Made by a program: the position numbers and the translations under genes
Assembly (NCBI GenBank): GCA_019247695.1
Contig: JAFBAP010000175.1
Coordinates: 1 to 34,125 of the forward strand
Length of the DNA: 34,125 nt
Origin: Verrucomicrobiota bacterium
GTDB taxonomy: Bacteria; Verrucomicrobiota; Verrucomicrobiia; Chthoniobacterales; JAFAMB01
Direction: 5' to 3'
Notes under the pieces: model-generated
What the model was told of the DNA's origin: nothing
Seen by the model: only the letters and a program-made list of their open reading frames with translations
The model's database searches: none
Shown: in pieces, positions 1-34,125 of the stretch
Numbering within the stretch: the stretch's first letter is position 1
How the letters are laid out: every line of letters starts with the position of its first letter

Positions 1-42
1 GTGCTGGCTGAGATCGCCGCGAAGGTAAGGGGTAACCGGTAA
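1..42 (+). CDS. Possible 3' end of an upstream gene, partial
   Basis: Frame 1 is open from the left edge and reads VLAEIAAKVRGNR before a TAA at 40-42. That TAA lies inside the first heptamers of the GGTAACG array, so the repeat would supply the stop codon. The stretch is too short to identify a family. It could also be chance open frame. It is recorded because two other genes in this window also end at or inside the same class of repeat. Confidence 0.3.
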   Translation: MLAEIAAKVRGNR

Positions 43-65
43 CGGGTAACGGGTAACGGGTGACG
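31..65. repeat. Tandem heptamer array, GGTAACG type
   Basis: Five consecutive 7-bp units: GGTAACC, three GGTAACG, GGTGACG. On the other strand this is the TACCCGT array found at 16327 and 17647, so the copy here is inverted relative to those two. Each unit contains TAA or TGA. Because 7 is not a multiple of 3, three consecutive units put a stop in every frame on this strand. Confidence 0.9.
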
Positions 66-114
66 AGTTCGGAGTTCGGAGTTCGGAGTTCGGAGTTCGG
101 AGTTCGGAGTTCGG
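66..114. repeat. Tandem heptamer array, seven AGTTCGG units
   Basis: Seven perfect copies of AGTTCGG follow directly after the GGTAACG array. The array ends in AGCGGC-ATCATGGG, and nearly the same ending (AGCGGC-AGCATGGG) follows the degenerate AGTTCGG copies at 9630-9664. Units of this type also occur inside the 3' end of the ABC ATPase gene near 16118-16147. Confidence 0.92.
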
Positions 115-166
115 AGCGGCATCATGGGCGCCGCCTGCCGGTGTCAAGCTCCGGTTTCGTGGATCT

Positions 167-197
167 TTTTCTGCGTTCTTCTGCGTGTTCTGCGGAT
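167..197. repeat. Dispersed repeat, CTGCGTTCTT-CTGCGTGTTC type
   Basis: These 31 bp are identical to 9748-9778. The core is a run of imperfect 9/10-mers built on TTCTGCG. It lies downstream of the AGTTCGG module at both loci, so the modules keep the same order. The reverse complement resembles the AACGCGGAGA words at 16249-16272 and 16445-16460. The rest of 198-309 shows nothing except an AT-rich patch around 250-280 that could hold a promoter for the next gene. Confidence 0.85.
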
Positions 198-309
198 AAT
201 TCTCTGTATTCCCGCGCCGCCTGAGCCCGGTGACGCCTTTGCCTCAAACGCATAATAAAACATTAATATATAGTGTTGTACAGATGCCTGCATCCGGTAT
301 GCTCGTCCG

Positions 310-2523
310 GTGCCAGAGCCGCCGCCGTCACCCCGGGCGAGAGTCCGCCTGCCGTGCCTGGGCCTGTTTCTCGCCCTCGCCGCCGGCGTCTGCGCCGCCG
401 AGGGCCGGCCTGACTTTTGGCCGCTCTGGGCCGGGGCGTTTCTCACCGCCGGCATTCTGAACGCGTGCCGCCGGCGTACCGGGTCCCTGTTAGCCGCCGC
501 GTTCTGCTTTAGTGCTTTCTGGGCTGGAGTGCGCACGGAAGACGACGAGGGTTACCGGTTCGCGCGTTATCTGGATGCCCGCAGGGATGTGCACCTGATC
601 CGGTGCCGAATCCAGACTGAACCTTCATTAACCGAGTGGCGCGGACACCCCGAACAGCGTTTCACCGGCCGCGTGATCCTCCTGGATGGAATGGCCACCG
701 GCTTCGGCGCCCTGTTCAACCTTCGGGGAAATGACCTTCATCAAGGCGATTCCCTCGAGTTGTCCGGCCGGTTCTCACGTCCGGAGCGGCCGCTCAACCC
801 CGGTGAGATGGATTGGTGCGAGTATTATGCCCGCCGGCACCTCTTTCTCCGGTTTTCTGCGGAGGGCCAGCCAATGCGCCTCGCCACCGGGCCCGCCTGG
901 TCGCTCCAACGGTTCGCCCGCCAATTCCGCCAAAGCCTTGAAGCCCGCCTGATTACCGGGATCGAAGACGACGCCGAAACCTGCCAACTCATGCGCGGAA
1001 TCATGTTCGGCAACCGTATGGGTATGGCACCGGAACTCGTCGACCTCTTGGAAAGGACCGGAACCCTGCACCTTTTTGTGGTGGACGGCTTGAAGGTGAC
1101 GTTTATCGCCGGCCTCTGCTGGACCCTTACTCGCGTCATGCGCGCCGGACGCCGCCTCGCCTCGCTGGCCGTTTGTTTGCTCCTGTCCGGTTACGGCCTG
1201 CTCACGGGGTTCACCGTATCCGGCGTAAGGGCGGGCGGCATGTGTTTCCTGCTGATTATCGGGGCCGGCCTGGAACGCCCGGGAGCGGTCCTCAACGGCC
1301 TGGGGGCGATCGGCTCTTTGCTGATCCTGGCGGATCCGCCGTGCGTGTTTGCGACCGGGTTCCAGCTCTCGTTTGTGGTCGTTGCGGCCGTTCTGGTCGC
1401 GGTGCGCCCGCTCAGCCGCTGGCTGGAGCGCCCGTTTGCGCTCGATCCGTTCGTGCCGCCATCATTGGTAAGCGCCTGGCGGCGTTCGCTGCAGCACGCC
1501 ATTCGGCACGTGTGCGATCTTGTTGCCGTCTCTGCCGTCTGCTGGCTCGCGTCCCTCCCCATTCTTGTCTGGCAGTTTCACCGGTTTTCTCTCAGCGGGC
1601 TCGCCCTGAACGTGGTGGCTGTCCCGATCGGTTCGCTCATGCTGGCCACCGGCGCGGCCTCAATCTGCCTCGGCTTCGGTTGGATCACGCTCGGCGGCTA
1701 CCTGAACAATTGTAATTGGCTGCTCGCAAAGATCTTTTTGGGCATCCTGCGGTCCTCGATGTTGCTGCCGTACGATGCCGTCAATGTCGCCGTGGTGCCT
1801 CGACCCGAGTTCGAATGCACCCTGCTTGCCACCGGGCGGGAACCGGTTTTTCACCTGCATGCCGGAGGCCGGGACTGGCTGTTGAATGCGGGCAGCCCCA
1901 CCCGCTGGCGATCGATCGTCGTGCCGTACCTCAGGTTCTCCGGGGTGAATTCCCTGGCCGGCGTTTTCCTGGCGGAGTCGCCCGGCGGGGAGTTAAGCCA
2001 GGCCACGAGTCTCCGTAATGAATTTCATAACCACAACGTCCTCTGCCTTTCCGCTGAACCGCCGCTCCGGGATGGAGGTTCCCCGGCAGGTGCCGAGCCG
2101 GTGGATGCGTCCGGTCCCGCCTCTTTTCCGCCGGGTTTGCAACTTGGCCTGGAGGTGGCTTCCGGCAAGGTTGTTTATTCCGGCCAAAAGGCGCACATAA
2201 GCTGGATCGTTCTGAAGCTGGCCGCTTTTCGCGTGGGCTGGGCGGCCTCGATGTCGCGAGTTGCTTTGCGCAACCCGCCAGCCGCCCTGGACGTGTTGGT
2301 ATTACCGCGCGCCGGCGGGATACCCGGCGCTCAGACCGTTACCGCTACAAATGCGCGCCTGGTGATTTCATTGGAAGGGCGGGGGATGGCGGGCAACTCA
2401 CCCGGTGTACCCGTTTGGTTTCTGTCCAGAACCGGGGCGATCTCGTTGCGGCCGGCTGGTTCGCAGTTGCTCATCCGGGCGTACACCGGTGATCAGTTTG
2501 CCTTGAGCAGCCGTAACCGGTAG
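310..2523 (+). CDS. ComEC/Rec2-like membrane protein with degenerate motifs
   Basis: A 737-residue protein with the layout of the ComEC DNA-uptake channel: N-terminal hydrophobic segments, a soluble OB-like stretch (about 95-200), a multi-helix competence domain (about 225-490) and a C-terminal metallo-beta-lactamase-like region. The competence signature is recognisable (RGIMFGN, TGTLHLFVVDGLK), but the usual SGLH reads DGLK at residues 259-262. In the C-terminal domain the expected metal-binding HxHxDH segment reads AESPGGE (555-561). The usual D of the preceding strand is N in LLNAG. The nuclease-like domain therefore looks catalytically dead. The start is GTG at 310; an upstream start cannot be excluded. 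The 3' end overlaps trmB, on the opposite strand, by 31 bp. Family placement is good; function in transformation is doubtful given the substitutions. Confidence 0.82.
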   Translation: MPEPPPSPRARVRLPCLGLFLALAAGVCAAEGRPDFWPLWAGAFLTAGILNACRRRTGSLLAAAFCFSAFWAGVRTEDDEGYRFARYLDARRDVHLIRCRIQTEPSLTEWRGHPEQRFTGRVILLDGMATGFGALFNLRGNDLHQGDSLELSGRFSRPERPLNPGEMDWCEYYARRHLFLRFSAEGQPMRLATGPAWSLQRFARQFRQSLEARLITGIEDDAETCQLMRGIMFGNRMGMAPELVDLLERTGTLHLFVVDGLKVTFIAGLCWTLTRVMRAGRRLASLAVCLLLSGYGLLTGFTVSGVRAGGMCFLLIIGAGLERPGAVLNGLGAIGSLLILADPPCVFATGFQLSFVVVAAVLVAVRPLSRWLERPFALDPFVPPSLVSAWRRSLQHAIRHVCDLVAVSAVCWLASLPILVWQFHRFSLSGLALNVVAVPIGSLMLATGAASICLGFGWITLGGYLNNCNWLLAKIFLGILRSSMLLPYDAVNVAVVPRPEFECTLLATGREPVFHLHAGGRDWLLNAGSPTRWRSIVVPYLRFSGVNSLAGVFLAESPGGELSQATSLRNEFHNHNVLCLSAEPPLRDGGSPAGAEPVDASGPASFPPGLQLGLEVASGKVVYSGQKAHISWIVLKLAAFRVGWAASMSRVALRNPPAALDVLVLPRAGGIPGAQTVTATNARLVISLEGRGMAGNSPGVPVWFLSRTGAISLRPAGSQLLIRAYTGDQFALSSRNR

Positions 2524-3104
2524 ATCGGCAGCTGCTTGAGGGCGAACAGATCTTCAAAGTCGGTGCTCGGGTAATCGTCGCCGGCCCACTCGGCAAGCTC
2601 AAAGAGCGTTTGGGGAACGAGCGTCCTGATGCTGGCAAAATAGTCGGCGTGATCCGTCTTGATCCAAAGTTCGCCGCCTGGCTGGAGCGCCAGGTGTACC
2701 GCTTCGAAAAACGCGTGGTCGACCACCCGGCGCCGATGGTGCCGGCGTTTAGGCCAGGGGTCAGGAAAGGAAAGGTGGAAACGCCGGATCGAACCGGGCG
2801 GCAACAGGTACCGCACCGTGTAATCGATTTCGAAACGGAGAACCTTCAGGTTTTGCAGCCCTAATTTCCACGCGCGCCGCCGCGTTTTGCGTACCCGGCC
2901 GAGCAACCTTTCCACCCCGAGAAAATTACGGTCCGGGTACCGTTGCGAGGCCCCGATCAAAAACTGCCCGGGACCGGAGCCAAGGTCGACCTCGACCGGC
3001 TGCGGCCGCATAAAGATTTCACCGAGCGGGATCGGCGTCAGAACGTTACTCGGGAAGATCTCGAAGGCTGCGTCGGGCGCCCGTTCGTCGGTGAAGATTT
3101 GCAC
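2493..3104 (-). CDS. trmB: tRNA (guanine-N7-)-methyltransferase
   Basis: A 203-residue SAM-dependent methyltransferase that forms m7G46 in tRNA. The SAM-binding motif is VDLGSGPGQFL (about 39-49). The family signature FPDPWPKRRHHRRR and a later GGELWIKTDH segment are both present. The N-terminus contains FEIFPSN before the SAM motif, as is usual in TrmB, which supports the GTG start at 3104 over an internal ATG at 3011. Length is normal for the family. It is the last gene of the minus-strand block and its 3' end overlaps the ComEC-like gene. Confidence 0.93.
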   Translation of the reverse strand: MQIFTDERAPDAAFEIFPSNVLTPIPLGEIFMRPQPVEVDLGSGPGQFLIGASQRYPDRNFLGVERLLGRVRKTRRRAWKLGLQNLKVLRFEIDYTVRYLLPPGSIRRFHLSFPDPWPKRRHHRRRVVDHAFFEAVHLALQPGGELWIKTDHADYFASIRTLVPQTLFELAEWAGDDYPSTDFEDLFALKQLPIYRLRLLKAN

Positions 3105-3128
3105 AGAACCGCGATGGTAACCGGCCCT

Positions 3129-3944
3129 TCAGTTGCGCGCAAAGAAAGGGTTATGCTCCTTTTCTTCGCAGACGGTCGACATCGGCCCATGCCCGGGCGC
3201 AAGTACGGTGTCGTCGGGCAAGGTCAGGATTTTTTCCAGGTTATTGCGGAGTGCCTGCTCGTAGTGATTCGGCGCACCGCCCATCGAGCCGGCAAACAAA
3301 GAGTCGCCCACCACCGCCACCGGCGCTTCCAATCCCTCAACCACATAAGTGATGCCGCCCGGTGAATGCCCGTTGGTGAGCAAGGCGCGTACTTTCAGCC
3401 GGCCAACGTCGAATTGAGCCCCCTCCCGAACCGGTTCGGTCTGGGGGAGCGGCTCGCCTGCCGGTGCGCTGACCGGTGCGCCCGTTTCTTTGACGATTTC
3501 ATCGAGCGCAGCCACATGGTCATGGTGCGTGTGGGTGAGGAAGACCCGCCTGGCCTGAAGACCTTCCGATCTGACGAAATCCAGAAGCTGCGTGGCATCG
3601 GCTCCCGTGTCGAAAACGGCGGCTTCCCGGCTTTCGGGGTCGAACACCACGTAGGCATTCACCGTCATATCGAGCAGTTCGGAATTGAATTGGGCTAACC
3701 CGTCCAGCTTGACCTCGGCCGGCCGCCATCCCTGATCGTAAGAATCGAGCAATGCGCCCGGCGCCAGCCGCAACGTTGCGGCCACGGTGTTGACGCGATC
3801 CCGAGGACCTCGATTGGACTTCAGGGCCTTCAGGTCTTCCGGGGTAAGCCCGGCCTGGGCCGCCAAGGTTGTATCGTCGATGCCTAAGCCGCGTTGCGCT
3901 TTCCCGACGATGTCTTCAAAACGATCTTCCAGCGGTATGCTCAT
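3129..3944 (-). CDS. HTH domain fused to metallo-beta-lactamase-fold hydrolase
   Basis: A 271-residue protein of two parts. Residues about 1-70 look like a small helical DNA-binding or HTH-type domain (TTLAAQAGLTPEDLKALKSN, then a second helical stretch). Residues about 88-265 form a glyoxalase II-type metallo-beta-lactamase fold. Metal ligands are visible: HTHHDH (H138, H140, D142, H143), H193 in NGHSPGG, D214 in GDSLF and H252 in PGHGP. This set is complete for a two-metal hydrolase acting on a thioester or similar substrate. The substrate is unknown. It sits between trmB and the ankyrin gene on the same strand with short gaps. The N-terminal domain might regulate the gene or only bind a partner; no DNA target can be read from the sequence. 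Confidence 0.85.
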   Translation of the reverse strand: MSIPLEDRFEDIVGKAQRGLGIDDTTLAAQAGLTPEDLKALKSNRGPRDRVNTVAATLRLAPGALLDSYDQGWRPAEVKLDGLAQFNSELLDMTVNAYVVFDPESREAAVFDTGADATQLLDFVRSEGLQARRVFLTHTHHDHVAALDEIVKETGAPVSAPAGEPLPQTEPVREGAQFDVGRLKVRALLTNGHSPGGITYVVEGLEAPVAVVGDSLFAGSMGGAPNHYEQALRNNLEKILTLPDDTVLAPGHGPMSTVCEEKEHNPFFARN

Positions 3945-3980
3945 CCTGACAGGCCGGTTTAACTGACCACCCTTGACGCT

Positions 3981-5408
3981 TCAACGCTCAACTGAACGCT
4001 CCAGCGTCCAGACTTGCCCGTCCTCCACTCGGCGCACAATCACCTGCTCCGGCCGGATGTCGATGACCTTGTATGTGTGCGCCGGGTCGTCCGGGATCTT
4101 GAATTCCTGATCCAAACCGACCTGGATGGTTTCTCCTTGCGGCGGAAACCTGAGGGTCACAAACGACCCCTTCTCACGCGCCGGGATGCCCTTGATCAAT
4201 GAAAGCGTCTCGCCCGTCGTCGCCTGGCGCAGCTTCACGCGCGAGGCGTCCACCGGGTTCCCGTCCTTATCGCTGACGTTGCGGGTTTCAACGCCGATGA
4301 CCTCGTAATTGAGGCCCGGAAGCTGATCACCGACGCTCACCGTGAATTGCCCGCCGTCGCGGCTTCGGAGGTGCGCTTTCCTTCCCTGCACATCCGTCAA
4401 GGTCACCGGAAGAAAGTTTTCATGAATTTCCGTCACCGTGACCACGTTGCGCAACGAAGGGCGCCCGCCGGGCGTGTTCCCGGCCGGACTGCCGTTGGCA
4501 AGCCTGCCAGGGCTGCGACCGGGCCCGGCTTCAGAAAGCAGTTCCTGGTCCGCAATGTCGGCGATTTCATTCGATGCGACTGCCTGGGTATTGTTATTAT
4601 TGCCCTGGGCGGGCGACGTTTTCGGCTTTTGATCCGCCGCCAGCGGTGGCGCGTCCCGCAACATCGTGGTGACCTCGGCAAACCCCTGCGCATTGGCGAG
4701 AGACTCCGCCGTTTCGCCCGTCCGATCCGTCAACGCCGGGTCAGCACCGGCATCAAGCAGCATTTTGACGATTTCCTTGTTGCCTTTGCTTGCCGCCAGC
4801 ATCAGTGGGGTGCGACGGTCTTCCGAGCGGGCGTCAGCTTCCGCGCCGTTATCGAGCAAAGTTTTCACCGCGTCCTTGAAGCCGAGCAGGGAAGCTACCA
4901 AAAGCCCCCGGCCGAGTCCCTGGCGGTCGCGTTCAGCCAGGAGTTGCACGCACGTTACGTTGTTCCGGTAGACCGCCTTGAGCAAGGCGGTCCACCCATT
5001 ATGGTCCTTGGCGGCCGGGTTGGCCCTACGGTCCAGCAGCCATTGCAGAATGTCTGCATGATTATTCTCGGCGGCAGCCATCAGCGGCGTCTGCCCTGAT
5101 TTCCCGGCGGCATTCGGATCAGCATTATGATCCAGGAGGAATTTGACGGCCGCCATCCGGCCGTGCGCCGCGGCCGCAATCAGCGCCGTAATGCCGTCGG
5201 AATTCAGCGCATTCGGGTCGATGCCGGCCTCAAGGAATAAACCCAACGCCTTCATGTCACCCAATCCCGCGGATCGCACGTAATCCTCAGTGGTAAACTT
5301 GAGGTTCAACCGTTGCAGGTCTTGGATCACCTCATTCTTCGAGCGGGAGCAGCCTGCAATCAGCACGCAGCCGACCAGGCACAGGACGGCGGTCCAACGA
5401 TTGGTCAT
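3981..5408 (-). CDS. Ankyrin-repeat lipoprotein with C-terminal beta domains
   Basis: A 475-residue protein. The start is set at the ATG at 5408 because GGGAG lies 8 nt upstream; the GTG at 5423 overlaps that ribosome binding site. An N-terminal hydrophobic segment ends in a lipobox (LIAGC, Cys20), so it is probably an exported lipoprotein. Residues about 40-250 contain six or seven ankyrin repeats (for example GITALIAAAAHGR, QTPLMAAAENNH, RTPLMLAASKGN). A low-complexity linker (about 260-320) follows. Residues about 325-475 contain two tandem beta-rich units (VTVTEIHENFLPVTLTD and GSFVTLRFPPQGETIQVG) that resemble small periplasmic domains of pilus or secretion proteins. Ankyrin repeats suggest protein binding. 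No enzymatic motif is visible. Confidence 0.85.
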   Translation of the reverse strand: MTNRWTAVLCLVGCVLIAGCSRSKNEVIQDLQRLNLKFTTEDYVRSAGLGDMKALGLFLEAGIDPNALNSDGITALIAAAAHGRMAAVKFLLDHNADPNAAGKSGQTPLMAAAENNHADILQWLLDRRANPAAKDHNGWTALLKAVYRNNVTCVQLLAERDRQGLGRGLLVASLLGFKDAVKTLLDNGAEADARSEDRRTPLMLAASKGNKEIVKMLLDAGADPALTDRTGETAESLANAQGFAEVTTMLRDAPPLAADQKPKTSPAQGNNNNTQAVASNEIADIADQELLSEAGPGRSPGRLANGSPAGNTPGGRPSLRNVVTVTEIHENFLPVTLTDVQGRKAHLRSRDGGQFTVSVGDQLPGLNYEVIGVETRNVSDKDGNPVDASRVKLRQATTGETLSLIKGIPAREKGSFVTLRFPPQGETIQVGLDQEFKIPDDPAHTYKVIDIRPEQVIVRRVEDGQVWTLERSVER

Positions 5409-5470
5409 GGCAACTACTCCCACATGCGTGACTGGGTTCAGGTTTGCGTGCGATCTGCGATCCTAAGGCA

Positions 5471-7474
5471 TCAATCAAAAATTTGCTCGGAGCCGTCCTG
5501 ACCCACCTGCCGGCGGAGCCGGAAAATGTGGGCGGGCCGCTCGTGCGGGTTCAGCATCACGAAATTCCTGCGGCCACGCCAAAGGAACCGTTCCCCCGTA
5601 AGCAGATCGTGAAGCTGATAGGTCTCGTTTTCACCTAACCCAAACAGGTCGAGCGGAACCGAGGCGAACCCACTTTGAGGATTGTATGGATCGACTGTCA
5701 CAAAGACCAGAATAATGTTGTCCAGACCCACGGTGGCCTTCGAATAAAACAGGATCTGATCGTTATCGAACGGGTGAAATCTGAGGTTTTCGTACTCGTG
5801 CAGGGCACGGTTCTCGCGCCTGATCTCGTTAAGCTTGGTGATGTACCCTTTGATGTTGCCGGGCGCATTCCAGTCCCGCTCCTTGAACTGGTATTTTTCA
5901 GAATTCAGGTATTCCTCTTTGCCCGGGACCGGGACGTTTTCGCAAAGCTCAAACCCGCTGTAAATGCCGTATACGGTGCTGAGGGTGGTGGCCAGCACGG
6001 CGCGAATCAGGAAGCCGGGCCGTCCGCCGGTCTGGAGGTAGGCGGGCAGGATGTCGGGCGTGTTGGGGAAGAAGTTGCCCCGGAAATAGTAACGCATGTC
6101 CGTCTGCGTCAGTTCCGTCAGGTATTCGGTGAGCTCCCACTTGGTGTTACGCCAGGTGAAGTAGGTGTACGACTGCGTGAACCCGACCTTGGCCAGCGAC
6201 TTCATCATCTTGGGCCGCGTAAAGGCTTCCGATAAAAAGATCGCGTCAGGGTAATCGCGCTGGATCTCGCCGATGAGCCATTCCCAGAAGTGGATCGGTT
6301 TGGTGTGCGGATTATCCACGCGGAAAATGCGGACCTTGTGTTCGCACCAGAACCGGATGACGTCATACATCTCGTTCCACAGGTTCCGCCAGTCGGCGTT
6401 GTAAAAATTCAGCGGGTAAACGTCCTCGTACTTTTTCGGCGGGTTCTCGGCGTATTTGATGGTGCCGTCGGGGCGATGATAAAACCAATCCGGGTGATCC
6501 TTTACATACGGGTGATCCGGTGAACAGTTGATCGCGAAATCCAGCGCCACCTCCATGCCGCGCTTTTGGATTTCGCCGACCAGCCAATCGAAATCGTCCA
6601 GCGTACCCAGTTCGGGCTCGACGGCTTTATGGCCGCCGTACTGGCTGCCGATCGCATAGGGCACCCCGGGTTCACCCGGTTCACTCGTCACGGAATTGTT
6701 TCTGCCCTTGCGTTTGGTGAATCCGATCGGATGAACCGGCGGAAAATAGATGACGTCGAACCCCATCGCGCGCGCATCGTCCACCCGCGGCAGGCAGGTC
6801 CGGAACTTTGAACCCGAGTCCGGTTTGCCCTCGGCAGAACGCGGGAAAAACTCGTACCAGGCTGCAAAGAGCGCCCGGGGCCGGTCCACCGTAACCTTAA
6901 GGTAGGGACGGTATTCGGTTCCGAGGGTGCGGTCGGGCCAGGCGGTCATTAGACCGACGAAGGACTCATCGTTGGCGACCGTCGCGCCTTCCTGGACATC
7001 CCCGTTGCGTAGCCGGACAGCAAATCCCTCGAGCGTGGCCCGGTCTTCCGGCGTGGTGGCCCGCTGCGCCGTGTGTTCCGCCAGGAGCGCTCCCTCCTCC
7101 AATTCAGTCCGCAGGTCCTTCAGGCCTGCCCCAAACTTCTTCAGGTATTCCGTCCGCCACGTGCCGAACTCGTCTTGCCAGGCTTCAATCGTCAGATCGT
7201 AAGGCCGGTTCTCCGTGAATAAACAAGTGGCGGTCCACCGGTCATTTTCACCTGGGATCATGGGCGTTTCGAACCACGCCTCCTGACCCTGAGGCCGCCA
7301 CTTAAGAACGGCCGCGGTGACATCGTGACCCTCTTTAAGGATGTCCGCGGAGATCGTGAGGGATTCGCCGGCTACCCTCTTCACGGGGTAACGGCCGCCT
7401 TCGATGCTCGGCTGGATGTTCTCGATCACTACGGTCGGCGGCAACCGATCCAATTTGTCTTTGGGTGTGCTCAC
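5471..7474 (-). CDS. glgE: Alpha-1,4-glucan:maltose-1-phosphate maltosyltransferase
   Basis: A 667-residue GH13 enzyme that transfers maltose from maltose-1-phosphate to the non-reducing end of alpha-glucan. An N-terminal GlgE-type domain (about 12-200) precedes the barrel. The catalytic nucleophile is D387 in FRVDNPHTKP and the acid/base is E416 in LSEAFTRPKMM; their 29-residue spacing equals that of the well-known Streptomyces GlgE. Length is normal. The start is GTG at 7474 with only a weak ribosome binding site. The upstream kinase frame runs 140 bp into this gene. None of the usual partner genes (treS, pep2, glgB) is in the window. The APH-fold kinase just upstream is a conceivable source of an anomeric sugar phosphate, but that is speculation. 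Confidence 0.93.
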   Translation of the reverse strand: MSTPKDKLDRLPPTVVIENIQPSIEGGRYPVKRVAGESLTISADILKEGHDVTAAVLKWRPQGQEAWFETPMIPGENDRWTATCLFTENRPYDLTIEAWQDEFGTWRTEYLKKFGAGLKDLRTELEEGALLAEHTAQRATTPEDRATLEGFAVRLRNGDVQEGATVANDESFVGLMTAWPDRTLGTEYRPYLKVTVDRPRALFAAWYEFFPRSAEGKPDSGSKFRTCLPRVDDARAMGFDVIYFPPVHPIGFTKRKGRNNSVTSEPGEPGVPYAIGSQYGGHKAVEPELGTLDDFDWLVGEIQKRGMEVALDFAINCSPDHPYVKDHPDWFYHRPDGTIKYAENPPKKYEDVYPLNFYNADWRNLWNEMYDVIRFWCEHKVRIFRVDNPHTKPIHFWEWLIGEIQRDYPDAIFLSEAFTRPKMMKSLAKVGFTQSYTYFTWRNTKWELTEYLTELTQTDMRYYFRGNFFPNTPDILPAYLQTGGRPGFLIRAVLATTLSTVYGIYSGFELCENVPVPGKEEYLNSEKYQFKERDWNAPGNIKGYITKLNEIRRENRALHEYENLRFHPFDNDQILFYSKATVGLDNIILVFVTVDPYNPQSGFASVPLDLFGLGENETYQLHDLLTGERFLWRGRRNFVMLNPHERPAHIFRLRRQVGQDGSEQIFD

Positions 7475-8522
7475 AAGCTTTGCTCGGGTTTAGGTTGGGT
7501 GTGGGGCTGGGGCTGGGGCTGGGGATGAAGCGGGGTGGGGGACACTCGAGGAGTCGGGCGCTAAACTCCGCCAGGAAACTAAAGCCTTCAATCTGAGACG
7601 CAACCTCCTGCAGGTTGCGCAACGCGGGATGAATGTGGCGCAGAAATTCCGGTTTGCCGCGCAGAAGCCCGATCGTGCCGTAAGCACCAAGGGCTTGCAG
7701 CAGACGCTGAACCGCGCATCGCCGGAATAGATCGGTAAACTCGTCGAGGCCGGACGGCGCCGACGCCCGCACATGATAGTAGCGCAGCAGTTCGGCCCGC
7801 TCCTCCGCCGTTAAGGTTACGTACGGATCGTAGAGGAGTGAAGCCAGGTCGTAAGCCGCCAGGCCGCTTCGCATCCCTTGGAAATCGATCAGGTACGATT
7901 CCCCTTCCCAGATGAGAATGTTCTGCGATTGCAGGTCGCGATGAATCAGTTGGGGTGAATGACTGCAGAGCTGAGCCGGCAGGCGCGCCAGGGCCGGGGC
8001 CGTCGCCAGTTCCCGGAGCTGTCCGGAAGGAATGCCGAAGCAGCGGCTGAAACAGTTTTCAAACCCGTAGTTTTGTTCCCAGCGGTAGAGGCCCTCGTCA
8101 AAGCCGGGCACCAACCCTAGCCCTTTAGTAGCGCGCAGGGGAACGGCGTGCAGAGCAGCTACCTGGTCCAAAACGTTCTCGTAGAGACCCTGGCGGACCG
8201 GCCACGGGTGGTGACGGTAATGCCACAGGTCCGTGTTGCCGAGGTCCTGCATCCAGATCAGGCCTTCAGCCGGGTCGTGATGGTAGATGAACGGCGCCTT
8301 GATTCCGGTATCCTCAAGGAAGTTCGCGATGGCGACGAAACGCGCGTTCTCGGATTTTTGCGGGTCGTACTTAACGAGAATAAGCGAATATTCTTCGCTC
8401 ATCGCGATCCGGTAATACTTACGGTCCGAGCCGCCCTTTTCCAGAGAAGCGACTTCAACCGCGTACTGTTTGTACCGGGGGAACCGCCCCCGCGTTTCAC
8501 TGATAAGGTGCTCGAGGCTCAT
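7335..8522 (-). CDS. AmgK-like anomeric sugar kinase (APH fold)
   Basis: The protein is 395 residues. Its catalytic core (about 1-340) matches aminoglycoside-phosphotransferase-fold kinases of the AmgK type, which phosphorylate N-acetylmuramate at the anomeric carbon for cell-wall recycling. The catalytic loop reads LIHRDLQSQNILIW and the metal-binding motif LIDFQGMRSG. The ATG at 8522 overlaps the stop of the nucleotidyltransferase gene in an ATGA, implying translational coupling and matching the AmgK-MurU pairing known in Pseudomonas. The last ~50 residues look unnatural: a PSPSPSP run encoded by a GGGGCT hexamer repeat, then an Arg-rich tail that overlaps glgE by 140 bp. The original stop was probably lost near the repeat. 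Alternative: a kinase for another sugar, including one serving GlgE. Confidence 0.8.
   Translation of the reverse strand: MSLEHLISETRGRFPRYKQYAVEVASLEKGGSDRKYYRIAMSEEYSLILVKYDPQKSENARFVAIANFLEDTGIKAPFIYHHDPAEGLIWMQDLGNTDLWHYRHHPWPVRQGLYENVLDQVAALHAVPLRATKGLGLVPGFDEGLYRWEQNYGFENCFSRCFGIPSGQLRELATAPALARLPAQLCSHSPQLIHRDLQSQNILIWEGESYLIDFQGMRSGLAAYDLASLLYDPYVTLTAEERAELLRYYHVRASAPSGLDEFTDLFRRCAVQRLLQALGAYGTIGLLRGKPEFLRHIHPALRNLQEVASQIEGFSFLAEFSARLLECPPPRFIPSPSPSPTPNLNPSKACEHTQRQIGSVAADRSDREHPAEHRRRPLPREEGSRRIPHDLRGHP
7503..7526. repeat. GGGGCT hexamer tandem repeat in kinase 3' end
   Basis: Three GGGGCT units and one GGGGAT lie in the 3' part of the amgK-like gene, just upstream of the glgE start. 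On the coding strand they read as Ser-Pro repeats. They mark the point where the kinase stops resembling its family and continues as a repeat-derived tail. Confidence 0.8.
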
Positions 8523-9475
8523 GAACAAAAATCCTGGCTGAGGAACGTGCCGGGTCCGACTGCCTGACCGGCGACGACGCAGCCCTCGAGACGGGTGCCG
8601 GGCGCCACTCGGGAGCGTGGCCAGACGATCGTGTCGTGCAGCACGGCCCCGGGTCCCACCTGCGCGCCAGGCGCCACCCAGGTCGCCCCCGTTGCCGCAT
8701 AGCGCCCGTCCCCGGTCACCTCCTCCGGAGCCCACCATGGTTCCGGGGTGAACGCCGGCTGCCAGGCCGCGGTGACAAGCAACCGGTGCAAGGCCAGGTA
8801 GTCGCGGCGGGTGCCCACATTGAACCAGCCGCCGCCGTTCAACACCACCCCGCCGAGCCGGCCGCCCCGCCTCAGGCAATCCAGCAACATCGTAACCAGC
8901 GGCCGCGGGCCCGATTCATACGGCCGCAACACTTCCCCATTGAGAATCGCGGCGTTGGCGTAATCCACCCGTTCGGGTGCCGGCCGCCCCAGAGCCGATT
9001 GCAGATCGACCACCTGCCCGGTGGCCGGATCAAAGGCCACCTGCGCGGCCAGACCCGTGTCTCGCAGAGCGAGGGTCACGGCATTGTTATCCCGGTAATG
9101 CGCTTCAACCACGGCGCCAAGATCGATGTCTGTAACCACGTCCCCGCTGTGCACCAATACCGGCTCACCCGCAAACCAATCCCGCGCGTTTACCAGCGCC
9201 CCACCGGTTTCCAGCAGTTCCGGCTCGTGAAAAATCCGCAGGTCGGATCCGGGACCAAGCAGCTTGGGAAGGCAAGCCTGGAACGCGGAAACGGAGTGAT
9301 GCGCGTTAACGGCAAAGTCTCTGACGCCAAGCTGTTCCAGGTGTTGAAGCGCAAAACCAACGATCGGACGGCCCAGAACCGGTAGCAGCGGCTTCGGCCG
9401 CACCCGCGTCAGGGGAAGCAGCCGCGTTCCCAGACCTGCCGCCAGGATAAATGCCTTTTCGATGCGCGCCGTCAT
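8519..9475 (-). CDS. MurU-like sugar-1-phosphate nucleotidyltransferase
   Basis: A 318-residue nucleotidyltransferase. The signature LAAGLGTRLLPLTRVRPKPLLPV (residues 11-33) is the nucleotide and Mg-binding loop, followed by SGDVVTD (metal Asp) and NGGGWFNVGTRRDY. The C-terminal part (about 265-318) has hexapeptide-like left-handed beta-helix repeats (GATWVAPGAQVGPGAV). Together with the coupled AmgK-like kinase it would convert a recycled sugar, by analogy MurNAc, through the 1-phosphate to the UDP sugar. The C-terminal hexapeptide repeats are not needed in Pseudomonas MurU, so the substrate could be a different hexose. The ATG at 9475 is preferred over an upstream start because conserved sequence begins within nine residues. 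It is the first gene of the minus-strand block, directly downstream of the repeat mosaic. Confidence 0.83.
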   Translation of the reverse strand: MTARIEKAFILAAGLGTRLLPLTRVRPKPLLPVLGRPIVGFALQHLEQLGVRDFAVNAHHSVSAFQACLPKLLGPGSDLRIFHEPELLETGGALVNARDWFAGEPVLVHSGDVVTDIDLGAVVEAHYRDNNAVTLALRDTGLAAQVAFDPATGQVVDLQSALGRPAPERVDYANAAILNGEVLRPYESGPRPLVTMLLDCLRRGGRLGGVVLNGGGWFNVGTRRDYLALHRLLVTAAWQPAFTPEPWWAPEEVTGDGRYAATGATWVAPGAQVGPGAVLHDTIVWPRSRVAPGTRLEGCVVAGQAVGPGTFLSQDFCS

Positions 9476-9574
9476 GCTCAGGGAAAAGTGGCACGCTAGC
9501 GCGTATCCCGGCCGCAAGGCAAGGCTCGGTCACACGGCGGCCGCAGCGGGCGTGGCGGGCACAACGACTGAGTT

Positions 9575-9616
9575 CACACGGCGAACACGGCGAACCACGG
9601 CGACCACGGCGGGAAG
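9575..9616 (+). repeat. CACGGCGA-type 9/10-mer repeat, forward copy
   Basis: Four imperfect 9/10-bp units of the form ACACGGCGA, ending in GACCACGGCGGGAAG. The same ending occurs at 16218-16232 and, inverted, at 9788-9802. The repeat sits about 100 bp upstream of the murU-like gene start. Confidence 0.88.
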
Positions 9617-9629
9617 AGGAAAGAGAAAG

Positions 9630-9664
9630 AGTTCGGAGCTCGGAGTTCGGAGCGGCAGCATGGG
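9630..9664. repeat. Degenerate AGTTCGG repeats with shared AGCGGC tail
   Basis: Three 7-bp units (AGTTCGG, AGCTCGG, AGTTCGG) followed by AGCGGCAGCATGGG. This is the short version of the array at 66-128 and has the same downstream tail, differing at one position. Confidence 0.85.
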
Positions 9665-9708
9665 AGTTAGGTGCGAGTGCCAACCATAGGGTTGCCGCCA
9701 TGTCCTCT

Positions 9709-9740
9709 TAATCTGTGTAATCTGTGTTAATCTGTGGATG
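9709..9740. repeat. AATCTGTG-type repeat
   Basis: Three successive units AATCTGTGT, AATCTGTGTT and AATCTGTGG of 9-10 bp. The sequence class is the same as the neighbouring TTCTGCG repeat but with a different word. It occurs once in this window. Confidence 0.75.
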
Positions 9741-9747
9741 TTTACTC

Positions 9748-9778
9748 TTTTCTGCGTTCTTCTGCGTGTTCTGCGGAT
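9748..9778. repeat. Dispersed repeat, second copy of 167-197
   Basis: All 31 positions match 167-197. As there, the copy lies downstream of an AGTTCGG module and its AGCGGC tail. It is followed by the inverted CACGGCGA-type copy. Confidence 0.9.
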
Positions 9779-9787
9779 GATTCCTGC

Positions 9788-9820
9788 CTTCCCGCCGTGG
9801 TCGCCGTGTTCCGCTGTGTG
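9788..9820 (-). repeat. CACGGCGA-type repeat, inverted copy
   Basis: The reverse complement begins CACACAGCGGAACACGGCGA and ends CCACGGCGGGAAG. It forms an imperfect inverted pair with 9575-9616, enclosing about 170 bp that contain three other repeat modules. It is closest to the copy at 16192-16232. Confidence 0.85.
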
Positions 9821-10329
9821 ACCGGTGGAAGGTGCCGCTAATGGCTCAGCGTTTGTGGCATTCTCCCGGCACCCGGCACCCGACACCCTCTTACATTTGT
9901 GGCATTCTCTGCCGTGGCGTTTATAAATGGCGGGGGGCGATCGACTGATGAAATCAATCCTGTTTTCCGGTTGCCGGTTTTTCACCGTGACGGCGCTGCC
10001 GGGGCGAAACCCGGTCTGGGGACCTGATTCGGGTCACCTCATCTTTGCCTGCAGCTCCGGACTTTACTTTACATGCTGGATACGGTCGGCAATCGTGAGA
10101 CTCGCAGCATGGGAGACCTGGGACGAACCTCGGAACTGGCAGATTCCGCCGTTGGAAATGCCAAAACTGCAGCGCCGCGTCACCTGATTTGTGATATCCG
10201 GCTTTCATCCTTGCCCGCCTTGTTCTGAAAACCAGAACGGCCCCCGGGCAATTTATCACGCTTGGCGAACGTTGGCAGAAACACGCTTTGATCAGGTGCC
10301 GGCCGCACCACACAGGGACCCCTGAATCC
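9821..10329. other. Non-coding stretch upstream of the sigma factor gene
   Basis: No convincing gene is present. The word TTTGTGGCATTCTC occurs twice (near 9854 and 9895) in a stretch that also carries CACCCGGCACCCGACACC, so repeat material continues to about 9920. From 9950 on the sequence looks unique but has no codon pattern or recognisable family. It presumably holds the promoter of the sigma factor operon; no -35/-10 pair was clear enough to name. Confidence 0.5.
10222..10238. promoter_or_regulatory. Perfect GTTCTG/CAGAAC palindrome upstream of the sigma gene
   Basis: GTTCTG-AAAAC-CAGAAC is a perfect 6-bp inverted repeat with a 5-nt spacer, about 90 bp before the sigma factor start. It could be an operator or a small RNA hairpin. 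No U-tract follows, so a terminator is unlikely. Confidence 0.35.
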
Positions 10330-10917
10330 ATGGAGGATGCATCGCTGCCCGATGACGAGACGCTTGTGCGCCGGACCCAGAGCGGCGACACCAGAGCCTT
10401 CGATACGCTCTGGCAGAAGTACAGCCCCCGTATTTATTCGCTCGTCTACAACATGACGTCCAACCACGAGGACGCCAATGACCTGCTGCTCGAAATTTTT
10501 TCCAAGGCCTACCGATCGATCAACGGTTTTCGCGGCCGGTCGAGCTTTTACACCTGGATTCACGCCATCGCAGTCAATATGACGATCAACTTCGTCAAAA
10601 AACGCGGCCGCCGCGTCCAGATGAGCCTCGACGATATGGACACCAACGTGCAGAATGACAAGGATTTCCTCGAGTTGACGGCCACGAACACGCCTTTGCG
10701 CGAGGTGGACCTCTCAGAGTTGCAAAAGAGATTGAACGAAGCCATGCAGAAACTGTCTGTAGAGCACAGAGCAGTTGTGACGATGTTCGATATCCAAGGC
10801 ATGCCGCACGCTGAAATCGCCCGGATTCTGGGCGTACCTGAGGCGACGGTTCGTTCACGGCTGTTCTACGCACATAGGCAGTTGCAGAATTATCTCGAAG
10901 AGTTTAGAAAGAAATGA
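10330..10917 (+). CDS. ECF-type RNA polymerase sigma factor
   Basis: A 195-residue sigma-70 family protein of the extracytoplasmic-function (RpoE-like) class. Region 2 spans about 25-95 (FDTLWQKYSPRIYSL, EIFSKAYRSINGFRGRSSFYTWI) and region 4 about 135-190 (LSVEHRAVVTMFDIQGMPHAEIARILGVPEATVRSRLFYA, a helix-turn-helix that reads -35 elements). The ATG at 10330 places the conserved start 15 residues before region 2; a longer form starting upstream would add unconserved residues. The stop overlaps the ATG of the next gene, so the two are coupled. It probably responds to envelope stress, judging from its membrane-protein and PDZ-protein neighbours (inference). Confidence 0.92.
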   Translation: MEDASLPDDETLVRRTQSGDTRAFDTLWQKYSPRIYSLVYNMTSNHEDANDLLLEIFSKAYRSINGFRGRSSFYTWIHAIAVNMTINFVKKRGRRVQMSLDDMDTNVQNDKDFLELTATNTPLREVDLSELQKRLNEAMQKLSVEHRAVVTMFDIQGMPHAEIARILGVPEATVRSRLFYAHRQLQNYLEEFRKK

Positions 10918-11405
10918 TGCTCGACGAACAGCAGGTACAGCAGCTTCTTCGGCTTAAGCGGTTCGAGCAACCTCCCCCTGGATATTTCGACCAGGCGCTG
11001 CACGAATTCCATCGGCGTCAACGCGCAGAACTGCTTCGGCGGTCCGCATTTCGTATTTGGTGGGAGCGCACCGCGTCAGGCCTATTCACCCTTCGCGTCC
11101 CGAACTATGCCTATGGAGGCGCCTTCGCCATCTTTTGCGTTATGGCAACGCTCGTCGGCTCAGGCGTGTTTAACTTGCCCCCAGAACCCGAACTGGCGTC
11201 GAGCCCGGCCGTGGGTACGGTCTCGTTTGGCGCCAGTACGGTTGCCGGCCGGCTCACGCTTAACCACAAATTTGAATGGGCCGATCTTGAGCGCGCCGCC
11301 CGCCTGCGACTCGCGCCTTCCATCGCTCCATCAAGTACCAGTCTTCCCCGCTATGTGCTCGATGGACGCCGTCCGGTGAGCACCGAAGCTTCCTTTAACT
11401 TCTGA
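10914..11405 (+). CDS. Single-pass membrane protein, candidate anti-sigma factor
   Basis: The protein is 163 residues and its ATG overlaps the sigma factor stop by 4 bp. Residues 1-60 are charged and presumably cytoplasmic (LLRLKRFEQPPPGYFDQAL). A hydrophobic segment at about 67-86 would span the membrane. The remaining ~75 residues would be periplasmic. Position and topology fit an anti-sigma factor. The usual zinc anti-sigma motif (HxxxCxxC) is absent, and no known anti-sigma domain is recognised. Function is therefore inferred from context only. Confidence 0.75.
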   Translation: MMLDEQQVQQLLRLKRFEQPPPGYFDQALHEFHRRQRAELLRRSAFRIWWERTASGLFTLRVPNYAYGGAFAIFCVMATLVGSGVFNLPPEPELASSPAVGTVSFGASTVAGRLTLNHKFEWADLERAARLRLAPSIAPSSTSLPRYVLDGRRPVSTEASFNF

Positions 11406-11585
11406 ATGGTAAGGCATGTCGTCCAGGCCTTGGTTCATTTCGGCCCCGTGTGTGTTGGCATCAGCCGGCGGTGGAATGGTTGAAGGGGGCGATTCGCTGG
11501 CGTGATGCTTAACCAGGCTGCCTACCGCTCCCACCCTGTTCCCGGACGGGCGGCTGCAATCGAGGTGATCGAATGCCCAGGGGTG

Positions 11586-12614
11586 ATGCCCCGGTTGTCG
11601 CGGATGGCTGGTGTATTGCTGCTTTTGCTCAGCACGGCCGGCTTTGCCCGTTCGCAGGATACGCTGGCTTCCATCTCGGCCGACGTTCAACGTATCTACG
11701 AGAGCGCTAAAGGCGCGGTGGTTCGGATCGAGTCGGAGGACGATTTCGGCAAGCTCGCCGGGACCGGGTTTCTCATTGATCCGAACGGCACCATCTACAC
11801 GGCGTACGACGTCGGGGGCGAGTCGCGCGATATCACCGTCGAGTTCGGATCCAAGCGTTACCCCGGCCATCGTCTGGTTGCGGATGCCAAAAGCGGGGTG
11901 GCCATCCTGAAAGTCGATGCCAATACGCCCTGGATCCCGCTGGGTAACTCGGATGAATTGAAGCTGGCCTCACCCATCGTTTCCATCGGCTATCCGCTTG
12001 ACCTGCCGGCCACCCCCAGTTTCGGCCTGATCGGTGGGTTCGACCTGAAGTATTTGAACCGTTATTTTTCAACGACGCTCGTGCGCGCCAATTTGCCGGT
12101 GCAAAAGGGCGAAGCGGGGTCGCCCATCCTCAACCTGAAAGGGCAGGCGGTGGGGATCCTGATCCGCAGCATCGGTAACGAATCGGCCTGTTACGCCCTG
12201 CCGATGAAGGCTGCCGAGAAAATCCGGGCCGACTACGTCCGTTACGGTGCGGTCCGTCCCGGTTGGCTGGGAGTGTCCGTGCGCGAACGCGATTACGCCA
12301 TCAAGGATTCCAAGGTCGAGGTTTCCAGCTTGGAAGAACATTCGCCCGCGGAAAATTCGGGGCTCCGGGTGGGTGATACCCTGCTGCAGGTCGGTCAGGT
12401 AAAAGTCCGAATCGCGCCCGATGCGTTGAACGTGGCGTTTTTCCTGACCGTCGGAGACCGGGTGCCGGTGACCGTAGTGCGTGACGGCAAAGACCTGACT
12501 TTCAAGCTCACGGTCGCAGACATGCCGGCGTCGCCGAACCAGGCACCCTCCATGCTGATACCCGGGTTGCCCTCAGAATTGCGTAGCCCGGCCGAGTTTC
12601 CGAGTTACCCCTGA
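11586..12614 (+). CDS. HtrA/Deg-like PDZ protein lacking the catalytic triad
   Basis: The protein is 342 residues: a signal peptide (about 1-23), a trypsin-like domain (about 28-205) and a PDZ domain (about 220-315). The fold is clear (GTGFLIDPNGTIYTA, IVSIGYPLD, WLGVSVR), but all three catalytic positions are changed. The His of the TxxHVV motif is D75 (YTAYDVGG). The Asp of the TDLAVLK motif is G104 (KSGVAILKV). The Ser of GNSGGP is A167 (GEAGSPI). It is thus probably a non-proteolytic, peptide-binding periplasmic protein. It lies 180 bp downstream of the sigma/membrane protein pair, reminiscent of DegS-type control but without cleavage. An upstream GTG at 11502 is possible; the ATG at 11586 gives a normal signal peptide. 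Confidence 0.85.
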   Translation: MPRLSRMAGVLLLLLSTAGFARSQDTLASISADVQRIYESAKGAVVRIESEDDFGKLAGTGFLIDPNGTIYTAYDVGGESRDITVEFGSKRYPGHRLVADAKSGVAILKVDANTPWIPLGNSDELKLASPIVSIGYPLDLPATPSFGLIGGFDLKYLNRYFSTTLVRANLPVQKGEAGSPILNLKGQAVGILIRSIGNESACYALPMKAAEKIRADYVRYGAVRPGWLGVSVRERDYAIKDSKVEVSSLEEHSPAENSGLRVGDTLLQVGQVKVRIAPDALNVAFFLTVGDRVPVTVVRDGKDLTFKLTVADMPASPNQAPSMLIPGLPSELRSPAEFPSYP

Positions 12615-12806
12615 TCCACCCGGGTCGCCAGCTCCGGCAGGGGGGCGTGCGCCCCGGTAGCTCCGGCGTGAGGCCCGCAACTTTTCCTCGCGCCGCCTCC
12701 CGGACCCCACCCTTCCCGGGTGACGTGCCGCAGATCCTATGGAATTACGGTAAATAATTATTGGTGGCAATCTTGTTCACTCCGTCTAAGGTTCGGCGTT
12801 TAAGGC

Positions 12807-13106
12807 ATGCCTAATACTGAGTCCGAGCGTGTGGAGCTCTCCTTTGAGGCCGCAATCGAAAAGTTGGAAAAGATCGTCGAGCAAATGGAGTCGGCCAAAC
12901 TCCCTCTCGAAGATCTGCTCGTACGGTACGAAGAAGGCATCCGGTTGGTGGCCGTCTGTAACGACAGGCTTACGGCCGCTGAAAACCGGATCGAAATGCT
13001 GAACCGCGAAGCCACGCAAAAAACCGCTCCGGCGGAATCTGTAAAGGCCAAGGACGCCGTCAAGGCGATCAAAAATCAAGACGATCATGAAATCAGTCTC
13101 TTCTAA
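12807..13106 (+). CDS. xseB: Exodeoxyribonuclease VII small subunit
   Basis: A 99-residue protein with the XseB signature: LSFEAAIEKLEKIVEQMESAKLPLEDLL, then YEEGIRLVAVCNDRL, two helices that bind the large subunit XseA. The C-terminal 25 residues are a charged tail. It overlaps the dxs start by 20 bp, and the xseB-dxs neighbourhood is common in bacteria. xseA is not in the window. The 190 bp upstream hold a GGGG-CGTGCG-CCCC hairpin (about 12644-12657) and an AT-rich patch near 12750-12765 that may carry a promoter. Confidence 0.92.
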   Translation: MPNTESERVELSFEAAIEKLEKIVEQMESAKLPLEDLLVRYEEGIRLVAVCNDRLTAAENRIEMLNREATQKTAPAESVKAKDAVKAIKNQDDHEISLF

Positions 13107-15012
13107 TCCCACCCGAGGCCGAATCCTCGACACCATCAACGGTCCGAGCGACCTGAAGCGGCTGGACGAAGCGCGGTTGCATGAGCTCGCGCAGGAGATC
13201 CGCGACGAGCTGATTACCGTCCTGTCCCAAACCGGTGGGCACCTTGGGCCTAATCTCGGGGTCGTGGAGCTTACGATCGCGTTACACCGGGTTTTCGACA
13301 CCCCGATCGACAAATTCGTGTTCGATGTCAGCCACCAAGGGTATGTCCATAAGTTATTGACCGGTCGCCGCGACCGTTTCGACACGATCCGCCAGCATCA
13401 GGGCCTGAACGGATTTCTCTTGCGCACCGAGAGCGAGCACGACTGCTACGGCGCAGGTCACGCCGGAACGGCCCTCTCCGCGGCGCTCGGCATGGCCGTG
13501 GCCCGCGACCGTCGCGGTTCCAAGGAAAACGTCATCGTTGTGGCGGGCGACGCCGCTTTTACCTGCGGCACCAGCTACGAGGCACTCAATAACGTCGCCG
13601 ATAACACCAAAAAGTTCATCGTCGTCCTTAACGACAATGAATGGTCGATCGCCAAAAACGTCGGCGCCATCGCCAATTACCTGAACAAAATCGTGACCAG
13701 CGACGCCTACAGCCACCTGCACGAAAAGGCTGAAAGGTTCGTCGAAATGATTGGTGGCCGTTTCGCCCACCAGCTCGTTACCAAGGTCGAGGAGGGCGTC
13801 AAACACCTGGTGCTGCCCAGCGTTATCTTCGAGGAGCTCGGTTTGCGCTATTTCGGGCCGATCGACGGGCACGACATCGAGCTGCTGATCCAGACCTTCG
13901 AATTCCTTAAACGCCAGAACGAACCCGTTCTCCTGCACATCATCACCCAAAAGGGTAAAGGTTACGCACCCGCCATCGCCAAGCCGGACAAGTTTCACGG
14001 CCTGGGCAAGTTCAAGCTGGAAACCGGCGAGACGGCTGCCGCCAGCACGCCGACCTACTCCGAGCTCCTCGGGCAGACGCTGGCCAAATTTGCCGATACC
14101 AATAACCGCATTATGGCGATTACCGCCGCCATGCCTTCCGGCACCGGTTTGTTCCACTTTGCCGCCAAGCATCCGGATAAATATTTCGACGTCGGCATCG
14201 CTGAAGAACACGCCGCGCTTTTTGCCTGCGGTCTGGCCACGCAGGGGTTCCTGCCCTTCCTGACGATCTACTCGACATTCATGCAGCGCGCCTACGACAT
14301 GATCATTCATGACATCTCGCTGCAAAACCTGAACGTGGCGCTTTGCATGGATCGTGCCGGGCTGTCCGCGGATGATGGTCCGACCCATCACGGGCTCTTT
14401 GATATCGGTTACCTGCGCCACGTGCCCAACGTGGTGCACATGCAGCCGAAGGATGAAGATGAATTCGTCGATATGCTCTGGACGATGACCAATTACCGCC
14501 AGGGGCCCATCGCGATCCGTTACCCCCGCGGCGCCGGTACCGGCGCCAAACCGAAACCGCAGCCGCGCCTGCTCGAAATCGGGAAGGCTGAGGTCGTCCA
14601 GCACGGGCGTGACGTTGCGCTGTTCGGCCTGGGAAACATGTTCGCGTTGGCCGAAGAAACCGCAAAATTGCTCCAGGCCGAAGGTTACTCCGTCGCCCTG
14701 ATCAATCCCCGGTGGATCAAGCCGATTGACACCGGCACGCTTGAGTTTTTCGCCCAGAGCGTCGACGTGATCTGCACTTTCGAAGATCACGTTTTACATA
14801 ACGGGTTCGGCTGCGCCGTCATGGAGCACCTCAACGAGGCGAATATCTCGACCCCGGTGGTTCGGATCGGTTGGCCCGACCAGTTCATCGAGCACGGCGC
14901 CATACCGATTCTGCGCAAGAAATACGGGCTGACGAGTGAAGCGGCGATCGAGAAGCTCAAGGTTCACCTCAAACGGAGGCGCCAGGTAAAGACCTCAAAG
15001 TCGGCCGCTTAG
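13087..15012 (+). CDS. dxs: 1-deoxy-D-xylulose-5-phosphate synthase
   Basis: A 641-residue thiamine-diphosphate enzyme that condenses pyruvate and glyceraldehyde-3-phosphate, the first step of the MEP isoprenoid pathway. Visible motifs: LDTINGPSDLKRL at the N-terminus, HLGPNLGVVELTIALH, the TPP/Mg motif (GDAAFTCGTSYEALNN ... LNDNEWSI; the usual GDG reads GDA), DVGIAEEHAALFA with the catalytic Glu, and DGPTHHGLFD. The canonical GHSSTS reads GHAGTA. Length is normal. The start overlaps xseB, suggesting one transcript. The substitutions are conservative and the enzyme is probably active. Confidence 0.95.
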   Translation: MKSVSSNPTRGRILDTINGPSDLKRLDEARLHELAQEIRDELITVLSQTGGHLGPNLGVVELTIALHRVFDTPIDKFVFDVSHQGYVHKLLTGRRDRFDTIRQHQGLNGFLLRTESEHDCYGAGHAGTALSAALGMAVARDRRGSKENVIVVAGDAAFTCGTSYEALNNVADNTKKFIVVLNDNEWSIAKNVGAIANYLNKIVTSDAYSHLHEKAERFVEMIGGRFAHQLVTKVEEGVKHLVLPSVIFEELGLRYFGPIDGHDIELLIQTFEFLKRQNEPVLLHIITQKGKGYAPAIAKPDKFHGLGKFKLETGETAAASTPTYSELLGQTLAKFADTNNRIMAITAAMPSGTGLFHFAAKHPDKYFDVGIAEEHAALFACGLATQGFLPFLTIYSTFMQRAYDMIIHDISLQNLNVALCMDRAGLSADDGPTHHGLFDIGYLRHVPNVVHMQPKDEDEFVDMLWTMTNYRQGPIAIRYPRGAGTGAKPKPQPRLLEIGKAEVVQHGRDVALFGLGNMFALAEETAKLLQAEGYSVALINPRWIKPIDTGTLEFFAQSVDVICTFEDHVLHNGFGCAVMEHLNEANISTPVVRIGWPDQFIEHGAIPILRKKYGLTSEAAIEKLKVHLKRRRQVKTSKSAA

Positions 15013-15019
15013 ACTGGAA

Positions 15020-15038
15020 CGGAAAACCGGTTTTTCCG
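15020..15038 (+). terminator. Hairpin after dxs, possible terminator
   Basis: CGGAAAA-CCGGT-TTTTCCG is a perfect 7-bp stem with a 5-nt loop, 8 nt after the dxs stop. There is no following U-run beyond the stem's own T's, so termination efficiency is uncertain. Confidence 0.4.
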
Positions 15039-15131
15039 CCACCATCCCAAGACCCGGCGGCGCCGCGTGCCGTCTGAAACGGACGCCGCTTTCACGTTTC
15101 CGCCGGGCTGGGGGTAACCGCCTCTGTTGAC

Positions 15132-16316
15132 ATGGCCGCCGCGATCGTCGCAGAAGGGCTCACCAAGACGTACCGGACCTACCGTAAACGCGAAGGACTC
15201 GCCGGCGCTTTGCGCGGGTTGTTCTCGCGCGAGTACGAGGAGGTTCATGCCGCTCGTAGCGTCTCTTTTTCGATTGAGGAAGGGGAACTCGTAGGGTTCC
15301 TCGGCCCGAACGGGGCCGGCAAAACCACCGTGCTGAAGATGCTGTCCGGGCTCCTCGTGCCTTCGGCCGGGACCGCCCGGGTGCTTGGGTTTGTGCCGTG
15401 GCAGCGCAAAACGCCGTTCAAACGCCTGTTCAGCTTGATTCTAGGGCAGAAAAACGCCCTGTGGTGGGATCTGCCCGCGCGTGAGTCCCTCGAATTGAAC
15501 CGTGCGATCTACCAGATCCCTGAAAGACAATACCGGGCCACGGTCGACGAACTTGTCGATTTGCTCGATGTCCGCGACAAGCTCGGCACCATGGTGCGCG
15601 AACTCAGCCTCGGCGAACGCATGAAGATGGAGCTGATTTCGGCCCTGTTGCACCAGCCGAAAGTACTGTTCCTGGATGAGCCCACGATCGGTCTGGACGT
15701 GATCAGCCAGCAGAAGGTGCGCGATTTCTTGCGGTTCTATAACGAAAAGAACCGGATCTCAACCATCCTCACCAGCCATTACATGCAGGATATCGAAGAG
15801 CTCTGCCGGCGAGTCATTATCATCGACCACGGCCAGGTCTTCTTCGACGGCGCTTTTGCCGATATCCTGGAGCGGTACGGTGGGGCTAAATACCTTCGGT
15901 TTACCTTCGATGCGCCGCCGAAACGGTTGCCGGCCGGCTTGGCGCGCGCTTCCGGAGCGCCCCCCAATGAGCTTAAATTCAAGGTCCCGCGCGAACAGGT
16001 CGCGAATGTCTGCCGCGAGATCCTGGCGGACAATGCCGTCCGCGATTTCAGCGTGGAGGAAGAACCGATCGAGGAAATCGTCCGCCAGCTTTTCCGCGAG
16101 CACGCAGAAAGGAGTTTGGGGTTCGGGATTCGGAGTTCGGCGTTCGGAGAAGTCGTAGACCCCGGTCCGATCCTTCCGCAGACCGCGCCGGCACACAGCG
16201 CCACGGCGGAACCCGGCGACCACGGCGGGAAGATTGAATTATCCTCAGAACGCGGAGACAACGCAGACAAGGAGTCCGGGAAACCGGCACTTGACGCCGG
16301 CCTTTGGGACCGATGA
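15132..16316 (+). CDS. ABC-2-type transporter ATP-binding protein with repeat-derived tail
   Basis: The protein is 394 residues. Residues 1-327 form an ABC ATPase of the NatA/COG4586 type: Walker A GPNGAGKTTVLK, Q-loop near LILGQKNALWW, signature LSLGERMKMELI, Walker B VLFLDEPTIGLD and switch His in TILTSHYMQ. A C-terminal accessory domain follows, ending around residue 326 (EEEPIEEIVRQLFREHAE). From residue 328 to 394 the frame is made of intergenic repeat sequence (TTCGGAG units, a CACGGCGA-type repeat and AACGCGGAGA words), so about 66 residues are probably not native. The permease genes that usually follow such an ATPase are missing; repeats and the TIR cassette occupy that place. The ATPase may be an orphan or may serve permeases elsewhere. 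Confidence 0.9.
   Translation: MAAAIVAEGLTKTYRTYRKREGLAGALRGLFSREYEEVHAARSVSFSIEEGELVGFLGPNGAGKTTVLKMLSGLLVPSAGTARVLGFVPWQRKTPFKRLFSLILGQKNALWWDLPARESLELNRAIYQIPERQYRATVDELVDLLDVRDKLGTMVRELSLGERMKMELISALLHQPKVLFLDEPTIGLDVISQQKVRDFLRFYNEKNRISTILTSHYMQDIEELCRRVIIIDHGQVFFDGAFADILERYGGAKYLRFTFDAPPKRLPAGLARASGAPPNELKFKVPREQVANVCREILADNAVRDFSVEEEPIEEIVRQLFREHAERSLGFGIRSSAFGEVVDPGPILPQTAPAHSATAEPGDHGGKIELSSERGDNADKESGKPALDAGLWDR
16112..16147. repeat. Degenerate TTCGGAG heptamers inside the ABC gene 3' end
   Basis: Five imperfect 7-bp units (TTTGGGG, TTCGGGA, TTCGGAG, TTCGGCG, TTCGGAG) lie in the same family as 66-114 and 9630-9651. They begin directly after the conserved end of the ATPase. Confidence 0.8.
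16192..16232 (+). repeat. CACGGCGA-type repeat within the ABC gene tail
   Basis: The copy starts CACACAGCGCCACGGCGGAA and ends GACCACGGCGGGAAG. The same start and ending words are seen at 9575-9616 and, inverted, at 9788-9820. Translated as part of the ABC protein it gives HSATAEPGDHGGK. Confidence 0.85.
16247..16272. repeat. AACGCGGAGACAACGCAGAC repeat
   Basis: Two 10-bp units, AACGCGGAGAC and AACGCAGACA, lie in the ABC tail. They resemble the reverse complement of the TTCTGCG repeats at 167 and 9748, and the AACGCGGAGAACGCG directly before the TIR gene. Confidence 0.7.
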
Positions 16317-16326
16317 TGCCGCTCCC

Positions 16327-16359
16327 TACCCGTTACTCGTTACCGGTTCTCCGTGCCGC
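16327..16359 (+). repeat. Heptamer repeat, left copy flanking the TIR cassette
   Basis: The units are TACCCGT, TACTCGT, TACCGGT, TCTCCGT and a GCCGC tail. The final 26 bp (16334-16359) are identical to 17689-17714. The copy starts 11 bp after the ABC ATPase stop. The orientation is the same as in the right copy, so the two form direct repeats about 1.35 kb apart. Confidence 0.92.
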
Positions 16360-16444
16360 GCTCAGCTTCTTCCGTTGATCCGCTTTTCTCGCCTCGCCCA
16401 TATCAAACGCGCTGGCGGAGAGACCTCCTGAATCATATACCTTT

Positions 16445-16460
16445 TAACGCGGAGAACGCG
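16445..16460 (+). promoter_or_regulatory. Repeat-like ribosome binding site of the TIR gene
   Basis: AACGCGGAGAACGCG lies directly before the ATG at 16461. Its GGAG (16451-16454) is spaced 6 nt from the start, a good Shine-Dalgarno arrangement. The same word family occurs at 16249-16272 in the repeat mosaic, so the binding site appears to be made of repeat sequence. Confidence 0.6.
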
Positions 16461-16976
16461 ATGTGCGACGTTTTTATTTCCTACTCATCCGATGCGAGAC
16501 CTTGGGCTGAAAGGCTGTCCGAGTCTCTGGAACGTAAAGGGATATCAACCTGGACGGACTTCAAAAACCTTGCGCCTGCTCAGCGGTGGGTTGAAGAACT
16601 TCAGGATGCCTTAGATAAGGCCAGGTACTTTGTCATCCTTGTAGGGCCCGAGAAGCGCGTTGGATCGCAGCAGGATCGAGAATGGCAGGGCGCCTTGAAA
16701 GGTATTTGGACCGATCCCAACAAGCGTATCATTCCTGTGCTTGTCGGCGATGCCACGCTCCCTTCGTTTTTGAACGACTGGCTATCCGTTCGAATGCACC
16801 CGGGCAAACCGGAATCCTCCTGGATTGATGAGGTATGCGAGACAATCCGTGAGACCGGCCCGGAAGAGTCAAGTAAGGTGACGAAACGAACGGCACGCCC
16901 GGACAAGGCGCTCCGACATCGCTTGGCAAAGATTGAAAGGGCAGCAAAACAGCTGAAGTCCGGCCAGGAAAAGTAG
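16461..16976 (+). CDS. TIR-domain protein, candidate NADase effector or signal producer
   Basis: The protein is 171 residues. Residues 1-115 are a TIR domain: MCDVFISYSSDARPWAERL (strand A, loop and helix A), KGISTWTDFKNL (strand B and BB-loop region), LDKARYFVILVGPEK (strand C) and RIIPVLVGDATLPSFL (strand D and after). E74 in SQQDREWQGAL sits where NAD-cleaving TIR proteins carry the catalytic Glu, so enzyme activity is plausible. The C-terminal ~45 residues are basic and carry no recognised domain. The start at 16461 is chosen because conserved sequence begins at residue 2 and a good GGAG lies 6 nt upstream. It is followed 2 nt later by a partner gene. The codons look less GC-rich than those of neighbours, suggesting acquisition. 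A defence role is inference from family knowledge. Confidence 0.87.
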   Translation: MCDVFISYSSDARPWAERLSESLERKGISTWTDFKNLAPAQRWVEELQDALDKARYFVILVGPEKRVGSQQDREWQGALKGIWTDPNKRIIPVLVGDATLPSFLNDWLSVRMHPGKPESSWIDEVCETIRETGPEESSKVTKRTARPDKALRHRLAKIERAAKQLKSGQEK

Positions 16977-16978
16977 CG

Positions 16979-17626
16979 ATGGGCGCGGAGCGCAGGCGGG
17001 AACACTTCGGCACTGGTGCGTTGAGCCTCAATCCCGCGACCTCAGTGTTTCTGAATTGCCCTTATGATCTCGAATACCGGTCGAATTTTGATGCGGCCGT
17101 GTTGACCGTGATCTGCTGCGGATTCATGCCGAGATGTGCTTTGGAGAGCGGTACCGTAGCCGAGCATAGAATGGATCGGATCATCGGCCCCATTTTCGAA
17201 TCAAAGTACTCAATACACGACCGATCCCGCTGTAAAGGAGAAGGGGACGCCAACCTGGCGCGCTTTAACATGCCACTCGAACTTGGCATCGCAATGGCGC
17301 GTCGGCACCAGATGAGGCGCAAGGCCCAAAGGCATGATTGGCTTGCCATCGTACCTGCGGAACACGAATACGCTCGTTTCATTTCGGACGTGGCTGGATT
17401 CGATCTCATGCGCTACGATGGCTCCAAAGAGGGCTTGGTCTCCGCCATCATGCCGTCGTTGGCCACCCGATGGGAGGCGAAAGGCACGCTGAAGTCCGAG
17501 CACGTGCTCAAGGCTCTTCCTGGGTTTGAGCAGGAAATGCGGACGTTGCGAGAAGAGTGGCGGAATCAGCCACCGTGGGCCGACATCGTCCTCGCGGCGC
17601 TCGAGATTGTTAAGCGCATTGCGTGA
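16979..17626 (+). CDS. Partner of the TIR protein, Rossmann-like unknown family
   Basis: A 215-residue protein starting 2 nt after the TIR stop, so probably cotranscribed and coupled. Conserved-looking segments are SVFLNCPYD (22-30), CCGFMPRCALE (46-56), RMDRIIGPI (64-72), KYSIHDRSR (76-84), ARFNMPLELGIAM (94-106) and FISDVAGFD (134-142). From memory, a widespread uncharacterised family carries this same order of motifs (FINCPFD, CALE, GIHDISR, RFNMPFELG, FISDIAG). The alternation of strands and helices, and a Glu in the PLELG motif, resemble the nucleoside deoxyribosyltransferase/DRHyd superfamily, which includes nucleotide-cleaving conflict effectors. That placement is inference. The last ~50 residues are helical (EQEMRTLREEWRNQPPW). 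No transmembrane segment is seen. It may sense the trigger, modify the TIR product or be a second effector. Confidence 0.75.
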   Translation: MGAERRREHFGTGALSLNPATSVFLNCPYDLEYRSNFDAAVLTVICCGFMPRCALESGTVAEHRMDRIIGPIFESKYSIHDRSRCKGEGDANLARFNMPLELGIAMARRHQMRRKAQRHDWLAIVPAEHEYARFISDVAGFDLMRYDGSKEGLVSAIMPSLATRWEAKGTLKSEHVLKALPGFEQEMRTLREEWRNQPPWADIVLAALEIVKRIA

Positions 17627-17646
17627 TAGCCCCGGTACCCCTGGTG

Positions 17647-17714
17647 TACCCGTTACCCGTTACCCGTTACCCGTTACTCGTTACTCGTTACTCGTTACCG
17701 GTTCTCCGTGCCGC
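17647..17714 (+). repeat. Heptamer repeat, right copy flanking the TIR cassette
   Basis: Four TACCCGT, three TACTCGT, then TACCGGT, TCTCCGT and GCCGC. The last 26 bp equal those of the left copy. The unit number differs from the left copy (4+3 against 1+1), as expected for slippage in tandem heptamers. The right part encodes the last nine codons and the stop of the GNAT gene on the other strand. A GGTAC/GTACC hairpin (17634-17650) lies just before it. Confidence 0.93.
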
Positions 17715-18191
17715 CCTCCACTCGGCCGCACCGCCCAGCCAGAGACGCATCGGCACCATTTCTGAACGCTGAAAACTGTGGCGCTCGAAAAACCGCACGG
17801 ACTCTTCGGTGTTGACGCGATCGGTCAAGAGGGTAATCCGCAGAAAGTCTTTCTGCCTGGCAAAGTTGATGGCGTACTCCAGTAATTGACCGCCGAACCC
17901 TTGCCGTCGGAAACTGCGGTGCACCACCAGGTCCTCGAGCAGGATCACGAACCCGCCTTCCGCGGTGCTGATGGTAAAAAGCAGATTGATCATCCCGATG
18001 ATCTGCTGCGCGCCCCGCAACACAAAAATTCGGCCCCGGTTGGGTTGTTCGAGAATGAGGCGCAGCCCGCGCATCTGGGTATTGTAGTCGGGCCGGAAAT
18101 CCGGTTCCTGCGCAAACAACTCTACCAGCAGCTCCGTTAAGGCAGGAAGATCCTCCAGCGTGGCGGCTTCGATGCGGGTTAACGGATCCAT
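17688..18191 (-). CDS. GNAT-family N-acetyltransferase
   Basis: A 167-residue acetyltransferase. Conserved strands and the acetyl-CoA loop are visible: IEAATLEDLPALTELL (N-terminal), LLEDLVVHRSFRRQGFGGQLLEYA (motif A, R-x-x-G-x-G type) and ITLLTDRVNTEESVRFFERHSF (motif B). The substrate is unknown. The start is set at the ATG at 18191, nine residues before the first conserved strand; upstream ATGs at 18257 and 18326 would add unconserved sequence. The last nine residues (RAARRTGNE) and the TAA stop are encoded by the heptamer repeat, so the native C-terminus was probably altered. It is divergent from plsY, with about 140 bp between the chosen starts. Confidence 0.87.
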   Translation of the reverse strand: MDPLTRIEAATLEDLPALTELLVELFAQEPDFRPDYNTQMRGLRLILEQPNRGRIFVLRGAQQIIGMINLLFTISTAEGGFVILLEDLVVHRSFRRQGFGGQLLEYAINFARQKDFLRITLLTDRVNTEESVRFFERHSFQRSEMVPMRLWLGGAAEWRAARRTGNE

Positions 18192-18334
18192 GAAGCCGCG
18201 CATCATGGCAGAAACCGGCAGGCTTCGGAAAGCATTTTCCTGGGCGTTGGACGTCATCGGAGGTGAGGGGTAGAGCGAGCGACGATTTTCTACACTTGAG
18301 CCTGGTCGACGGGAGGTATAGGACACAAAGCTGA

Positions 18335-18952
18335 ATGATCTGGCTCGGGATTTTGCTGCTTAGTTACCTCCTCGGCTCGATCCCGAGCGGCTACCTCGTG
18401 GCAAAGTCGCAAGGGATTGACATCCGGCAGCACGGCAGCGGGAACATCGGCGCCACCAATGTGCTGCGAGTCATGGGCAAGAAGTGGGGCTACCTCGTTT
18501 TCGCGTGCGATGCGATGAAAGGATTTCTCGCCGTCAAACTGGCGGCCCAATTGGCCGGCGCGGGGCACGCCAATGCGGCCTTGGGTGCGGTTCTGGGCGC
18601 CATCGGCTGCATTCTCGGCCACAACTACACGGTCTGGCTCCGGTTCAAAGGCGGCAAAGGCATCGCCACTTCCGCCGGCGTTCTGCTCGGCCTGTTTCCG
18701 CTAACGGTCATTCTGACGGTGTTGATCATCTGGCTCGTGGTTTTTTTGGTTGGCCGCTACGTCTCCCTCGCCTCCATCTGCGCCGCACTCTCTCTTCCGG
18801 TTGCCGTCTTTCTGCTGGTGACCCATGCGGGGATCGATTTCTGGATGCGGTTCTGGTTTTCTGTGCTCATCAGTGCACTCGCGGTGTGGCGGCACCGCGG
18901 CAACCTGGCGCGGCTTGCCAAGGGTACCGAGTCCCGGTTTACCCGTAGATGA
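18335..18952 (+). CDS. plsY: Acyl-phosphate glycerol-3-phosphate acyltransferase
   Basis: A 205-residue integral membrane enzyme that acylates glycerol-3-phosphate using acyl-phosphate, the first step of phospholipid synthesis. Family motifs: LLGSIPSGYL, HGSGNIGATNVLR, LGHNYTVWLRFKGGKGIATSAG and the C-terminal HRGNLARL. Five hydrophobic segments are visible, which is usual. It is followed 42 bp later by gpsA, which makes its substrate, so the pair forms a lipid-synthesis operon. Confidence 0.95.
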   Translation: MIWLGILLLSYLLGSIPSGYLVAKSQGIDIRQHGSGNIGATNVLRVMGKKWGYLVFACDAMKGFLAVKLAAQLAGAGHANAALGAVLGAIGCILGHNYTVWLRFKGGKGIATSAGVLLGLFPLTVILTVLIIWLVVFLVGRYVSLASICAALSLPVAVFLLVTHAGIDFWMRFWFSVLISALAVWRHRGNLARLAKGTESRFTRR

Positions 18953-18994
18953 CTGCACCGGTTGCAGAACCAATTCAGGTCCGTCGGGTATAAC

Positions 18995-19993
18995 ATGGCG
19001 CGGATCACGTGTTTGGGAGCCGGAGGGTGGGGAACCGCTCTGGCGTTGCTGGCAAACCAGAACGGGCATGAAGTCACGCTCTGGTGCCGCCGTCCCGGCT
19101 TTGCCGGCCAGTTGCGCCGGGAACGCGTAAATGAGATTTACCTGCCCGGCGTCCCTTTACCCTCCGGGCTCGACATGACGTCCGACCTGGATTCGGCCGT
19201 GGCCCGGGCAGAAGTCGTGATCTGGGCGGTGCCATCCTCCGGCCTCCGAGAGGTCGCGGCGGAGATCCATACCCGCCGCGCCTTACCGGCTGCGGCCGTG
19301 TTTGTCTCGACCGTGAAAGGCATCGAATCCGGTACCGACCTGCGCATGAGCCAGGTCCTCGGCCAGATCTTTCCGGCTCACCCCGCCACGGTCCTGTCCG
19401 GGCCGAACCACGCCGAAGAAGTGGCCCGCGGTGTCCCGTCGGCGACCGTCCTGGCCGGACCCGCCGGCCTGGCCCGGCGCCTGCAGCAGATGCTCGCCAG
19501 TGACCGGTTCCGCATTTACACCAGTTCCGACCTGCCCGGCGTCGAACTGGGCGGCGCCTTGAAAAACATCTTTGCCCTCGCCGCCGGCATGAGTGACGGA
19601 CTCGGTTTCGGCGACAATTCCAAAGCCGCTCTCGTCACCCGCGCCCTCGCCGAGATGGTCCGGCTCGGCACCGTCCTGGGTGGACGGCGCGAGACGTTTT
19701 ACGGCCTCAGCGGGATGGGTGACCTGACCGTCACCGCCTTCAGCCGGCACAGCCGCAACCGCCGGGTCGGCGAGCGGCTCGCCCAGGGTGAGACTCTGGG
19801 CGCCGTCACGCAGAGCATGCGCATGGTCGCCGAAGGCGTCAACACGACCCGCGCCGCCCTGGCCCTCGCTCAACGCCACCGCATCGACGCTCCGATTACC
19901 CAAGGGGTGCACTCCGTGTTGTACGAAGGGGAGCGCGTCGGCCATGCCCTGCAAAGGCTGCTCGAACGCGGTTTGCGTTCCGAAGAAGAATAA
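18995..19993 (+). CDS. gpsA: Glycerol-3-phosphate dehydrogenase [NAD(P)+]
   Basis: A 332-residue enzyme that reduces dihydroxyacetone phosphate to sn-glycerol-3-phosphate. The N-terminal Rossmann motif is CLGAGGWGTALALL. Further motifs are VSTVKGIE, LSGPNHAEEVARG and the catalytic-Lys segment ELGGALKNIFALAAGMSDGLGFG. Length is normal. The ATG at 18995 is preferred over a TTG at 18962 because the conserved strand begins two residues later. It lies in one operon with plsY. Confidence 0.95.
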   Translation: MARITCLGAGGWGTALALLANQNGHEVTLWCRRPGFAGQLRRERVNEIYLPGVPLPSGLDMTSDLDSAVARAEVVIWAVPSSGLREVAAEIHTRRALPAAAVFVSTVKGIESGTDLRMSQVLGQIFPAHPATVLSGPNHAEEVARGVPSATVLAGPAGLARRLQQMLASDRFRIYTSSDLPGVELGGALKNIFALAAGMSDGLGFGDNSKAALVTRALAEMVRLGTVLGGRRETFYGLSGMGDLTVTAFSRHSRNRRVGERLAQGETLGAVTQSMRMVAEGVNTTRAALALAQRHRIDAPITQGVHSVLYEGERVGHALQRLLERGLRSEEE

Positions 19994-20404
19994 ATAAAGA
20001 AATTCCACAAACGCCACAAGCTGCACTCCGCCGCGCACGGGCGCCCGGAAAAATCCGGACAAGCCCGGACCTCCTGCGCGTAAAAGGGTTGATCCTTGCC
20101 TGCGGGGCGGCCGCAATTTTTTGTACCCGTGCTTCACCAGCCGTCCCTTCTCCGCCGTTTTTCCGGAATTCATAACGTTTCCCTCGAATGGTATCCAGGT
20201 TGGTGTTCTCCGGTTCGGCCCGGCTCTTCGCGTTGTGAAAGTTGTGGCATTTATCCGCCCCGTCATAAAATCGTTACAATATTACACCGCGCCAAAATTA
20301 GGGTTGCTATTTCACGAACAGTTTCCTAACTCCGTTGCGTTGAGAGGAAGTTCCGCGGGTCACCTCCGCCCCGGCTTGCCTCCGGGTTGAACAGGATCAT
20401 TTGC
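19994..20404. other. Intergenic region before the secretion/pilus operon
   Basis: No gene is supported. A CCGGA-AAAA-TCCGG hairpin (20045-20058) lies 50 bp after gpsA and may act as a weak terminator, though no U-run follows. The segment 20265-20330 is relatively AT-rich (TTACAATATTACACC) and is the likeliest place for the promoter of the following operon. No riboswitch fold was recognised. Confidence 0.5.
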
Positions 20405-20875
20405 ATGAACAAAGGTCGTCCACGACGCGCTTGGAATCGAAACCAGGCAGGCCTGACATTGGTGGAACTGCTGGTGGTGCTTGCCATCATCGGAACCCTT
20501 GCCGGGATTGTCTACCCTGCCATCGTCGATTCGTTTCAAAAAAGCCAGGCTGCCATGGCGGCGCAACGCATCGACGCGGTGGAGAAGGCCAAGGTGCAAT
20601 TTCGCCTGGATAATCCCAACGCCACCACGGCTCAGTTCGGCGACCTTCAGCCTTACCTGGTACAGTTGGGACAACCCTTGAGCAGCCTGGCGGCTCTGAA
20701 TGAGGGCACCGGCGGTACGATTAACATCGGTGATCTGGTTAATACCGCCTATTTTGTCCAGTCAGGCTCGAACGCGAAATTCACGCAGTTGCTGGCCAAG
20801 TATCACGTGCCGCTCAGCAGTAAACCCGAAGGCGACGCTGCCGCGACGGCGGCGTCAGGTTCGTCCAACCCTTAG
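20405..20875 (+). CDS. Type IV pilin-like / GspG-type major pseudopilin
   Basis: A 156-residue protein with a class III signal peptide: a basic leader, then QAG cleaved before LTLVELLVVLAIIGTLAG. The cleavage Gly is residue 16 and the +5 Glu is residue 21. A long N-terminal helix (17-55) and a short globular domain follow, the size expected of GspG or a minor pilin. The calcium-loop residues of GspG are not evident. The ATG at 20405 follows AGGAT at suitable spacing. It is the first gene of the eleven-gene operon and is probably its major subunit. Confidence 0.88.
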   Translation: MNKGRPRRAWNRNQAGLTLVELLVVLAIIGTLAGIVYPAIVDSFQKSQAAMAAQRIDAVEKAKVQFRLDNPNATTAQFGDLQPYLVQLGQPLSSLAALNEGTGGTINIGDLVNTAYFVQSGSNAKFTQLLAKYHVPLSSKPEGDAAATAASGSSNP

Positions 20876-20909
20876 GCGCCCGGAGCCTTTTCTGCCACGG
20901 AGGGATGCC

Positions 20910-22127
20910 ATGCCGCGTTACGAGGTGATCACGCAGACGCGCAAGCACGCGCCATACACCCGTACCCTCGCAGAGGCCTCGTCCCTCGCTGAATTGAATG
21001 CCCGGCTGATTAACCTGAACAAGCCCATCGTCCAGGTGATCGAGCCGGTTCCAACCGGCCAAAAGGCCGGCAAAATTCGCGTTGGCCTGCGGGCGCGATT
21101 GCTTTTCCTGCAGCAGTTGGAAACGTGTGCCTACCTCGGAGTCGACCTGCGGGCCGCCCTTGGAATGTGCCTCGACAGTACCTCCCGCAAAAGCCGCAGC
21201 GATCGCCGGTTGCGCGCCGTGCTCACGGAACTGCACACCCATCTCTCGCGCGGCGCCTCGTTCTCGCGAGCTGCCGGCGCGTACCCGGAAGTCTTTGACC
21301 AGGTCTCCGTCGGGCTCCTCTCCGCCGGCGAGGAAGGTGGCACCTTCCCGGAGTCGCTGACGAACGTCCGGCGGATCTGGGCGCGCAACGAGGAGTTACG
21401 TCACCGGTTGAGCACGATGCTGGTCTACCCGCTCGTGGTGCTCGCCGCGGCGGTCGGCGTCGTCTGGTTGCTCATTACCCGGGTAGTCCCGCAGTTCGTC
21501 GCCGTGCTTTCCGAAATGAAGGTGGACCTTCCCTGGCCTACCCGGATGCTGGTTGCAATCTCACAGTTTGTACGGGATGACCCCTGGCTGGTCGGGGGCG
21601 CCGCACTGCTGATGATCGCAGGCCTCATGCGCCTTCCCGCCCTGGTCAGAAAGCAACCCAGACTGCACGGGCTCATCCTTCGCCTGCCCGTATTGGGCAA
21701 GCTGAACCTCCTGCTGCTCCGCGCGAACTTCTGCCGGACCTTTGCCCAGCTCAAAACCGCCCGGGCCAAAACCACCCACGCCCTCCTGCTCTGCCGTGAC
21801 CTCAGCTGGAATTTTGAGTACCGCGCGGCCGTGGCTCGCGCCCTCGTACGGGTGCAGCGCGGGGAGGGCTTATCCCGGGCCTTGGCTGATGAAGCGGACA
21901 TGTTCGGAGACATGATCGCCAACGGAATCAACTTCATGGAAGTTTCCGGGGCGGGTAGCGAAGGGCTGAACCGCCTGACGGAATTGCTCGAACGGGAACT
22001 GGACGGCCAGATCAACGTGATGCGACAGGTGCTGGATCCGCTGCTCATCCTTTTCCTCGGGGGTGTTATCGGCGGGATCGTCTTTGCCACGTTCCTTCCA
22101 GCCCTCCGGATTTTGCAAAACATCTGA
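20910..22127 (+). CDS. GspF/PilC-type inner-membrane platform protein
   Basis: A 405-residue protein with the two repeated GspF domains: the first about 70-195 (LFLQQLETCAYLGVDLRAALG, SAGEEGGTFPESLTNV), the second about 275-395 (RANFCRTFAQLKTARAKT, FMEVSGAGSEGLNRLTELLE). There are three hydrophobic segments, at about 170-195, 225-245 and 378-400. It recruits the cytoplasmic ATPase and holds the assembly platform. The ATG at 20910 has AGGG upstream and begins with the typical short N-terminal domain (PRYEVITQ). Confidence 0.93.
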   Translation: MPRYEVITQTRKHAPYTRTLAEASSLAELNARLINLNKPIVQVIEPVPTGQKAGKIRVGLRARLLFLQQLETCAYLGVDLRAALGMCLDSTSRKSRSDRRLRAVLTELHTHLSRGASFSRAAGAYPEVFDQVSVGLLSAGEEGGTFPESLTNVRRIWARNEELRHRLSTMLVYPLVVLAAAVGVVWLLITRVVPQFVAVLSEMKVDLPWPTRMLVAISQFVRDDPWLVGGAALLMIAGLMRLPALVRKQPRLHGLILRLPVLGKLNLLLLRANFCRTFAQLKTARAKTTHALLLCRDLSWNFEYRAAVARALVRVQRGEGLSRALADEADMFGDMIANGINFMEVSGAGSEGLNRLTELLERELDGQINVMRQVLDPLLILFLGGVIGGIVFATFLPALRILQNI

Positions 22128-22183
22128 TTCAATATTTTTTTCTGTTATTTTATTTTGTTGAAGGCTAACACTGGGGCACCGCG
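22128..22183. other. AT-rich gap inside the operon
   Basis: This 56-bp gap contains seven consecutive T (22135-22141) and TTATTTTATTTTG, in strong contrast to the GC-rich surroundings. TTTTGCAAAA (22111-22120), a perfect palindrome, overlaps the end of the gspF gene just before it. The gap may be an internal promoter, an attenuator or an RNA processing site. Confidence 0.5.
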
Positions 22184-23179
22184 ATGGGTTATTCCTTGGT
22201 TCATTTCCTGCGCCATTTTCCTTGGAAGTACTACCTGTGTGGAGGGTTATTCCGGGCGAATGAACCGATCATCGCCGTGATCCTGTCCCCGGCCCAATCG
22301 CCTGCACTGGTCACCCGCGGGCGGCATGCACTCTGGTACGAGAATGACGTTGCCGTGATGCCTGACCGGCCGCCTTCACCCGAGTCCGGACTGGAGGCCG
22401 GACTTTGCCCAGGACGCAGCTTCAGCGCAAGGCTGCTGGCTCGAGGCCGCGCCAAGAACCCTGCGCGTTACGTGTTGCTGCCCGAACTGGCCGTAAACGA
22501 TTTCTACTGCAACGTGCACAGGGTCGACGGCCTGCGCGAGAGCAGTACCGAGGTGCTGCTGGAAAGTTTGCAGGAGGATCCGCGCCAGGTTTTCGGAGCG
22601 TGGGATGAACCGCGGGCCTTTCGCTGGGCTATCCTCTCCACCGATTTGGAGTTGCCGCACGGGTCCCTCGACCGGCCCCACTCCCAGGTTATGATCGTGG
22701 GTTTGCCGGCCGAATACTGCGAGCGCGTGGAGATCTGGGCTGAACGGCAGAAAGCCTCGCTCGCGGCAATCATACCGCCCGTCCTGGCGTGTTTGAAATG
22801 GTTCTTGGAAACGCTGGCGCCCGTTGCGGAGCCTTGCGTGCTCATGGTGGAACTGGCTCAGGTGACGGTTCTTGCCGTTCTGATGGAGGGCCGGGTCATC
22901 CTCTTGCGCCAATACGCGACTGAAGTGGATTACCTGTTCGAAGATCTGAGCGAGCGCGTGCGTGAGTTCGCCGTCGCACCCGGCCGCATCTACCTCTGGA
23001 GTCTGGGTCCACCCAAACTCCAATTGCCGGATCATTTTTCAGCCACCCGAGTCACTGCGGAGATCATGCGTGAAGCGTCCGGCGGCGTTTTTTTACACCG
23101 GAAAATGGGCGACACGAAAACCGAAACTGAGGAACCGGCGGCCTACCTGTTACACTGGGCTGCCCGACATGTAGCGTGA
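22184..23179 (+). CDS. Unknown protein in the PilM/GspL position
   Basis: The protein is 331 residues and was not recognised as a family. It lacks a signal peptide and clear membrane segments. Segments such as RYVLLPELAVNDFY, VMIVGLPAEYCERVEIW and CVLMVELAQVTVLAVLMEGRVILLRQY alternate like the actin-like fold of PilM or the cytoplasmic part of GspL. No nucleotide-binding motif could be confirmed. The stop overlaps the GTG of the next gene by 4 bp. By position it would link the ATPase and platform to the PilN/O-like proteins. Confidence 0.6.
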   Translation: MGYSLVHFLRHFPWKYYLCGGLFRANEPIIAVILSPAQSPALVTRGRHALWYENDVAVMPDRPPSPESGLEAGLCPGRSFSARLLARGRAKNPARYVLLPELAVNDFYCNVHRVDGLRESSTEVLLESLQEDPRQVFGAWDEPRAFRWAILSTDLELPHGSLDRPHSQVMIVGLPAEYCERVEIWAERQKASLAAIIPPVLACLKWFLETLAPVAEPCVLMVELAQVTVLAVLMEGRVILLRQYATEVDYLFEDLSERVREFAVAPGRIYLWSLGPPKLQLPDHFSATRVTAEIMREASGGVFLHRKMGDTKTETEEPAAYLLHWAARHVA

Positions 23180-23823
23180 AAAACCTGTTTGTCTCTCCGG
23201 AACGCGTCGCCGTGCAGAACTATCGCACCGGCCTCCCTTTTCGGGTGGCCGCCGCGATAATTCTCGCCGGCTTGGTTTTACAGGCGCCAATGCTCCTGAG
23301 CAGCGTCCTGACGTGGAGGCGTTACCAGCGTGCCCAGGACCGGCGTGAAATGCTGCGGGCCGAAACCGCGAACTTTCAGGCGCAACTCGTGCCGCTTCAG
23401 GAAACCAAGCGCAAGCTGCAGCAGATCCACCAGTGGGAACCGATCTTCAAGGCGCGCCTGCCGGTCAGCGCCATCCTTGCCGCCGTGGAAAAGTCGATCC
23501 CGGACCAGGCCGTCCTCGGATCAGTCTCGATCGAGGCCGACCAGTTCGACCGCGTTCCCGTAACCGGCGGCGTTTACCGTGTCCCGACCAACTACCGATT
23601 GGTTTTGCAAGGCGAAACGCGCCCGGAGCAGGGTGAAGCCGTCCAGGTCTTCAGCGAAACGCTGTTGCGCCGCCTGCCGCCCGGTTCCGAGGAAATCCGC
23701 AACGACCGGCAACCGAGGGCAGCCGGAAATTATAACTCGTTCGTCCTTCAGTACTCGATCAAACCGAATGGAAACTACTTTGGCATGGGCGTACAGCGAC
23801 TCGCCGATCCGGACCCGCTCTAG
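23176..23823 (+). CDS. PilN-like bitopic inner-membrane protein
   Basis: The protein is 215 residues. A short cytoplasmic N-terminus is followed by one membrane segment (about 22-42, VAAAIILAGLVLQAPML), a coiled coil (about 48-90, RAETANFQAQLVPLQETKRKLQQ) and a periplasmic alpha/beta domain (about 95-215, SAILAAVEKSIPDQAVLGSVSIE). The architecture matches PilN or the periplasmic half of GspL. The start is GTG at 23176 within the 4-bp overlap. Assignment rests on topology and gene order. Confidence 0.7.
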   Translation: MKNLFVSPERVAVQNYRTGLPFRVAAAIILAGLVLQAPMLLSSVLTWRRYQRAQDRREMLRAETANFQAQLVPLQETKRKLQQIHQWEPIFKARLPVSAILAAVEKSIPDQAVLGSVSIEADQFDRVPVTGGVYRVPTNYRLVLQGETRPEQGEAVQVFSETLLRRLPPGSEEIRNDRQPRAAGNYNSFVLQYSIKPNGNYFGMGVQRLADPDPL

Positions 23824-23835
23824 GACCCCTTTTTC

Positions 23836-24405
23836 ATGAGGCCCGCGTTCAATTTCATCGCCCTCGCCAGTCTCGGCGTCGGCGCGATTCTCTGCACGGA
23901 AAATGCCTTGCTGCAGCATGGGCGGTATGAAGTCGAGGAGCTCGAACGGCAAAACGCCCTGTCCGAGCAGGGTAACCGGCGGTTGGCTGACGAAGGTAAG
24001 GCCTTGCAGGCCAACCGGTCGCGCATTGAAGCCCTCTACCTGCGGTTGAAAGATTCCTTGGCGGGCCTGCACAGCTCTCCCGGCGGCAGCAATCGGCCCG
24101 CCGCTCGTCCGGAAGACCCGGTTGAGCAAGGGACGCGCGTCGTTCAGCAGCTCAATGACGCCGGTGTGATCACCCAGCAGGGCCGGACGATGCCCGGTGA
24201 AATGGCGCAGATCCATGAAGCCGGCGCATCCCGGCTCGAGCTTCACCGGCTGATTCCGTTACTGACCGAACAGGAAAACTCGAATGCTTTCCTTTTTCTC
24301 GATCGCATCATGCTGACCCGCCCCGCATCGGTTCCGCCCTTTTCGTCTGAACCGATCTACCTGGATGCCCGGTTCACGGTCCGCTTAATGACTGCCAAGC
24401 AATGA
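23836..24405 (+). CDS. PilO-like bitopic inner-membrane protein
   Basis: The protein is 189 residues: one N-terminal membrane segment (about 5-23), a coiled coil (about 30-75, VEELERQNALSEQGNRRLAD), a Pro/Gly-rich linker and a periplasmic domain (about 125-189). The layout is the same as that of the preceding gene, as expected for the PilN/PilO or GspL/GspM pair, which heterodimerise. The stop overlaps the next ATG by 4 bp. Family match is by topology and gene order only. Confidence 0.68.
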   Translation: MRPAFNFIALASLGVGAILCTENALLQHGRYEVEELERQNALSEQGNRRLADEGKALQANRSRIEALYLRLKDSLAGLHSSPGGSNRPAARPEDPVEQGTRVVQQLNDAGVITQQGRTMPGEMAQIHEAGASRLELHRLIPLLTEQENSNAFLFLDRIMLTRPASVPPFSSEPIYLDARFTVRLMTAKQ

Positions 24406-24989
24406 TGAAGGCCGTTTCTACCTCCGCGGTGTGGCTGCTGTGGGTTTTTTCTGGAATAGCCTTGGCCGGCGATCCGATGCAACTGCCCGAATTGTACCTG
24501 TTTCACTACCAGCCGGCGAAACGGGATCCATTTATCAGTGCAAATGCCGCCCGCACGCTGGTTTCCGGAGAACCGCGGGTTGAGGGCGTTGTTTCCGGAC
24601 GCATCCTGGAGCAGTACCTGCAAACCCTGTCGCGGCTGATCCAGAAAGAACTGTTCGTCGAAGGCGTCAGTATCAGTGACGATCAGGCCAAGGCGGTCGC
24701 ACTGATTAACGGCGTCGAATTTCGCATGGGAGACAGCCTGCCCGTGCCGGCCCAGCCGGAACAGATCAGCCAACTCGAGGCGCTGTCGCGAACTTACGGG
24801 TTGCCGCTCCGGCGCGGCGGGCAGCCGTCCGACAGCGTGCTTTTCGAGGTCGGTCAGATCAAGGCGACCGGGGTTTGTATCGTGTTACCCGGTTTCAAGA
24901 CGACCCTCTGCGAAATTCCTTTCGAAGGCGACAATATCCCTAACCAAGTTCAACTCGAACGGAGGCGCTCAAGCTCAAACAATCGATGA
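24402..24989 (+). CDS. PilP/GspC-like periplasmic protein
   Basis: The protein is 195 residues with a signal peptide ending near GIALAG (about 23). No lipobox Cys is seen, unlike classical PilP. The sequence KRDPFIS after the signal resembles the RDPF motif common at the start of PilP and GspC-like domains. By analogy it would connect the inner-membrane complex to the secretin encoded just downstream. It overlaps both neighbours by 4 bp. Confidence 0.65.
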   Translation: MMKAVSTSAVWLLWVFSGIALAGDPMQLPELYLFHYQPAKRDPFISANAARTLVSGEPRVEGVVSGRILEQYLQTLSRLIQKELFVEGVSISDDQAKAVALINGVEFRMGDSLPVPAQPEQISQLEALSRTYGLPLRRGGQPSDSVLFEVGQIKATGVCIVLPGFKTTLCEIPFEGDNIPNQVQLERRRSSSNNR

Positions 24990-26719
24990 ACCGCACCCTT
25001 CTGCTCCTCCTGCCGTTCTTCACGGCCAATGCCCTTCGGAGTCAAACCGTTTCACCGCCCGAGCCGCCTCCGATGCTGCCGGCGGCAAGCGCCAGCCCGT
25101 CCCCGGCGGTGACCCCTGCACCCGGCGGCGGCGTGGAAACGGGCGGCCAGGATAGCGTCGTCGATGAGATCGAACGGTTGCTCCGGGAACGCGAAAGCGC
25201 GCAGGCGGCCGCCGCCGCCCGCCTGCCTCCCGATCGGCCGCGTACCCACCGTTTCACTAACCAGCCGTTGTCGCGGGTCTTGCGTATCCTGGCCGAACAG
25301 GCGGAGATCAACTACATCGAACCTAATTTCACCAGCGAGGAACGCATCTCCGTGACGCTGAACAACCTGACCCCGCTGCAGGCGTTCTATGAGATCGCCC
25401 AATCCCGAGGGTTCCAGGTGGTTGCCGACGGCCGGAAGTACACCCTGCGCCGTTCGGATGTGGAGTCGCCAAGTTTCTACCTGACCCGGCGTTACCCCAT
25501 CAGAAATCAACCGGCGGAATTTTTGCTGCAGCCGGTCGCCAACCTCCTCGGCATTAAGGTGGCGGCTGCAACCGACCAGTTCCCGGCATACCCGAAACCG
25601 GCCAACAATAACGTGACGCCTGACGCGTTTTCTACAGGTTCGGGAGTGACCGGAACCGGTTCCGACCAAAGCCGGCCGCGTTATCAACCGGGTGTGCCTT
25701 TTGATGCGCCGCTGTCCACCGGCGGCTTTTCCCGGGACACTCAAAGCGCTATCTTCATCGAGCGAAGCAGCAACTCTCTCGTGGTTCGAACCACGTTTGA
25801 GCAACAGGAGGCGGTTGCCGCTGAGATCAGGCGGCTCGACCGGCGTGAACAGCAAATCCTGATCAAAACCTACGTCGTGGAGGTCACCGACACTAATGGG
25901 ATCGGCGGCGGCATCGACTGGTCACAGACGCTCGGTCTGGCGCCGGATCAGGGAGCGAAATTCTCGCTTACCGGCAACGTCGGTACCCCCTCCGGGCAAA
26001 CCATCACCGGGCGCTTGAACCCGGGTGCGTTCTTCACCAACGGGCTCGTCCTGAACCTTTCTGACGTCCAGATCGTCTTGCGGGCGCTGAAGCAGCGGGG
26101 ACGCGTCAAGAGCAGTAATTCCCCCATGACCGTCGCCAAGAGCGGGATGCCGGTCACGATCCGTTCGGACACCAAACAAACCATCTTCCTGCAGACGCCC
26201 GGGACCAACAACTACGGGCCCAGCACCACCCCGTATACGTTTACGACCGGCCTGACCATCGACGTAGTCGCCCGCATCCTGGAAGGCGGCCTTATCGACC
26301 TTAACCTGAATCCGACCCTTTCGAGCACGATTGGCACCAGTGACGCGCAGCCTGGCACGACTACCCAGGTGCCGGTCATTTCGACGCGGAGCACGACGGC
26401 AAACGTCACGGTAAAAAGCGGCCAGGCGGCCGTCATCGGCGGCATCCTCCAGGATACCGCCAGTTTTAATGCCAACGGTATCCCCGGGCTCGCCAGGATC
26501 CCCATCGTCGGTTACCTCTTCAAGTCACACATCAGGTCTAACCAAAGAACCAACCTGATCGTCATCGTCTGCCCGATTATCGTGCCGGCCGCGTTGCACC
26601 GCCAGGATCGGGTCGGTGAAAGCGAGCGCAAAATCGTGACCGACGCGTACGATCTGCCCGGGGAGCCGCCACCGTTGCTCCAGGGGACCGCCGATAAGCA
26701 ATTGCCGGCCGAGCGGTGA
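24986..26719 (+). CDS. Secretin (GspD/PilQ type)
   Basis: A 577-residue outer-membrane channel protein with a signal peptide (about 1-20). A Pro/Ala-rich stretch follows, then an N0/STN-like domain (about 95-155, RVLRILAEQAEINYIEPNF ... TPLQAFYEIAQ) and one N1-type domain (about 160-285, with SSNSLVVRTTFEQQEAV). The secretin core (about 290-550) includes QILIKTYVVEVTD, GGGIDWSQTLG, VKSSNSPMTVAKSG, VPVISTRSTTANVTVKSG and GLARIPIVGYLFK. Only one N1-like module is seen, fewer than in typical GspD. It resembles the secretin of the Akkermansia pilus locus (from memory). Confidence 0.92.
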   Translation: MNRTLLLLLPFFTANALRSQTVSPPEPPPMLPAASASPSPAVTPAPGGGVETGGQDSVVDEIERLLRERESAQAAAAARLPPDRPRTHRFTNQPLSRVLRILAEQAEINYIEPNFTSEERISVTLNNLTPLQAFYEIAQSRGFQVVADGRKYTLRRSDVESPSFYLTRRYPIRNQPAEFLLQPVANLLGIKVAAATDQFPAYPKPANNNVTPDAFSTGSGVTGTGSDQSRPRYQPGVPFDAPLSTGGFSRDTQSAIFIERSSNSLVVRTTFEQQEAVAAEIRRLDRREQQILIKTYVVEVTDTNGIGGGIDWSQTLGLAPDQGAKFSLTGNVGTPSGQTITGRLNPGAFFTNGLVLNLSDVQIVLRALKQRGRVKSSNSPMTVAKSGMPVTIRSDTKQTIFLQTPGTNNYGPSTTPYTFTTGLTIDVVARILEGGLIDLNLNPTLSSTIGTSDAQPGTTTQVPVISTRSTTANVTVKSGQAAVIGGILQDTASFNANGIPGLARIPIVGYLFKSHIRSNQRTNLIVIVCPIIVPAALHRQDRVGESERKIVTDAYDLPGEPPPLLQGTADKQLPAER

Positions 26720-26737
26720 CCATGGCGATGACCTGAA

Positions 26738-27184
26738 ATGCAATGGCGTGAAAAAGGCTTCTCGCTGGTGGAAGTGCTGGCCTCGGTGCTGGTGCTGGCG
26801 TCGGCTTCCGTGGCCATCACGGCCGGGTGGCGTTTGGCCGATTACAAGGAGTTGGCCATGCGCCTGGATGACCGCGCCGGACGCCTCCTCCGCGAGTGTT
26901 ACGAGATGCAAACGTTCGCCCCGGCGGAGAGTAAGCCGTTCAAGGCCGCCGGTACTCCTAACAACCAGTCGCTGGTGCAGGGATTCCTTTACCATCCCCG
27001 GGCGCAGCCGAGCGACCCCGCACAGGATCGCGGCACTTACCTCGACGTGGTGCCTTACACCATTTCCATTAGCCCAGACGGAAAATCGATGGAACTTCGC
27101 TACGAGTTACCCGGCTTCGGCCGGATCCGTCAGCAAAGCATGCGCCGGTCCGCCGGCTTCAACCCGCAGCCGCTTGATCCTTGA
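26738..27184 (+). CDS. Pseudopilin, GspI/H-like
   Basis: A 148-residue protein with a class III signal: MQWREKG cleaved before FSLVEVLASVLVLASASV. The cleavage Gly is residue 7 and the +5 Glu is residue 12. The short globular part fits a minor pseudopilin of the I type. It is 18 bp after the secretin gene and 6 bp before the next pseudopilin. Confidence 0.85.
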   Translation: MQWREKGFSLVEVLASVLVLASASVAITAGWRLADYKELAMRLDDRAGRLLRECYEMQTFAPAESKPFKAAGTPNNQSLVQGFLYHPRAQPSDPAQDRGTYLDVVPYTISISPDGKSMELRYELPGFGRIRQQSMRRSAGFNPQPLDP

Positions 27185-27190
27185 ATCACG

Positions 27191-27748
27191 ATGGATCATC
27201 CGCGCCCCACTACCGCCGCTCCTGCTGCTGAACGTGCTTTCACGCTGGTAGAATTGTTAGCTGCCCTGGGAGCGATGGTCGTCGTTCTCGGGGCCGCAAC
27301 CGGTTTCCTGCTGACCGCACTCCTCCGTGAAAACGCCGTGCTCGAGGCGGAGCGTCTCGAAGCGATGCACGACGATTTGGCCCAGATTATGGTCCGGACC
27401 GTCAAAACCGCGGCCGCGTTCCAGATCTATACGGACAAATCCCAATATCATCCGGGCCGGTCGGAGAACGGCGTGCGTACCGGTAACTTCCTGGTATGCG
27501 TGAGGACAGACGCGGACGGCACGCAGACCGAATCTGATTTCGAGTTGTCGGGCCAGGGGATCATTTACACAAAAACGGTCGCTGCCGGTACCGCGACGAC
27601 CAAGACCTATGCGAACGCACGGATCCCGGCCGGGTCCGTCAACCTTTTTAACACAGACCTCGGGATGGTGCAGGCAGCCTGGGAGGTGCAAACCCGGCAG
27701 GATCTGGTCCCTTTCCACGTCTGCGCGATGCCCCTGGTCATGCGTTAA
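27191..27748 (+). CDS. Pseudopilin, GspJ-like, with Ala at the cleavage site
   Basis: The protein is 185 residues with a prepilin-like N-terminus: AAERA then FTLVELLAALGAMVVVLG. The +5 Glu is residue 21. The residue before the cut is A16 instead of the usual Gly. Ala is tolerated by some prepilin peptidases, so processing is still likely. Size and place fit the J-type minor pseudopilin. Confidence 0.82.
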   Translation: MDHPRPTTAAPAAERAFTLVELLAALGAMVVVLGAATGFLLTALLRENAVLEAERLEAMHDDLAQIMVRTVKTAAAFQIYTDKSQYHPGRSENGVRTGNFLVCVRTDADGTQTESDFELSGQGIIYTKTVAAGTATTKTYANARIPAGSVNLFNTDLGMVQAAWEVQTRQDLVPFHVCAMPLVMR

Positions 27749-27760
27749 AAATCAGCAATC

Positions 27761-29194
27761 ATGCTCAAGCGACGGCAACAACAGGGTTCAGTGTTCATCT
27801 ACGTCATCGGCGCGGTCGCGATCGCTTCGCTGGTTGCCGCAGGTTATTTGCTTATTGTGGATAACGGCCGGGAAAGGTCCGCCCGCGAAGCTGACTCGGC
27901 CGCCCAGGAAATCGATCTCGAGGAAGGCATCCTGGCCATTAAGGAAGCAGTCGAGCAACAAGCGTTGGCGACCGCGCAAATCGACTTGGCAGCCAGCCTT
28001 TCGTCCGCTTCCGCCGGGACCGGTTTGCCGGCGACCTTTGATCTGCAAACGACCGACGGTGCGACGGGCCTCGTCACGCTGGCGAACTTTGCCGATAGTT
28101 CCTTTCTGCACCGCGCCGCCTCGTTGATGATGTCCGGTGACCCCTTCCTGAGCGCTCGCGCCGATATCCGGACCCTGAGCCTGCGGGCAAAAACCGCTCA
28201 GGCCTACCTCCAACCCGCACGCACCTCGAACAAGCAGGTGATGGAAAATCCCGAGATTGATTTGAGGCAGATCCCCCTTTCCGAGTTCACCGTCTACGCC
28301 GCAGCCGGGAGCGTGCAGTTAACTTCACGAACCTTTGCTTCCGGCAGCATCGGACGGGTCTACGCGCGGGGTGACCTTCAGATAACCGGTTTACTGAACT
28401 CAATCTGTCCCGTGGTTAGTGGCGGTCAGGTGAAATTGGCGGACGGTGCCGAGCTTGATCTGCAACCGCCGGGTACGGCGGTTCCGGCCGTCAGATTGTC
28501 CGGCGGTTTTGATAGCGGCAACGCGGACTTTCTGGCGATGGCGAGGACCGAACTGAATTCCCAGGTCATCACCCGCCAGGTTCTCCCCCTCAACGCCGGC
28601 GTGACCCCGATCCTTTATCAAGGTCAAGGCGCCGGTGCCGCTACCGGCGGTGGCTCCGGTGGCGGTACACGTAACAACAACCCGGGGGTTAACTTGACGG
28701 CATTCGAGGAAAGTTGTGCCGTGCAGGTCGCCGTCAGCCGTCAGGCCGGTCCGAAGCCCTCAGGCGGCGCCGCGTCAACGTCTTGGGTGGTAAACGTCAC
28801 CGGCCTGGATAACTCCGGTTCGGAAGTGCGGCCCGGGATCGTGGCCTCGACGCAAGGCCGCCCGTTTGCAGCCGCTGCTCATGACGGTGTGACGGTCCTT
28901 GCGTTTGATTATGCCGCCATCGGCCGCCAGCCCGCACCGCACGCGATCAGTATCCGGATCTACAACGGCGCCGCCTTGGACCCGAATGCGCTGGTGCTGG
29001 TGCGGGGCGCTGACCGGCTCGGCGGCGACTTGTCCATCGTCAGCCCGCACCCGATGATGATCTCGGGCGACTTCAATACCCAACCGGTCGGCGGCGTTGT
29101 CCCGGCGGTTTCTCTGGTGACTTCACAAGGTGTGCAAATCGAGGGCAGCGCGGACGCACTTTGGGCCCGCCAGACCTTTGGGGCCGCCCGTTAG
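27761..29194 (+). CDS. GspK/PilX-like minor pseudopilin
   Basis: The protein is 477 residues. The N-terminus RRQQQGSVFIYVIGAVAIASLVAAGYLL looks like a prepilin segment with Gly at residue 9 and no Glu at +5, which is usual for the K-type subunit. The remainder is a large periplasmic domain containing a Gly/Asn-rich low-complexity stretch (about 290-315, GGGSGGGTRNNN). It is larger than most GspK proteins (about 320 residues). No known domain was recognised beyond the N-terminus. It is 12 bp from both neighbours. Confidence 0.7.
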   Translation: MLKRRQQQGSVFIYVIGAVAIASLVAAGYLLIVDNGRERSAREADSAAQEIDLEEGILAIKEAVEQQALATAQIDLAASLSSASAGTGLPATFDLQTTDGATGLVTLANFADSSFLHRAASLMMSGDPFLSARADIRTLSLRAKTAQAYLQPARTSNKQVMENPEIDLRQIPLSEFTVYAAAGSVQLTSRTFASGSIGRVYARGDLQITGLLNSICPVVSGGQVKLADGAELDLQPPGTAVPAVRLSGGFDSGNADFLAMARTELNSQVITRQVLPLNAGVTPILYQGQGAGAATGGGSGGGTRNNNPGVNLTAFEESCAVQVAVSRQAGPKPSGGAASTSWVVNVTGLDNSGSEVRPGIVASTQGRPFAAAAHDGVTVLAFDYAAIGRQPAPHAISIRIYNGAALDPNALVLVRGADRLGGDLSIVSPHPMMISGDFNTQPVGGVVPAVSLVTSQGVQIEGSADALWARQTFGAAR

Positions 29195-29206
29195 TTTAGG
29201 TTTCCC

Positions 29207-31381
29207 ATGCATCCCCACGCTGACTCGAAGGTAGCGAGCGCAATCGGACTCCGCCTGGACCGTGGTGCGTTCGCCGAATGTAACCGCTCCCTGCTGAAAC
29301 ACCTTGCAGCCGTCATGGGCGTGAAGGTTGGCGAGTTCGGATCAATTTATCCAAACGGCGGCGAACAAAGTGATGCAAACGGGCAATTGCCGTCCATCTG
29401 GCAGCAGGATAGCGTCCTTGAAACCTATTGCCGCCAGGTTGACCTGGATCTCAGTTCGTTCCTCAGCAAAATCGTACGCGAATACCCGGTACCGGCTTTC
29501 AACCCGACGATCCTCGGCCTTTCCCCGGCCGACCTTATCATTCCGCCGCTGGCCATTCCCTTGATGCCGGTGGCGTCGCGCAACGGCGAAATTACCGTGG
29601 TTTCCTGGGTTCCGGGGCTGAACCGGTTGCTCGGGACCCCGGTTGCCGGGGTTCTCAACGCCTTCTGGGGGGTGACCAGCATCCATGCCCTTTGGTGTGA
29701 GCCCGCCCATTTGCGAGAGGCGCTCCGGATTTCGGCGCCGCGCCTTCTGATGAATGCCGGAATGGAACCCGTCCGGGAAATCCGCAATGGCGGTATTCCC
29801 TGGGTCGACCTCGATTGTATTCCGCCCAGTGAAAAGACCAACCAGTGGTTCAGCCCGCTGCTGCAACGCAAGTACGGCGCCGCGCCCCTCTACCTTGGCA
29901 AACGCGTCCTGACGCTTGGGGTTCCCAGGCTGCTGGATGCGAGGGTAAAAGCTGAAATCGAGGGCTCGCTCCGGCACCGGTTGACCATCCAGCAGGTGTT
30001 AGTCGACGAAGGTGCCCTGCAACGTTTTATCAGCGCCTCGGAGAGCCGCGCCATCAACACCAGCGGCATGGTTCAATCCATGCTCAACCTCGAGCGCACG
30101 GGGCGCAATGCGGAAACGCTCGAGGTGATCCAGGCCGAACGCCTTCACCAGGTGCTGCCCCGGGGGCGGGACGATGAACAGGCCGTGATCAAGTTTGTCC
30201 ACTCCATCCTCTACAAAGCCATCGACATGGGCGCCAGCGACATCATGTTCCAGGAGTTTCCCTCCAAGCTCCGCGTCCGCTACAAGGTAGACGGCGATTG
30301 GTTTGATGAGACCGGCGATTTTCCCGGTCACGTTGCCAAACAGGTGATCTCGCGTCTAAAGGTCATCTCGGGGCTCGAGATCCAGTACGTGCGCCTGCCG
30401 CAGGACGGTGCTTTTCCGATCAAAATCGGCGATCAACGCTACGATTTTCGGGTCAACACTTCCTACCAGGCCCAGGGTGAGCAAGCCGTCCTGCGGCTCC
30501 AACGCGACCAGCGAAATCTCAAATCGCTCGCGGAATTAGGCATGCCCGAGCGTTACATCAAAGCCGTTGATGAAATCATGAACGGCGACCACGGCTTGCT
30601 GATTCTTTGCGGGCCCACCGGTTCGGGCAAGAGCACCACGATTTACAGCATCCTGCGCTCGCTGGACGCAGTCAAAAATAACGTGCTGACGGCCGAATCA
30701 CCGATCGAAGTTTACCTCGAGAACATCAGCCAGACGCAGATCGACGAGGACGGCCCTTACACCTACGCGGCCTGGGCGCGTGGAATCCTGCGCCAGGCAC
30801 CGGATGTAGTCATGATGGGCGAGATTCGGGATGAAGAGAGCGTGGAGGCCCTTATGCGGCTTTCCTCCTCCGGTCACCGCGCCGTTTCGACCCTGCATAC
30901 CAACTCAGCCTGCGAGGTGCCCGACCGCTTCTTCCTGTTTCGGGCTCAGCCCTTCATGGTTGCTGACAGCCTGAAGATGGCCATTTCCCAGCGTTTGGTG
31001 AAAAAGGTCTGTCCCCGATGCTATGAGGAAATGCCGGTTCCGTCCGAGGAACGGCTGCGCCGGCTCGGCATCGATCCGGCGTGGCTGGCCGGTGCCGCCA
31101 CGTTGCGGCGCGGGCGCGGCTGTGATTTCTGCCGCCAGTCGGGGGTGAGCGGTCGCCGGGCCGTGTTCGAGGCGCTGGTGGTCGACGAGGAGGTGCGCAC
31201 TGCCATCCAGGATCGTGCGCCGGCCACCCATTTCCGACGACTCATGGAGGCCAAGGGCGAAATGACCCTGTTCGAACGGGCCGTGCGGGAAGCCGCCTCG
31301 GGCGCCATCGCGCTCGAGGAAGCCTGTAAGTTCCGGGATTTCGCTGCGGAATTGCTCACGAGGCGACCTCCGCGTCTCTAA
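29207..31381 (+). CDS. GspE/PilB-type secretion or pilus assembly ATPase
   Basis: A 724-residue hexameric ATPase. The N-terminal ~300 residues include an MshEN-like segment (GVPRLLDARVKAEIE, LTIQQVLVDEGAL). The core follows: VHSILYKAIDMGASDIMFQE, Walker A GPTGSGKST (469-477), the Asp-box region TAESPIEVYL, the Walker B Glu E539 in VVMMGEIRDEES, and the His box STLHTNS (H564). A four-Cys zinc motif is present at C602, C605, C639 and C642. The usual EDP of the Asp box reads ESP and RQDPD reads RQAPD. It is the last gene of the operon, with 17 bp to the convergent lipase-like gene. No PilT-like retraction ATPase is present. Confidence 0.93.
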   Translation: MHPHADSKVASAIGLRLDRGAFAECNRSLLKHLAAVMGVKVGEFGSIYPNGGEQSDANGQLPSIWQQDSVLETYCRQVDLDLSSFLSKIVREYPVPAFNPTILGLSPADLIIPPLAIPLMPVASRNGEITVVSWVPGLNRLLGTPVAGVLNAFWGVTSIHALWCEPAHLREALRISAPRLLMNAGMEPVREIRNGGIPWVDLDCIPPSEKTNQWFSPLLQRKYGAAPLYLGKRVLTLGVPRLLDARVKAEIEGSLRHRLTIQQVLVDEGALQRFISASESRAINTSGMVQSMLNLERTGRNAETLEVIQAERLHQVLPRGRDDEQAVIKFVHSILYKAIDMGASDIMFQEFPSKLRVRYKVDGDWFDETGDFPGHVAKQVISRLKVISGLEIQYVRLPQDGAFPIKIGDQRYDFRVNTSYQAQGEQAVLRLQRDQRNLKSLAELGMPERYIKAVDEIMNGDHGLLILCGPTGSGKSTTIYSILRSLDAVKNNVLTAESPIEVYLENISQTQIDEDGPYTYAAWARGILRQAPDVVMMGEIRDEESVEALMRLSSSGHRAVSTLHTNSACEVPDRFFLFRAQPFMVADSLKMAISQRLVKKVCPRCYEEMPVPSEERLRRLGIDPAWLAGAATLRRGRGCDFCRQSGVSGRRAVFEALVVDEEVRTAIQDRAPATHFRRLMEAKGEMTLFERAVREAASGAIALEEACKFRDFAAELLTRRPPRL

Positions 31382-31398
31382 CCTTGGTCATACCGCAG

Positions 31399-32037
31399 CT
31401 ACGGTGCCGTCGGCGTCGGTACCAGGTCCTCGGTATTGAAGATTCTCCACGCGGCCAGACCTAGTTCCCGGAACTTGGCCGCGAACGTTGAGTCCCCCAC
31501 GCGCGGCCCGGAGAACGTGTAAACCTTGGTCGTTTCGATGCCTTTAAGTGGTCGGAAAAATGCCAGAGCCGCCCCCAGACGATGTCCGGTGATGAAAACC
31601 TGCGTCGAAGAGTTTGCCCGTTGAGAAAAAAACTGTCGAATTGCCGGAGCAATCTGCTGGTGAATGGACATGAAACCAGCCGTGGAATTGCCCCATCCCG
31701 GTTGGAACGGCATCGGATGAATCGACGCATCGTCAAACCATTCCAACGGTGTCTGCGTGCCGCGGATGACTGCGTAGATGGCGTCACCCTTTTTGGCAAT
31801 GAATCCGAAGGGGAGCGGGGTGGGGTTGGCGGCGGGACGCGGCAAAGGAAGCTCGATCGGAAGCGGCAGAAAATTCTCAACTGCGAAGAATTGCGTCTCT
31901 ACCGTGTACCCGTCCTGAATGGTCCAACGGGAAGGGGCGCCGGCTTTGGCAATGTTGAACTGCTGGTAGGCCTGATCAATGAGTTTGCCGCACGCGACGG
32001 CCTCGTCCACGCTGAAAGGAGGAGGAAAATAGGGCAT
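31399..32037 (-). CDS. Lipase class 3-like protein without catalytic Ser, C-terminally short
   Basis: The protein is 212 residues. The class 3 lipase fold is indicated by YAVIRGTQTPLEWFDD, the nucleophile-elbow region TGHRLGAALAFF and VYTFSGPRVGDSTFAAKF. The elbow normally reads GHSLGGAL; here the nucleophile is R153. The protein ends shortly after EDLVPT, where the family normally continues to a catalytic His, so that His is also missing. It is probably an inactive or decaying lipase. The start at 32037 is chosen over 32085; neither has a good ribosome binding site. It converges on the gspE-like gene. A pseudogene label would also be defensible. Confidence 0.72.
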   Translation of the reverse strand: MPYFPPPFSVDEAVACGKLIDQAYQQFNIAKAGAPSRWTIQDGYTVETQFFAVENFLPLPIELPLPRPAANPTPLPFGFIAKKGDAIYAVIRGTQTPLEWFDDASIHPMPFQPGWGNSTAGFMSIHQQIAPAIRQFFSQRANSSTQVFITGHRLGAALAFFRPLKGIETTKVYTFSGPRVGDSTFAAKFRELGLAAWRIFNTEDLVPTPTAP

Positions 32038-32515
32038 GATGATAGATCGTTGAAGTTGGGTGAATCCGGGCAGGCTGCAGAGCAAGCTGCGGGCTGCGCG
32101 ACCTTTTTTGGAAGCCTAGCATGCTCATATGCGCCTGCATATACGCAGGAATCCGTAGGCGGCGGAAACATCAGCTGGACCGACGGCATCATTGGGCAGC
32201 TCGACATCACGGCCGAAAAAGCCAACGGGTTGCATGGTTACGAACTAACTGGCCGTGACCATGCCGGTTTGGCCCGCCGCCCAGGGCTCAGTCGGGTAGA
32301 TCGTTCCGGTCAGCGCCGATTAACAACGTACAAAGGGGACAGGATATCGGCGCCGTCGAGATTGCCCGGATGATGCCGTTGGTCTGCAATGCCGGGCTGT
32401 TGTTGTAAGCGAGCGCTCGCGTCACCCGGTCCCCCGGCTGGGCCCTCGGGCTCCTTGAACCTTCGGCGATCATGAGCGTAATGGTTCACAAACAGGCCCG
32501 GTGGGCGGACGATTG
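32038..32515. other. Apparently non-coding, possibly decayed region
   Basis: No intact gene is supported. Short open frames on both strands show no recognised family. A CCTGC/GCAGG hairpin lies at 32134-32149. At 32332-32346 the word AAAGGGGACAGGATA is the reverse complement of the GACCTGTCCCCTTT words found in number at 33161-33540, so this repeat class flanks the DUF1643 gene on both sides. Confidence 0.5.
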
Positions 32516-33058
32516 ATGAACCCTTGCCGATTTTCTCCTTGCCGGCGATACCGGTACACGCTGACGCATGACGTTGCGGACCTTTTCAGCGCGCCGTCCG
32601 GTCACGGTTACGTGGCTTGGATCGGACTTAATCCGAGTCGGGCGGATGAAAGCCGGCTTGACCCGACTCTCTGGCGGGTTCGGGCGTACACAAACCGATT
32701 TGGGTTCCGGGCTTTTAAGATGCTCAACCTTTTTGCATACCGCGCGCCCGACCCGCGCGTCTTGAAAAGGGCTGCTGACCCGGTTGGCCCGGAAAACGAC
32801 CATCACCTGCTTGAGGTCTGCCGGCAGGCGGCACTGGTGGTTTGTTGTTGGGGCGCCGGCGGTCAATACCGTGACCGGGACCGTGCGGTTATCGAGTTGC
32901 TGCGGGGCATTCCTCTGCACGCGCTGGCCCTCAGCAAAATGGGCCATCCCCGGCATCCGCTTTACCTTAAGGGCACTTGCTGGCCCATGCCTTTCGCCGG
33001 CAGCCTAGCGATACGTTGCGCAGCGGTCATGGCGGGTGTCGTCAGGGGGAAGGCGTAA
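32516..33058 (+). CDS. DUF1643 family protein
   Basis: A 180-residue protein of the uncharacterised DUF1643 family: YRYTLTHDVAD, YVAWIGLNPSRADESRLDPT, FGFRAFKMLNLFAYRAPDP, ENDHHLLEVC and the C-terminal SKMGHPRHPLYLKG are the family's conserved blocks. It has no known activity, although the conserved NPS, D and H residues suggest an enzyme. The ATG at 32516 is preferred; a GTG at 32501 adds five residues. The family is often found on mobile or accessory DNA, which agrees with the flanking repeats and transposase. Confidence 0.85.
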   Translation: MNPCRFSPCRRYRYTLTHDVADLFSAPSGHGYVAWIGLNPSRADESRLDPTLWRVRAYTNRFGFRAFKMLNLFAYRAPDPRVLKRAADPVGPENDHHLLEVCRQAALVVCCWGAGGQYRDRDRAVIELLRGIPLHALALSKMGHPRHPLYLKGTCWPMPFAGSLAIRCAAVMAGVVRGKA

Positions 33059-33868
33059 ACAGGAGGGGCTACCGCCCCTTGCTGATTTCTCTTCCGGGAC
33101 GGGGCCATCGAACGTCGCGCTCGCATTTTTCGGATCGCACCCCCTTGCTCAGGCGGTGGAGACCTGTCCCCTTTTGGCACTCATCAAGACAAGAACCCCA
33201 GATGGTGACTCAAGGAGTGAAGCCAGTACCAGACCTGTCCCTCTTGCGGGCTCGGTGCGAGCGGTCTGTCCCCTTCTGGAAAACGCATTCCCACAGCAGA
33301 CCTGTCCCTTTTTTGGGACAAAACGCTCCAAGAATGGAGGATAAGGCACGACGCGTGTGCCCATCGGAAGTTTGCCTACCCGGAAAAGAGAGCCTTGCCG
33401 CCCCCGGGTGTACGTGACCGAGACGTGGCTCGGCATGCAATGCTCCACGTCTCGTCAGATATATGTATGCGACGGCCGCGCGGCGTTTCCCCTCTTAGTT
33501 TTGACTAAGTCAATGCAACTTGGACCTGTCCGCTTTCGAGAGAACAACCGTCGTAAAATCTTTCAGGGCGCCATCGCCCCATCGCGCGGATGCGCTCTCA
33601 GGAGGGGCACACACGTTTTGGTCGCCGCGTCACAGGGGCCAGCCGTAAGCTGAAGCGAATGCATCATACCGCAGTCGTTCAACTTCCCGGACGGCAGCAA
33701 CCTGGCTGAAGTAAACAAGAAGGAGTGCGGAATGAACTCTCACCGGGCCGACTCTCTTCTGCCATTCAGATGCTGAGGGGTCGCTACCGCAGCAGACTGC
33801 GCTTCCGCAACGCGCCAGTGCAGACCATCAAACTCGACCTGTTCGCCCTTGGGGGTCACTCACTCGCT
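33059..33868. other. Non-coding repeat-rich region before the transposase
   Basis: No gene is supported; open frames here lack family resemblance. Contents are the GACCTGTCCC array, the 13-bp palindrome TTGACTAAGTCAA (33501-33513), and an 11-bp inverted pair AGCTGAAGCGA / TCGCTTCAGCT (33649-33659 and 33864-33874). The right arm of that pair overlaps the transposase stop codon. The region looks like accumulated mobile-element debris. Confidence 0.6.
33161..33540 (+). repeat. Array of dispersed GACCTGTCCC words
   Basis: Five same-strand copies: GACCTGTCCCCTTTT (33161), GACCTGTCCCTCTTG (33232), GGTCTGTCCCCTTCT (33263), GACCTGTCCCTTTTTT (33299) and GACCTGTCCGCTTTC (33523). Spacing is irregular (about 30-225 bp). 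The copy at 33299 contains TGTCCC-TTTTTT-GGGACA, a perfect hairpin. A reverse copy sits at 32332. From memory, such words recur near IS200/REP-type transposases in several phyla. Confidence 0.75.
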
Positions 33869-34125
33869 TCAGCTCGGGGCGGCGCGCGCCGGCACGGCCC
33901 GGCCCCGCCAGCACACAAACCACTCCGCCCCGCCCCCTTCGGCCGCCCCCGCCGGCTCAGCGCCCGGCCCGGGCGGCAGGCCCGGGCCCCGCCAGCGGCT
34001 CAACTGTTCTTCGACAAAGCGGCGGCTGCCCAGCACCAGCCCGTTGGTCAGAAAGCGCAGCCGGCAGCCCAGGCTCACCCCGGCCGGCAACGCCCCTTTT
34101 TCCTGCTCGACCACCCGGCGGGCCA
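33869..34125 (-). CDS. C-terminal part of a probable REP-associated (IS200-like) transposase
   Basis: The frame is open to the right edge, so the 5' part is outside the window. About 85 residues are visible. VSLGCRLRFLTNGLVLGSRRFVEEQLSRWRG matches the C-terminal segment (RYFTDGxxLGSRxFVE) of Y1-type transposases of the REP-associated group, as remembered. The last ~40 residues are Gly/Ala/Pro-rich and extremely GC-rich, unlike the family's usual ending. The HUH and Tyr catalytic motifs would lie upstream, outside the window. Neighbouring short repeats fit such an element. Confidence 0.62.
   Translation of the reverse strand, partial: ARRVVEQEKGALPAGVSLGCRLRFLTNGLVLGSRRFVEEQLSRWRGPGLPPGPGAEPAGAAEGGGAEWFVCWRGRAVPARAAPS

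Follow-up and report, generated by a model that had tools for sequence, protein, structure and literature searches.

The stretch of DNA analysed here (the window) is 34,125 nucleotides long and comes from an assembly of 5.19 Mb in 191 contigs, whose near relatives in a genome collection are metagenome-assembled Verrucomicrobiota. It carries three compactly arranged genes in the same direction that encode, in this order, an ECF sigma factor, a single-pass membrane protein, and an HtrA-like protein with a replaced catalytic triad that will be referred to as pseudo-HtrA (Table 1). A sigma factor and a single-pass membrane protein ahead of the HtrA-like gene had been reported in the initial annotation, and both are borne out directly upstream of it; the membrane protein ORF overlaps the stop codon of the sigma gene. 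The sigma ORF was listed from a TTG at 10288, and the ATG used here is the start common to the aligned family-f1 loci. A longer ORF for pseudo-HtrA, from a GTG at 11502, also exists. The best NCBIfam model for the sigma factor is TIGR02939 (RpoE), at 135.9 bits and under that model's cut-off of 236. A promoter search upstream of the sigma gene found no conserved element in eight family-f1 loci, and the window gave no hit in scans for Rfam families or tRNAs.

Two other gene pairs lie in the window. A TIR-domain protein (16353-16976; TIR_2, 6.6e-23) has directly next to it a gene at 16979-17626 with no Pfam or PADLOC match, and 16353-17626 is a possible two-gene TIR module, for which the PADLOC matches are only weak. 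An aminoglycoside-phosphotransferase-like gene overlaps a nucleotidyltransferase gene (7335-8879 and 8519-9517 (-)), a pair that we take to be reminiscent of the AmgK-MurU cell-wall recycling pair.

Table 1. Coordinates of the genes, domains, and residues discussed in the text.
Feature	Position	Strand	Basis or remark
ECF sigma factor, RpoE-like	10330..10917	+	Sigma70_r2 and r4_2 above cut-off
Single-pass membrane protein, 163 aa, putative anti-sigma factor	10914..11405	+	ORF
Transmembrane helix, residues 64-82	11103..11159	+	fused AlphaFold model; family hydropathy
Conserved C-terminal tail LPRYVLDGRRPVSTEASFNF, last residue Phe	11343..11402	+	F/Y in 100/100
Pseudo-HtrA ORF	11586..12614	+	342 aa, from ATG 11586 through stop 12614
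Asp75 at the catalytic His site	11808..11810	+	alignment with intact HtrA paralogues, same genome
Gly104 at the catalytic Asp site	11895..11897	+	same-genome paralogue alignment; Gly in 70/104 members
Arg167, family residue	12084..12086	+	Gln in the 4 own active HtrAs compared
Ala177 at the catalytic Ser site	12114..12116	+	alignment with intact HtrA paralogues, same genome
PDZ domain, residues 224-310	12255..12515	+	Pfam PDZ and PDZ_2; AlphaFold structure
PDZ carboxylate-binding loop GWLGV, residues 226-230	12261..12275	+	W227 at AlgW W281

The N-terminus of pseudo-HtrA reads as signal-peptide-like, and the protein matches Trypsin_2 (2.5e-16) and PDZ_2 (9.6e-13) above the Pfam cut-offs. An AlphaFold model with 30 orthologues in the alignment (pLDDT 87.6, pTM 0.82) has DegP/DegQ as its best matches in the PDB, with a Z of 31 and an rmsd of 2.4-2.5 over 284-285 residues. 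The HtrA/S1C fold, a trypsin-like domain with a C-terminal PDZ domain, is present and the HtrA/S1C His-Asp-Ser triad is absent. The location, HtrA fold, and intact PDZ domain given in the initial annotation agree with the ORF and with the Pfam and AlphaFold/PDB matches.

Relatives of pseudo-HtrA were found with matches at 1e-32 in 163 of 197 genomes of the same order and with profile matches at 1e-40 in 97 of 188 genomes of the class. Proteins with at least 190 bits were counted as members, whereas scores of at most 154 bits were assigned to ordinary HtrAs. A sample of 194 genomes of the phylum yielded one member outside the class (G357, 227.8 bits), and it is found in the same operon and also has a dead triad. 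The window, 30 regions from the order, and 73 further regions make up a set of 104 members with flanks, from which one truncated at a contig edge (G161) was left out; four of the 104 rows have a stop inside the stretch read (L049, L148, L156, L162).

The three triad replacements proposed initially, D75, G104, and an alanine at the Ser site, are confirmed by alignment with four paralogues of the same genome, which were compared at the triad sites and at R167. The alanine had been numbered A167 by a slip; it is A177, and residue 167 is an arginine that is kept in 91/104 members, as F285 is in 99/104. Three other paralogues (L006-L008) were left out of this comparison and have H, D, and S at the triad sites in a separate alignment. 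Together with L005 they make up a group of four on a single 28 kb contig (G000:C44), all HtrA-like ORFs that carry His, Asp, and Ser at these sites. The triad is intact in none of the 104 members and one of its three residues is retained in 11, and the catalytic Asp column holds Gly in 70 and Asn in 26. Since every member of the family is affected, the substitutions are not due to chance. A triad that is shifted and still intact, which the initial annotation had named as evidence against its reading, was sought across the 104 members and none was found, and in a search of the same members for a substitute triad no His, Ser, Cys, or Lys column fitted. The best-conserved columns of these kinds hold His in 77/104 (Leu in the window protein), Ser in 72, Cys in 55, and Lys in 74. 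Judged by its sequence, pseudo-HtrA cannot cut. The His column corresponds to residue 165 of the window protein, two residues before R167, and is not the catalytic His site.

In a quick tree, computed with long-branch warnings from 46 members, eight divergent forms from family f15, and nine intact HtrAs (L007 left out), the nine intact HtrAs form one side of a branch with an SH-aLRT of 98, so a single loss of the triad suffices. The f15 forms come from eight loci with a very divergent HtrA that has also lost the triad and falls below the 1e-40 class threshold. The dN/dS of pseudo-HtrA against a same-genus relative is 0.096 at a dS of 0.60, which indicates purifying selection, and values range from 0.03 to 0.10. 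These comparisons argue that pseudo-HtrA is an old pseudoprotease family that has been kept for very long by one bacterial group.

The arrangement of the operon is kept along with the protein. In 99 of the 104 regions pseudo-HtrA is preceded by a sigma gene of the same orientation, and the membrane protein gene sits between the two; in three of the five regions that lack the sigma gene the contig ends at most 237 bases upstream. In one genome (G158) pseudo-HtrA stands alone (L116) and the sigma and membrane protein genes are on another contig (L236). In one region (L052, G019:C11) the place of the sigma factor is taken by ORFs resembling a sensor histidine kinase and a response regulator, and this region retains pseudo-HtrA and a membrane protein ending in LRF. 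Genes beyond the three vary even inside the order. An ECF sigma factor that adjoins a single-pass membrane regulator is a feature of RpoE/RseA/DegS-type systems, and a homologue of the site-2 protease RseP is encoded in the genome (G000:C84, TIGR00054 above cut-off). The operon's own HtrA does not qualify as the active site-1 protease because its triad is dead; intact HtrAs are also encoded in the same genome.

A profile located the membrane protein in 98 of the 104 regions, and inspection by eye added two more (L117, L138), for a total of 100. Its profile matches at 0.001 in 162 of the 188 class genomes make it more widespread in the class than pseudo-HtrA. The protein matches no known anti-sigma family, with no match in Pfam and none in the PDB at E up to 10. 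It was modelled with AlphaFold fused to pseudo-HtrA (10914-12611 as a single chain in which Gly replaced the stops, both genes being in one frame), and helices were obtained at residues 5-16 (short), 24-59 (long), and 64-82, the last at the hydrophobic segment. The cytoplasmic part and the C-terminal motif are conserved and the linker between them varies in length and sequence. The membrane protein is a putative anti-sigma factor of an undescribed family.

The last residue of the membrane protein is Phe in 90 and Tyr in 10 of the 100 operons and Phe in all of 20 further membrane-protein loci; among 428 long ORFs of the same regions, 15 end in F or Y. The entropy is 0.47 bits at the last position and 2.3-3.9 over the preceding 39. 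The tail is usually of the form hydrophobic-x-Phe, with mostly Val, Leu, or Phe at position -2. According to a study on AlgW and DegS (PMC8545111), the PDZ domains of these proteases accept aromatic residues at positions 0 and -2, and AlgW needs W281, L282, and V284, since the respective Ala mutants cut much less. W227 of pseudo-HtrA aligns with AlgW W281 in the phmmer ranges, which places W-L-G-V of the loop on W281/L282/V284. The loop is intact across the family (W227 in 96/104, G229 in 104/104), and W227 is kept with 88 of 90 F-ended and 4 of 10 Y-ended partners. The BamA-like protein of this genome ends in SVGYQF and a second Omp85 protein in FGFAF. By its sequence the tail belongs to the ligand class of HtrA PDZ domains, and to be such a ligand would be its role.

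Docking of the tail was not seen in the fused AlphaFold model, where the tail is disordered (pLDDT <50) and the alignment is thin; this is a weak test because the tail is not a free C-terminus in the fused chain. Mutual information between the tail and the PDZ groove gave no convincing signal: it was enriched at one of eight tail positions, and the last residue was not enriched.

In forty-two loci no pseudo-HtrA lies within the fetched flanks, which span ~1.5 kb around L203-L213 and up to 2.5 kb around the others, and the respective genomes lack a member-level match; some of these loci may hide still more divergent forms. The tail ends in F or Y in 11 of these 42 loci versus 107 of 109 loci with an adjacent pseudo-HtrA. 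Three loci were left out of this table, namely L214 (no membrane-protein ORF), L236 (pseudo-HtrA unlinked), and L215 (a second, sigma-less match of one genome). Region L012 serves in the analysis in both a short and a long role. By genus, all tails are aromatic in 64 of 65 genera with an adjacent pseudo-HtrA and in 7 of 28 without, a contrast with a Fisher value of 6e-14 that ignores ancestry. On the sigma tree pseudo-HtrA changes independently just six times, and the tail follows in about three cases, stays in three, and moves in reverse in none (p 0.25), so with ancestry counted the association lends weak support. At two g30 loci the HtrA is divergent and dead, yet the tail ends in Met.

We consider it somewhat better than an even chance that the three genes form an envelope-sensing switch, in which an RseA-like anti-sigma factor has its tail held by a dead HtrA that acts as an RseB-like shield. 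The membrane protein would retain the ECF sigma factor at the membrane through its short cytoplasmic N-terminus, and its poorly conserved periplasmic linker ends in a conserved hydrophobic-x-Phe sequence similar to the C-termini of outer-membrane proteins. The exported pseudo-HtrA would grip this tail in its PDZ groove and shield the anti-sigma factor from a real site-1 protease. Unfolded outer-membrane proteins, which have the same class of C-terminus, would compete for the PDZ domain and free the tail, and an active HtrA followed by the RseP homologue would then destroy the anti-sigma factor and release sigma. The retention of sigma and the holding and shielding of the tail by the PDZ domain are likely parts of this scheme; competition by outer-membrane proteins and the proteolysis after it are the least certain. 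The initial annotation had suggested an envelope-sensing circuit in which the PDZ protein binds rather than cleaves. As a design, this suggestion has good support from the conserved operon, the dead site in 104/104 members, the intact PDZ loop, and the PDZ-type tail, but the single structural docking attempt, that with the fused model, was negative. The C-terminal ligand on the membrane protein and the class-wide conservation go beyond it. More tentatively, the C-terminus of the anti-sigma factor might mimic the C-terminal signal of outer-membrane proteins, and the dead HtrA might gauge unfolded outer-membrane proteins by competition between PDZ ligands; it would possibly be a sensor of protease descent that relies solely on binding and was fixed early in the history of the bacterial class.

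Pseudo-HtrA could instead be an adaptor that joins an active HtrA and either delivers the tethered anti-sigma factor to it or switches it on, which we think unlikely. HtrAs are oligomeric, the genome has intact ones, and all of the comparative data fit an adaptor equally well. MamO, a pseudoprotease that activates MamE (PMC4794232), provides a precedent; an active HtrA is, however, not a constant part of the operon.

The loci without pseudo-HtrA bear on another explanation, namely that the tail is read by an active HtrA as a DegS-like trigger and that pseudo-HtrA is a periplasmic chaperone or a regulon target that merely shares the operon. In genus g21 (L203, L204, L208, L209, L213, L257-L259) the membrane protein has a Phe tail and no pseudo-HtrA was found, and the HtrAs fetched from three g21 genomes have H-D-S intact, so that a live HtrA may have taken over there. 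F-ended forms also occur without an adjacent pseudo-HtrA in family f24, where four loci (L237, L246, L250, L253) encode relatives of ~320 residues that end in KF or RF. In most lineages without pseudo-HtrA, however, the terminal Phe is absent: 31 of the 42 loci are not F/Y-ended, and in genus g120 the upstream part of the motif can still be recognised while the last residue has become Lys, Pro, Arg, or Gln. This explanation appears quite improbable. It is hardly credible that pseudo-HtrA is a gene copy in decay or a protease still active through a shifted triad: its triad residues are indeed replaced, but the low dN/dS and the open frame and place conserved through the class speak against decay, and no His, Ser, Cys, or Lys column is conserved in more than 77/104 members.

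If the three-gene switch with a dead HtrA as shield is true, bacteria would have a second way to sense trouble at the outer membrane, one in which the PDZ input of the DegS pathway is kept, the blade is removed, and the ligand is moved onto the anti-sigma factor. It would also provide a function hypothesis for two widespread families, the pseudoprotease and a membrane protein without a Pfam match. Neither this operon nor a pseudo-HtrA acting in a sigma circuit turned up in searches of open-licence PMC papers.

In the RpoE pathway, as outlined in PMC8103513, RseB shields RseA, and DegS, which is activated through its PDZ domain by the C-termini of outer-membrane proteins, cuts RseA. The operon resembles both the RpoE-RseA-RseB-DegS pathway of E. 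coli and the AlgU-MucA-MucB-AlgW pathway of Pseudomonas in having an RpoE-like sigma factor with a single-pass regulator, a periplasmic partner, and an HtrA-type PDZ domain suited to hydrophobic-x-Phe C-termini, and an RseP homologue is present in this genome also. In contrast to these pathways, the operon encodes a catalytically dead HtrA and has the PDZ-type ligand on the membrane regulator itself; no RseB is seen in it, and its regulator cannot be recognised as RseA. The RseB fold probably differs from the HtrA fold, and residues 23-321 of the pseudo-HtrA model align to HtrA chains; the likeness to RseB/MucB is one of functional analogy only. The magnetosome pseudoprotease MamO is likewise derived from HtrA and has lost its triad, and it is kept in a non-catalytic role (PMC4794232). 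MamO differs in its genomic setting, and pseudo-HtrA scores 31.6 bits against the NCBIfam MamO model, which has a cut-off of 800. A parallel to the tail is MucE-AlgW, where a C-terminal hydrophobic-x-Phe tail (WVF) docks to an HtrA PDZ domain that has the W-L-x-V loop of pseudo-HtrA (PMC8545111). The MucE peptide activates a live protease, whereas here the tail is that of a putative anti-sigma factor and the HtrA that would bind it is dead.
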